This document shows positions 1 to 64,000 of a stretch of 64,000 bases of DNA, one piece after another. A program made the translations under genes and the position numbers. How positions within the stretch are numbered: the stretch's first letter is position 1; every line of letters starts with the position of its first letter. The DNA lies in NCBI GenBank assembly GCA_019828545.1, contig JACVRA010000044.1:620001-684000 (forward strand), read 5' to 3'. This DNA is from Paracamarosporium sp. OC-R06-R3 (Eukaryota; Ascomycota; Dothideomycetes; Pleosporales; Didymosphaeriaceae). The notes under the pieces are model-generated. The model was given only the letters and a program-made list of their open reading frames with translations. It did not search any database and had not been told where the DNA came from.

Positions 1-69
1 ACTTAGCACTTTGCTCGCTCTCATAGATAAACAGTATATTACTACGCAATTCCGATTTATACACGTACA

Positions 70-584
70 ATGGCCCTGGGTAATCGATTGTTGCGCGCGG
101 CGGTAGGAAGCGCACCGCGGAGTGCACTGCGACGAGGCTATGCAACGGGCTACGAGCAGCGGACGCAGAAGACGATGAAGGTGTCTTCGAGGTTGACGTG
201 GTACGTCTTTCCTTTCATCTTAACACTCTCCCTCAATCCCTTCCTCCCTCTCTCCCCCGTTCACTCATGCCACCCATCCACTCACACCTAACACCCCACA
301 GGCTCACAACCACCACCGCAACAATCGCAACAATCGCATACTTCTACACCTCCTCGCCCGCATCGACGCCTTTGAAAGATAAGATTGACTATAAGAAGCA
401 CGCTGATCTCGAGGCGCCGAAACCTGTGGAAGATAGACATGGGGACACGGTTGCGAAGCATAGCATTGCGGCGCGGAAGAATCAGGAGAAGGTGCGGGAG
501 GGCGTGTTCGAGGGCGGTGTGTTCGACAATCATGTGCAGAAGCATAGTGGGGGGGATCCTGGGGGGGATTTTGAGAAGAAGTAG
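70..584 (+). CDS. Small putative mitochondrial protein, two exons
   Basis: Two exons, 70-200 and 302-584, are joined across a 101 bp GT-AG intron (gtacgt ... cacag) to give 137 residues. Without the splice the first reading frame runs into intron sequence that looks unrelated to protein. The N-terminus is rich in Arg and Ala without acids (MALGNRLLRAAVG), a plausible mitochondrial presequence. A short hydrophobic segment follows (about residues 44-60), then a hydrophilic C-terminal half rich in Lys, Glu and His. It could be an inner-membrane or matrix-facing small protein with one membrane anchor. I do not recognise the family. It converges with the next gene, leaving 175 bp between the two stop codons. 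The splice is well supported; the localisation is inferred from composition only. Confidence 0.6.
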
Positions 585-759
585 GAGGGGAGTATGAGAG
601 GAGAGCATTATTCTGGGACGTGTGATCGATTGGGATCTCGATGTATTCAAACAGCTTGGAGCATGTGTACTTTTAAGGGAGTCAGGGAATATGCGGAAGG
701 TATGTACATGAATTGGGAATTATGAGCACAGGGCTTTCGACTGGTTAAGTCTATGTACG

Positions 760-1584
760 TTATGCCATCTTCGGGACGTTGATCTTCGCAATCGTCCACA
801 CCTTTCCTCCGCTCGAGCTCGTCAACCCGCTGTATGTCGCGCCCTGGCTGGTGGAAATCGTGTTGCCAAACGTCGAGTCTGCGTCCTTGAGCGTGATGAC
901 CGTGTTCTCGTACGTCTGCGCTGCAATCGTGCCCGAGCATCCGTTGTTGCACTCCGTTCCGGTGCCGTACCCCCTCTGTCTAGATATTAGCCACAATCCA
1001 CAACCCTTACTTGATTGGCAATATTCTACTCACCATATACGGCCCACTCTTGTACGAAAAAGTGCTCAGCTGCGACCCGCTCGCGACGTCCGTCGCAGTC
1101 TGCACCCACGTCTGCCCGTCGCTCGCAAGCTCGTACTTGATCTCGACCTTCTGGGTTCCACTGACGACGCCCGCGGGGCCGTCGAGCTGCCCGAAGGATC
1201 CGAACAGCGAGCACCGGATGCACCATTGGCCCGACTTCGCGCCGCACCAGCTGTTGTCTGCCCATGACTCGAGCGTCGTTTGGACGAGGTCACCTGTTCC
1301 GTTGGACATGCCGGGCCAGAGGAAGAGCACGCCGTTTTGCACCGGGGGTGCGGCGCCTGGTGTGAGGGTTGTCACGGCTTTGGTGATGGTGGATTTTGAG
1401 GGGCCGAGGGATACGGCGCCGCCCTGGGTGGGGAAGTAGGTTAGGACCACGGAGTCTTCAGAGGTTAAGATCGAGGGCTTACCCAGCTGTCGCGCTTTGC
1501 TACGGGCGTGGGGTTCTCGAGGGGCCCGAAGGCGAGCGCGGAGACGGCCGCTGGGATGGCGGCGAGAGAAAGGAAGAAGCGCAT
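760..1584 (-). CDS. Secreted cysteine-containing protein of unknown function
   Basis: Three exons on the minus strand (1584-1483, 1423-1034, 975-760) are separated by introns of 59 and 58 bp, both with good donors and acceptors, and give 235 residues. The first 18 residues are a classical signal peptide (MRFFLSLAAIPAAVSALA), followed by a Lys-Arg pair near residue 30 that would suit Kex2-type processing. The mature part is Ser/Thr/Gly-rich and has five cysteines, three of them in NSWCGA and QWCIRC. It has an N-glycosylation sequon (NGT), and its alternating pattern looks like a beta-sandwich. It resembles secreted fungal proteins of about 240 residues, but I cannot name a family. A lectin-like, cell-wall or effector role is possible and unproven. 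Confidence 0.72.
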
Positions 1585-1695
1585 GGTGTGTTAGTCCGTA
1601 GAGAGTACGAGGAAAGTTCAGCCGTGTCAAGCAATAGATGTGAATAGACCAGGGCGCGTAGTGAGTATCTTGTCGTTCTTGGCTTGCTTGTCTGC

Positions 1696-1704
1696 CTTTA
1701 TATC
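1696..1704 (-). promoter_or_regulatory. TATA-like element of the secreted-protein gene
   Basis: On the minus strand this reads GATATAAAG and lies about 112 bp upstream of the start codon at 1584. The distance would allow a 5' leader of 70-90 nt. It is a motif match only. Confidence 0.35.
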
Positions 1705-3136
1705 TCTTTTCCCGCGTGGCTCCATGCTCGTTCCATGGTCCCAATATGATTTCTCCGGCGGGCGCTGGTATTAAGGATGGCGCTGGCGCCGCTGCATCCT
1801 CCTTTCGGTCTTGCTCCGAACTGCAAACAAACAAGCCCACTATCGGTGCGAATATCTATGCGCACGAATCGTGTTGTGTCGTCCGATCGCAAAACGTGGG
1901 TTTCCGCGCACTGAGTGTTTATGCACGAATGGCATTGTTGTTGCGCTCCTACGGGAATAAGTGTACGTATGGGCATGTATGTCGTTTTGATTCCGCCAGT
2001 GGAAATATGTCATGCGTTCGTATCCTTGTCATCCTGGTCGTTAATGCGCGGAAAAATGTTTGAAACGCTCGCCTCCGGGTGCGTGGTAGGAGGGGGACCG
2101 AGTACGAGAATGGAAGGGGCTAGTGAATCGTGAGACAGGGCTGGTTTGGCTCTGCATCCATATAGAGGGAAACTAGGCGTTGGATTCTAGCATTTTTACT
2201 ATATCTAACCGGATGGCGGAAAAGGATGTCGTTTCAATATGAGCTTAGGTTGGGGAGACGGTCTCCTCGCTGTCGATTGTAGAATTCTTTGGCGTACTTT
2301 GGAAGCAGGGGAGTCCTTGTCCAGCTGTTATGGTTCTGTTTCTGTACGCGAACTAGAGTGGAACTTAAACAAAGTTGAATGTCTAACCTGGACTAGTTGA
2401 ATTTTAGTTCTAGAAAACTTAATGGGTTGAAAGACTCGAAGACGGCATTTACACGGTCATCGCTCTGGTCGCCCGACATGGCTCGCCTAAGCCAAAGGGC
2501 CGATGTCTTAAATCCTTCCACTCAATGTGGTGCGTAGCGTCCGACCCAATGCCGTTGTGAACATCTGACCCGAATTTATCCGATGGCTGTGAACGACAAG
2601 CAAGGTGAGGGTTGCGATCTTGTCCAGCTGGTTAGGCAGCAGAGTTACACGCGTAAGTCTAGGTAGGTTTGGGCGCATCTGGTTAGAGCGTCAAGACAAT
2701 AGCTCGGTACTTTTCACAGGGTATTGCCTAATGCAGCATATTGATCGAACAAGCTCGTTTCTTGATGTCATGATGCGGACTGTCGGAGAGCATGTCGGGC
2801 GGTTGTATGAATATGTTTACTAATGTGCAACAGTAGGATCCAGCATGCAAAGCGTAGCTTCTGGCATCGGAACTAGGAGCGGCCTAACCAAACGTCCGAG
2901 GAAATGATTATAAAAGTGATAATTTGCTTTTCGTGGAATACATCTGTTGGTATTCTCGGATTGTTTACGCTACCCCAGCTTTTGTGGTGCTGTCTAAGTG
3001 ATAGCATCTGTTGTATCATCTTTGGACTCCGACACCCGATCTTTCAGCACGGGAAGCTATCAGAGCTATTAGCATTGCACCCAGCCTCGTCTTTTATGAG
3101 TGGATTGCTTGGAACACCTTAAAAGATAAAAACGCC
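1705..3136. other. Intergenic region, no gene seen
   Basis: About 1.4 kb between the divergent secreted-protein and SDR genes. Open frames here are short, mostly start at non-ATG codons and have no recognisable protein character. No repeat or RNA gene was seen. It presumably carries the two promoters. Confidence 0.5.
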
Positions 3137-4012
3137 ATGACGTCCAGGATCAATACTGTACTTATCGTCGGAGGTACGACGGGTATAGGCGAGCAGCTTG
3201 CGCGTCGCTTCCATAGCCTAGGCAAAAAGGTCATCGTCACAGGCCGGAACCAGACCCGCCTCACCGCTTTAGCACAAGAGCTCAATGGCCTGGAAACACG
3301 ACAGGTACACACACATACATGACTTTTGAGAAGAGCAATCGTTGAAACCGTCACGCAGTTCGATATCGGCGACCTCGCAACGCTCCAAGCACAATCCGCG
3401 GACATCCTTAAAGCTTTCCCCAATCTAGATACTGTCCTCATCAATGCTGGCATCCAGAAGAGCTTCAACTTTTTCGACCCATCCAGCATCGCACCGGGTG
3501 AGATTGAGCGCGAAATCGCAACCAACCTGACAGCCCCCACGCTCCTTGTCCAAGCCTTTGCCCCGCACTTAGTATCCCTAGCATCGAAAGGCACCCCAGC
3601 CACACTCTTCGTCACCAGCTCTACTCTCGGTCTCATCCCCATGGGCCTATGGCCCAGCTACAGCGCCACCAAAGCCGGAGTGCACGCCCTTGCTCTGACT
3701 CTTCGCCAGCAGATCGCGTTCGCAGGCGAGGAAGCAAAGAAGAACTTTAACGTCGTAGAGATCGTGCCACCGTATGTGGATACGGGTCTGGACAAGGAAC
3801 ATCGGGAAGCGACCAACGCGGCACTGGGCGAGCAGGCGTTCCCGCCGATGCCGTTGGGTGAGTATATTGATCAGTTCTTCAAAGTGCTGGAAGAGACGGA
3901 GGCGGATGGAAGCTTGAAGAAGGAGATTGGCGTTGGGACTGGGTTCCAGGCTGTAGAAACGTGGAGGGCTAGTTTTGGGAAGATGTATGAGCAGTTTGGA
4001 ATGTCCACGTGA
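3137..4012 (+). CDS. Short-chain dehydrogenase/reductase (DltE-like classical SDR)
   Basis: Two exons, 3137-3304 and 3359-4012, are joined across a 54 bp intron to give 273 residues, the normal size for a classical SDR. The Rossmann cofactor motif GGTTGIG is at residues 12-18 and the NAG motif at 85-87. The catalytic Ser is at 143/144, and the YSATK box has Tyr157 and Lys161. An Arg in the VTGRN segment after beta-2 suggests NADP(H). The substrate cannot be read from sequence; the family includes fungal oxidoreductases annotated DltE/YdfG-like. The start was chosen because the TGxxxGxG motif must lie close to the N-terminus; an earlier in-frame start would add an unrelated tail. Confidence 0.85.
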
Positions 4013-4516
4013 GGTGTGGGGTGTTACGGACCACTGCAAAGATATGCATCCCGCCGTGCCGGAACACTGATTGTATTATCTGCCACAACAACACAGATGA
4101 ATATTGGAAGGCATCACTAAGCTCGGGATATGATTGTGAGCCTATGAGATTCTATCGTGCTCAATGTCACCCTAGAAAACGTCCTGCATACGCTGCAATA
4201 CCACAGATCGTCATGATGGTACGAACTTCTGCGCCCTCGGACAGCCTCGGGTTCGGTTGATGTGTGATATGCCTGCTTGATACTGTGTTTCCATATCGAA
4301 AAGCCTAGAGAGAATATATTTCGAGTCTGTAATTGTTGTATGCATCGTCCTTGCAATTTACGAGCGATTTGACGCTCATTCGCACAGGTCTGCCAAGCGA
4401 TGTGCTGGGCATTCTTAGTGTATCTAAAAATCCAGGTGCGGTTTAGCTGTTGTTTTCCGTGCTTATGTCAGGGTCTTGGCTTGAACTCAGAGTCAACGTC
4501 CCTCTCGCATACCTAG
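4013..4516. other. Intergenic region, no gene seen
   Basis: About 500 bp downstream of the SDR gene, with short open frames only. The upstream part of the relic HET gene may extend into it, but I could not follow the HET homology upstream of about 4517. Confidence 0.4.
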
Positions 4517-5058
4517 ACAGAAGGGCAGGACGTTACGTACCGCAGCCTTATCGACGGCACAGGGGATGATAAGATAGTCTTCGAGGCAGCAGGCTTCTGT
4601 AGCGAACAGGAAGCCGCAAATAGACCACAATACTTCTGGGTCGGCACTTGCTGCATCGACAAGCCTACGAGCGACGAGTGCAGACGATGGCGAGGGAAGT
4701 GATAACGCTGAGGATGACGATAGCGCCTTAGACTGCGGCACCGACGGTGGTTTTATAAACGACATCCTGACGACCCCGAGACAAGGAGTCGCAAGGAGTG
4801 GGCTGAATTGATGTACAATGCAGCGTGGTATGCGTGGCAGATAGGAGACATTCACGAGGCAGAAAACTTAGCATAGCATTGATGAAAGCTAGAAGCAACC
4901 TGCTGGGGGCTGAAAGCGAAGAGACACTCTGCAGTACGGCTATGGCGGGATTGGCATACAGGCTAGCAGGCCGTTGGGAGGCAGCGGAAGAGCTATTTGT
5001 GCAAGTAATGGAGATTCTCAAGACGGATCCTGCGGCCGATGAACCTGCGCCATGTTGA
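4517..5058 (+). pseudogene. Relic of a HET-(NLR)-TPR gene
   Basis: From about 4517 to 4705 one frame encodes the middle of a HET domain of the NLR-linked type. It shows a VTYRSLIDGTG-like stretch, an FCSEQEAANRPQYFW segment and then VGTCCIDK, the counterpart of the usual WVDTCCIDK box. That frame ends in stops. From 4790 another frame gives a tetratricopeptide repeat start (KEWAELMYNAAWYAWQIGD and HEAENLA). A frame change near 4865 then continues the repeat with KARSNLLGAESEETL and GRWEAAEELFVQVMEI, ending at 5058. This is the order HET then TPR seen in fungal HET-NB-ARC-TPR receptors, but the nucleotide-binding domain is absent and the frame is broken. I call it a decayed remnant with an internal deletion. 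Confidence 0.68.
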
Positions 5059-5099
5059 GCGCGCAATCTCACAGAGCGGAAATAAGAACTTAGCACGCG

Positions 5100-5576
5100 T
5101 CAAGGTCCTCTCCTCGAAATAACTAAAAGAGCGGCAATCTCAGCATCAAGACAGCCACCAGCAAGGAGGAAGAAGCACTGGTGCATTTCGCTAATGGCTT
5201 GAGGCCACCGCATTGGCAATAATTTAAACATAGCCCGATGCGAAGTGACGAGAGACCAGATACCACTAGACAACAAATCGATCATCCCGCTGGCAGAGAT
5301 CAAATAAATGGGATGGCTGACCCGCATCGCGCACACGATAACCACCCCCAGCATCGTTATTGAATCCAGCAAGCCGCGTGATCCCCTCGCAGTTATTGAT
5401 GGAGGATGTGAAACTGGTAACACCTGCTTCAGTGCTTGACACGTCAACGTTGACATTAGCACGCAGCGCGACTCTTGAAAGGTATATTTGCCTGGACACA
5501 ACTAAGATAGGACACACAAATAATAGTGAGTACAAATTTGATAGTTATTAGATTTAGGCGCACTCAGTAAAACTGC
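5100..5576. other. Intergenic region, no gene seen
   Basis: About 480 bp between the HET-TPR relic and the 3' end of the DNA glycosylase gene. Open frames on both strands lack recognisable features. It may include further decayed sequence of the relic. Confidence 0.4.
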
Positions 5577-6548
5577 CTATGAATTATCTGTGAGAGTCCT
5601 GTACTCTTGCTTGAATTTGCAGGCGGCAGAAGCATCTCCGTTGCCTCGACAATGTGGACATTCCCTTCCATGCACAATGAAGAGGTAGTGCAGCGGAAAT
5701 TTCAGCTCTGCAGGGATCCTCGCATTCAAATGAGCCTGAGCCTTCTCTCGACTTGCATCCTTTGGTCTCCAACCCCACAGACCTGAGATGCGGTAGATGT
5801 GCGTGTCGACAGCAAAGCTCTGCCTCTGTAAACAGATACTCAACAAGCAGAAGGCAGACTTAGGGCCTATGCCGTGATATTGCAAAACCTCCTTCATAGC
5901 ATCTTCGTCACTAAGCTTGAACATGAAGTCAAGGTCCCAGCAGCCATGACGTTCCTTCACATCTAGTAATAGCTGCGTAAGCATCTTGGCTTTCCGATTC
6001 TGCATGCCACCTGGTCGGAGCGCGTCTTGCAGCTTCTCAATTCCTCCGTCAAGTATCCTTTGATACGCGAATGTCGATCCGTACGCCCTTGCCATGCTCT
6101 TCATAGCGCGCTGTGCGTTGGACCAGGAAGTAGCTTGACTAAGTTGCGCAACAACTAAGGCGTCCATAACGTGTGGATAGGCCTGCTGTGGGTCGTCCAT
6201 TTCTGCAAAGTTGTTGCGCATGGTGGCGCCGTGCATAACCTCTAGTATTGCATGTGTCTGTCGACATTGTTCTGGAGTTGGGTTGAGAAAACTGGGGAAG
6301 GGCGAAGAGGCAGCGTATTGGGACCAGGCTTTGTACTTTGCGTCTCCGGTCTGCATCTTTGCAGATGAGAATGAACGTGGTTCTGCTTCCGAGGTCGATC
6401 TTGACTTGGTCTCCGGTTGGGAGAAGTCGCTAATCGTTGTTTGAGTGCGCGACTTTGCACCACGATGTCCTGCAGCCACGGATTTTTTGACTCTCGAGCT
6501 GTTGGCCTTTGCAACTGTCGCACTGGCTGAGCGTGTGGTCCTGGTCAT
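5577..6548 (-). CDS. HhH-GPD superfamily base-excision DNA glycosylase
   Basis: Intronless, 323 residues. The N-terminal 60-70 residues are basic and low-complexity, fitting a nuclear localisation region. The core carries the helix-hairpin-helix (LQYHGIGPKSA) with the candidate catalytic Lys230, followed by AVDTHIYRI with the essential Asp248. Both match endonuclease III-like glycosylases/lyases that remove damaged bases in base excision repair. The C-terminus has only Cys297, Cys300 and Cys310, so the four-cysteine iron-sulfur cluster pattern of endonuclease III is not complete. It is divergent from the reductase gene at 7105, with 556 bp between them. Family assignment is confident; substrate preference is not. 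Confidence 0.85.
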   Translation of the reverse strand: MTRTTRSASATVAKANSSRVKKSVAAGHRGAKSRTQTTISDFSQPETKSRSTSEAEPRSFSSAKMQTGDAKYKAWSQYAASSPFPSFLNPTPEQCRQTHAILEVMHGATMRNNFAEMDDPQQAYPHVMDALVVAQLSQATSWSNAQRAMKSMARAYGSTFAYQRILDGGIEKLQDALRPGGMQNRKAKMLTQLLLDVKERHGCWDLDFMFKLSDEDAMKEVLQYHGIGPKSAFCLLSICLQRQSFAVDTHIYRISGLWGWRPKDASREKAQAHLNARIPAELKFPLHYLFIVHGRECPHCRGNGDASAACKFKQEYRTLTDNS

Positions 6549-7027
6549 CGTAATGGCTGTGGTCAGTTACTGGTTGTTGTGACAGTCTGGACTGGATCCC
6601 GAGAGCTGGTGATTGTGCTCGCCGAGTTCCTGGCGAAAACTGATTTTCGTTACGCTAGGCAACAACTCCAACATTCAACACCAGAAGGGATTCTTAGTAG
6701 GAAGCAGACACTCTCATCGCCAAGACCACCGATCTCAACAACGAGTCAACGAGGATCGAGACTGCGGAAGGACCAAGACTGCGGGAGGATCGAGATCGTG
6801 CATCGACAGATCGTGCATCAACTAGTGCACCGCTTCATCCCGGCTTGACATCATTCTTGTGTGCTAGCGTGCTGTGAACGGACCATTTTCTTAGTGCACA
6901 GCGCGACCATGGAGACCTCACATTCCCTTTTACTCTCTTCACGCCCCGACACGATGTCAAGAACAACTGCGACTCTTATCCAATATCTTGCTAAATCTAA
7001 TCACATGACGATGCGTACCCTGGAATG
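6549..7027. other. Shared promoter region between glycosylase and PRISE genes
   Basis: The intergenic DNA between divergent genes contains no convincing coding sequence. A short imperfect direct repeat of the type GAGGATCGAGA occurs at about 6745-6805. Confidence 0.4.
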
Positions 7028-7035
7028 TATAAAAG
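7028..7035 (+). promoter_or_regulatory. TATA box of the PRISE reductase gene
   Basis: The sequence TATAAAAG lies 70 bp upstream of the start codon at 7105, a normal position for a TATA box with a short 5' leader. Confidence 0.55.
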
Positions 7036-7104
7036 GCAAGGGTGGCCATCATTCTGTCACTATCAACGAAACTCTCGCCCGGCTCTTCCTACTGATCTCA
7101 TAAT

Positions 7105-8436
7105 ATGAGTTCGTCACAGTTTCCACTTCGCCAGTCTGGCATCTACCGTAATCTTCCTTCGTTTGATCCTTCGCTCAAGGACTTGAAAGCTCTGGTCGTG
7201 GGAGCAACTGGCATCTCAGGCTTCCACACGATTCGGGCACTGCTAGATACTCCTGAACGATGGTCAAAGGTCTACGCAGCTTCGCGTAGCCCGCTGTCAG
7301 ACAAGCTGCTGTCATTGCTTCCGGAAGACCAACGGTCTCGCATCCAGCATGTCTCTGTAGACATGACCTCTTCTGCCGAGGACATTGCTCAAGCTCTTTG
7401 CAAGGCTGACGTATCTGCTGATTACGTCTTCTACTATGCCTATTTACCGCCTAAAAGTGGAAATTCGGCAATGGATCCCAAGACGGCAGAGGAACTCGTT
7501 GAAGCCAACGTTCCACCCTTCCAAAACTTCCTTGGTTGTCTGCCTATCGCTGCCATCAAACCAAAGCGCATCCTTCTGCAAACTGGAGGAAAGAATTACG
7601 GCATGCACATTGGACGCGTGCGCACGTCCATGGTCGAGTCAGATCCTCAGCCTAGACACCTCTCACAAAACTTCTATTATCCACAAGAAGACGCACTTCG
7701 AGCCTTCTGCAAGAACCATCCGGAGACGAATTGGAACATTGTCCACCCATTCGGTATCATTGGAGCGACTGAGCATGCGTCGATGAACACCTTCATGAGC
7801 TTTGGCATGTATGCAGCCACTCAGGCCCATAAGGGTGAACCTCTGAATTTTGGTGGTGATTTTGAGTCCTGGCAGTTCGAAGCCGCCCACTCCACTGCTC
7901 GATTAACTGGATATCTGAGTGAGTGGGCTGTTCTCGAAGAAAAGTGCGCAAACCAGTCTTTCAATGCTCAGGATGGCGGACTTCTTAGCTGGGATCGTTT
8001 TTTCCATGAACTAGCCCGCTGGTACGGTGTAGCGGAAGTCCGGGGTCCAGAGCTGGATGAGAGCAAGTTGCAGACGGAGACGCTTGCTGGCGGGAAGGAT
8101 GCTCCCCTCGGCTACGGGCCACCAACGCAGCTTCGTCGCAGCTTCTCACTATTACAGTGGGCGTCTGATCCAACAATCAAGCAAATTTGGAAGGAGATCA
8201 TGGCCAGCTCGGGCGGAAAAGTGACGGAGAACCCGTGGGAAGGAGACCTAAAGAATTCCTTCATGGGGGATTATGCCTACCTGCCGTTCGGTAGTCCTTC
8301 GATGAGCAAGGCCAGGCGATATGGCTTCTGCGGATTCGTGGACACTCTAGAGAGTGTGTTTGAGATGTTTCAAGAGATGGAGAGGCTTGGCACACTGCCA
8401 CCAATGGTGGTTGATGCTGCACGGCCTCAGGTTTGA
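7105..8436 (+). CDS. PRISE-type NAD(P)-dependent reductase (iridoid synthase / progesterone 5-beta-reductase-like)
   Basis: Intronless, 443 residues. An extended-SDR Rossmann motif GATGISG is at residues 33-39 (in VVGATGISGF). The family's unusual catalytic pair is present: a Lys in QTGGKNYG (Lys163) and the tyrosine of NFYYPQED (Tyr191/192), replacing the YxxxK of classical SDRs. This defines the SDR75U/PRISE group, whose plant members reduce activated C=C bonds of enones and 8-oxogeranial. Fungal members are mostly uncharacterised; some lie in secondary-metabolite clusters, but no cluster core enzyme is seen here. It probably reduces an electrophilic alkene with NADPH. Start choice is supported by the TATA box 70 bp upstream. 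Confidence 0.82.
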   Translation: MSSSQFPLRQSGIYRNLPSFDPSLKDLKALVVGATGISGFHTIRALLDTPERWSKVYAASRSPLSDKLLSLLPEDQRSRIQHVSVDMTSSAEDIAQALCKADVSADYVFYYAYLPPKSGNSAMDPKTAEELVEANVPPFQNFLGCLPIAAIKPKRILLQTGGKNYGMHIGRVRTSMVESDPQPRHLSQNFYYPQEDALRAFCKNHPETNWNIVHPFGIIGATEHASMNTFMSFGMYAATQAHKGEPLNFGGDFESWQFEAAHSTARLTGYLSEWAVLEEKCANQSFNAQDGGLLSWDRFFHELARWYGVAEVRGPELDESKLQTETLAGGKDAPLGYGPPTQLRRSFSLLQWASDPTIKQIWKEIMASSGGKVTENPWEGDLKNSFMGDYAYLPFGSPSMSKARRYGFCGFVDTLESVFEMFQEMERLGTLPPMVVDAARPQV

Positions 8437-9520
8437 GAGTAGTATTCCTCGGTGTTTTTTCAGTGTATCATGTCTCGACATTAGTAACAAAGGCCAAATG
8501 GTGAATTGCAGTCTAGGGTTAGTGCAACAACGAAACGATTAGTTGTATGTCTTGTGTCAAGAGCACAACGTTGATCAAGCTGGAAAAAAGTCTAAGATGT
8601 GAGCTGAACCGCTTAGACGGTTATACGCCGTCCATGATCTGCGTGTTAGCTAACGATGGTAGCATACTGTCGATATATTACGGCTAGGCCGCTTCTGTAT
8701 CGTGGCAACGTCGGCTCTGGCTTCGCGATCCAGCTTGATGAGACAATAGGCAATTGCTGTAACGCAGCAAGGTGCTTAATTCTAATAATGAACTCGGCAT
8801 ACATTCTCTAGAAGAAGACATTTTCGCTTGACAAGCTTTTGTACAGATTCGACGCAGCTCAGCATCGCCCGAGATAGTCCGAGATAGTAGTGTTGTATGT
8901 GCTCGCGGTAGATGGTGGTATTGTGCAGTAAGTAAGATAGACAGCGCAATGAACCAAGAGCAGTGGTGAATAAAGCTTCTAAGGATTCTATTCCGAGAGT
9001 ATCTATCAACTTGAATAGTTGTGGGATTGGCTGTGTTGGAAAGAAGCTCTGGTGTTCCGGCACGTAGGGATGCACATTACTGCGGTATATGCGGGGATAG
9101 AAAGTATACGTGGTCACTACTGAATTATGTCCACCGGTGACCAAGATTACAACGATTTCAGTATCACAGATAAGAGCAAATGTGTGTTGATCTCCAATCA
9201 CTATTTTCTTCTCGAAGCACTAACCTTCAAATATGTTCTGTGGATAGTTATGCCATATTGTACTTGGTACCATCTCAGCGTGCTATGCAGGTGCTGATAT
9301 CCAGTCTTACTTAAATACGTACTACGACTTCGAAAACTAGACAAAGCACGTAGACAATCTCTTCCGTATCTAGTAGATAATCAAGCCGGGAAGCTAACAT
9401 AATATAGATTATTTTCCTCTCAATCCCACGACTCCAAGCTGTGCCCCATAGAATTTTCACTGCGTCGGTACGTACGGAGAGACATGTGCATCACAGTGAC
9501 GCTTCCTTTGACAAGGCTTT
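8437..9520. other. Intergenic region, no supported gene
   Basis: About 1.1 kb between convergent genes. One 139-codon frame on the minus strand (8782-9201) begins with GTG and has no recognisable features, so it is not called. No repeats or RNA genes were seen. Confidence 0.45.
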
Positions 9521-11125
9521 CTACGTTGTGATCGGCGGTGAAAGCCAGGCATCGAGCTCCTCTGCACGTTGAAGATAATCATCGCGCTGCGCTCCTTGAT
9601 TTTGCGTCCTCGGAAGTTCGTCAAGAACGCGTTTCAAAGCCTTTTTGACAGGGTCTCCTAGTTCCGTTTGAAGCACTTGGCGGCTAAAGTTCTTATCTAG
9701 AGTGGTTAGAAGAAGTACAAGCGTCATGGCCCAGTCGCCGGTATCGTCGTCCTCTTCAAGGTACCATCGGGCATATATCTCTGTGACATCGATTGTATCT
9801 TCGGTAATGCGGAGGCCACAGTCGATAAGAAATTGAGCTGTGGCATGTCTCGAGCCTACTTTGAGGTATTGTGAGCTGTAGGGGTCCCTAAAAGAGGGGC
9901 GGACAAGGAATCCAAGGACTGCTGCCGCAAGGAGACCTTCGACACGCACGAAAGCCGGGTTGTGCTGGAAGAAAGCCTGCATTACGGTAAGGCGGGAGTA
10001 TCCGGCTGCCATGCATAGTGGCACCTTGACCTGTTCACACCTCAATCGAAAGCCCGCGAGCACGGACCGAAGTATGTATCGCACAAATTCGTCATTTTCT
10101 TGCTTGCATACGGAAACTAACCCGTCAAGGATACAGTCATGGTAGTTGCCTCGCAGCTCTTTGATTTCAGGAATTGATGAAAAAACAAGTTCGAACATCT
10201 CAATCGATCCTTGTGCTACTGTAAGCCGGCATATGTCGCAGGTGATACTTAAGCTTTCGAAGTACTTATGTCTATTCAAGAAATCGATAAGTATTTTAGC
10301 CATGCGTACCTTACCGTAAAATATTGCTGTATATAGGGCATCTCCGACTGGATATCCACAACGACGTGGTCGCCACAAGCTTAGTGGTCGGTGTAAGCCT
10401 TGTGAATCGACTATGTTGAGCAAAAAATCCATGCTCTTGAACTTATCGCCTACAACTGCCGCATGCCACGCGTTTTGGAACATGCTCGATTCAAAGAATA
10501 TTTCAGTGTCCTTTGCAAAACACTCCAGGGCGTTGATATTCTCCACTGCTGCAGCGGCTGCTAGAAAGTCAGCGTCATATATGAATTCAGGTTTGTATTT
10601 AAGAGTTGATGTTTTGAATGGTACGGTTCGAGTGTTCAGTGGACGATAGCTAAAGATGTCACGGCGTAGATATTCTGGTGTTGCCATCACATGTATTAGA
10701 TCTGCCTGATATTGTTCGTAGACTTCCAACTCGTTGGTACCAAGCGGCACGAATCGCAACAGGGTGTCGATGATAGTGCGGAGAATAACCGGAAAATCTC
10801 TACCGCTCTCTGGACATCCAGGGCGACACACGGCGCGGTACAGTAAATAAGAGTAGGTGTTGTCCGGCCTCTTCATCCATGTGCTGACCGGATTTTCTTT
10901 ACGGTCCACAGTGAACCGTGAGAGCGACGTCTTCGTTATCAGCTCGCGCTCGATGTACTGCTTGAAGAATCCTAGAGAAGTCAGGAGTTAGTACCAACCA
11001 AAAGACTTTAAGTGCAATGACTTACGATTGACTCCACGCGCGTAGAATGCTGCACTGATATCGTAGTGGACCAGTACTTCGAAGAGCTTGTCTACAATCT
11101 CTTGAGGGAGGTCGTAAAGATGCAT
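9521..11125 (-). CDS. F-box-like protein with divergent ankyrin repeats
   Basis: Two exons on the minus strand, 11125-11026 and 10971-9521, are joined across a 54 bp intron to give 516 residues. The first exon, too short to stand out as an open frame, supplies an F-box-like start (MHLYDLPQEIVDKLFEVLV then ARGVN|RFFKQYIE). Ankyrin-like helical pairs follow from about residue 130, for example NAWHAAVVGDKFKSMDFLL and GDALYTAIFYGKVRMAKIL, with weak consensus. Fungi carry many such F-box/ankyrin proteins, thought to be substrate adaptors of SCF-type ubiquitin ligases; binding to Skp1 is inferred. Without the upstream exon the gene would have to start at a GTG codon, which argues for the two-exon model. 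Confidence 0.75.
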
Positions 11126-12203
11126 GCTGGATTTATAGTTGCAGTAACCGGGGTTCTGGTGTGAATTCGAGCGAACAAAGACGGACTGTTAATTTTTGAG
11201 AGTTCAAGTTTCAAAACTTTTTAAGAGCATGTGGAAGGGGTTTTATGTAGACGAAGAGCATAACGCGGGTCGGACAAATAGCACGGACCATTAATGTTAG
11301 ACTTGGGATAGCAACATTGGTGAACGTTGTAATAAACTCTGAAACAGTAAGTTAGTACACAATGTAAGCTTGCAAGTACAACCTACTTTGGTTCATTGTT
11401 GTCGAGTATATATAGCATAAGTGTTGTTAAGCAATCATTTTTTTATGCTACTCAGTCCTTGTATCACTTCTAAAACCGCAGATAGATTGTTCGCCATAAA
11501 GACATAGAAGAACTTGATATGTCTTGTGTTTCCTTTGTAACTAAGATGTGTATGCATCAATGAAGAGTACTTCATGGTTTTGTGGACGGATGCGATATCA
11601 TGAACATGTGTAGTTCGTAATCGATCTATATCCACTCCTGTACACATTGTCATAAGACCCCTAATCTCAACACCTATATAGGTAGCCGCGCTAAAGACTA
11701 GCCCCTATCGCTCTACATAGTTATACTATATGCTACCCTTGTACTTGAAGTCATGATAGCTTTCCCTTGTGACACGTCTACAACCCACGCACGAAAACCT
11801 ACATACCCTAAACCCATCGCCCAATCCTACCTAAGGTGCTACACTCACTACAATCTCCCGAACTAACCCAAGAAATTAGACACTCACTCTTACCACACAC
11901 TAATAAACTGCATCACATAACCAGACACACAAAGTCGCCTTCTAATTATGACACGAGGATTCGATTGGCAATCTACCACAAGCTATCAATACAAGCCTAG
12001 ATCAATGTACAACAGCCAACCAATCCACATATAGTACAACCCGGTCTTTCTTCGCCGCGCCAAACAATGCAATGCAGTACCACACCTATGTTACACTATC
12101 CCTGCTCACCAGCTTGAAGCCGTCCTCGAAGAAGCCATCTACTTTTCAGTTGGCACCAGAAATCTACCGGCTCTATTTTTCTGTACAATGCAGTTCTCCT
12201 TGA
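11126..12203. other. Intergenic region, no gene seen
   Basis: About 1.1 kb between the promoter side of the F-box/ankyrin gene and the 3' end of the mL50 gene. It is AT-rich with no repeats recognised. Small open frames start at non-ATG codons or lack protein character. Confidence 0.45.
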
Positions 12204-14280
12204 TTAAACCTTCTGAGAGCTTCTCCGCGAAGGATAAATCGAAGACCCGTCATGGTCGAATTCGTTGAAGAGACGCGTCATATCTTTCAGGTAGGCCCTC
12301 CGCTGTGCTTTTTCCTTTCGCTGGGCGGTCAACTTGCTGTCGCGCTGAACCTTGGGGTTGGGGATTAAGGCCTTTGCTCGGAGTTCGCGCTTGACTACCT
12401 TGTTCAGACCGGTCTTGACGCGGCGCTGGGCCTTGGTCTCCTTCTTCTTCAGCAGCTGGACGTTGCCGAGCTTGAGGAGCTCGCCGGTGTTGGTCTTGAC
12501 CTTGGTCCTGGCGGCTTCGGGCTGCTTCTTTGCGAGCCGCTCGAGCTGCTTGACTTTCTGGTTTTGCCGCGCGCCTTCGACGTTGATGTAGGTGTAGACG
12601 TCTGTTGGAGTGGGCTTGGTAGCGCTGCAGATGTGTTGGTACAGATCGCCAAGGTGTTTGGAGGATGTGAGGTGGGGGTCAGAAATGTAGTGGCCAGTAA
12701 GCTGGGTGAGGCGCTTGGAAAGCTGGGAGACATGTCAGTCACAATGCAAGCTGCAAGTATAATGGATGTCTTACCGCGAACTTGACTTCTACGTCAGTTA
12801 GAGGAACCTGTTGCCACTTTGCCTCTGCGCGCAGTGTAGTCTGCGTAGAAGCTGATGTTGTGCTGTTGCGAAGCGCATCTCGAATAGCAGAGACATTCTG
12901 CTCGGCGGAGAGGGCAGCAGACTCCAATACGGCATGACGTAACTCGCTCATGGTAGCTGTAGATTTTTCGAGCGCAGCATCGAAGTCGAAAGCCGGAACG
13001 GAAGGCACAGGCTCGGACACTGCAATGGGCTCTTCCACAACCACTTCTTGCACGGTTTCGACAACCTCTGCAACAGGTTCAACGGGCGCAGCAGGTTTAG
13101 GTGTACGAGGCACAGGCCTGTTAGACATGAAGTCAAACTTGGGCTTTTCGGCGTCGTCCTTGACTAGCGCTGCCTTCTTGAAGGCCGGAGTGGCGGGGTC
13201 CATGGTTGGTGGTGGTGGCGGCGGCTCGAGAGGTTCGGAAGCTACAGGTTCCCCCTCTTCAGCTAGCAAGTCTTCCTCTACAAAGTCCTCCAGAGCCTCA
13301 GATACAGGAGGTGCGTAATCTGGGACGCGCTCCATCTCTTCCAGCAGGGACTCCAGCGACTGCCCTGAGGGGAAAGAAAGAACGAATTCGCCGTCACCGT
13401 TGCGTTGTAGTTTGACATCCTTTATCCAGTTGGGTGCGTCGTAAACGCCCCGGTTTGCTTGCTTAGAGATGTCTAGGCCCTTGCCTGCCTGCTTCAGTGC
13501 GTGAATCTCGACTACAGCCTGGTGGAAGTTATCCCGGAGGGTGTTGGGGTTGCTAACACGCGTGTAGCGACCGAAACTACGCTCGTTAGTTTCCTGGTGA
13601 TTCCCGCACCGTAATGAATGTTCTTACCTAGCATCTGTGTATGGCTTGCCGGTCGCTTCATCGAAAGTTTGGGCCATCATTAGATTTTCATCCCGGAGCG
13701 TGTAGAAGCTACCCGTCAACTTCTCGATCTGGTCTGCCATCCCTTGCGTCATTGGCGTATAAGTCCTCATGGTGAGTTTCTCAAATTCCTTGGCCATGTT
13801 GACCTCCTCTGCGTGCTCGATCCATTGTTTCCCACCCACGTGTAGCAACGGTCCCTCGGTAGCTTCTTTATATCTCCTCCCAATGAGCTTTTCCTCCCTT
13901 GTGCGCCATGGGCGCACCCATTTCGTGGATCTGCCTTCGTCCTCTGCAAGGACTTCGACTTCTTCGCCTTGCTCTTCAGGAGCTATTCGCACCGGCGATG
14001 TCGGGTCATAGGGGTCGACATGCGCGCCAATGGGTTCCGAGTCACCAAGAATTCGCTTCTGCCATCTTCGCACGAATGCCTGATGTTTCTTCTTGTCTTG
14101 CTTTCCGCCGAGGAGAAAGTTGAAGGTAGGGGTGGTGGAGAAGCACGCGGAGGTGGTGCGGAGGTGAGGGTGCGGTACGACGGCGCGGAAACACGATGGC
14201 GGCGCGATCTGACGCTGGATTAAAGGTGATATGGGGAGCGAAGGGTCGATTGCCCGCTGCGGGCGCGGTATTCGTCGCAT
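12204..14280 (-). CDS. MRPL13: Mitochondrial large ribosomal subunit protein mL50 (MRPL13-like)
   Basis: Three exons on the minus strand (14280-13628, 13576-12775, 12722-12204) with introns of 51 and 52 bp give 657 residues. The first in-frame ATG gives an Arg-rich presequence (MRRIPRPQRA) and then FSTTPTFNFLLGGKQDKKKHQ. The second exon opens with the GRYTRVSNPNTLRDNFHQ block that I associate with fungal mL50. Its middle is Pro/Glu-rich and low-complexity. The mL50 domain spans the second junction (KFA|LSKRLTQLTGHYISDP, then LYQHIC). The C-terminus is a Lys/Arg-rich extension of about 100 residues. It would act in the mitochondrial ribosome. The protein is long for the family because of the Pro/Glu region and basic tail. 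Assignment rests on recalled family sequence features. Confidence 0.7.
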
Positions 14281-14540
14281 TGGGATGGTGATGGGGATAG
14301 AGCTCTCCAGTGCCGCTCGAATGAGCGCTGCAACTTTTCGGAGCCTGCCGAAGATTCGCCGAGACGCATCAGCCAATCAACGCGTTCGTCCCGAGCCGTA
14401 CGCGACAGACGGTCCTCTGAATAGTGCTAGGTAAAAGTAGATAAAATACACAGGTGGGAGATAACGCTATTGGATTTTTGTTCCTACATGTCGATTCTAC
14501 GCACACGTTTGACTACAATATCTATGGTTTGTCCCTAGAA

Positions 14541-15919
14541 TCATCGCTCGCCCCCGGCGAACTTCTTCCCCAACCACGCAGATCCTCGTTCGTTGTATTC
14601 AGCCTTGGTCACGAATACTCCCTTCATCAAATCTGGCTGACTTGCAAATCGCGCAGCTCCCAACCACGTATGTCTAATTGGATCGTCTGCCCTCGCGATG
14701 TTCAAAAGATAATTTGAAGGCACCAAAGCCCTCAATTCTGCCTCCAACCTGTCCATGAATCCAGGGATGAGGGTGTTACCTCCTACAACCACAACGTTCG
14801 CCAGCATACCCGTTCTCAAAACTTCTGGTAGTTCACCTAGGGCTTCCATAATAGCACCAGGAAGTCCAACCTCTTGAATACCAATATCAAAGGGGTTGAA
14901 GAGGAGCTCCGGAACGGCGAACCGCTCGTTCCCAAGTGGTAGCAAATCTTCTCGCGGACCTTGTAAAGGCTGTAACCCACGGCGCATCCTTGATTTGGCT
15001 GGATCGTGCGGCCTGGCGTATCCATGCACTGACTGTTCATAGTCTGGCAACACATAATCTAGCACAATGCTTGAATCAAGTTCTCGCCGGTCTCTTAGTT
15101 GGCCTTTCCATGTCCGCTCCAGATCCTTTGAAAACTGCTGCGTCGACGGCGCGACGAATGCCACAGCTTCTTTGATCTCGTTAAGCAAGTATGTCTCTTC
15201 TAACATGTTGTAATGCCGTAACGAGGAGAGCTCCTTGAGATAATTTGTGAGAAGTTTCCCTCCGACTGTAAGCCGCCGCACAGCTGGATGTATCGGCTGC
15301 CCATTGTATATCGGCATTATTGTCGTATCAGAGTAGGACGTGTCGATGAGGAGGAGGCACTCTTGCGGAAGTGCACCGAGTGAGGTAGGATGGTATGCGT
15401 TCATCGCGCCGCCTACGCAGCGGTAGTAGGCAGCGAATTCGAACTGTTCGAAAACGATCTCGTCGCAGTTCTTCTGCAGCTCTTTTGGGCAGTTCGGCTT
15501 CTCTGTTAGAAGCAAATTCGTAGTCTTCGGATCACACTATGGCCACTTAGTACAAAAGCATCTACAATGGAAAGCATAAGTCTCGTACCTACCCTCAACC
15601 CCGCCCCCGCATCAGCGTCCATGAACTCATGCTCCCAGATCGATTTCTGTGCCTCCCAGTTCACAATGAAGCCCTTCTCAACTGGCCTTCGAAAAGCTAA
15701 CTCGCCGAAGTCTTTGCATTCCGCCAGTTCTGACGCGACATATGTGCGCTTGTCGCGTGCGCTTCGCGCGATGCAGTTTGGTATCACGCTGCAGTCGTCA
15801 TAGCTGAGGTCTGTGGCTGCGTTTGGTACGAGACCAGCCTTGAGCGTATATGCGCCGTTGTCGATAACAAGTGTTTGAGAGGGTACAGCCGCGGCAGCTT
15901 TCTTGCCCTTCGGTGCCAT
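14541..15919 (-). CDS. ARP6: Actin-related protein 6 (SWR1 complex subunit)
   Basis: Two exons on the minus strand, 15919-15593 and 15536-14541, are joined across a 56 bp intron to give 440 residues, close to yeast Arp6. The N-terminus has the actin-fold phosphate loop start (TLVIDNGAYTLKAGL). Later come LLLIDTSYSDTTIMPIYNG, the second phosphate-loop equivalent, and VVVGGNTLIPGFMDRLEAEL, the adenosine-motif equivalent. The C-terminus (RHTWLGAARFA) also fits the actin superfamily. Arp6 is a nuclear core subunit of the SWR1 chromatin remodeller that deposits the histone variant H2A.Z. The assignment to Arp6 rather than another Arp rests on the Ser/Thr-rich IDTSYS segment and overall pattern. 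The upstream gene is divergent at 16265. Confidence 0.85.
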
Positions 15920-16264
15920 TGTCGGTAAAGAGGTTATTGCGCGTGAGGCGCGTAGCTACGAAACTTGGCTTATGTAAAATCATGCACGAGAGGGGAAGGT
16001 ATAGCCGAACTTCATCTACGAGAGATGTTCTTACTAGCCTTCCATGTGAATAATGTAACAGTTTGCCAATATTCATTCACAACTCACCAAGAGCGATGCG
16101 TTTCATCGATCCTGCGTAGACCGACTTTTTTTCTACCATGCGAAAGCCCGTGATACGTCATGTTACCCGATATTCCCATGTATCCGCTTCGCCAACCGCC
16201 AGTGGTCTAAACCTCAATATACCGGGACCCCAACCTATCCATCCGCAGAAATACTTGACTCAAA
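15920..16264. other. Shared promoter between Arp6 and MBOAT genes
   Basis: 345 bp between two divergent start codons. No coding signal and no clear TATA box were seen. Confidence 0.45.
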
Positions 16265-17699
16265 ATGTCTATCATGGAAGTCATCGCATCGTTCTACCCA
16301 CCACTCTCCGATCGTACCCCTTACCCACCCCTCTACCAGCTCCTCACCTTCTCTCTAACCCTCATCCCATTCTTCTTCTATTCCCGTCGCCTCATAGCCC
16401 TCTTCGTATTCCCCGTTCTTTTAACGCTATGTATTCGCGCACCATGCTACACATTCGGTGATCCTCCCGCGGACTACTACAATACGTCTATGTTCATCGC
16501 GATGCCGATTTGGTTTCTTGAATTTGCTATCTTGAGGCCTATAGAAGGACCTGAGGCGCCTGTTTATGTGGGAAAAGGAAAGCAATCAAGAGCATGGTCG
16601 GATCTAGGATCAACTTGGGAGAGGTTCATCTGGGCGGTAAGCTTGATGATACCGAGCCATAGGGGGATTGGGTGGAATTGGCAGGTTAAACATATCCCCG
16701 AAGACCCTGACGCGGAGCTACCGAAACGGAGATATGTGCGGAGACAGCTCTGGAAAGCGGTTATGGCATATGCGTGTTCGACAGCTATGCTGGTTGTACT
16801 TGGGTTTGCTTCTTCGTGGGAGAGGGACGTATCGTCTGACCAAGTCGTTCCACGTTTTGTAGTCAATGCGATCATCGGCTGGTCTGGGGCAACTTGGGTT
16901 TTGAACCGGTTGCTCTGTTTCTACAGCTTTTGCGCTGCTCTTTCGGTTGCGTTGGGCATATACGATACATGGCAGTGGCCGCCACTTGTGGGAAGCTTGA
17001 AGGATGCATGGTCAGTGGGGCAGGTGTGGAGCGTGGTATATCACCAGACGATGCGGATGGTAAGTAGCATGAATCGTCTCTATCCAGCCTGTTTAATCTT
17101 GGAATGCATATCGGCTTCGACGAAGCATTGCATTTTTTGACCGAGGCCCAGTCAGGGTGTTGTAGAAAGATGAGAGAAGAAGGTGCGGGAATCTTGGCTT
17201 GATCGAAAATGCTAACACCTCACAGATAGTCTCCCAACCAGCGCGGCAAATCAGCCATGTATTAGGTCTCCGTAAAGGCAGCCTTACATCCCGCATCGTC
17301 CAGCTCTACATATCCTTTGCTTTTAGCTGTCTGGTGCACGAATTTGAAATATTCAACGTGACGCGTAAAGACATGGGAGAGTTTGCATTCTTTATGTCTC
17401 AGCCTCTTGCGATCACGATCGAAGTGCTTGCGCAGTTGATGTGGAGGAAGGTTACGAAGGCAAAGTCTCAGAGTCATGCGACGAAGTGGATCAGCTATGT
17501 CTGGGTCGTGACATGGATGTCCCTGAGTCTTCCTTGGTATGTGAAGGGGCTTAGGGACGCTGGGATAACTCGTGATGCTGTGTTTGCGAGCAAACCCATG
17601 GAGATAGGAGGATCAGCCTGGATCGGGGGTCGGTCTTATTGGCATCAAGGCAATACCGCTGCACTGATCCGAGTTATCGATCCTACGAAAGATTTCTAG
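16265..17699 (+). CDS. Wax-synthase-like membrane-bound O-acyltransferase (MBOAT)
   Basis: Two exons, 16265-17059 and 17226-17699, with a 166 bp intron give 422 residues. Eight or so hydrophobic segments run through the chain, for example LIALFVFPVLLTLCI, FIAMPIWFLEFAIL and WISYVWVVTWMSLSLPW. The junction restores YHQTMRM|IVSQPARQISHVLGL, the region that in this family carries the WHQ-type motif. SCLVHEFEIF follows, with the conserved membrane-embedded His303. Fungal relatives include acetyltransferases acting on terpenoid metabolites as well as uncharacterised wax-synthase-domain proteins. Substrate is unknown and no biosynthetic cluster is evident. The intron is about three times longer than others here, so a small extra exon cannot be excluded. 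Confidence 0.8.
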
Positions 17700-18249
17700 A
17701 AATATAATTTATTTTGTCATTAGCTACAGAGCTTTGTGGATTACTGTATGTTCTTCTTCAATCTACAAAGCTTTCGATTTCCCGCATCTATCTGCCTCGG
17801 CGGCCTGCATATGAGCACGTCACTTAGCAGCTGCCCGACATGGCAAGCATCCGCTCAGCCAACGCGGGCGGAAGGGAGGACAGCAAAGAGCTTCCGTCCT
17901 ATGCTCGAGCATTCACTCAGACTGTGCATCAGCTATTAGAGCAGCATTGAGATGGTGAGAAGTTGAAGTTTTTTATTTGTGAATCGATTAATAAGGTAGG
18001 GTTACCCAAGGTCACGTTTCATGTATCCGCAAGCTTGCGTTGTACCGATTCCTCATGAAATGAGGTAGCACAGCTTAGCGCACCGGACTTCTGCGCCAGT
18101 GCTGTACATGCTCCTGATTGGTCAGTCCAGCCCTGCACGAACCCTTTCACCGTATAGAATAATCTCGATGCGAGTTTGTTATTTCTCACGTGGGGCGCTG
18201 GTACTCGCTCCGTTACTCCTCTAGTTACTAGTCACTCCAACGATATGCA
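17700..18249. other. Intergenic region, no gene seen
   Basis: About 550 bp between the MBOAT gene and the first CorA-like gene. No supported coding sequence or repeat. Confidence 0.45.
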
Positions 18250-20234
18250 ATGAATCGACTAGAGAAGGCGTGTACAATTTTTCATCTTTATCCGCAGAGT
18301 CTCACCAACTCCGGTATACCTCCCAAAGATTACGCAGGCTACAGAGAAAGGCTTGTATCAAGGCGGAAACTTTTTGTCAGCGATGGCGAGGCTGCCACTG
18401 AGTTTCTGGACTGCGCCGATTTAGCAGGGTCGTCAAAAGGTATCTGCTGTTGTTCAAGTCTTCAACTCCACTCCCGATCACTTGTAGTCTCGTTTGATTA
18501 CGTCTAATCGACGCGATGCTGATGTAGCTTATTAGTCTTCTTCAGCAAACGAGCGAAAAGCCTCCTTGAGCTCCAGCGGGGCTTGAGTGATACTTTACAA
18601 TTGCTTTCGAAAGAGCCTTATATCAGACATGTGTATGTTACCAACGTGTATTCTGAGACCCGCTAAACTATTATTATAGCTTCATACATGTACAAAAAGC
18701 TCGAGATCAGTTACGCATATCCTTCCAGATGCTCAAATATCTATTCACCTACCATGATATCAGTCCTTTGTTTCTCGAACATATGTTCTCGACTGTAGTC
18801 ATAGACGATATGAGAGCTCAAGATGCGTATTTCAGTGGTCTGGAAGAAGATCACTCTTTTACAGAAACGCAACCTTCACAAGCGTTTCCTGAATTAGGCC
18901 GCTCCGGAAGAGCTCTGAAACTGTGTTATAACCTACGATCGGTGGAGTCACTGCAACCAACACAATATAACCTTGGGTGGTCGGTCACATTGACAGCCAT
19001 ATATCATACCTTCGATGTCGCCACGGGACACTCCTTCTGGCTTACTTGTGGCAGTTCCCTCGAGGCCAGGAGTTATATTAAGACCTGTGTTACAAATTCA
19101 GGCAATCATGACCTGCACACCAAGCATGGTCGATTTTTCGCTACATTGGCTACACATCTGCTAATCTGTGATTGGAGTATTCGGAAATGGCGATGGTATC
19201 TCCAAGAATTGGAAGACGAAGCCCAGAAAATTGCGTTAGAGACAAGAACATTCATCCTCGATGTTAGAAGGCTTCATCCTGTTCGCGTTGGGTTGATGAA
19301 CGGATTCTCCTCGGTTACAGCACCATCTCAACATCCCGCTCTTGCGCAGCCCGAACCGCCACTGGAATCTTCATCGGAGGAGGTAGCATTCAAAGACATG
19401 CAACGGATTGATCTTCTGGAGGGATTGGCTACTGAGGCGGTATTTGTCTTGAAGCTGAACATCGAAGTGCTTACCGACCTCCACGCTCAATACGAAGCTA
19501 TCATGAGCGATACATCTTTCTCGGAAGAACTCAACCAAGGAAACAGAACACATGCCCTACGATTCTTCAGGAGCCTTCGTGGTATACGAGACCGTTACCA
19601 GAGACAGCTGAGCCGTGCTGAGAAGATCTTACTAGAACTAGACCATCGTAAAAGTTCGGTAGGTTCTCGTTTTATTATATACATTACCTTTCGAGACTGC
19701 CAAATGGCGTCTGGTTAAGTTTCAAAGGCACGATATTCCTCATGACCCCACAAGGCTGACCTGATTTTCACAGACATTCTTCATGAACATGTTCCAAAGC
19801 CGACTGTCGGCCCTTGAAATGGAGCGTGCAGCTAATAAAGCTCAGCAAGAGGCGATATCAATGAGGATTATCACACTCGTTACGCTCTTCTTCTTACCTG
19901 TCACTTCGATTGCTGTCAGTATCTACGTTGTTTCACTAAGATCCAATCATGCTGATTAATCTAGACAATCTTCGATTCGGGCATAATCACTTTGAAAGAA
20001 AACGATCAATGGAGCACGGGTAGACAAGGTGTTGGGATATTCCTTGTCATCTGCGTGCCTGTGACTGCACTGACCTTCCTTGTGTGGTGGTTCATGGTCA
20101 ACGGCATTCCTTTGTTCAGGACTAGATGGATCCCCACTATGCGCATGAAGTTCAAATTTGATAATACATATCGGAGGCAAGCTCGGAGCAGGGATATCGA
20201 CCATACATTTGCAACGAATCCAAAGGACCGTTAA
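18250..20234 (+). CDS. CorA-like two-TM protein, paralogue 1
   Basis: Five exons (18250-18439, 18536-18632, 18680-19658, 19774-19914, 19965-20234) give 558 residues; the introns are 96, 47, 115 and 50 bp. The central part shows the block DAYFSGLEEDH, ALKLCYNLRSVES and ICDWSIRKWRWYLQELED shared with paralogue 2. Near the C-terminus a long helical region (AISMRIITLVTLFFLPVTSIA) leads into two membrane segments, as in the CorA/Zinc-transport fold. The GMN signature of true CorA channels is absent: the equivalent position reads TIFDSG. This fungal family is common, and I infer that ion transport may be lost or altered. The same exon phases and a 97 nt second exon occur in paralogue 2. Confidence 0.78.
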
Positions 20235-22326
20235 CGAGCAGAACCATAAAAAGTCGCAGATTAGTACCAGTACAGCACTTAGTGCGTAGATCCAACTCTG
20301 GAGCCTGAAGGCGACCCACTGAGTTTACTACTAGGCTCAACACCTACTCGAGCTAAGCTATATCTCGCGGATGCTTAGAGAGACAGCCCATACCCAGCTG
20401 TTCGAAAATAATCCCGAAGATACAATCTTCACAGTGAAGTTTCCGATCACTTTCATAATTCATCTAGCGTCTGAAATTGCCGATGTCCTCGAACACAGAA
20501 CACTCGCGTTTATTGGCGGTTGACAACACCTGTCACTTACAAAAACGTTAGCTTATACCCATTTACACACTCCGTATTTAAGATATCGATTGAAGTTAGG
20601 CATGCCCTTCCCTGTTATTTTACCACTGGAGTCTTCTAGAAAGCAATCCACAGTGGAGGATACCTGTTGTTATCTATTCTTGTTTATATTGCTAAAGTTC
20701 ATTATCTGCCGTACGTGCTCTCGATTTGCAAGCTATCAGATGCATATCTGCTATTTTTTCCTGTCACGATTGACCGCGTGAATGCTAAGCATTCTTTGGT
20801 TAAGTTTTGTCCGAGCAGTGGCAGTTCTGTACTCAGAGTTTCTAAAAAAATTGTCTATTTGACTTGCGGTTTGATGACAAGACTATACTGCTAATTGATT
20901 CGAAACTGCCTACTGAAGAAAATCTAAAGAGAATTTAGACTCGTCTATTTACAACACTGAAATACTCCCTGGATACAACTCACTTGTGGGAAAGGCAAGC
21001 TTTCTCCAAACACTTAGGCTTGTAGTATAAATTGACCGGTTGAAACATAATGGGCTCCGAGAACCTGCCTCGAAAATTCCGTACATGAGATAAGCAAGTC
21101 CAAAAGTGCTCATAACATGGAGGTAGATACCCACAGAGTCCTAAATGATCAACACGATATCCGGCCTTACATTGTGGATTTATATGGGTCTTGGACACAA
21201 AGAGGGTGTTATCATATGCTGTTCGAACTTGTGGATGGTGGAAATCTAACTTAATACATACAAAACACTAATCTCTCTGCAGGAAAAAGACTTGGTTAAC
21301 TTTCGAGATAACTTGCCCAACACCATCACATGAAGCACTGGAGTTTCATATTTATGGTCTCACGAATAGTCTCAATGAGAGGAAGTATGATCAAATGTGG
21401 TTGTTTCTTGAGGTAATAAATTCAAAATGCGACGATCTCACGACCCTGAGATGGACACTATGCGATTAAACCTATGCGGTCAAGATAGCCATTCGGAGAT
21501 CGCTAAAGGCAAACTGAACGTCGAAACTACTGAGGGCATGGAAAATAGTCAAGCAATAAACCGATTCGACGATCCTAGCAGGGAGGAGAGGCTCCAGGTC
21601 ATCGTCCTTTAACAGCCTCTTGCTGCGTCGAAATTTGACGTCTCCGTGACCACTTCGTGATTTTCGGCAGTGAACGACTACGCAAGGCTGAAGAGTTCTT
21701 TGACCGCCTTTTGCCTTTAGTGGCCTTCTTTTGCCTTTCGAGAATGAGCCGCAGGTCGGTCATAATTTGTTGGTGCCAACCCCTGCGTCCTCTCGCAGTC
21801 TCATTGGACGGTTTTCCTTACAGAGCACCCGAAGCTGACAGCCCGCATGTATGTGTCACACAGCCCATAGCCCGCAATGTTGGCGTTATCAGCGCAGCCA
21901 GAGTCTGCCCAATGACGATACGGCGCGATTCTGCCTTGTGATCACAGTACTTTGAGGTGCGTGCATACGAGCTCGATCGCCAATGGAACACCCTCTCAAT
22001 CAAGGCCACAGGGCCCCCACTATAGGGCTAGTAGGCAACTTTTAGGCAATTGTGGCCTCATCGAGATGTGGAGGTTTTGGAAAGACGAGGCTACACAAGT
22101 TTCTTCGATATCCTGTCCGGATGGACGAGCAGAGCCGCATCAAGTCGGCTGTTAAACATATAAGCGTATGGAAAGCGGGAGTCTGCCATAGCTGCCTCAG
22201 TCCACAATTCAAAACTTGCCTATCTCACCGGTAGATTCACCGGTTTCGTTGGATTTGCCTGTATCAGATTAGAGAACACTGCCATCTCGCCACCTGCACC
22301 AATCAGCTTAACGAGTCGCTATCAGC
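20235..22326. other. Gene-poor region between the CorA-like gene and the microprotein
   Basis: About 2.1 kb, AT-rich. Most open frames are short. One frame from about 21280 to 21474 follows a good 3' splice site (ctctctgcag) and stays open for 60-odd codons, but I could not link it to a start or a domain. It may be a decayed gene fragment. No repeats or RNA genes recognised. Confidence 0.4.
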
Positions 22327-22623
22327 ATGGGTTACGTATGGGATACGTTCGAGACTTACAGATTGAGCCAGGCGGATCTCGAAGGCTTTCTTAGGAAACA
22401 TTTTGGGCCATGGAACTTTTACATTACTGTATGGAAATAACGCGTCATCCGTAGTTGATCGAGTCGCTGAGTTGGCTTGCAGATACAAAATGGTTATTTC
22501 CGCTTCTGGATCCCGAAACTATTGACAGAAGTATGTAGTTGAAGGTCCACACTGGGTATTAAATTTAAGCACTGTTAATGGCTTCAGGAACAAAAAGCTG
22601 AGCTTGCCTCTCTGCGGACGTAG
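22327..22623 (+). CDS. 61-residue three-exon microprotein, unrecognised small domain
   Basis: Three very short exons, 22327-22428, 22483-22530 and 22588-22623, are joined by introns of 54 and 57 bp with proper GT and AG ends. They give 61 residues with a single stop. The product starts MGYVWDTFETYRLSQADLE and continues GFLRKHFG with WNFYIT. Exon 2 encodes IQNGYFRFWIPKLLTE and exon 3 EQKAELASLRT. The predicted pattern is helix, two strands, then helix, so a tiny alpha/beta domain. All junctions are phase 0 and every exon has coherent amphipathic character, unlikely by chance. It lies 275 bp upstream of CorA-like paralogue 2. I do not recognise a named family; whether it is expressed is untested. 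Confidence 0.6.
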
Positions 22624-22898
22624 CAGGCATATTCAGGGCAACGGTCGAGTGGGGCTAGCCTTGCGCGCTGTGCATTTGCACTACGTATCTGCGTCATATT
22701 GGTTGGCTGTTTAGGATCATTAACGTCGCCTTCATGGCGGGGCTTATGCTGTCCCCCATTCGAGCGACCTGATGGTTGGATGTGTGCCGTGGCAACTGTA
22801 TCAGCTGGACACCGGAGTAACTGCTCGACTTATAAGAAGGCTGCCGGACCTTCGAACGATTTATTAGACCACAATGAAACTTTTTAGAATCAATTTCA

Positions 22899-25077
22899 AT
22901 GGATTATATTGTCAAGTCCTGCGAGCAGTTCGAGGACTATCCCAAAAACCTTGTTCAACCGGAGACTCTAAGTCGCAACCTCAAAGCCTTCTCAGACCGA
23001 TTGGAGTCCGAGAAACATCATCTGTTTTGTGATCAACAATTGGTATCTTCATACCATCACAGCGCTGTTGATTTTATAGACTTCAATGGCGGACAAGGTG
23101 AGGCGAGAGATTCGGGTCACCCCTCACGCATACTGACGCCGGAGCGCAGATCCCCGTTTCGAATGTGTAACGAATCTTGAAAATCTCAAAAGGCATTTAC
23201 GGCCCGCTTTAATACCTGGGAATAGTGATCCGATATGTCGATTCATGTAGGTATATCCAACTTTCTCTAGCGGCGCCTTACTGATAATTGTAGTCTCATC
23301 CATGCCGCGCATAGCCGTGCGCCATTAAGCATCGCTCAGAACATGTTCAAGTTTATCTTTTCGTACCATCAGATAATGCCCTCATTTTTAGATTTTATTT
23401 TTCCTTTTGGGAACCAGATCAATGCGCGAGACGCGTATTTCAGTGGCTTGCGAGACGAGTCTCGAATTGCCGCCGCGGATCACGGTGTTGAAGTTCCGCA
23501 ACTTCTCCGATCAGGAAGAATGCTCCGATTATGCTATAATCTAAGATCGGTCGAGCCATCGAGAAGCGATCCAGAACTCCCATGGTCGATACGGCAATGT
23601 GCTGTCTATCATTCTTTCGATATTCAGACTGGACAGGCGCTCTGGATTACGGTGAAGGGCAATGAACTCATAAAAGAGCGCATCAAGAATGAGGAAACGT
23701 TGCCTCTACTTTCTCGGGCTAAGTCTCGGTCCGAAACCTTCTCCTCGACATTTGGTATACATCTGATGTTATGCGACTGGTCCAGCGAGAATTGGCGCTG
23801 GTATGTCAATGACCTCGAAGATAAAGTACGAAAATTAGCCCCTGGAGCTATAGCCATTCCAGTAGAAAAGCCTCGGACTCCGCCCCCTCAACCTATACAT
23901 CTCCTCATGAGCCCGACACAACGGATTGGCAGTTTCCCATCAACTGTCCAATCGCCAATCAGCCCTATTAGTCCTAGGTCCAGATCCGGCACCTTTCCTT
24001 CTTTGTTTACGTCTCGTAGTTCGACTGTGATGGCAGATTCGAATGCCAAGTTGACAACAGAAGGGAGCCATTGCAATCGGGACGGATGGACAAATACAAG
24101 TGTTACTGATGGAAAGACGCTACATAGAAGCTTTGAGTCTTTCTATAGTGCGGTCAATGCATTGAGACACAAGGAGCTCTGGAAAGGAAATGTCTCGCAG
24201 ACCTTGCCATCGCTTGACGAGAGACCGCCCCCGCCCCCGGAAGATAGACCAATTCCACCAGAGCGACCACCAAATTTTTCGGAAGAGGATAGCGACACAG
24301 CCCATGATAATTTTAGGTTTGAGGATTTACAACGTGCTGAGTATATCGAAGAGAAACTGCAAGATGCTTTGTTGCATCTGCAGCTTGACGTTGGGGTACT
24401 GGAAGAACTGAGATACTTTTATCAAAGTGCTATGACACATGAAGATTTTCCAAATGATTTAAAAGAAGGATGTGCTAGCCAACACGTGCACTTCGACAAA
24501 TGTGTTCTCGGGGTCATCAAAGATATGCGCATGCTGCGGTCAAAGATCGAGACGTTGCTTCGGCTTTTAGTTAACCGAAAGCACTTAGTTAGTACCGACA
24601 GGAAGCAGCGACACATTTCCATGCTGATCCCTATTGTAGTTAAATTGTATTTTGCAACACAAGAGCACGAAGGCAAACGATTCTTTTGCAAAGAAGGCGC
24701 ACGATTCAGCAAGGTTTATGGAGGCAATGACTATCGAAATGCACTCCATAGCGAAGAAAACTGAGCGAGAAACGGTTTCGATGAGAGCGATCACATCAGT
24801 TACACTTTTCTTCCTCCCAGCAACGTTCCTTGCAGTAGGTCTCTCTTGACTGCTGTTACATGTCATGCTTACAACATTGCAGAGCTTTATGAGTACAGAT
24901 ATACTGGACTTCAAAGACGGAAAACAGGATCTCCAATTAACAGGCCTTAAAATATATCTTGCGATAGCAGTCCCCGCTACAGTCTTGACGTTCCTCGCAT
25001 GGTATTTCATTTCCTGGTCGGCAAAGAAAACGAGCGATGCAATCGAAGGTGAACAGCATAGACCGGAATCCGTTTGA
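22899..25077 (+). CDS. CorA-like two-TM protein, paralogue 2
   Basis: Five exons (22899-23097, 23150-23246, 23294-24587, 24640-24834, 24883-25077) give 659 residues; the introns are 52, 47, 52 and 48 bp. Conserved blocks match paralogue 1: NARDAYFSGLRDES, MLRLCYNLRSVEP and LCDWSSENWRWYVNDLED. It carries an extra insert of roughly 100 residues after the WRWY block, rich in Ser and Pro (RPPPPPEDRPIPPERPP), that paralogue 1 lacks. The C-terminus has a helical run (ETVSMRAITSVTLFFLPATFLA) and a second membrane segment (LAIAVPATVLTFLAWYFI). SFMSTDILDF replaces the GMN loop. It is the same tandem family as 18250-20234, on the same strand. Function unknown beyond the CorA-like fold. Confidence 0.78.
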
Positions 25078-26086
25078 GCATTTCCAAGCTAGATTGTAGA
25101 TATCAATATTTAGGTACCACCAGAAAAATGTGCTTGATAGAAGGATTAGAATTGAAGCTAGCCGTGACGTAGCAGGGGCATCCAAAAATTTCTGGAGGTG
25201 CTCACGGATGCGAAAACGTGACAGGTTTTGCCCTTTCAGCCTTACATCAAGCCAAGGCACTCTTCACAGCGTTTGTTGCCATTGCCGAATAACAATCCTG
25301 GCGTCCACTGTCTGCATGCTGACATCTGACGCAAAGTTGCGCGAAACGGGATACCATCGTCGTGAAATGCCTTGCATGACCAAGTTCCGTAACCAGGATG
25401 GATTGAGCACCCTGGCACAGGCATGGGGATCTAACCCGTTTGGGTACCAACAGCTGCCCCCACCAGCCAGAGACATGTCAAAGAATTCGTAGCTTTATTT
25501 CAACATTGCTCTTTAACATGTTAAGACAAATGATCAACGAATAATGGCTTAGGAGATAATGGTACCCAACCTTGCAGCAACACTGCCCAGGCGAATTTCC
25601 TGGAGAGGCTGGGTCAGGCTGAGGTTGACATGGCTGCCTGGATCAGCTGAACTCAATGACGATGAAAATGCCGGTGGGGTTTGGCGCGTTCCCTTATTTT
25701 CGCCGCCGTTTTTGACAGCTACTCAGCAGCAGCGCATTTCTTTCTATCTAGATTATCTTTTTGCCACCGCTCAAATTCCCTGTGCTCCTGTGTTTGGTGG
25801 TGCTCCAAGTCGGTGAAAGGAGAGGTAATGAAATTTGGGCTGCAGAGGTTGTGGCTCAACTAGTCCCTCTCTGCCTACTATCCATGTAGCCGCAGTGGCT
25901 GATCACTCAGGCTCACCCCTGCGTGGCGGAGCGATACAGTCCCTACCACCGTACAAATGAAGCGGAAACCCCGATCTATTCAAGCACCCCGCCCGAGCTT
26001 CTGCGGTTACCCAGCTTGCCAACACATCCACTTCCAGCAACCTGGTAGGACAGCGAAGCTCTCCGCCACCCGACCCCCCACACGAT
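25078..26086. other. Intergenic region, no gene seen
   Basis: About 1 kb between CorA-like paralogue 2 and the kinase-vWA gene. Open frames here begin at non-ATG codons or overlap on both strands without protein-like character. Confidence 0.45.
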
Positions 26087-29000
26087 ATGGCAGCCTCGCT
26101 AGCATATCCACCGCATCGAAGCCCAACGGCCCTGCATTCCTCAGCAGTGCCTCCTGCCGTGCTCGATTTTCTGCAATATATCAAAGACAACACAAGGTTC
26201 GCGGTAGATGAGGCGTCGCCACCATCGTATAAGCGGCCATTCGTACCGATCAGCGCCCTCCGCCGGTACCTTACGGACGGTGCAATTCGAAGAATCCTGA
26301 CTTGTTATTTCCCTTCCGGCACAGCTTGTGCGCAAGTCCTCAAAGACTATTTGCTCGTCTTTACGATATTAATCCGCATCAACAAACTCCCCTGGCTGCA
26401 GCAATTTCTCGCGAACCCCCGTCTTGCCGACAAGAACCTACCATTTGTTCATTGCCATGATTGGCGATCAGACTGTCATGATTTCTTCGACCAATTTCTA
26501 GAAGCCCAATGGCAGTTCTGTGCTCAAAAGTTTGAGGCTAATCTCCTTCATGGAGATATTCGAATCGATGAGCGGATGATTTTCCCGATTGTGGAGAAGC
26601 ACAATATCAAAAAAGGCCCAGACTCGATGGCGTGGATGGTGGAGATTCATCCCGATTACAATGACCTTGTCGAAAAAGTAAGAATATGCTCGAGCAGAGC
26701 CGATGCAGGGATGTGCTGACAGACCTGAAACAGGACGAACAAGGCAACCCAATAACGAATACATTCTTTCTCAAGAGCTGCCTAGCGGAGAATGCCGAGT
26801 ACCATTATAATGAAGTGGAAGCTTATAAAACTTTGCGCGAACAGGAAGACGTACTATTTTACCTAGCGCAATTTCATGGATCATGGATTCAAGGCCGATC
26901 GTACAACATGCTCCTAGAATATGTGGGCGGTGGAACCTTAACAAACTTCCTAGATAACACAGAGACTCCAACGCAGAATGAGCATATATTGCGGTTCTGG
27001 ACGGGCCTGTTGAATCTATCCATACCACTAATGCGGATACATCATTTGCCCTATGTGGATAACGTTCACCCAGATTTACAAGGGTTAGTGCCCACAGCTA
27101 GGCTTTCGACTTAGACTGACTCAACTCTGTTAGGATACACCACGATATCAAACCAGACAACATTCTTGTGAAGTCGACAACTGGGCTTTCACGATTTGAC
27201 GTTATGTTCAAATTAGCGGATTTGGGGCTTACTAGTTTTGACCACGCCGTTAAGCGTGGCAAAGAAAATGCGAGTAGGAATAACAGGGGAACCCAGATGT
27301 TTAGTAGGTTTCGGAACAAACATAATGAATATAGGCAGAGCTGACTGGACCCAGGTCCTCCTGAGCTTCATGTAGATGAAGACGACATGTATCTCAAGCG
27401 TACTATTCTAGAAGCGAAGCCCAGTAAAGATATATGGTCTCTAGCCTGTGTACTGAGTGAAGCAGCCGCATGGGTAGTCTGGGGAAAAGAAGGTCTGTTA
27501 CGGTACCGGCTAAAACGGGCGGCAGCAACGCATAAGGTTGAGAAGCTTCGAGAAACATCTCACACCGGATGCTTCCACAATGGCACCAAGGTGCTGCAAG
27601 AGGTTCTAGATACCCATATGAAGATACGAAGAGAGCGCCGTTTGAAAGATGATCTTACAGGTTGGGTATTAGACCTCGTGGAGGATATGCTAGGTCAAGA
27701 GCCTTCACGCCCGAATGCGGTTCAAGTTTACGGAAGATCTCGCACCATTTTGGACAGAGCCCGAAAGATGTCGCAGCAAGATTCTAATCAAGACGAGGGA
27801 TTCTCTTATCCGGGTGTCTTTACAACGCCCAAGTCGCCGGACTTCGACCGAAAGGAGCCGCCCGAGCGCCCCCCAGGACTAGGCGTTTCATTTAGTCCGA
27901 GTATTGGATCGGCTTCTGCCGGTCCTAGCAACGCTACTTCTTCAGCTATTGTCACCCCGTTTACACCTCTCAACCCTGCAACATACGGCAACATCATGGA
28001 CCAGAAAGCCCCTCAAAGCAACGCCGAGAGAAACCGTCCGACAGGCGAGAGGAACGGTGTAATCAGTCCCATGTCTAGAGATGCGCAATATAGACACCCG
28101 ACATCAAGCCATCCTCCTGCATTCCGATCACCAGAGGAAGTCATTGTCTCTGATTTCCAACACCGTTCGTCACAGACATGGCCGCAGGAGTGGAATGGGA
28201 GAGCTGACCCACATTACCAAACGCCGATCTCTCCAGCCACTGTCGCGCACGAACAACTGCCTGATCCCTTGCCGTCAGCTGCGAATGGATCCACCAACTC
28301 AAATGGAAATGCGCAATTAGCGAAGAGACGAGTATCATTTCCGAAAGCGGATATCGATCAGGTAGAAGCCTGGATTAAGCGTACAGAATTGAACAGTCGT
28401 ACGCCCCCCCTACATGGTTTCGACTGGCTGAGATCGCTTAATGGGAGAGATCAGGTAAGCATAAGGCCTTCCTATTTAGACATATTCTGACAGTTCCGAA
28501 GATTTTCCTCTTCGATGATTCTGGTAGCATGAAAGATCATTGGCGTGACGCAGTGCGTACATTCTCAGCGCTTGGCTACATTGTCAAAGATAAGGACCCT
28601 GATGGAATGGAGATTCGAACCACAATGGATACATCATTCAAGAAACGTCATAAGAAGCGAAGGCCACTGCTCAATGCGTTGTCTGGTATACGTCTTCGAT
28701 TAGGTGGTCAGTGCGATATTGGCAGGACCCTTGGCCAAATCCTCCGAGAAATACATCTTGAAGACACGAAGAATACTAAGAAGATAACGGGGCACATATT
28801 TCAATGGCGGAAACAAAAAGTTGGCGTCAATATCTACGTCCTTACAGATGGCGTTTGGGAGGACGGTGACGAGTGGCTTGCCTCAATTGTCGAACCTCTC
28901 CAGAAATTAGTCAACAGCGGCATGCAGAGAGGCCAGCTTGGTATACAATTCATCCAATTTGGATCCGATCCGGTTGGAACTGAGCGACTCCGAACGCTAG

Positions 29001-29194
29001 ACGATCATTTAAACAATTATGGTGTCACGAAAGACATCATTGATACGGAGCCCTTCACTGGCAATGTTTTCAAGATGCTTCTTGGATCCATTGATGCAGT
29101 TGCCGATCGTCAAGACGCAAGACCTTTGAGCACGTCTACTAACAATCATTCACGAAATGCATCTGTGCTATCGACGATAGCTCATTGCGGGTGA
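26087..29194 (+). CDS. Protein-kinase-like / von Willebrand A domain fusion
   Basis: Five exons (26087-26677, 26734-27083, 27134-27303, 27355-28454, 28502-29194) give 967 residues. A helical N-terminal region of about 200 residues precedes a kinase-like domain. A candidate ATP-binding Lys is in FFLKSC, the catalytic loop is HHDIKPDNIL (residues 316-325), DLG stands in for DFG, and PPE for APE, so most catalytic residues are kept. A Ser/Pro-rich linker of some 300 residues follows (about 430-700). The C-terminus is a vWA domain with MIDAS residues DDSGS (742-746), Thr813 and LTDG (about 851-854), predicted to bind a divalent cation. Intron 4 needs an unusual GAAG acceptor at 28501; the nearer ACAG would break the frame. 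It sits beside STAND/HET-type genes. Confidence 0.8.
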
Positions 29195-29995
29195 ATAGCG
29201 AAAGAGACAAAATTATGAATGAAGTGAGTTCGCCTTTCTGTCTGTTGGGGCTGGGGTTATAGAAATACCATCACCCTTCGTTTCTTGAAAAGACCAAGCG
29301 GGATGCGAAGCCAGCGCGCCAACAAACCTTTGTAAAATAACACATAGAAACAAGGACAATTATTTGCCACAAGAGGTAACACTCTTTTTAATTGGCAAGT
29401 TAGGTACTATACGAGATAATTGCGTTGTAATATAAAGCCTCCGCAAGCTGCCACTTCTCTGTCTATTCGCCTCACTACCTATTGGTGTACACAAGCTTCG
29501 ACAGCTTTCTAGAATCATATTCATGATTCTTGGTCGGCACTCCAAAAACTTGTTAGACTGACATCCATTGTCATATTACTTGGTCGCATACCTGCAACAA
29601 TCTGATGAGACACGGGAGATGACCTAGCAACTTTCAGCACTGGTTGTGTGAACGCTGTTTTGGCTTTCTAGAAGCTATCTCAGTACCAGAAAAATAAACC
29701 GTCTAGGATATCCTCGTTCGATGCCATTCGACACATGACCAAATCAACTTTTTAGGGCCCTGAAATCGCTTACTTTCCCTGGAACTTGTCTTTCACCAAG
29801 TTACACTCACTGATGCTGTTATTATCGTTCACCTCGACAATCTCACGAGCGCTTCTTTCATTTTGGGCTGCCAGCCCAACTTCTACTTCACCTTCGTAAT
29901 TTAATATCCAAGACCTCCCACTAGTTATATACTTCAAGTTCTCGTTCAGATAGTCTGCTAGCAACCTCCTTTCCCATCTTGCAGTCTAATCGAGG
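29195..29995. other. Intergenic region, no gene seen
   Basis: About 800 bp upstream of the BTB gene. No supported coding sequence or repeat. Confidence 0.45.
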
Positions 29996-31328
29996 ATGTC
30001 GGCCATGACTACCACTAACATGCCACCGCCCAATCAAGATACCTCACCGGCTTTCACAAAGATGTATGTACAATTCCAAAGTCTTGAAAACTACTCTATG
30101 ACTTCCATGCTAACAAACTTATTCAGGCTTCAAGGCCCAGTCGTACAAATTACTGTCGGCACCTCAACTCCCACCTTCTCCCCACCATCTTACGTCCTCC
30201 CACAAGCCCTTCTTTGCGCACAATCCCGCTTCTTCAAGGATGAGATCGCAAAAATCAACTTTCAAAATAAAGCACTTCGTCCAGGTCAGAAGGAATATGA
30301 GGAGCCAACTACAAGAGCCCCTCAGCACCTCTCAGCCATACCTGAGCCATCTCTACCTTCTTCCGCCACACTACAGCCCGTAGAATCTTCTACATATAGC
30401 CCTACTATTCCCACAATTTGTCTCCCGAACGTGGACCCCGCCATCTTCGCTCTCTTTCTTACCCTGATCTACAAAGGCATCGATCGCCTATCTTGTGCCC
30501 AGATAGTATCTGTTTCCGCACTGCAAAAGGCGCGCTCACCCAATTTCTCGCTGCACCACACCGGTAGTGCTGTCCCCATCCCGCAGTCCATCCAAGCGTG
30601 GGTTCTCGGCGAGAAACTTGGCGCAGACTTCTTCACAGACTACAGCATGTGGCAAATCTATCATGCGGTCGGTCGGCAATTTAGCTTGACACCAAAGATT
30701 GTAGGTTGGGTATGGGAGAACACTTCACCAAACAGTGGAGGCGAAGGCAATAGCGAAAGGTGCGGCATGCTGCGGACATTCGTGGTCGATGTGCTGGCAC
30801 AGTTTTGGAGTCTTTCAACGCCCTTGGTTGCGAAACCAGAGGGTGAGTTGGAGGAAGGTTGGAAAGCGCTGTTCGAAAAGCATAGGGACTTGAACTGGGG
30901 GTTTGTTCTTGGGCTGCAGGGGCGTCGCATCGGACCTATGAGGACCTACATTACTGGGGTAAGTATCAATTTCCTGTGTGTAATGCTGATGCGTTGTGCA
31001 CAATGACTGACTCAGGCAGACTTTACCCTCATCTATCACTAAAGGACGACCGAACCAGGCCGCCCAGACATTTCCGAGCCAGACCACCGTGAGTGTCGAT
31101 GCTACCAAATCTATCAAGCGCGAATACTCCAGTTCGCCCACTAATACGGCTCCCACGACCATAACCCCCGCCGTAGCTCAGACACCGACAAGCATGCCCA
31201 TTAGCCCCCGTCCCCACTCACTTCCGACGTCGGCTCCAGAACCAAAGAAACCGAAACTATCTACCCCACACGCCTCCAGCGCCACGAATGATACCACGAT
31301 GGCCGGCACAGACGAGACGGAAAAATAA
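29996..31328 (+). CDS. BTB/POZ-domain-like protein
   Basis: Three exons (29996-30063, 30127-30958, 31020-31328) with introns of 63 and 61 bp give 402 residues. The first intron is a multiple of three and open, but removing it places MLQGPVVQITVG next to a short Pro-rich start. The fold-defining segments are PVVQITVGTSTPTFSPPSY, ALLCAQSRFFKDEIAK and, after a Pro/Ser-rich insert, ICLPNVDPAIFALFLTLIYKG. These match the strand, helix and acidic-strand pattern of fungal BTB proteins. A C-terminal tail is Ser/Thr/Pro-rich with a short basic patch (KKPKLS). BTB domains usually mediate dimerisation or Cullin-3 binding; no partner is evident here. Confidence 0.75.
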
Positions 31329-32075
31329 ACCTGGGAGAAGCAAAAATCGCTGGGTCTACAGTGTAGGCATTTGATACAAGAGAATCATATGTCTAAGGAT
31401 ATTGTTCAACTGTCAGACATAACAGGTCTGAGGATTTGATAGGGATGCTCTAAGCTAAGCATGGCGTTGGTAGAAAGACTTGCGATTGAAAGTTCATGGC
31501 GGAGAAAAGAATTTGGACAACGAGATCGAGATATGATGAGCTTGGTCTCTCAGAGGTAGCCATGATTGCGTTATTGGAGGTTTATGAGTCTGTCATATCA
31601 AACCTGGTGGATAATTGAGGAAGCGAATGGGATTGAGAGTAGACTTGGCTCCCAGACACGAAAATTCAGTAAATTCGGTGGATGCAGGTAGCAATTCTTT
31701 CCCCCACAAGACTTTTCATACCGAACCTCAACTACCAAACTACGTTCATAGTATTATCATGGATGGCTTCATAATCAGGTTTAGCGCCTTGGTAGAGACA
31801 GGGGTGAGAGCGCGGCCAAATCGTATCTAATTGGTTTGTGTAACCACTGTTATGCACCGCCACCATGCACCATGCATTTGACGTTTCAGCTGCGTCTGAT
31901 ACTTACCGTTTCATCAATATGCTCTTCATTCAATACTAGCGTTTTCATTCTTTCCTTCTCCTTCGCGATCGTTCACGACGAAGAGCTTATCCCGATATTT
32001 TTGTAAACCGTCCGAAGTCTCGGATTCACCTACTGACTAGGCAGCATTGCTGCTGCAGGGACACAGCGAAGAAAA
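31329..32075. other. Intergenic region, no gene seen
   Basis: About 750 bp upstream of the first HET gene. Only short, non-conserved-looking open frames. Confidence 0.45.
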
Positions 32076-33700
32076 ATGGTATCTCGAGGACGGCGCAGAA
32101 AACGAAAATCTCCCAAGAATATGGGGGGCACAGCGTCCAAGAGATCCATGGATCAGCGACGCATCGGGCGCTTTTCCTCCGTTTTGGGTAGAATCCCACA
32201 AACGATCGAGTGTACCCAGATGATGCTCAAAACGGTAATCAGACCATTGATTAGTCGACACTTCGGTGCTAACCCCCGCAAAAAGCTCCAAAGCTGGTTC
32301 CGAACTCGCATACCTGCGGTGCGCGTGAACTGGATACAGACAAAGTCACATCCCCTATTTGAGACTCTTTCCGAAAAGATCTTACGACAAATAAAATCTG
32401 TTCGAGGGGTGATCAAAAGTGTAAGTGACTTGGACACAGTGCATAGATCTAGTATCAAAGCGTTGAATTGTTACAGGAATGGTTTGGAACACATGCGCAC
32501 GTTCCGCGTGCAGACTCTCCACACACAGACCCACTCCCGCTATACGAGCCATTGACAACGAGCGACGCATTTCGTATCCTAGTCCTACAGCCTTCCTCCT
32601 CCGAAAAAGCTCCCATAAACTGCTTTCTACGGAGAAGCAGCCTGGACGAGTATATCGAATATGTAGCACTGTCTTACGAATGGAATCACCCCACCTTGAC
32701 ACATCACTATGACTTCTTAGGTATTGGAGCCTTATTAGGTTTTCCCCGCAGGTTCGAAGATTCCTTCGTGGATTTCGACAAAACCTCTCTCGTGACACGC
32801 CGCAATCGAACCTCAACTACTCAATGTTTTGTGAATGGGCAAGAGAAGAAAATATCGCCGAATCTGACGGATGCCCTGATCTACCTTCGGAGCACCCTCC
32901 CGCGCGGAAGAGCCGGTCTACTTTGGGTAGACGCTATCTGTATCAACCAGGACGACATGCTCGAAAAAGGCCATCAGGTTGCTCGAATGGGCGAGATATA
33001 TCGCAAGGCGCGCCATGTTGTTTCCTGGCTGGGCTTAGCAACACGGAACACCTATTCAGACCTCCGTCACCTAGTAACGACTGATATTAACTATAGGTCG
33101 TATTGGGAGCGTGTGTGGGTTATTCAGGAGTATGTGCTAGCACAGGACGTTACGCTCATGTGCGGTCGTCGTACATTCAGTGCACATGAACAGCGAAAGT
33201 TGAAATCCTATCTAGGAAGAGATTATGAGCCAGGTTACATGGGCCTACACACTTTGAGGAATACTTTTCAGTCTAACCGCACGAGTCAGCTGTCCTTGTG
33301 GGAAGCTTTGTATTTCTCTTGCGATGGGAATGCGACTGATGCTCGGGACCTGATCTACGCGGTGCTTGGTTTGGTCAGCAATGATGATCGATCCCTTGTA
33401 AAGCCTGACTATGTGCTGTCACCGTGCGAAGTCTTCTGTCGGACGCTCCAAGTGCTCTCTAGGCCATCTTATATCGATAAATATTTGTCTAAAGAAAGAG
33501 TGGACCACTTCGACCTTTGTAAGACGGTCTCTGAACACTTCCGAACTTTTGATCAGTCCGTGGATCCATTTTTGGATATTCGAACTACTTGCGATGGTCG
33601 GACCAAATGTCAAACTTTGTTGGATATTCAGAAGTTTCTTTCCGAACTGCACGGCGAGTATTTGCTTTGGAGTTACGATAGGTCAGGAAATCACAAGTAG
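32076..33700 (+). CDS. HET-domain protein 1 (heterokaryon incompatibility type)
   Basis: Two exons, 32076-32420 and 32477-33700, with a 56 bp intron give 522 residues. The HET domain starts in exon 2 and has all three landmark blocks: YVALSYEW (about 177-184), LLWVDAICINQDD (263-275) and RVWVIQEYVLA (about 327-337). About 40 extra residues lie between the first block and CFVNGQEKKI. The first exon adds a strongly basic 115-residue N-terminal extension (SRGRRRKRKS) with nuclear-localisation character. HET proteins trigger incompatibility cell death after recognition of non-self alleles; this one has no linked sensor domain. The next HET gene lies 703 bp downstream, same strand. Confidence 0.8.
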
Positions 33701-34403
33701 GCTTTGTTGGAGAAATTTAGGTATACAGTGAAGGTTTGCATAGCATATTCTAATCTCGTCGTAGTCAGAGAGAAACAACTAGAATGCGAACCAGAACACT
33801 AGCACGGGGGCGGGTTTGGATGGCTTATCGATTCCGCAGCTATTGGCTGAGACCATACACAGATGAAAACAGGAAGTAGATAGGAAAATGGTGGGTTTGA
33901 TCTCGCTAAAGGAAAGCAATATAGCATGACCTTCTATACTCGATCACCCCAGAACATTTAAGTGAATCGCCACATCTAAACAACCCACAAATTGTGCCTT
34001 ACAACTAATCGAGAGTAACCAACATCGACATCTGCCACCTATCCCACTACCCAAGCCCCCTAATGCCCTAAATAGTCCTAAACGCATCCCCACAAAGCCC
34101 TTTATATCAAACCTTAACTACCAATACACATCCTGAACACTTTTGTGGATGAGTTACAATGCGCATTGGCCGATGATAGGGTAAGCCAGCAACCTAACCA
34201 ATCTGGCAGCGTGGGTGTGTCTGTCAGCAAGGCAAGTCGAGTGTGCGATTGGTGCTCGAAGCGCCCACCCGTATCAACTTCAGCCTGACGTTATTGTATG
34301 CAAGCCACAATCGTATCGCAAAATCAGCGAGAAATCGCAGCTTCGCATTTGAAAGTTCTCGAATTTCCAGTCAATAGTCACCGTACACGTCATCATTTAC
34401 AGC
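33701..34403. other. Intergenic region between tandem HET genes
   Basis: About 700 bp, no supported coding sequence. It presumably holds the promoter of the second HET gene. Confidence 0.45.
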
Positions 34404-36281
34404 ATGGACCCAGTGATCCCTTATGTTTACGAAACAATACAGGATGATCAGCTTCGTCTATGCCGCTTTGTCCACGATGGCGATGTCTTATCTGTAGTCC
34501 TGGAGCCTTGCCCCGCCGACGGGTCACACCCCTACGTCGCTCTTTCCTACACATGGAATTTGGATCAACAAGGTTCAAACAACAGCTGGCTTCTCCAGAT
34601 AGGGAAACAGCAGCTCCCAGTGCTTGCCTCGATAACACCATTTGTGCAAGCTTTAAAAGCAAAAGGTACTCTGCTAGACGAGACGTGGTGGTGGATAGAC
34701 TCGATATGCATCAATCAGGCTGATACCCAGGAGAGGGATCAGCACGTGCGACGTATGAAGCAGATCTATCGCGATGCTCGCGAGGTCGTCGTGTGGCTTG
34801 GCCCGCAATCGGAAGACAGCGACTGTGCTCTGGACTTCATCCATTTCCTCAACGGAGTGAACATGGCCAATCTTACTACTGAAGCCTTACGCGAGATTTT
34901 ACTGCACGATCAGTACCGTGAAAACTGGATCGCTTTCAAGAATTTCTTCCTCCGAAAGTGGTGGACTAGGATCTGGACTGTGCAAGAACTTGTCGTCCCA
35001 GCAAATGTTTCCTTTTGGTGTGGACTTCGACAGCTATCTAGAGCTTCTGTATTTGCGTCTTTAGCCTTGGCGGATAGATGTGATGCTCCCAGTTTCAAGG
35101 ATTCAGTCGCCTTCCACTATGCATTCAATCGCAGGAGAGCATGGCTGTTGTATGAATCAGTCCGAGGATCAAGAAGGACACTGAACCTTTCTCTTACAGC
35201 ATTGGCAGCTTACTTCTGCAGCAATGAGGCCACCGATGACCGAGATCGGATTTATGGTCTTTCTGGATTGTGCACGGAGGATCATGGTCTCGAGATCAAT
35301 TACGCGTGGCCTGTTGACGAAGCGTACCTGCGCTTTACACAATCCTTCATTACGAAACACAAGTCACTTGACATCATTGCTTTCGCCTCTTTATTTGTGG
35401 CCTCACCGGGTTCTTCGATACCTTCATGGGTACCTGACTGGAGGACAAGGGTGCAGCCTTGGGTCGTGCCTCTGATGGCAAGTCAGAGTTCGAATAACCA
35501 CATAGGAAATCTTCGACCCCGACGTGTTTTTAGAGACGACATCAAAGCGCTTTCCTATTCAGCTACGGGCTCAAGGACAGCCAAGTATAGTTTCGAGGGT
35601 CCAACACTTGTCGCACATGGATATATACTCGATGCAGTGGATGGGCTAGCAGGAAATCAAAATTCCGAGCTCACTCAAAGCTCAGAGCAACATTCACAGT
35701 ACTCTGAAGCCGCACCTGCGCCCCAAGATATACTGGAGAGTATATGTCGAAGTCTAGTTCTCGATCGCGAAGATCGATATCTGCGGTACCCCATGCCGGA
35801 GCAGTTCTACCACGACTTCATGCACTTGTGTCTACTACTCATCAGAGAAACACCATCCTCCGTACATCAGAAGTTTCGGGACTGGTTCAATTCCATAAGA
35901 ATGCTCCGATTTCACGGAAAAACGTTCGAGAACATCCTGCGCAGTATGGAAGATGGTCACTCTGCCATGCTCATACGCTCTGTTCTCAGGCAGGATGACT
36001 ATATTCAAGATTCTTTCTTCGGCCGCATCGCTGATACAGTTGGAAAACAGTCACTGCGTATAATGACTAGCCGTAACGGCCGGATCGGCATGGTGCCCGA
36101 AAAGACGATGAAAGGAGATTTGATCTGTCTTCTCTTAGGTTGCAGCGTTCCTTTAATTTTACGGGAAGTTAAGCACAAGGACTGGTTCAACGTTGTGGGG
36201 GAATGCTACCTTGATGGACTTATGTATGGACGGGCTGTTGAGCAAAATGACTTACAGGAAGAGACATTTCGCATCGTGTGA
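34404..36281 (+). CDS. HET-domain protein 2
   Basis: Intronless, 625 residues. The HET domain is at the N-terminus: YVALSYTW (44-51), WIDSICINQAD (97-107), then VVVWLGP and a well-conserved RKWWTRIWTVQEL (184-196). The linker after the domain has DDRDRIYGLSGL and SWVPDWR, which are also typical of this class of HET proteins. The C-terminal half is conserved-looking but without a named domain. It is a typical fungal HET (PF06985-type) protein with an expected role in vegetative incompatibility; no allele information can be drawn from the sequence. HET1 upstream shows little similarity outside the domain, so recent tandem duplication is unlikely. Confidence 0.85.
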   Translation: MDPVIPYVYETIQDDQLRLCRFVHDGDVLSVVLEPCPADGSHPYVALSYTWNLDQQGSNNSWLLQIGKQQLPVLASITPFVQALKAKGTLLDETWWWIDSICINQADTQERDQHVRRMKQIYRDAREVVVWLGPQSEDSDCALDFIHFLNGVNMANLTTEALREILLHDQYRENWIAFKNFFLRKWWTRIWTVQELVVPANVSFWCGLRQLSRASVFASLALADRCDAPSFKDSVAFHYAFNRRRAWLLYESVRGSRRTLNLSLTALAAYFCSNEATDDRDRIYGLSGLCTEDHGLEINYAWPVDEAYLRFTQSFITKHKSLDIIAFASLFVASPGSSIPSWVPDWRTRVQPWVVPLMASQSSNNHIGNLRPRRVFRDDIKALSYSATGSRTAKYSFEGPTLVAHGYILDAVDGLAGNQNSELTQSSEQHSQYSEAAPAPQDILESICRSLVLDREDRYLRYPMPEQFYHDFMHLCLLLIRETPSSVHQKFRDWFNSIRMLRFHGKTFENILRSMEDGHSAMLIRSVLRQDDYIQDSFFGRIADTVGKQSLRIMTSRNGRIGMVPEKTMKGDLICLLLGCSVPLILREVKHKDWFNVVGECYLDGLMYGRAVEQNDLQEETFRIV

Positions 36282-36644
36282 TACTTATCATCTTGCTCCA
36301 GTATTTACTCCACGAACACGTCACACATGTTGATGTATCCAGAGTGAAGACAATCACTTTTCATTCATTCAAACCCATGCAAATTCTCAGATCCTTGAAT
36401 CCATCCAGGATGCATGCATTCATAAAACCCTCATAACCAAGCACTTTTATCACCAGGCCAGAAACAAGACCAATAGGCCTTGCTGATTCCAACCCAGCTC
36501 CATCATAAACGCCAGAAAAAGAGCCTATTTGAAGCTCTCGTGGGTATCTCCAGTCCATTCAGCGCCAACGCCAAAACATAACAAAAGAAAAGCCATAACC
36601 GTAGCCATTATCATTCATGCACCCAACCCATAACAATTTTTCCA
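36282..36644. other. Intergenic region between converging genes
   Basis: 363 bp between the HET2 stop and the stop of the low-complexity gene. No coding signal. Confidence 0.45.
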
Positions 36645-38989
36645 TCATTTCTCCGTGCGAGACTGTGGCTGGACCGATGAAGACCCGGCAGGTGAGACGT
36701 TGGAGCCTGACGCGGGTAGATGCATGCGTGGTGGAGGCTCGCGCACAGTTGAAGCGGATGAAGCTACCATGACAGTCTGACCCAGCGGCGACCTCGCATA
36801 GGGTGAAGCAGGTGAGCTCGGCAGGGGCACGGAAGGTGGCGAGGGCAAGCTGGACTTCCTGATCGGCAGCATGGGTGGAACAGGTGGAGTCCTCGACGGA
36901 GCCGGAGGAACAGCCCTCTCTGCGAGAACATCCGGATCGTAACGAATGGACTCGGGGCGTTCCTTTGCATCGCCGTGTCGGTCAACCCACGTCTGAGTGA
37001 AAGCTTGCGAATCATCTTTAGGAATTCCAAGTTGCTTCCTGCGCTCTTCTAGCTCGAAAAGATCGACGTATGGAGGGAATGGCTCGGTTTCGTTTTCCTT
37101 ACGAGCTGTCACAAGGTCAACAGGTACACGTCTAAAACTAGGAAGGTGGTACTTACCAACACCGGACTTGTCGATGGGATTCTTATGCGTAGCACTTGAC
37201 GATGGGTTTTCTTGACCTGATGCACTACTCTTTGCTCGCGCAAGCTCTTCTCGTTGGCGTCGGTTGAGTGCCGGGGGTCCCTCACCGACTACCTTGACGG
37301 AATCAGCAGGTATGAGAGTCACTTTCTGACAAACGACAACCTCGGCCTCACCGATCTCAGGCTCTTCATCGGAGGGAATGTCTTCAATGGAGCTGCAAAT
37401 ACTGACAGACGAGTCAGTTGAAAAGCGTGACTTCAGCTCTTTGAACTGCCGCTTCCACGACTCATGAGATTCTTGCAGCGAAGCGACTTCCGCATCCATC
37501 TTCGATTTCTCTGCAACCATGAGAGTGTGGTCGTGGGCCCGCTCCTCTAGATTCTCCTTGTCCTCATCGCTCAAGATGCGCGGTTCATGTGAGGTCGACT
37601 GAAGGCGTGCTATCGCTTCCTCAACTTGGTCAAGTAGACGGTCCTCAACGTTCTGCAGCGGGCTTCGGATCGGCAGCGGGCTTTGAATCGAAATCGAGGG
37701 AGGGTGGCTGGTGAGTGCTGTGCGACTGTTTGGTGCATCACGCAAAGGTGAGGTGGAGCTTCCTTGGGCAGATTGGGATTCTTCGTGGATTTTGGAAAGA
37801 TCATGAGGATCCGGAACAGGACGTCGCGGTAGTGCTGGTGCAGTGGTAGATAGCGGCATCGCAGTCGTCAACGTGTGATGGCCCTGATATCCTTCAATTA
37901 TGTCTAGCTCTGTGTTGCTTGACTCACGCTGTGCGTGTCGGGAGTGGCTCACGGTGCCGCTGTAAGGCATCTCGCCAACACGGCTGATATTGCCGATACT
38001 CGGATCATTGGGGCCGTGATGTGCTAACAGTGAGTAGTATCCCTCAAGACGGGGGTGCGTCATAAGAGGCTGTCCAACACGGGGTGGGTCAAGGCGAGGA
38101 GCTTCAGGGCGCGTCCGGACGGTATCGAAATGGCTGTTGTTTCCACCCAAGTCGTACATCGATCTAAATGGGACCTGAGAATGAGAGAATGGCGCACCAC
38201 GCGGGCCTGTATCTTTGTCACGAGAGCGGAACTGGAGAAAGTTGAGGAACTTGTTGGCCTTCTTACGCTCTGGGTTTGTGGCAGGCATTGCCTCGTGGTC
38301 GTCGTGGCCAACTGCAACTCCAACGTGCTTGCGGTGGGACCCGGTGGTGACCTTAGAAACGTTTAGCAGTAGTTTAAGGGTTGGCGAAGTGGAGCGCGCT
38401 GTACGGGAGAACTTACAGGGTTATTGGGCCGGTAGCCTTCATAGCCACGGTTGACTTGAGCTTGAGTGCGGAGCGACCGTGCATAATCCTCGTAACTGCC
38501 TGTTTCGTCGTATGTATCCTGGTACGTCACAGCTGCAGTTGGAGTACCGTCAAATTCACCAAAAAACCTGGCTGTCCTGGGACTCACTGGAAGCGCTGCT
38601 CGCACAGACTCGGCAGCACGTTGACGATGAGAGCTCTGATGAGAACTCGTGGGACGTATGGGATCGAGGAAGTGGACCTTCTTGCCTGGCGTACCGGGAT
38701 CGTTGATTGGAGGGAGCGTGGACTGAGTGACCGTCGCGTCGGGAGAGGTTGTCAATATGCCCGCCATGGATCGCAAGTCGGTCGACGTGTCCGCCGCCAT
38801 ATCTCTCGGTCGAAGATTCGACATGGAGACCGCCGATCGAAGCGCTCTGGGCGTTGTGCTGGGGCGCGGTAGGATCCGGCGGAAGTTGAAGTTGAATCGT
38901 CCACGGGTACGCTGAGGGCTACCGTCGGCTGTCACGTGTTGAAGCTGAGGCTGCTCGCCAGAAGTCCTATGAACCTGGTCAGAATCCAT
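36645..38989 (-). CDS. Low-complexity protein with a coiled-coil centre, unknown function
   Basis: Two exons on the minus strand, 38989-38417 and 38351-36645, with a 65 bp intron give 759 residues. The chosen ATG gives MDSDQVHRTSGEQ; the upstream in-frame start is a GTG. The N-terminal quarter is Ser/Arg/Pro-rich, and exon 2 opens VTTGSHRKHVGVAV. A charged helical stretch (about residues 440-500: DEDKENLEERAHDHT and SLQESHESWKRQFKELKSR) suggests a coiled coil. The C-terminus is Pro/Ser-rich with PPVPPMLP, an SH3-ligand-like run. Nothing in it names a function. A scaffold or septum/cytoskeleton role would be guesswork. Confidence 0.72.
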
Positions 38990-39060
38990 TTTTTGCAAAA
39001 CGTCAAAATCGAGGTCCGTGGGACAAGTCCGGGGAGAAAACCTCACGGCAGGATCCAGGC

Positions 39061-39069
39061 CTTTATATA
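39061..39069 (-). promoter_or_regulatory. TATA box of the low-complexity protein gene
   Basis: On the minus strand this reads TATATAAAG and lies about 72 bp upstream of the start at 38989, a good position and an exact-looking match. Confidence 0.5.
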
Positions 39070-39491
39070 CAAGGGACAGGCGGGGCTGGCGTTACCGTGG
39101 TGAAGCTGGCAACGGGGGAACAGCCGTCCCTTAGATATTGTGTGGTTGTGTAGCACAGATGAAGAAAGAAAACTTACAAGTTTGGCAAGCGCGCCGAGGT
39201 GAATGGACAGAGCGGAAGGAGCACGTGGAGCGACAACTAGGCGAACCAAGCAACGTCAAGACCAAAGACGGAAGGCACGGCAATATGGAGAAAATGAAGG
39301 AAATTATGGGTAGGAGTATAAGGCAAACGGTTGATATTGATAAGAAAGCTAGCCATAGAAACCACCAGTCTAGGGTATACAGCGAGGTGCAATGCAAAGG
39401 CCCTATGTGTCCATCATCTGAAACGCCTGTAATCCAGTGACTGCCTAATGAACGCAAACGCAAATCGACCTCCAGCCGACGCGGGTCGACT
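39070..39491. other. Intergenic region, no gene seen
   Basis: About 420 bp between the upstream end of the low-complexity gene and the stop of the DUF676 gene. A 101-codon plus-strand frame here lacks protein-like character. Confidence 0.4.
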
Positions 39492-42400
39492 CTACTTGGA
39501 GTCAGGGAAATAACTCAATCGTGCCACCTGCTCCGACACGCCACCGCTACCGCTTCTCGCACGGCCATCCTGTCCTGAAGCAGACTGTGGGCTGCTGACG
39601 TCGATCGAACGTCGAAGTCCTACCCCGCTGATGTTCGCGGATGGTGTTTGAGGTGGACTGGATGTTTGTCTTCCTTTGCCAAGCATCGTACCCCCGCCCA
39701 TAGACTCCAGCGAGTCAGGTTCGCGCGCTGTCGTCGACTTCGCTGGAGAAGACCCAAGCCCACGGTGCATGTCAATCCCTAGGGGTGATGTAGACAGGAA
39801 ATCGGCGATTTCTGCATGGCTCGTTCCGCATGACGCGTCGGGCGTTTTTGGAGCCTTTTTGCTTTGGGGCGGCAGCTGCAGGAACTTCTGGATAGCATTG
39901 CGGTCGTCATCCTCGTCCTCCTCGTCGGAGGTGCCTTCGAAATACATATCATCCCACATAGCCGAGTCTTTGCTACGTATCGAATCCGTGGTGTGGCCGC
40001 GGGCTCGTTGTCGTGGAGGTGAGTGAAGAGGCGCGAGCTCGTCAGCAACCTCACGCATCTCGCTTTCAGTACGTTCAATAGGTGGTGCGACGTCTTCCTG
40101 TCCTTTGACGTGTTCCCCGTCCTCTTTGACAGGCACGTCGACACCTTTCGCTCTGTCGATAGCGGGTTCGTGTTCGTCGCGAGTACCAGCGGCGTACGTA
40201 TCGGCGAAATGAGTGTCACACAGGTGTTTGACAACTGGCCACCCGTATGCGTTAGCGAACATGCGGCGGACAATGATATTATTGTGCGCATCCGGCTCCA
40301 GACGCACCAACACCTTTCGCCATGATAGATCTCTGTGGTAGGCGCGAGCGATCTTTTCTTCGACCCGCAAACCACTGGTTTCGTCTGCGCTTCCCGCAGA
40401 AATTTGGGACGAGCTGCTTTCGCCTGAGAATGAGCGACCAGTATTCCTCTTTCTAGCCGGAGGCGGTGGGATATCCTCTGGGTGATAGACGCGGTCATGG
40501 AAGATTGTACGGGCTCTTGTAGAAGGATCGATAATCCAAGAAGTCTCAGGGACAGGAGGGGCAAGGAGATCACCAGCAGATTCGAATATTGTCGTTTTCG
40601 GTGGACCAGAAACGTGTGAAGGGTCGTTGAGCAGGGAATCACCCCGCGTCGCTGGGGGTCTCTTCCTTGTTTGCTCCGGTTGCTCTGTTGATCCTGGTTC
40701 ATCAGCTTGGTTGTTGGCCTCTTCTTCTTCCATTGCTATTGTCTGGCTTCTCTTGAACATCTTCTTGTCTTTGGCAGTATGTTTACCTGAAGGGCGTATA
40801 TAGTTCCAAAGCGTGGACAAAGCACCAGAATTTTGACTGCTGTCTGTTGACGTCGGTCTACCGTCGGAATTTCGTCTGCGTCCGTCTATCCATTGATTGG
40901 CGCTTGGCTCTGCAGCCGCCTGAGCCTCGTCGTCTTCGTTGGTAACGTCGACTCCTGGCTGAGGCACAGTAGTATCATCTCCGTTAAAGGAAGGTGACTC
41001 TGTGCCATCGGTCTGGTCATCAGAAAAGGCAACCTTTGACGGGTTGGGTGATGTATTCTGCCCGATCAATTGTCCAAATCCCCACGCAGCAACTGTTCCA
41101 ATCAAGCCATTCTCCCTTCTGGCCTTTTCGACTTTACCGAGGCCTCTCCAGTCAAGGAATAGCAAACAGCTGGTTCGGAGCGGTACGATTCCATCGTTGA
41201 CGACGTTCGAGTAGACTGTCCTGTTCCTGAACATTCGCAGGACTATGTGGGCTGGACCGGACGGTAAGATTCGAAGCAAAGGTTTCGAACCAGGATCGTC
41301 TTCCTTGTGTTGACCCTGGGACTGCCCACCGAGACCGCTCACCATTGCTGTCCATCCACTTCTTGCCAAAGTAGGCGCTCTCCATGTCAAACCTAGGTCT
41401 TGGCCCGTTCTCCCCACTAGTCCGAAGTCCAAAGCAAACTTGACGTACATCGGGTTCTCATTGCTTAGTCCCAGGAATGGTGAAGCCATGGCGATGAAGT
41501 TGATGGGTTGTATGTGCTCGAAGAATTGAGGAGAGTGTTTGTATATGTATGCAATTGCGTAGGTCTGCACAACGCCACCAAGAGAATGCCCGATAAAGCT
41601 GATGCTTGTAAATTTATAAGCTCTCTTATCTTCGCGAAGTGGGCTTTGGTGATGTATGCTGCTTCCCTCGTGTGCCGGTACGCCCACAGCTGCCTTATCC
41701 TTAGTCGGCGAGAACGGAGACATCTTCATCTTCGGCTTCTTAAGCGGAAGATATGGCTGATCCGGGTATGTCAACTCGAGCACGTACTTAGCGAGCCTTT
41801 TGCCGAGATACTGGATGCCACGTTCCGTTCGTATCACATTCTTGTCGAAGCCTCGCACGACAACCTCCTCGTCATCGTCATCGTCATCGGCAGACACATC
41901 CTCTTGGCCGCCTGATAATGGAGCGGTAGAGACATCACTGATATCTGTATTCTCCGTCTTAGCAGCGGTTCGTTCCTCTTGGCGCCGCTTCTTCCGATCT
42001 TCTCGCGCTTGTCTTGCGGTCGCATCGATGCTTTCTTTCAGGTACAGCATATCAGCTCCCAAATTGCTATGCAGCCCATGCGTAAGAATCACTAAGTGGA
42101 TTTTCTTCTGCTTCCGCGGCTCTTCTGGCCGAGCCTGGGTCGATTCGGTGGACTGTCTGCCAGGTTTCTTTGGTTCTTCCTGCTTATTCTCCGGCAGCTC
42201 CGGCTTGTTCCACAAACTTGTGGTGTCGTCCACGACCAGTTGGATCGCCTTTGAGTATACTCCTTTGGGATTCGCCGCATGGCTTGCCTTGTGCGACTGC
42301 TTCCCTTGCTGATGGTCTTGAACTTGGCCAGGAACGCCGTGCGAATTCCCCGTGATAGCCGTGAAGCCTAGATCTAGGGACCTCTCATCCCGCGCAACCA

Positions 42401-43015
42401 GCAGCTCATAGCCTATAGATGCCGACTGTGAAAATATGATCTGAGATGCGATCTCTATGATCCATGTTGCGCTCTGGGGCGTGCCATCGTTCTGTTCCCT
42501 ATTCCCACCAATCTCCCGAATGTGTTCCGGCACAGTAAGCCTTGCGTTCCAGGAGCCTCCAGCCTTGAGGTTCGGTTCGAACTCAGGAACTCCTTCCTTC
42601 TTCGGCGCTTCGACCTTCTTGTTCGGATTGAATGTAGAGGGGTATGCGGCGACATGAATCGTGTAGGGTCCGTGGAGGTATGCCGCGCGGAGGGGTATCG
42701 CAGATGTGTTCCGTATCCGAACATACAGGAAATTCGGGGAAGGTAGAATTCTGTCTTGGGAAGGCGTATAGGTAACCGTGTATCTAGCAAGCGGTCAATG
42801 TTATGGTGGTAGCACGCGCGTCTCGGTCCGTACCTCACTACTTCTCCGACCTTAACGCTTCCGGTCTGGTGGAGGAGCAACATGCTCCTGGCGCGCGATT
42901 CCTCTCTGCGCTGCTCTTTCCGGGACTTGTTGAGCAAGAAGTACGAGGAGCGCGCTTCCGTGCAACCCGCGTCCGGAATCTGGGCAAGGGAGTATGTACG
43001 CGGTGTGAGCAGCAT
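39492..43015 (-). CDS. DUF676 serine esterase/lipase (Rog1-like)
   Basis: Two exons on the minus strand, 43015-42834 and 42783-39492, with a 50 bp intron give 1157 residues, long for the family. The N-terminal 250 residues form a beta-rich region (GEVVRYTVTYTP onward). The alpha/beta-hydrolase then starts with HLVILTHGLHSN (about 290-302), whose HG supplies the oxyanion hole. A long acidic insert (ADDDDDDEEVVV) precedes the nucleophile elbow FIGHSLGGVV with Ser461. VNDGIVPLRTS gives the candidate acid, and VVKHLCDTHF gives the candidate His far downstream. The C-terminus is a low-complexity Ser/Pro tail. The yeast relative Rog1 is a monoacylglycerol lipase, so lipid substrates are likely; localisation is not shown. 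Confidence 0.83.
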
Positions 43016-43840
43016 TTAGCGGAAAGCTAGCAGAGTTCGGCTGGATTTGCGTGCGGCAACGGAGGTAGCGGTAGCGGTAGCGGTGGACCTCTGCATCATA
43101 GGGGTTCAAGGGGCCCTTCGACGGCTTCGGCGGGTTTGCAGCTTCGTCTCAAGTATGCGCGCGCAGAGGTCACGCAGCGAAGAGGATGATGGCTGATGGC
43201 ACGTCATACGCCCGGTGCTCGCGTGGCTCTCAAGCAGCCTCATTTACCCGGCAGGCACGCGTGGAAGACCGCTACTGGCGAGGGCGACGATCCCGCTGTC
43301 ACTGTGGGGAGACTGTTTCACATCTCTTCATACAGAGATCTCAAAGCACGCGCATATGCAGCCGACGCGCGACCCTGCTATGCTGAGCTGCTGCTACCGC
43401 CTCGGCGCGTGCCCAAGGCCAAGGCTCTGGGAGGCACGTGCCATCGGCGACAGCTCGTTCCGCCTCCGACCACAACTGGACCATGGGCAACCTCACTCGA
43501 TCACTTGACCAGCATCGTAAGGTCTACCGTCATGCCAAACTTCTGGGATTCAACGTATTCTCACTCCACAGAAAGTATCTCGGGGCATCTTGATTCACAG
43601 CAGCGCTTCTCGTTTCTTTACCGATGCCCTTGTTGAGCCTTGGGTCTTGTAAAGCAAATCCAAATGCAAATCCATCACGAATCATGACTGCAATCTAACT
43701 TCATAGGGTATCGTAATTCGAATTCCATCTATTCATATCGTGAAGGAAACCATATACCGTGTTCGTGAAGATAGTCGTCTATCGGGTATCATGCAAACAA
43801 ACCAAAATCAGCTGCCTCGTACAACTCCTTTACCCTCCCG
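43016..43840. other. Intergenic region upstream of the esterase gene
   Basis: About 820 bp with overlapping short open frames on both strands and no supported gene. Confidence 0.4.
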
Positions 43841-43928
43841 TTATGAATCTTCTGCTCTTCTGTTATGAATCTTCTGCTCTTCTGTTATGAATCTTCTGCT
43901 CTTCTGTTATGAATCTTTTGCTCTCCTC
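43841..43928. repeat. 22 bp tandem minisatellite, four copies
   Basis: Four head-to-tail copies of a 22 bp unit beginning TTATGAATCTTCTGCTCTTC start at 43841, 43863, 43885 and 43907. The first three are essentially identical and the last diverges (CTTTTGCTCTCC). It lies outside genes, in the 3'-flanking region of the 169-residue gene. Copy number is likely variable between strains. Confidence 0.9.
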
Positions 43929-44175
43929 TCTTCGACCATCCCTCCAAAGCTTAGAAAATCCTCATGACCAATATATAAATGTGGTTCACAGACGCAGGTA
44001 GCACTGGATCCGTGCAGCCTAATCAAACCTCCCATCGACAAGACAAGCTGTAAGTTTTTGCTGGGTACTACTCAAGGTTAGTCATCGCTAGAAACAATTG
44101 GGTACTCGCCACTTACAGATCGCCTCATCATCCATAAAGCAGCACTTCCACATCTCTAAGAAGAGCTACTCGATC

Positions 44176-44828
44176 CTAGACACTTATCAATCCCCGATGT
44201 CCCAGGCCACAAAAGACCCAGTCAAACCCACCACTGTCCGATTCCAGCTCTGGAACCTCATCCTCCGCCCCTGGTGCCCGTCGCTCCTCCTCGTCCCAGG
44301 CCTGATGCGCCTCTTCAACTGCCTGCTCAGCTTGACCGGTGCCAAACTCAGTCGCAGTATTACCATCGTTAGGGAGCTCGGCCAACTCCGCACCATTCTC
44401 GCCATCGTAAACGCGGTACCCCATGTTGAGGTAGTTGCGTGCTGAAGCTCTGATATCAAGCAGAAGTCAGCAATCGCCTTCAAAAAGAGGATACGTGGGG
44501 TTGAAGACAAAGGAGTACTCACAGGTTCTCGCGTACGAAGCGAGGGCTCACACCAAGTCGGTCAACGATGTAGCCCTTGTACTCAGGGCTGCTCTGTACT
44601 TCTCGTTCGTAGGCCGCGGACCACCGGGAGGTGTCTATGGATGTTCCGTTGCCGTTCTCGTAGAAGCTGGCGAGTTTGGACGGCGTCTTCTGAGGCGTTG
44701 ACGGCTTTGAGGAAGGAGCTGTTGTGAAGTCAGCCAGTGTCAACCCGCCGAGCGTTATCGTACTTGCTCTTCTTGTCTTCCCCGTCACCGGAGGGCGGTG
44801 GAGGCGGAGGAACCATGGAAGTCGACAT
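44176..44828 (-). CDS. Small unknown protein, three exons
   Basis: Three exons on the minus strand (44828-44789, 44718-44523, 44449-44176) give 169 residues. The 40 nt first exon encodes MSTSMVPPPPPPS. A 70 bp intron (donor GTGACG, acceptor AACAG) is the only choice that links this ATG to the main open frame, which itself has no ATG. A second intron of 73 bp joins FVRENL|ASARNYLNMGY. The middle region (SSPEYKGYIVDRLGVSPRFVREN and YRVYDGENGAELAEL) looks like a small folded helical domain. The C-terminal third is Glu/Gly-rich. I do not recognise it. TATA-like sequences (tgtatataag) lie 27 bp and farther upstream. Confidence 0.6.
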
Positions 44829-46282
44829 GCTGGTGTTGGTGGTGGTGTTGCTGGGTGTATATAAGAGGTGGTCTCGAAAAGAAAAGAAGGATATAGTGAG
44901 GTTGAGGGGATGTTGATCCTGTCGTTGAGTCTGTATATAGTGAAGTAAATCACGACTGCGGCGGCGGTGTTTATATACTCTCCTTGGCGAGGTTGAGAAC
45001 CTGCGTGACCGACGCTTGTCCGTTCACGGAACCGGAGGTCCTGCTTCACGAGGATTCAAGAACGAAGCATCTGGCGAATGCATGAAGTGCTGTGAGACTC
45101 GAGGGCTCTTTTGTATTGGTGAAGGAGAGATAATACAGAAGACTGGGCATAGAGACCTTCTGCTGGCTTATGTACCCTAAATCTACTTCACTGGCAAACA
45201 TCATTCAGCCTGCGAGACACTTCCTAAGGAATACGCATTTGAAAGGCAAACCGGTTTGCACAGCATGCTGTATGCTTTGGATGTACGATTGCTCGGTTCT
45301 ATCTGCACTGACAACGTAAGGCATATGCGCTTTCCTGAGGTTTGAGCTAGACAAACAGTGGTTGTGTCAAACAGTTTTGTAAGCTTCCATGATCTAGCTT
45401 TGCTACATTTCAGCAGATAGTATCATAACAGGAATCAGACGCAGAATATGTCGTCACACTAGTGCCCATCTCAACAGCCAAAATTCTGAATTCCGTGGCC
45501 GTACGATTGTTTTGCGAGCATTCGCATTAATTAATTTGAGGGCTGAAAAGGGTTCACCAAATGGCTCGCACACAATGAGGAGTATGCTTGTTTTATGTAC
45601 AAACCCGCGTCGGCTCGTTTGTTCCTTCGAAAATCATATTCAGCCTTGTCGGAACCCCCAACATGTTGCAGTACTGCTCAGCACTCGTGAGCAGTATCTC
45701 CTTGCTATTCAATAATGGCTATCGTCCAGTCCCGATCTCCTTACCCTGCTGATGAGCAGAATTGCTTTCGCGTTGTTCATGTCCGCAGCCCCGAGGTTCA
45801 ACAAGGAATTGGTCGAATATTGGTGGAAAAACGAAGATGACTCGCAGGTGTCCTATCATATATTGATGTGCTTGATATGTTCGCTATCGCTTCCAAAATG
45901 CGTTCACAGTTCTTCAGTGGGAGTGTCCTAACGGGCTCCGGATTGAATTCGCAGAGTTTATGAAGCCAGTTGTCTCTCATGGAGTGTGAATCTATGTTGT
46001 GGCTTCGAAACATCATAGTCATGAATGGTTAAACGAAAACATAGTTGCAAGCCTGTGATTGTTGGAAGCCTTTGTGCCTCTAGTGTCGATATCGTGAGTA
46101 TATTACTACACATCTTGAATTCTTCCCACTATTAATCTGGCATCTTTCTAGTGGCTTGTAATCTGTTTATTTCGCAAGAGATCAAATAATCTATCAATTC
46201 GAAGGTACGACTTCTCATCAACAACCAGCCATAGAATGTTTGACTATTCCGAGGCCGTCTATGATTTCTATGACGGAATTGT
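44829..46282. other. Intergenic region, no gene seen
   Basis: About 1.45 kb between the 169-residue gene and the 3' end of the HeLo-like effector gene. AT-rich, no supported coding sequence, no repeats recognised. Confidence 0.45.
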
Positions 46283-47237
46283 CTACTTCTCTTCGGGTTG
46301 ATCAATGTTCTTGAGATCGATTCCCCAAACATTTCCGGCGACAGCCCTACTCCCAGTCCCATCCGCACTTATGTCTGAAATGTCCTGATCCATCGACATG
46401 TTCCAATTTTCTGGTGCGTTTATGTTCCCTGCCAAAGAGAGACCCGCGCTCGTTGCCTTGACGCCCTTAATCTTTTGCCCTGTACGCGCAAAAATTACTT
46501 CTGAAATTGCTGCGTCGCTGGTATCAATAAGAGACTGCTTTGATCTTTTACGTGCGTTGAGATCTTTAATCTGCTCTCGGTTGGTCTCATCTGCCTCTTC
46601 CGCAACTGGTGGCAATTGGCTTAAGCATCTTTCAATAGAATCTACATCTTTCTCTGCTTTGACCTTCACCTGCACTATGCTTTTCTCTTGCTGTTGGAGC
46701 ATCATGTTTTTCATTTCTCTCATGCTGGAGACCTGTTCGGCGGCAGTCATACTACTCTAACGTTAGCAGGCAGCTAAAAAGCTACTTCACTGTTCAGTGA
46801 ATGATCACTTACACATTTGAGGCATCAAGAGCGACATTCAGAGTATCCTTGGTGTCTCTCAGCTGACTTCGAATACTTTCAATCTTGTCATCTCCAAAAT
46901 GAACCTTGAACCGCGTCGCTAAAGACATCTTGTCTCCTGCTGTGTCTTTCGTCCATTTGCTAAGCAAATTCCCGAATGAAGTGCAAATCGCATTGCAACT
47001 CTCCAGTGCTTGCTCAACTCCTTTATACAATAGGATATTGGATTTAGGGCCGCCTTCGATGGCAACAACGAGTTGCTCGAGTATCTTCTGCAAGATCTGA
47101 AGATCGCTTCTCATATGAGCGATAGTCTTCGGTGCATCTTTGATACCATTAACTGTCTTTGCAAGGAATTGTGTGCTCTGGATCGCAGCAGTTGCTATAG
47201 CGATTATGCCGGAAACAGTGCTAAGTGGATCGCTCAT
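46283..47237 (-). CDS. HeLo-like domain protein with two C-terminal amyloid-type motifs (candidate cell-death effector)
   Basis: Two exons on the minus strand, 47237-46813 and 46754-46283, with a 58 bp intron give 298 residues. An equally good acceptor 3 nt downstream (exon from 46751) would give 297. Residues 1-140 are helical and begin MSDPLSTVSGIIAIATAAIQ, the signature of the fungal STAND N-terminal/HeLo-like domain, continuing with KTIAHMRSDLQILQKILEQL. A glutamine-rich helical region follows. The C-terminus carries two spaced motifs: GLSLAGNINAPENW (AGN at 250-252) and SRAVAGNVWGIDLK (AGN at 281-283), 31 residues apart. The related HET-S and HELLP proteins form pores or disrupt membranes once the C-terminal amyloid is templated by an NLR. 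The divergent NLR at 47754 has a similar motif at its N-terminus. Confidence 0.75.
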
Positions 47238-47753
47238 GGCAAGCAGTCTGGGCAGGCGACAGACCTGCACAGACGATTTCTGTTGGTGATTAATACAGTT
47301 TAAATGCAAAGCTGTTGCGATTCAGCTGAATCGCCTCAGAATGACCCCACCATACAGATACGAGCTGTGAAATAGCCTTGATCGCCATGTGATTGGGTGA
47401 CATCCATGTTAGCGATAATCCCGCACCAACAATCCTAGTCTGTCAATAAGATTGGCCTATCATACGCGAAATCGCCCACCGGTCAGCAGGCAACAGGGCA
47501 AAGATGACGAGGCTTTCACACTGAAGTATGTAGACTGAACAATGAAATTCAAAGTCATGACTGCTTCTGCATATATCTTTTTTGTGCAGAACAGTGAGCC
47601 ATAGTCCGCAGCGACGTCGTTAATGTCCGACGATACATACGGTCTTCGACCTCGACTCGGAGCACATGTACATGCTAGCGAAGAACTACCGGAGACCCAA
47701 AAGCCGCGTACGACGTAGCGTTTAGTTTCTAATTATCGTAAAGTCTATCCAAA
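47238..47753. other. Bidirectional promoter of the effector/NLR pair
   Basis: 516 bp separate the two divergent start codons. No open coding sequence or repeat. Co-regulation of the effector and its candidate receptor is expected from this arrangement; no specific operator was recognised. Confidence 0.5.
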
Positions 47754-50700
47754 ATGGCAGATACGCCTTTCCAGAATCAATTCATTCACAATTTACACGC
47801 CCGAGATGGCGCTTTCGTGTTCGCAGGCAACAACTACGGCACAATTCATCACGAGTACAGTGGTTCTAGTGATGGTAATTGACACGAATTCCTGTCTACT
47901 GCTTCGCTAATATTGATAAAGTAAGTCCAGCCATGAAGGTCAAAATCTGTCGGGATGCCTTGTTCGTCACCGATTCACTGGTCGATCGTGCAGATCTTAT
48001 CCATATGAAAGGTGAAAGAGCGTCAGGTACATGTGAATGGATCTTACAAAATACCACTTACCAGGAATGGTCTTCCCGGGAAAATGGACTGCTCTGGGTC
48101 TCCGGTTCCCCTGGGCAAGGAAAGACAATGATATCAATATTCCTTACCCAAGTGTGGGAGACCCAGGCAGAAACTAAGGATGGGGTTTTGTTCTTCTTCT
48201 GCACTCACCAAGATGAGAATCGCAACAATGCAGAAGCAGTTCTTCGGGGGCTCCTTTACCAAATTCTTACCAAACGACCCGAGCTTGTGGACCATTTTTG
48301 GCTATATCTTGAAGGTGCTGCGGATGAGGAAGAGAATACGAAGAAAGAAGAAAACCAGGAGAAAAAGAAAGACAAAAAGAGATACCAATACGTCCTTGAA
48401 TCCGAGGCAACTCTATGGACGATTTTTTTGCACTGCGTACAAGATCCTAAATTTGGCAAGGTTATTTTCCTTCTTGATGGTCTCGACGAGTGCATCGACA
48501 ATCGTTTTGTGCGAAGATTTGTTACCTTGTTTTCCAGAAATTCGACTATTTCTCCGGGTAATACGTTCAAGATGATCGTCATCAGCCGCAATCTTGTTCA
48601 CTTACACGGACAAGCTCATGTGAAATTAGATCCGGAACAAAGAGTCCATGTGGAGAGTGACATAGAACGGTTTATTTCTATCAGGGTTGCAGAGATACCT
48701 CAAATACCTGGACTCGATGACGATTTTCGAGCACATATCAAGGAAACGTTATTGGAACGATCAAAAGGGACGTTTCTATGGGTTGGCTTTGTCGTAAGCG
48801 AGCTTTCTCGTAAGGAAACGGTGTCCGAAATGAAGGAAGCCCTGAGAACTGTTCCGGTTGGACTTAACGCAATGTACGACCGAATGATCCTCCAGATCGA
48901 GCAATCCCATCGCGGCCTGAGCTCCAAGATACTGCGTTGGGTCGCATTTGCTACTCGTCGACTGACCGTGGAAGAGCTTGCCAATGCGGTGGGAGTCGAA
49001 GCAACGGATGACCTCAGCCTGAACGTGGTGATCCATGACAAAATCGTGCACTGTGGTCGACTCTTACTTGTCGAAAAAGGAACGGTTGATCTTGTCCATC
49101 AGTCGGCAAGAGACTATCTACTTCGCAAAGAAGTGGACAGTGATCCGATACTGGAACAATTTCGCTTGAAAGCAGATGAATCTCACTATGAGATGGCACA
49201 TTCTTGTATAGAAGCGTTGGCTGCTTCAAGTCGGCCTTTTTACAAGATATATTGGGAAAACAGAAGCCACAATAAAATTGCGAAGATATATCTACGCGAC
49301 GATGCACGCGCCGATAGCAAAAGACCTGCTGACCAATGTAGTAATCTTCACTATGAAGATTTCGCGCTACACAGTTACGCGACATTTGCCTGGTGGAAGC
49401 ACGTAGTCTCTGCTGGAAGCGTAGGGATCAAGCTTCTTGATCGTTTCGATTTTCTGGTTGCCAGGAAACATCTATTCTGGGATTGCTTACGCGGTTTTGA
49501 ACCGGTAAGACCCTGGTCTGACCCACACTTGGTTGACGAAGCATCGAGATTGCCTCTCTTCTGCGCACTTGGCATCACTACCTGGATCAAAAAACTTCTG
49601 GAAGCCAAGAGGTGGATGTACGTGTGGTGGTATAAGCCTACAGCCAACCAAAGGTCTGCCAGAGGAGATACACTACTATATATCGCGTCTTTACATGGGC
49701 GGAAGGATGTGGTGCAGCTATTGCTTCAACACGGCGCGGATCCCAATCAACAGAGCTATTTCAAAAATAACCCATTTCCCCTTGACATAGCATTACGCAA
49801 GGATCACCACGACATCGCTACACTCCTACTCGACGCTGGCGCGAAGATACACGCAAATAGGGATGTCGGATCGACGGCATTGGCGCATGCGGCATTCTCT
49901 GGATCCTTAGAGACCGTAAAGCTGATAACTAGATACGCTTCATATGCACACAAGAATAGGGAAGTAGGGACGATCGCACTCCACAATGCTGTTAGGAATA
50001 ATCATGAATCAGTTGCCACATTTCTGCTCAACTACGGAGTCAACATAGACGCTGTCATCAAGGATGGATCAACAGCGCTGCATCAGGCAGCTGCCTACGG
50101 ACACCAGCGCATGGCCCTATTCCTTATCGAACGCGGAGCGAACATACATGCCACTGACGCCACAGGGAGAACAGCACTACACAGTGCATCTACTATAGGA
50201 AGCGAGAAGATGGCCAGTTTACTCCTCAAAAATGGCGCCCACGCAAACGCCAAGATACATGATATTCCACTTGCTCTATATGACACTGTCATACACAAAA
50301 CAGATTACCACAATTCCAAGTATCAGGGGCATCTGGACGTGGCCAAAACTCTATTGGAATGTCTCCTTGGCTCCTCTGACATGAGGGAATCTGTTCAAGA
50401 ATGCTTCGAGATAGCTTTAGGGGAATGGAACCACAGAATGGCGCAATTATTGGTCGCACATGGTGCTAAACCCAATACAAGCGGGTACATTTATAATGAA
50501 ACTCCTTCGAAGCGTCTATCTCCTCTTCATGTGGCCTTGCAATTGGAGAACGAGGTACTCGTTGAGCAGTGTCTTCTCAACAAGACAGACGCTGACGATA
50601 CCTTTTACGACATCACTCCGTTGTATTTCGCCGCCTGGATTGGAAACGAGAAGATAGTACAACTGTTGCTTGAGTACAGGGCTGATGTCAATCGAAAAAG

Positions 50701-50986
50701 CGGTGTTCTGTACTTGCATGAGAGACGCGAACGTGAAGTATATACACGCTACAATATGATTGACACGACGCCGAGAAATAGCTTCCGGCTTCGTGGCGGA
50801 ACAGCTCTGCATGCTGCTTCTTATCACGGGTTCGAATCGATCGTACATCTGTTGATCAGACGTGGGGCAGACGTCAATGCTTTATGTCGGGAATCTCACA
50901 CTCCGATGTTTCATGCAAGCAAGCAGAAGCGTGTTGAAGTGGTCAACATACTACAGTCGGCTGGGGCCGACCCGGTTGAGTCGTAA
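47754..50986 (+). CDS. NLR: N-terminal amyloid-type motif, NACHT and ankyrin repeats
   Basis: Two exons, 47754-47874 and 47931-50986, with a 56 bp intron give 1058 residues. The first exon encodes 40 residues ending HEYSGSSD and contains GAFVFAGNNYGTIH (residues 19-32; AGN at 24-26). Without this exon the long frame would start upstream of its own splice acceptor, in intron. The NACHT domain starts after about residue 60, with the Walker A motif GSPGQGKT (99-106) and Walker B FLLDGLDE (220-227). A Lys/Glu-rich insert sits near residue 175-193. From about residue 610 to the end, roughly ten ankyrin repeats occur, for example DTLLYIASLHGRKDVVQLLL and TALHQAAAYGHQRMALFLIE. The protein is a cytosolic sensor candidate. 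The motif matches those of the divergent HeLo-like effector, suggesting a receptor-effector pair. Confidence 0.85.
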
Positions 50987-51777
50987 GACGTCGCTTTCAT
51001 CACGCTCAATTTGGCATAATCAACGACTGAAGGCTCCATTTATACCACCCGATGCAACATGCTTCACCGTACAAAGAAACGTCTCTGAATCAAACAACAT
51101 TCATTTTGACTGTCATCATGTACCATCACATATCTTCTTTCCTAGCAACCGTCTCCTTCCCGATATCCTTCATTACTACTTTTTTATGTCAGCGCTCGAG
51201 ATGTGGCATCTCGATAGCAAAGTCCAAAACACCGCCCTCAAATCGTCTCATTCCATACGTAAGATCGCTTTGCTCGAATCCCAACCGCTACTCTCTCTAC
51301 AAAGTACAGTAGTATAGACACTTGAGATAAACTTCACCACTTGACGATCATTGAACACCGCGCACCAGCGACACATGCATTGACAATACACCATTTGCAT
51401 ACCATCCCTCTTCGCCAGAGAACCACAGTGTCAATTTCTTTTCTTGCACAAAATACCACAAATCATGTTGATTTCCACTTCGCGGTTTTTGGACTAGGCT
51501 ACCACCACCCTCTACAGAAGCAATATACAACTCATGAGCGACGAAAGAAGATAGAGTGGATCTGGCGCTATCTACCGTGAATGCACGAGGTTTTGAACGA
51601 GGAAGCCAGCTTACAAGGTCTGGTATGCGCCTCACGAAGTAAGCATGTGTGACTTGGGCACAAGGTTGGAACAACCGACGATCCCTCCGTCTACAAAATA
51701 CTCCAGGAACGCCTATAAATGTACATGTATTGAACGTTAAAATTTGCACAGATCTATATGCATCTACCCAAACCTAT
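50987..51777. other. Intergenic region between converging genes
   Basis: About 790 bp between the stop codons of the NLR and the MFS gene. No gene or repeat supported. Confidence 0.45.
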
Positions 51778-53557
51778 CTACACTTTCACAGTCGTAATCT
51801 CATCAGCCCTACTACTCCTCCCACTCTTCTCACTCTTTTCCTTCTCCACCTCACTCCCACTTCTACGTTCCACCGGACTCTCATTCCCCTCCTCAGCCGC
51901 CACCTCATCCAGTACCTTCTTCTCAGCCCCAACCTCCTCATCCACCCTCCTCAACGCATTCCCCCCCTCCTCCGTCCTCCCATCCGCACTCGCCTTGTTC
52001 TTCTTTCTAATACTCCAACCCCCTCTCCAACCAACCCACCCCGTCTCCCACGGCCCCCTAGCAAGCATAACCAGAAACGCGCCCCCGCAGAACCCCACGC
52101 TCGCACTCCCGCTCCCAATCCACCCCGCTGCCGCATAGATATGGCTCGAAGCCGACGTCCCCATGAGCTGCCCGCAGAACGTCGCCACCATAAACGCAGT
52201 ATTAACGCCGTTCCTGCGCATAGGCTCGATCGCATAGATAGCGCTGCGGTTCGCGACTTGCGCCGTCTGCATCCCGAAGTCGAGGAAGATGGCCTGGCAG
52301 ATGGGTCCCGCGACGGTGAAGCTGCCCAGGTATGTGCCTAGGCAGATACCTAGCATGGCGAACGAAAGGCCGAGCAGGACGGAGAAGTGCGGGACGAATT
52401 TATCAGTCACGTTGCGGGCGTAGATGGGGCCAAGCAGCATGCCTCCGATGCCGATGAGACCAAACAAGCCGATAATCAGGGGGTCATAGAAATACGGGGT
52501 CCCAGCGAGCAAGAACGTAAGCGTAGTCCAGAACCCCGTGAAGATAGAGCTGGTGAAGAAGCCCGCGGCGCAGGCCTGCACGAGCACGGGGTGGCGGCCC
52601 AGCATCTGCACGATGCTCCAGAGGAGCTTGAAGTAGTTTAGTTTCTTGTTGGTCGCCGGGTAGTCGGGCATGAAGTTCCAGAGGAGGATGAAGATGAGGT
52701 ATTGGATGCCGAGGGCCATCCAGAAGACGGCGCGCCAGGTGACGTAGTTTGAGATTGTGCCTGAGATTACGCGGGCGACGAGGATGCCGAGGGTGAGGCC
52801 CGAGACGACGACGGAGAGGGCGGCTGCGCGGCGGTTTGGGGGCGCGAGGTCCCCGACGAGAGGGAGCATGAGTTGGGGGGTTACGGTTGTGATGGAGACT
52901 AGGAAGGATATTGCGGTGAATGTGCCTAAGTTTGAAGTTAAACATAGGCCGAGCCTGTATCAAGTCAGCTTCTTTTCATTTTTATTTCCTCTCATGCTCA
53001 ATGCTCGTTGTATTTTCCCAATTCATTTTTTCTCGGTGCTGAACACCGTCACAGCAACACTCCGCAGAACCACCAACAAAGAAACACACCCACCAAAGCG
53101 TAGCCGTGACCCCGACCAACCCCACGACAAACGGCCTCCTAGGCAGCAGATCCCCCAACGGACACAAAAACAACAACCCCGATGCATACCCCGCCTGCAT
53201 GACGGTCGGAATCTGCGACACCTGCTCATACCGGACGCCAAAGTCGTGCGCCAAGATATTCAGAATAGGATGGCTGTAGTACAGATTCGCGACGGTGAAG
53301 CCCGCCGAGAAGGCAAACAGGATGTTCATGCTCATGGAGAACTGCGGCGGTTTTTCGGGATTCCAACGACATCGTGGGGGCACGTAATTCACAGTGTTGT
53401 AAACTTTGCGCAGGGTCGAAATGTTTTCCTTCTTTGTTGTTGATGTTGGTGCTGAGGATGCGGATTCAGACGACGTAGATGGTGGCGGCGGCGGGGATGT
53501 GGCGTCCGGGGGACGTGCAGCGCCCGTCGTCGCAGGGCCCTTTTCGTGAGAGCTCAT
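51778..53557 (-). CDS. MFS transporter
   Basis: Two exons on the minus strand, 53557-53094 and 52954-51778, with a 139 bp intron give 546 residues. The junction falls in a membrane helix (ATLW|LGLCLTSNLG), which the unspliced frame would break. The N-terminal 70 residues are Pro/Ser-rich and cytosolic. Twelve-helix character is visible, for example LFAFSAGFTVANLYYSHPIL, LMLPLVGDLAPPNRRAAALS (a motif-like loop) and FILLWNFMPDYP. The C-terminus is a Glu/Ser-rich tail. It resembles the YnfM/general-substrate MFS group; the substrate is unknown. No adjacent biosynthetic gene suggests a role. Confidence 0.83.
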
Positions 53558-54382
53558 CGTGGCGCAGAAACAGAAATGCGCATCCAAGCCATTGCCCGGC
53601 ACCTGTTACACGAAAAGGGAAATGCAAATAAAGACTCGAGGACAATGGATGGGGGCTCTGAAACAGGGGAAATAAACGATGGAATCCATGACGGTGCGCG
53701 ACATCGCGTATCTCTTCGGCAATGAGGGGAGATGCCCGGTGCCGATGTCTCACGTAAAGCGGGAACCGGGACATAAGAAGATGAACGTCAAAGATTTCGA
53801 CTTTGAAAAATGGCATATATACGCTATCTAGGCATAATTAAGCTTGTAATAAACGACTTTGCAACTGCTGTTAGTGTAAATGCGTAAGATTGAGGCGTTA
53901 TTACGAGGTAGCTGTTTGAGTGCTGATAGTTTTGGCGATGAGTATGGACGGTGACCTGTGCGCTGATTCCTACCTCCCGGTCACGTGGCCGGTCAACGTG
54001 AGAGACCGATATCCGCAAGAGATTGCGCTATCCTCGGAAAAGCGATGCGCTAGGTAGGTTTGAGGTGGAGATAACCTTATTTACGCGACGGATGACGGAT
54101 GCTGACCTGGAGTAGGGGCAAGCGGTGTGAACATTGCATGAGTTCAAAGAGGTTACATGTTACCATTGGACATGGATGTGAAATCGCGACAATTGCGTGA
54201 TTGAAGAACAATTGAGCTCGAAAATCTCATATGGAAGCATTGACCGTATAGTTCAAGCGGTTACTACATACGATTCGAGTTCTAGATGTTGTTCCGGATC
54301 GACTAATATCCTATATTTGTGCATCGCGTCATATCAGGATTGTGGGTATGCGATATCGGAATTGTTGCATGCATGGCGAGAT
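53558..54382. other. Intergenic region, no gene seen
   Basis: About 825 bp between the MFS start and the Hgh1 stop. Open frames are short and unconvincing. Confidence 0.45.
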
Positions 54383-55645
54383 CTAACATATCTCCACTAT
54401 TTTATCATCTTCATCCTCGTCCTCGTCCTTCAACTCCACGAGTCTACCTGCATCCCCTCCTGCCGCACCAACGGCGCCATCTGGTATATCTTCCTCTTCA
54501 CCCTCCTCTTTCCGCATGATGATCTGGACAACGCGGTCGCATGCCTCCCTCACTCCCTCATCCTCGACATGCAAATGACACTCTCGTACAATTGGATATA
54601 CTTTGACTTGCCTCATCACATTCCGTCCCTCGACCGTTGTACTCAGCAAAAGCAGCGTCTCCAAATGCGTTTTCATTATCTCAACATCCTTCTCACGCTC
54701 CTTGTCTGGCTCTAGCAATTGCAGTTCGTCGAGCATGCCTTCTGTGTCATCGTCCGAGTATTCTTCAGGACCCATGAGCGGGAGAAGAAGGTAAGGAAGG
54801 AGATTTGCGCCAATGTGCGGCGGTGGGAGGGTCGGATCGGGATTGAGGTTGGAGACGAGGGTTTGGTGAGCGGGAACGTGGAAAGCGCAGTTCTTGAGCG
54901 TGGAGGCTACACCGAGGCGACGGATATGTGAGAGGTGTGATGTAAAGACCTGCAGCTTCGTCAAGGGTATGATATCGGAGTCGTGCGCTTGCGGCGTGGT
55001 CATGTACTCGCGGCCCTTGGGGAACTTTGACAGGTCGGCGAAGAAGTAGGCCAGATAGTCGTAGTCGGCGTCCTTGTTGTAGCCACCTTCAGCACCCTTG
55101 ACGAAGCAGTCCATCAGCTGGTCCATGGCCCATTCCGACTTTGATAGCTCCTTGGGCACGTCGCGCTTGAGCTCCAGTACGCGCTGTAGCGAGTCGTCCT
55201 TGGCCAAGTTGGCTAGCAGCATGGCGATCTCGTTTGCATTGGGTTCCTTTTTGTTCTACCTTCTGTCAGCATTGCCCCTGATTTCTTCAGCTGCGATCAA
55301 CTGACATACGGTTATTCGCGACAGCAGCGTCTCGAGGAAGGCGTCGTCGTTGGCGAGCGACTTGAGGACTTCGGCATCATGCGAGATGTTGATGAGGATG
55401 GTGAGGGCGTTCTTCGCGATAGGCGAATAGTCTTTTACGAGGAGCTTCAGGTCTTTCACGGGCTCGAGCTGGTTGCGCTTGAAGAGAGGCAAATCCGACT
55501 GCGAATACCCCACCAGATGTTCCGCTGCGACTTGCCGTATCTGTGTGTTTCCATGGTGCCTGTAGGATTAGCAAGGGTATGATATACTAAAAAGAGTCGT
55601 TAATACTTACAGGAACTCGACCAGCTCCTCTAGTTCGGTAGGCAT
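54383..55645 (-). CDS. HGH1: Hgh1/FAM203-type protein
   Basis: Three exons on the minus strand (55645-55611, 55559-55310, 55255-54383) with introns of 51 and 54 bp give 385 residues. The very short first exon supplies MPTELEELVEFL and joins HHGNTQIRQVAAEHLVGYSQ, the armadillo-like start of the family. Later blocks (NKKEPNANEIAMLLANLAKDD and DYLAYFFADLSKFPKGREY) are characteristic of the DUF383/DUF384 family. The tail is acidic (DEDEDEDDKIVE). In yeast Hgh1 is a chaperone helper for folding of translation elongation factor 2, so a cytosolic housekeeping role is expected. Confidence 0.85.
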
Positions 55646-57026
55646 CTTGAGCGTGACTGCGGGCGAACTTTTGCGATGACGCTTCTCGCGTCGCGAAAAT
55701 TCACGTCTTATCGATAAGCGAAGGGAGGGGCAAAAGCGAGGGGCACGCTCGGCAAGTGCCGCCAACCGGTATGATGCTACTACTACTACTACATTCCATC
55801 ATTTGCTGGACACATCCACGAGCTCCTCTTCGTTCGGCCTCCGTCGTCTGTTGATAATGCGAAACGCCCATGTTGCTGTTTAGTTGCTTGCGCTCAACCT
55901 ACTGTGCCACTCCGCCTCCGAGTCAGTGGCTTCTGCGACTCATGGCAGGCAGCATCGCTATGCGCTCGCGGGGCAGACTCTCAGTTCAGCCTTGCTTCAC
56001 TCAGCTCCTAACAGCATCGACCGTTTGCGCCAGAGGAACATGAGCCCAAATGAAAACAGAGTGTGTCGAACGATGGAGCGCGGCGTGGAGGTTGGTGGAG
56101 CTCAGACTAAGCCCGTCTGGTGCTGGCTCTGGCGGCTACGAACCACCAGGCACGCCCACAGCTGTCGCGCAACCGCTCACACTTCTGGTGGCTGCATTGC
56201 TTCAAGCCTCCGGTCGCCTTGAGTAAACATCCGTGTCGATCATATGCCCACCGCCAGAGTCTTACAAAGGAACAACAACTACAACAACAACAAGGACCAC
56301 CCGACACCCTCGATCTCGAAATAGCGAGAGGTCAGCATCTTGCGTTCGGAAGCGTAAGATCCAGATGAACGACCGCCCTTTGACTCCATTCCTCAGCATC
56401 CGCCTCGAAAACGGATCGCAGGAGCCGGCGTCCCCGCGTCGAATTGCTCAACAGACGGCCACGAGCCCGGGCCTCAGTCCACTTAAGCGCTCAAAAATAG
56501 ATCTACACAGAAATCGCTTCGGCCCGCCGTAGGTCTGTCACATACATTTGGGCACCGTGCGCGGAGACAGCACACGACGTTGGACGAATCACGCCGCGAC
56601 CCAAGGCCCAAGGCGCCGCGATTGGCGGTGTAGCGAGCTGCAGGTGCCAGCGCTTACAATGAAACAACCAACCACCAAAATTATAACCGCCGCCTATCAT
56701 CTGAGTTAAGCGCCCAGGATTATGTGCGTGCTGATTGGGCCACATACCACGCTGCGATGCACGAAAGAGTGCTCGTCTGCACGGGAAAACACCCCAGAGC
56801 CGCTATTGCTTGCTGCATACCTGACCGTTTCCCATAGGCTTGCTGCCGGACGTAGCGCGCTCGTCTTATACTCGCTCGACCCTGATTATCCGACTTGATG
56901 CGTCTGTCGACCACGGTCCAACTTAGAAGTCTGTGAACCTAAGTTTTGGTCTTTCTCCACGCCCTTGAACGTCCCTAAAGCTGTGCCTTTAGACTAATTT
57001 GTTGATAAAAGAGGAGGATTATCATC
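55646..57026. other. Divergent intergenic region
   Basis: About 1.4 kb between Hgh1 and the proline-rich protein. An open frame of 55 codons starts at an ATG at 56365 (MNDRPLTPFLSIRLENG, ending LHRNRFGPP) and might be a small gene, but nothing supports it. A CAA-rich tract lies near 56271-56294. Confidence 0.4.
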
Positions 57027-59267
57027 ATGGCAGGCCCAGGATTTCAACTGTTCCCTCCACCGCCTCGTCCGCGACAGGCCAGTCCGAACAGCAAGCAGCT
57101 CCGAACGAAACCTCCCACTCCAGAGCCAGCACAGGTGGAAAGAATGGACAGTGCAGCCGACTTCCATGATCTTGTCATACAGGTCAATTCCGTTCCAGTA
57201 TCGCCAGACAACGACTCAATACCGCCTCCACCTCCGCCTCCACCCCCACCGCCTCCTGTGACAGCCCCTCCAAGGGCACGTCTCCCAGTTTTAACGATCA
57301 AAACACCTCCCCAGCATCAAAGACCCGGTCCTCCACCACGGCCAAGAGAGGCTTCGCCCAACCAACACAGCACGCCACCCAGAAGAAGTCCAGACCGCAG
57401 AGCTCAGTCACCACCTGTTTCTGTTCAGGATGGATACAACTACAGGTCACAGACATCCAGCCCGGAGCTTAATCGAACAGCTTCTCCAGCGTTTTCCACA
57501 GCTGAGACCCTAGTACGAGCAAACAGCACCGCCCAACGTCATGCAACCCCGCAACCAGACGTTCCAATGCGATCGATATTTCCAGTTTTCGACCCTACGA
57601 AGTCTCTATCCCAACAAGCGTACAAGCCCACCCAAGCTTCTCCAACACACATTCCAAGGACACAGATTAGCCGATCTCCATATTCACCTGAATTTTACGT
57701 TCCACATCACAACGTCGCCAGCAGTGGTCCTGCAAGTCCTCCAGCTAAGCCCTTCTTCACGCCCTCTCATCTTCTCGACAACCTCTGGTTAGCTGCCAAC
57801 GGCCAGGAAGACCCGGCCGTACAGATCTACACCTTGCGAATGCATCGAGCGACAGCGGCTAACCCTACTATCACATTTGGCACAACACCTTCATTGCCGT
57901 TCTACAGCTTGGGACAATCTAATCTGGCGGGCAGTCATGACGTGCAGAGCATCATGAATGAGCTCATGATCCAGCGTCATCACCCTACTCAGCCGCGCGT
58001 TCTCCCTATTGCCCAGCTAGATCTCATGACACCACCGTCCACCAACACTACCCCGATCGACCCTCATCAGCAGGAACCTGTAACACTTCTCACGAGCATT
58101 TTCCCTAAATTAGCCGCGCTACAAGCTCTTGATGCCGCCGCAAACTCTCCAGCCGCCTCCCACATAGCCCTGATGGACCCCGGCGCAACATCTCCAGCAG
58201 CTCAACGCTTAGCAGAAGACGTCCTCGCCGGAGCTGCACAACGCGAATGCTGCGCTTTAACCTGGACGCGTGACCCACCGCAACCCCAAACCAACCCCTG
58301 GGCGCAACAGATGCCCTCAGAAGGGACCTACCAGTTGCACCATCCCACCTTAGGGACATTCCCCATTCAAATAGAAGGCGACTGCTCCGTCCTCAACAAA
58401 CCATCCACTCGTCCCATCACCGCCATATACGGCCACAACATGTCACCGATGCCGCAAACACCACATCAAAAACCCGCGTCTATAACCATCCTTAATCCTT
58501 ACATCCTTTCACCTTCATCACCCCGCGCAAACGGCTTCTCGCCTCTCCAGCCACCACCCAGATTCGACAGCCTAGGTCGAGACACACGACCAATATCAGT
58601 CACGCCCAGTGAAATGAGCGTAACCCAACTCCCAACCACCACAGACGCGGCACCCGACGATGCCATGCTCGCCCGACTCGACTTCACAAACGATGCCCTA
58701 ACCCTCAACCTCGGCGCCCTCACCCGCTTCGGCAACCCCTTCCTCGTCGACGTCGCCTGCTCGACGCTCCTCTCCGTTGCCGTGGCAGAGAGTGTCCGCA
58801 GCCGCAAATCCCGCCAAAACTCTCCCTCAAACTTCGCCCCGCCTCCCGTCCCCACACTCGACCCCTCCACCCAAGAAGTCTCCGACGCAAAAGCATTCAA
58901 GTCCGCCTTCAGAGACGGCTTCAACGCCGTCGGCGGCAAAGTCAAGGTCCCCAGGGCGCCCGCTGAGACGCTGCGCAAGTGGTCCGCTAAGTCCCGATCT
59001 CCATCCACCGATCGGAGCGCGAGCTTCGACAAGGACATCGAGCTGGGCGAATGGTACGGGCAGAGCCAGAACAAGAGCAAGTCGGATGTTAAGGTCAAGG
59101 AGAAGAAGAAGAAGGAGAAGGACGAGGATAAGCTTCCGTTTGTGGCGCGCACGATTATCACGGTTTTGACCTTTGCGTTTAAGGCGGCCGTGTTCGTGAT
59201 GCGCGTTGCGATTAAGGTGGTTGCGGGCGTGATCGTTATGATTACGAGGAATTTTAGTAGGTTGTAA
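57027..59267 (+). CDS. Proline-rich protein with hydrophobic C-terminal tail
   Basis: Intronless, 746 residues. The first 200 residues are Pro/Ser-rich, with a polyproline run near residues 66-80. The middle carries a region rich in Pro and Ser with little order. From about residue 540 onward a more conserved-looking section appears (TNDALTLNLGALTRFGNPFLVDVACSTLL). The end is a Lys-rich linker (KEKKKKEKDED) followed by a hydrophobic stretch, LPFVARTIITVLTFAFKAAVF and VMRVAIKVVAGVIVMI, which would anchor the protein in a membrane. No known domain was recognised. Confidence 0.72.
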   Translation: MAGPGFQLFPPPPRPRQASPNSKQLRTKPPTPEPAQVERMDSAADFHDLVIQVNSVPVSPDNDSIPPPPPPPPPPPPVTAPPRARLPVLTIKTPPQHQRPGPPPRPREASPNQHSTPPRRSPDRRAQSPPVSVQDGYNYRSQTSSPELNRTASPAFSTAETLVRANSTAQRHATPQPDVPMRSIFPVFDPTKSLSQQAYKPTQASPTHIPRTQISRSPYSPEFYVPHHNVASSGPASPPAKPFFTPSHLLDNLWLAANGQEDPAVQIYTLRMHRATAANPTITFGTTPSLPFYSLGQSNLAGSHDVQSIMNELMIQRHHPTQPRVLPIAQLDLMTPPSTNTTPIDPHQQEPVTLLTSIFPKLAALQALDAAANSPAASHIALMDPGATSPAAQRLAEDVLAGAAQRECCALTWTRDPPQPQTNPWAQQMPSEGTYQLHHPTLGTFPIQIEGDCSVLNKPSTRPITAIYGHNMSPMPQTPHQKPASITILNPYILSPSSPRANGFSPLQPPPRFDSLGRDTRPISVTPSEMSVTQLPTTTDAAPDDAMLARLDFTNDALTLNLGALTRFGNPFLVDVACSTLLSVAVAESVRSRKSRQNSPSNFAPPPVPTLDPSTQEVSDAKAFKSAFRDGFNAVGGKVKVPRAPAETLRKWSAKSRSPSTDRSASFDKDIELGEWYGQSQNKSKSDVKVKEKKKKEKDEDKLPFVARTIITVLTFAFKAAVFVMRVAIKVVAGVIVMITRNFSRL

Positions 59268-59991
59268 TGGGTTTATGGGGTTCCACTTGCTCTTGGCTGG
59301 TTGCTGGGAGGGGGTGGGGTGCGGGGATATGGACTTGTAAATAGATCGCTGGGGGGTTGGGTTGGGCATGGCGTTTTTTTCACCTTTCCTCTTTTCTTTT
59401 CTTTCGATTTCTTTTTCTTTTTTTTATTGCTCGTTGTACCTGGCTACGGTCCAGGTCTGGTCTGCCCTCTTTTCATCCGCTCCTTAGCATCTCTTGATAC
59501 CATTGCGCTCCGTTTTTCTTCGTTCGCGGGGAAGTGTGTATGGCTGGTTGTGGTAGAGAACAATTTCATGCTGCTGGTGTGGCACTTAATACTTCTGATT
59601 CTGCTTGAACATGCGTCTTTAGAATGTGTGTGCAGTGTGTGTGATTCGCTTTGTGGATGGGTTCCCAAGTGAAGGATTGTTGATGTGGGGTGAGATGGGG
59701 GTGTGGACTTGGTATGTTGAGTAAGGGAAAGGAGGGGGTGGGCTTGGCTGGTTTGATTAAGCATTACACTATCGTTATAGGCTAGTGTTAAGTGCAGATT
59801 GTTGGAGTCGTGCTGCTGGGAAATATATCGAGTGAGAATAGTGAGTGGTGTGGATGCGGTTTGATATTTCTTTCGGATATGTGTAAGCGGATCTGTGGGG
59901 ACGAAATCGAAAGAATCAATGAACGTCTGTGGTCTGCCTTTATCTTTCATTCTGCTGCCCCAAGTATGCATGTATTTACGAAGAACAAGCC
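59268..59991. other. Intergenic region between converging genes
   Basis: About 720 bp, with a T/C-rich polypyrimidine stretch near 59378-59426 and GT-rich repeats. No gene supported. Confidence 0.45.
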
Positions 59992-62034
59992 TCACACCAG
60001 TGTCAAGGATACCCTCTGCTTGTGCCGCTGTGCCCTAGTACGCTGTGGCTCGTATTCAATCACGCGCTCTTTCAATCGATCAAACAATGGTGCAGGATTA
60101 TCGTCCTCCTGCGGGAACACAATAGCCTGCAAAATCGCCTTTCCGACAAGACGGTACTTGGCCCCAGCATCGCTGTCGCTCTCGGAATCACCAACCCGTC
60201 GAACTATCAGCGCAGTCTTAGCGAGACTTTCATGGAACTCTAATTTGTGATACTCTGCCCAGAGAGGGACGATCCGATCTCCCGGTTCCAACTTGCAAGC
60301 CGCTCGGCCTAAGTAGGCAATTTTGAATATGCCCGTGAAACCGGGCCATTGCCAGGCCGTGTCCTGACTGGTGTTGATGTTCGTCAGGAAGAAAGTTTGA
60401 TCGAACTGGCTCTCCAGATGATAGGAACCAGTCGTCCCGTATATGTCTATATGCGGTTTCTTCTTCTGCAGCTCTCGATTATTGTCGCCGCAGTCCCCGC
60501 CGCCTCCCCTCCAGGACGGTCTATATTGTTTGTGCTTAGCTGACTCGCTGAATCCGGTCAAGGACATAATAATTCCATAAAAGGCATTCGGGTGGTGGAA
60601 GATTTGAAGATACATGGCCACCTCTTCGTAAGCTGGATGAAGATTTGTTCTGAGAAACTCCTGTATGCGCGATGTCCTGATGTCTCTGGCGGTCCCCTGA
60701 GGGATTACCGTCTTGCTCTTGATGGGTTCGAAATTAGCGTCGGTGGTAGGTTGGTCGACGGCGAAATTGAGTGGATATAACCTCAGCCGTATGCTCAGTT
60801 CGTGGTTATTGATTCTTGTAGGAATGATAGAATGTGACATGTCGTGGGGCGATAGGCCCAAGGTGTCTCCACTAGGTATCTGCCAGTTTGGAACCCAGCT
60901 GGGTATTTCGAGGTCATGTGATCGGTAGCTGCGATTACAGGCCTGCTCTAGCACCCGCTCACATTGATTCATGGAGATGAATGAAGTAGCAAAGGATGTA
61001 TAGCAACGTGCCAGACTTTGGGTGTACTCAACTTCGAAGGGAAAGGAATCGTCCTCTAGGACTTCCAACTCTGATTCACGAGGGATGTTTGCCAAGGCGT
61101 TGAAAGCGTAGATCATGTCCTTTGGCTCGGAGCATTCGTACTCCTCAAAGGCGACTACCAAATCCAATAAGTCTGGGGCAGAATCTAGCGAGTTATCTGC
61201 TAGCTTGGGACCAAGGGACCATCGCATCCACAGCTCGAAGACCCCTCGCAAGGGACCAAGGTTTTGCAGTCGAATTTCCGAAGGGACATGAGTGGTGATG
61301 TACATTAGGGTCGACATCAAGCGAAACCAGGAAATTTGATGTTGACCATAATGCAGATAGACTTCAGCGTTCATTATGACTTGTTGTATCATCCATCGCC
61401 GGCGAAACCACGGAAGGCCAAGAAAACCTTCCAATATGGCCTGTTGTTTGAGCGGTGCTGCACCTGCGGTGCTTAGAGACTCAGGACCAAGAGGGGCCAC
61501 CGCAAAGGGTGACAAGTCCTGGTCTATGTCTGCAGGCCCAATCCTTGAGAAATATTCGATAAGGGGGATCGCGCCATCTTTGTCGTCGTCGCCTTCTCCC
61601 AGCCATGCTAGGACTTTGGACGCGAACCGGTAAATTCGGCTTGTCATATGAACTCGCGTGCTTTTTTCCTTATGGGATCCCTGGTCAAGGCAAATAGCAT
61701 CTATCCACAATACTCGAGACCGATGTTTATCGCGGAACCGTCGCAAAAGTCTATCGACGTTCTCAGTGATGCCAAGTTCAGAGCCGTCGTCAATGCATTG
61801 CAATCTGCAGTTGAAATTTGGATCGCCCCAAGCGTATGACACCGCTTCATACGAGGCCACGGCATCCGAAAGTGGTTTCTGTTGAATACTACACGCGAGC
61901 GGATGATCAGGTTGCAAAGCTGGCTGCAACTCTAAGAGGCGGATATGTTCTGGGGATTCTAGCGGGCAATACGCATACTGCTTGGTTGAAGTGGAATCGA
62001 GATGGCTGGACTGATTGTGCGTATTCATCGCCAT
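59992..62034 (-). CDS. HET-domain protein 3
   Basis: Intronless, 680 residues from the ATG at 62034; an upstream GTG-started extension was rejected as it lies in the likely leader, and a second ATG is six bases downstream. The HET blocks are YEAVSYAWGDP (62-72), VLWIDAICLDQ (108-118) and, later, WFRRRWMIQQVIMNAEV near residue 215-230, a variant of the usual RVWVIQE. The C-terminal half includes MIYAFNAL and PSWVPNW, common in this class, and a short Gly-rich patch (WRGGGGDCGDN). Expected to act in vegetative incompatibility. It is 23 kb from the HET1/HET2 pair and not closely similar to either. Confidence 0.82.
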   Translation of the reverse strand: MAMNTHNQSSHLDSTSTKQYAYCPLESPEHIRLLELQPALQPDHPLACSIQQKPLSDAVASYEAVSYAWGDPNFNCRLQCIDDGSELGITENVDRLLRRFRDKHRSRVLWIDAICLDQGSHKEKSTRVHMTSRIYRFASKVLAWLGEGDDDKDGAIPLIEYFSRIGPADIDQDLSPFAVAPLGPESLSTAGAAPLKQQAILEGFLGLPWFRRRWMIQQVIMNAEVYLHYGQHQISWFRLMSTLMYITTHVPSEIRLQNLGPLRGVFELWMRWSLGPKLADNSLDSAPDLLDLVVAFEEYECSEPKDMIYAFNALANIPRESELEVLEDDSFPFEVEYTQSLARCYTSFATSFISMNQCERVLEQACNRSYRSHDLEIPSWVPNWQIPSGDTLGLSPHDMSHSIIPTRINNHELSIRLRLYPLNFAVDQPTTDANFEPIKSKTVIPQGTARDIRTSRIQEFLRTNLHPAYEEVAMYLQIFHHPNAFYGIIMSLTGFSESAKHKQYRPSWRGGGGDCGDNNRELQKKKPHIDIYGTTGSYHLESQFDQTFFLTNINTSQDTAWQWPGFTGIFKIAYLGRAACKLEPGDRIVPLWAEYHKLEFHESLAKTALIVRRVGDSESDSDAGAKYRLVGKAILQAIVFPQEDDNPAPLFDRLKERVIEYEPQRTRAQRHKQRVSLTLV

Positions 62035-64000
62035 TGGAGTCGAGATGAAGAGAAGGAGAGCAAGGTGGTCGCGCAGAAGGGCGAACAACACAACTTGCTC
62101 CTGCGGCTGCCTGCGTACTTAACCTAGTCCTTTTTAGGACGAATATGTTTCAATTCCTTCAAGAGCCGCTAAATCGCACTCCACCTACGGCTATATCATT
62201 CCACCTCTTGAACACCCAACTGGAACATCCATAGGAGGCTCTCGTCAATTGTTTTGGCAGCGCTATAATTTGGAGCTCCCCTCTATGCTTTTACGGCTTT
62301 AACGTGTTTAAAATCTTCGTGCTAATAGCAACATTCGCGTTGGAAGCTGAAGAAAAGGTGAGGCTTTGAGATATTCTTACCTCCATAGGCTTGGCTTTAT
62401 CTACTGTAGGTTAGCGCCAAGTCACCTTACTTGATGTGGTGGGTATGTGGAGTGTGATTTAGCTCTTCCCAATTCCTTCACGTCTTTAAAACTCTCCAAT
62501 GCGCATTATTTACCTGCGATGGACTGGGTGGCTGGATGGTAAACGGTCGTTGCGCGCTTGCGTAGGTCGAGAGCGTGGAGGACACCTTAGACTTTCTTAG
62601 GCATGCCGATGCCAAACTGTATGATAGTAATCCGGAGCAAGCCATTGCGTAGAAGTTTGGAGTAGACAGAAAAGCGTTACGGATGATATAAAGCGTTGTA
62701 GCTTGCGCCAAAGCGTGGGCGTGCCATGCTCACTGTTGACCTTTCGACGTTGTAGCGCTGAAGAGAAGAGGCGCGCTATTCCCGACTTGGCAAGCATGTT
62801 CGTGGATGGAAGTCGCCCGACGCGAAGCAACAGAGCAGGGTGCTATATTACATCGTGAGCAGCGTGTCCGTCGGACCAGATGCAAATTGGGAGCCACCCA
62901 TATCTCGGAGCCTACAGGTTCCTGCAGCAGACCCAAAGGGTTTCAATCGCGTAGTAACGATCGTGGTTGTATTCCACTATATTAGCTGCCTTTTGCTTAC
63001 CACTTGAACGAGGCTGATTAGTCGATTCCTCTGCACTGGTTGTAGTCTAAAGCATCGTCAGGGTGGATTACGCTGGTCGACTAGACGGACGCCGCTGACA
63101 ACATGATGGTGCGCGCCGTACCCATCGCCGTCTTCGAGTCGTGGATGCAGCACAGCGAGCAGCGTGGTCTTGACATACCATTCATCTTCACAAGTGATGC
63201 CCATGCGACCAGAACCAGATCACAGCATATAGTTCTACCAATTTGCAGAAACTCAAGACTATTGTCGAAGAACACGACCCCGGGATGGTGTTCCGAACCT
63301 GCGGTGTGGAAGATTCCTGCTGAAGAACGTACGACAGTGCGTACTGTAGAATTGAAAACATAGTAACTACCAATAACTTCAACAATATCACGAACTGAAT
63401 TTCAAGCCAAGAAATGAATCAATTATATTATATTGTATGTATGCTGCAATGCTCAAGTGGCTTCTTTTCTCAAGTGAATATCTAAAAAAGTTCCGTTGTT
63501 TGTGATTCGTATTGTAGTTACTCGACTTCTCATGCGTTGAGCTTCAACGTGAAGAACCAAATCTTTGGATCTTGGCGTTTCTTGAGGTCAGTGTTGCTAA
63601 GCCGATTACCGTAAAGCATGTATGCGATCGCTGCTAACTCAGCCTGCTCTTATAGACAAATTTTCGGTCTGGGGATTGTGTGGGTTATTGTAAGCTTCAT
63701 GGGAAGGGCTTTGTCTGCAAAAGAGGAACGACTGATACTTTTCCTGATATTGTTACTAATCGTCGCTTGCACCTTTGTTTGGGAAAGGATGTTGGATTTT
63801 GCGTACGTTTTCCCCTTGCTGCTGCTGCTGCTGCTTTCTCCTTGAAAAGGGCTTCCTCCTGGCTCTGAGCTTCCTTGTTACTATTTTGGGTACGGTGCAT
63901 GCCTCTTCTTGTTGAAGCTTAGACGTCCTCGACGCCAAGTCTCTGGTATCGCAAATGGGTTGTTGGGACTGGAAGAGCCATTCAGTGACTGAATTTTGTA
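62035..64000. other. Gene-poor end of the window
   Basis: About 2 kb. An 86-codon plus-strand frame with an ATG at 63103 (MMVRAVPIAVFESWMQ, ending at 63363) cannot be linked to any family. A CTG/TGC microsatellite, about six units, lies at about 63817-63836. Genes could continue beyond the window edge. Confidence 0.4.

What the first reader, a model, noticed from the sequence alone, without database searches (positions are those of the whole stretch)
46283..50986. Divergent HeLo-like effector and NACHT-ankyrin NLR that share an amyloid-type motif: a candidate HET-S/NWD2-like system
Seen in sequence: a 298-residue HeLo-like domain protein and a 1058-residue NACHT-ankyrin NLR are divergently transcribed from 516 bp. 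The effector's C-terminus has SRAVAGNVWGIDLK and GLSLAGNINAPENW; the NLR N-terminus has GAFVFAGNNYGTIH. All share AGN with nearby aromatic and Gly residues. Established: fungal HET-S/NWD2 and HELLP/PNT1 systems pair an NLR carrying one motif copy with a neighbouring membrane-disrupting effector carrying one or two copies, and use amyloid templating. Inference: this is such a pair, with an ankyrin sensor and a motif family I cannot name. Possibly new.
Basis: partly seen in the sequence, partly recalled or inferred. Interest (0 to 1): 0.92.

Follow-up and report, generated by a model that had tools for sequence, protein, structure and literature searches.

The report
Fungal NLR and amyloid-triggered killer pair
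Two neighbouring genes in a filamentous fungus encode an immune-type sensor and a membrane-attacking partner that share a short amyloid-forming tag, very probably another example of the known fungal alarm system in which a sensor switches on self-killing by passing on a protein fold.

Summary
A 298-aa HeLo-like protein (46283-47237, minus) and a 1058-aa NACHT-ankyrin NLR (47754-50986, plus) diverge from a 516-bp gap. The AGN peptides are the second half of a 21-residue motif: one copy in NLR exon 1 (r0), two at the effector C-terminus (r1, r2; 9-residue loop). [quoted passage not shown] A profile made only from NLR homologues' N-termini picks r2 and r1 as its two best sites in the effector (0 of 500 shuffles). 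A family profile has the solved Podospora amyloid 6EKA as best PDB match (E 4e-4 to 1e-3). AlphaFold2 gives two stacked three-strand rungs. Both copies occur in 31 of 45 full-length relatives, a Karstenula orthologue among them. The same fungus has an unlinked effector with two copies and two unlinked NACHT-ankyrin NLRs with one. Most likely mechanism: NLR oligomerisation nucleates amyloid at r0, which templates r1-r2 and releases the HeLo-like killer. A new member of a known kind; only a divergent motif variant and a possible several-NLR network go beyond it. Amyloid formation and killing are inferred, not shown.

The parts
46283..47237 (-). Effector gene, 298 aa; exon 1 46813-47237, intron 46755-46812, exon 2 46283-46754 including the stop
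   Evidence: Intron enumeration and translation; Karstenula orthologue P0001 of the same length, 53% identical over 99%
46821..47234 (-). HeLo-like (PF17111) helical domain, residues 2-139
   Evidence: Pfam E 5e-23; AF2 helical bundle of the orthologue, with MLKL among its structural matches
46421..46483 (-). Amyloid motif r1, effector residues 233-253 (Gln235 = position 3, Gly251 = position 19)
   Evidence: Profile scan, alignments, AF2 strands
46328..46393 (-). Amyloid motif r2, effector residues 263-284 (Gln265 = position 3, Gly282 = position 19; one extra residue before position 15)
   Evidence: Profile scan, alignments, AF2 strands
47238..47753 (.). 516-bp divergent intergenic region
   Evidence: Read from the sequence
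47754..50986 (+). NLR gene, 1058 aa; exon 1 47754-47874, intron 47875-47930, exon 2 47931-50986
   Evidence: Intron enumeration and translation; 120 listed homologues of residues 1-480, 28-50% identical
47772..47834 (+). Amyloid motif r0, NLR residues 7-27 (Gln9 = position 3, Gly25 = position 19)
   Evidence: Profile scan; homologous N-termini
48026..48589 (+). NACHT-type NTPase core (NPHP3_N/NACHT)
   Evidence: Pfam; genome search
48908..49144 (+). Winged-helix part of the NOD (GPIID_WHD)
   Evidence: Pfam
49664..50956 (+). Ankyrin repeats, presumed sensor
   Evidence: Pfam Ank families

Best explanation
A two-gene cell-death switch of the HET-S/NWD2 and HELLF/FNT1 type, using a HET-s-related amyloid motif of the Gln-3 (HRAM2-like) branch. 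The ankyrin repeats of the NLR sense an unknown cue; the NACHT domain oligomerises; clustered r0 motifs nucleate a beta-solenoid amyloid; this templates the r1 and r2 repeats of the HeLo-like effector into two rungs of the same fold; the HeLo-like bundle is then released to attack the cell's own membrane. Shown here: gene structure, domains, motif identity and conservation. Shown indirectly: recurrence of the pairing in other fungi. Predicted: the two-rung fold. Inferred from the characterised systems: ligand sensing, amyloid templating, membrane attack, cell death.
For: Domains. Profile cross-recognition, 0 of 500 and 0 of 2000 shuffles. Orthologue P0001 keeps 14 of 21 r1, 12 of 22 r2 and 84 of 142 HeLo-like residues, so the motifs are kept about as well as the domain. 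In an alignment of four effectors 7 of 10 invariant columns lie in the motifs, but one row is a C-terminal fragment, so HeLo-like columns could not count. 31 of 45 full-length relatives carry both copies. Over 66 effector motifs (two with one residue dropped to fit) the published core positions are hydrophobic, counting Ala and Thr (5, 8, 10, 18: 66 of 66; 16: 61 of 66), and position 19 is Gly in 65 of 66. In 33 effectors opposite charges at the same position of r1 and r2 outnumber like charges 47 to 4, better than any of 12 shifted registers, as in-register stacking predicts (relatives are not independent). Family profile versus PDB: best hit 6EKA over both repeats, E 3.7e-4 with the window's exon 2 in the profile, 0.001 without any window row. 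AF2 of the window's exon 2: two rungs of three strands, mean pLDDT 82. NLR and effector on one contig elsewhere, with consecutive locus tags in Monosporascus sp. GIB2.
Against: No amyloid or killing test exists for these proteins. Pfam's HET-s prion profile PF11558 does not match the window's exon 2 at E<=1 or the genome at E<=10 (where no control genome rang either), and is not among the 25 of 51 families shown for 33 relatives; but only 38 of 155 published HRAM proteins match it. A profile from 60 main-clade effector motifs scores the window's r0 at only 6.3 bits (38 of 2000 shuffles reach it). Position 16 of r1 is Ser, and the Arg/Lys preferred at position 15 is present only in r2. The window has just one in-register opposite-charge pair, and its orthologue none. 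The 4-sequence profile gives 6EKA at E 0.73, and the 72-residue piece alone finds nothing. The structural match to HET-s (2rnm) is weak (Foldseek rank 3, E 0.55).
Confidence: 0.87

Rival explanations
1. The motifs are real HRAMs but the window effector is wired to several NLRs (window NLR plus the unlinked NACHT-ankyrin NLRs on contigs C3 and C97), so the pair is one branch of a small network rather than a closed two-component switch.
For: Of 57 NLR upstream regions scanned, C3 and C97 stand out with r0 motifs (25.0 and 22.9 bits; best unrelated site 14.8). Both NLRs are NACHT-ankyrin, and no PF17111 match at E<=0.001 lies on either contig. C97 r0 scores 45 against window r2, above its 30 and 31 against the C90 effector. 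Non-adjacent signalling is suspected in print (PMC9815663 section 24).
Against: Motif likeness does not show cross-seeding; HET-s and HELLF share a backbone fold but do not cross-seed (PMC7889193, passage). The C90 effector offers an alternative partner, and C3 r0 scores alike against both effectors.
Confidence: 0.35
2. A functionless or decayed pair: the motifs persist but signalling is lost.
For: r0 has drifted from the main-clade effector consensus; no expression data were available.
Against: Both reading frames are intact with clean introns and both motifs are kept in the Karstenula orthologue. r0 fits its own neighbour's r1 and r2 (22 and 27) better than the C90 motifs (16 and 14).
Confidence: 0.06
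3. Chance likeness of low-complexity Gly/Ala/Asn stretches with no amyloid role.
For: The motifs are short and AGN alone is common.
Against: Shuffle controls, copy number and spacing kept in 31 of 45 full-length relatives, and the PDB profile match to a solved amyloid.
Confidence: 0.02

Closest known systems
HRAM2-bearing HeLo-like effector / NLR pairs (Daskalov, Dyrka and Saupe 2015, PMC4518210)
   Same: Two 21-residue repeats at the C-terminus of a HeLo-like protein under 310 aa, 6-18 residue loop, one copy at the N-terminus of the adjacent NLR, Gln at position 3, Gly at 19, hydrophobic core pattern. Two species that its table lists with HRAM2 as their only class, A. fumigatus and C. cassiicola, show this motif in my hits (NLR P0006, effector P0143); in P0006 the Gln sits one place earlier and position 3 is Val.
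   Different: The window variant has Ala at 10 and 18, Asn at 20 and an extra residue in r2, shared with Karstenula P0001; it alone has Lys(r1)/Asp(r2) at position 4, where r1 is acidic in 29 and r2 basic in 26 of 33 effectors and P0001 is uncharged. Class assignment rests on the paper's text and table; the logos are figures I could not see.
HELLF/FNT1 of Podospora anserina (HRAM5; solved amyloid 6EKA)
   Same: HeLo-like domain plus two repeats; best PDB sequence match over both repeats.
   Different: FNT1 is NB-ARC-TPR (PMC7885112, passage); this NLR is NACHT-ankyrin. That 6EKA is HELLF is my recall, consistent with its chromosome 3 label and with hellf = Pa_3_9900 (PMC9815663, passage).
HET-S/NWD2 of Podospora anserina (HRAM1)
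   Same: Divergently transcribed effector and NACHT NLR, two copies and one copy (PMC3321046, passages).
   Different: HeLo rather than HeLo-like domain, WD rather than ankyrin repeats, Asn rather than Gln at position 3.
HELLP/PNT1 (PP motif) and sigma (sesA/sesB/HET-eN) systems
   Same: Same logic; HET-eN has NACHT and ankyrin repeats.
   Different: Different motifs; effectors carry a single PP or sigma motif rather than two HRAM repeats.

Membership tests
HRAM effector/NLR pair | HeLo, HeLo-like or sesA domain protein of at most 310 aa | tested here: met
   298 aa, PF17111 E 5e-23, SesA 1.5e-6
HRAM effector/NLR pair | Two copies of the motif in the last 80 residues, loop of 6-18 residues | tested here: met
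   r1 233-253, r2 263-284, 9-residue loop
HRAM effector/NLR pair | Hydrophobic at 5, 8, 10, 16, 18 and Gly at 19 | tested here: met
   r0 I,L,A,V,A,G and r2 I,I,A,A,A,G (with one extra residue); r1 I,V,A,Ser,A,G, so one of 15 core positions departs
HRAM effector/NLR pair | Preference for Arg/Lys at position 15 | tested here: inconclusive
   Arg in r2 only; Leu in r1, Phe in r0. A preference, not a rule, in the paper
HRAM effector/NLR pair | Adjacent NLR with a single N-terminal copy (98 of 155 in the paper) | tested here: met
   r0 at NLR residues 7-27, 516 bp between the start codons
HRAM effector/NLR pair | Charge complementarity between r1 and r2 | tested here: met
   Over 33 effectors 47 opposite, 4 like in register. 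Thin for the window itself: one opposite pair (Lys236/Asp266), none in P0001
HRAM effector/NLR pair | Beta-solenoid amyloid fold | not testable with these tools
   Predicted two rungs and profile match to solved amyloid 6EKA; no experiment
HRAM2 subclass | Gln at position 3 | tested here: met
   Gln in r0, r1 and r2; 56 of 66 effector motifs. The paper's wider grouping puts another class in the Gln-3 supergroup too, so the subclass is likely, not certain
HET-s prion domain in the Pfam sense (PF11558) | Match to the Pfam profile | tested here: not met
   No match in window exon 2 at E<=1 or in the genome at E<=10 (no control genome rang); not among the 25 of 51 families shown for 33 relatives
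HRAM1 (HET-S/NWD2) | Asn at position 3 (class rule); WD-repeat NLR (in NWD2) | tested here: not met
   Gln at 3; ankyrin repeats
PP motif | NxGxQxGxN core | tested here: not met
   Absent on reading both proteins
sigma motif | About 40-residue motif of repeated submotifs | not tested
   No profile at hand

The most novel reading that the evidence does not exclude
The window pair belongs to a divergent HRAM2 sub-branch (Ala-Gly-Asn third arch and an inserted r2 residue, shared with Karstenula; a swapped charge pair of its own) which keeps its amyloid channel insulated from a second, unlinked HRAM2 effector in the same nucleus, while two unlinked ankyrin NLRs can feed one or both effectors. It would be a natural test bed for how near-identical amyloid folds stay separate or converge. 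(Lowered from 0.30 on re-checking, because the swapped charge pair is not kept in the orthologue.)
Probability: 0.26. Interest if true: 0.5.

Novelty: new member of a known kind. Interest (0 to 1): 0.33.

Why it matters
It adds a complete, intact HRAM pair with an ankyrin sensor. More usefully it shows, in one genome, a linked pair, an unlinked effector and two unlinked ankyrin NLRs of the same motif branch. Two effectors with related but differently charged repeats give ready material for asking what sets amyloid seeding barriers. It also shows that a reader working from raw sequence can spot such a system from half a motif.

Tried and rejected

Rows dropped and limits: one search lists 120 of 298 NLR matches and one search lists 120 of 156 effector matches. 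It rests on equal 'longest contig' lengths, not on contig names. Of its 8 coincidences, Curvularia (P0163/P0017) has locus tags far apart, a PP-like effector end and no motif in the NLR as annotated; Paraphoma's NLR (P0071) shows no clear r0; four effectors are metagenome pieces ending before the motif region, and only one of their four NLRs (P0021) shows r0. So Monosporascus and Xylaria scruposa are the two cases with the motif seen on both sides. Of 45 full-length effector relatives, 14 lack two copies; by eye 11 of these 14 have a PP-like end and the rest look truncated or unclear. The genome scan covered ~2-kb upstream regions of 56 of 93 PF24883 matches (some matches are pieces of one gene) plus one PF05729-only match, three of them cut by contig ends. 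NB-ARC genes were not searched in this genome.
Full report
What is there. The window lies in a 43-Mb, 337-contig genome. Domain content, introns and relatives point to a filamentous ascomycete, perhaps near Pleosporales (inference from the closest effector, Karstenula rhodostoma; taxonomy not looked up). On the minus strand 46283-47237 encodes a 298-residue protein with a PF17111 HeLo-like domain; on the plus strand 47754-50986 encodes a 1058-residue NACHT-ankyrin NLR; 516 bp separate the start codons. Each gene needs one short intron.

Aligning the N-termini of 11 further NLR homologues (among them Aspergillus fumigatus, Talaromyces, Pyrenophora, Bipolaris, Xylaria and Monosporascus) with the window r0 and six effector repeats gives a motif that runs with few gaps from Gln at position 3 through Ile 5, position 8, Ala/Thr 10 to Gly 19. 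Not all r0s have Gln at 3; in A. fumigatus it sits one place earlier. A profile from those 11 homologue r0 motifs, none from the window, scores NLR residue 9 at 19.8 bits (0 of 2000 shuffles) and ranks effector residues 265 and 235 first and second (17.2 and 12.2 bits; 0 of 500 shuffles at the same rank). The converse test is weaker: a profile from 60 main-clade effector motifs finds r0 in 15 of 45 NLR homologues with an N-terminal extension of 28-110 residues (of 120 aligned), but gives the window's r0 only 6.3 bits, a level reached by 38 of 2000 shuffles. The window r0 is thus divergent, and nearer to its own neighbour's repeats (22, 27) than to the C90 ones (16, 14).

Conservation. The orthologue P0001 from Karstenula (53% identical, same length) keeps both copies; identities are 84/142 in the HeLo-like part, 39/90 in the linker, 14/21 in r1 and 12/22 in r2. 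A profile search with four effectors gave 156 relatives, 120 of them listed; of the 45 full-length ones among those, 31 (P0001 included) have both copies near the C-terminus, and by eye 11 of the other 14 end in a PP-like motif instead. Charges at equal positions of r1 and r2 are opposite 47 times and alike 4 times over 33 effectors, and no shifted register does as well. The sequences are related, so this is not a count of independent events; the window contributes one opposite pair and P0001 none. The published HRAM set shows the same charge rule (PMC4518210).

Link to a solved amyloid. The family profile has as its best PDB match 6EKA, a 78-residue Podospora anserina chromosome 3 protein, over both repeats (E 3.7e-4 with the window's exon 2 among 33 rows; 0.001 for an alignment without window rows; E 0.73 with a 4-row profile; nothing for the 72-residue piece alone). 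I recall 6EKA as the HELLF amyloid; the label and the gene number quoted in PMC9815663 agree. AlphaFold2 on the window's exon 2 gives two rungs of three strands at effector residues about 236-253 and 266-284 (mean pLDDT 82). The orthologue's model shows the same plus an N-terminal helical bundle (mean pLDDT 72) whose matches include MLKL and plant CC domains, with the caution due to helical bundles.

Family. PMC4518210 (the whole held text read in five parts, figures not held) defines five HRAM classes. Hydrophobic positions 5, 8, 10, 16, 18, Gly 19, two repeats with a 6-18 residue loop, and one copy in the adjacent NLR are met here, with one core position of 15 departing; the Arg/Lys preference at 15 is met only in r2. 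Gln at 3 marks HRAM2. That paper's table lists HRAM2 as the only class for A. fumigatus and Corynespora cassiicola, and my hits from those species (NLR P0006, effector P0143) carry this motif. PF11558 does not match (not among the families shown), but it matched only 38 of 155 HRAM proteins in that paper. HET-S and NWD2 are also divergently transcribed, and NACHT-ankyrin NLRs with such motifs are known (PMC3321046 and PMC4986451, passages only).

The rest of the genome. Among 57 further NLR upstream regions scanned, two NACHT-ankyrin NLRs (contigs C3 and C97) have a strong r0 in a short first exon (25.0 and 22.9 bits; best unrelated site 14.8). A second HeLo-like protein on C90 carries two copies. 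Contig C90 has no NACHT or NPHP3_N match, and I saw no NLR-like long frame in 19 kb around the gene, though NB-ARC was not searched. No PF17111 match at E<=0.001 lies on C3 or C97. Karstenula too has both effector types (P0001, P0128). NLR and effector of this branch lie together elsewhere: consecutive locus tags in Monosporascus sp. GIB2 and one contig length in Xylaria scruposa, each with the motif on both sides; equal contig lengths also in Paraphoma, Curvularia and four metagenome contigs, where one or both motifs were not seen.

How it most likely works. By the NWD2/HET-S and FNT1/HELLF models (PMC5485727, part 1 of 4 and passages; PMC7889193, passages): ligand binding by the repeats, NACHT oligomerisation, amyloid nucleation at r0, templating of r1-r2, unmasking of the HeLo-like bundle, membrane damage and death of the cell. 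Only the parts list and the motif identity are shown here.

Verdict. A real, intact, new member of the HRAM class of fungal amyloid signalling pairs. The claim of an unnamed motif family falls. What remains of some interest is the divergent variant and its place in a small set of linked and unlinked partners. Literature searches made; I did not find this locus itself described, but did not search for it by name.

Noticed in passing
L014 / L022, G000:C90:114571-115005 (minus) and its downstream exon: A second HeLo-like protein (300 aa) with two Gln-3 HRAM copies; no NACHT or NPHP3_N match on its contig and no NLR-like long frame seen in 19 kb around it: apparently an orphan effector (NB-ARC not searched).
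   Followed up: partly
L042 (G000:C3 about 64.5 kb) and L046 (G000:C97 about 26.4 kb): Two NACHT-ankyrin NLRs with an HRAM2-like r0 in a short first exon but no PF17111 match on their contigs: apparently orphan receptors that may signal to the C90 or the window effector.
   Followed up: partly
L012 / L036, G000:C306 about 620 kb: A HeLo-like protein ending in a PP-type motif (by eye) beside a divergent short frame with a second PP-type motif; no full-length NLR frame among the ORFs of at least 140 aa in the 8 kb fetched, so the receptor may be broken or missing. HELLP/PNT1-like.
   Followed up: partly
Effector relatives P0154, P0155, P0157-P0160, P0162-P0164, P0167, P0170: Relatives of the effector domain, six of these eleven from Penicillium, have by eye a PP-like C-terminus in place of the two HRAM copies, suggesting swaps of amyloid motif on one killer domain.
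   Followed up: no
Effector position 4 of r1/r2 (effector residues 236 and 266): The charge pair between r1 and r2 is reversed relative to most of the main clade (Lys/Asp instead of acidic/basic); the Karstenula orthologue is uncharged there. A possible seeding-barrier determinant.
   Followed up: partly
window 51778-52869 and 52982-53602 (minus): Frames that read by eye like a major-facilitator transporter lie next to the NLR; not examined further.
   Followed up: no
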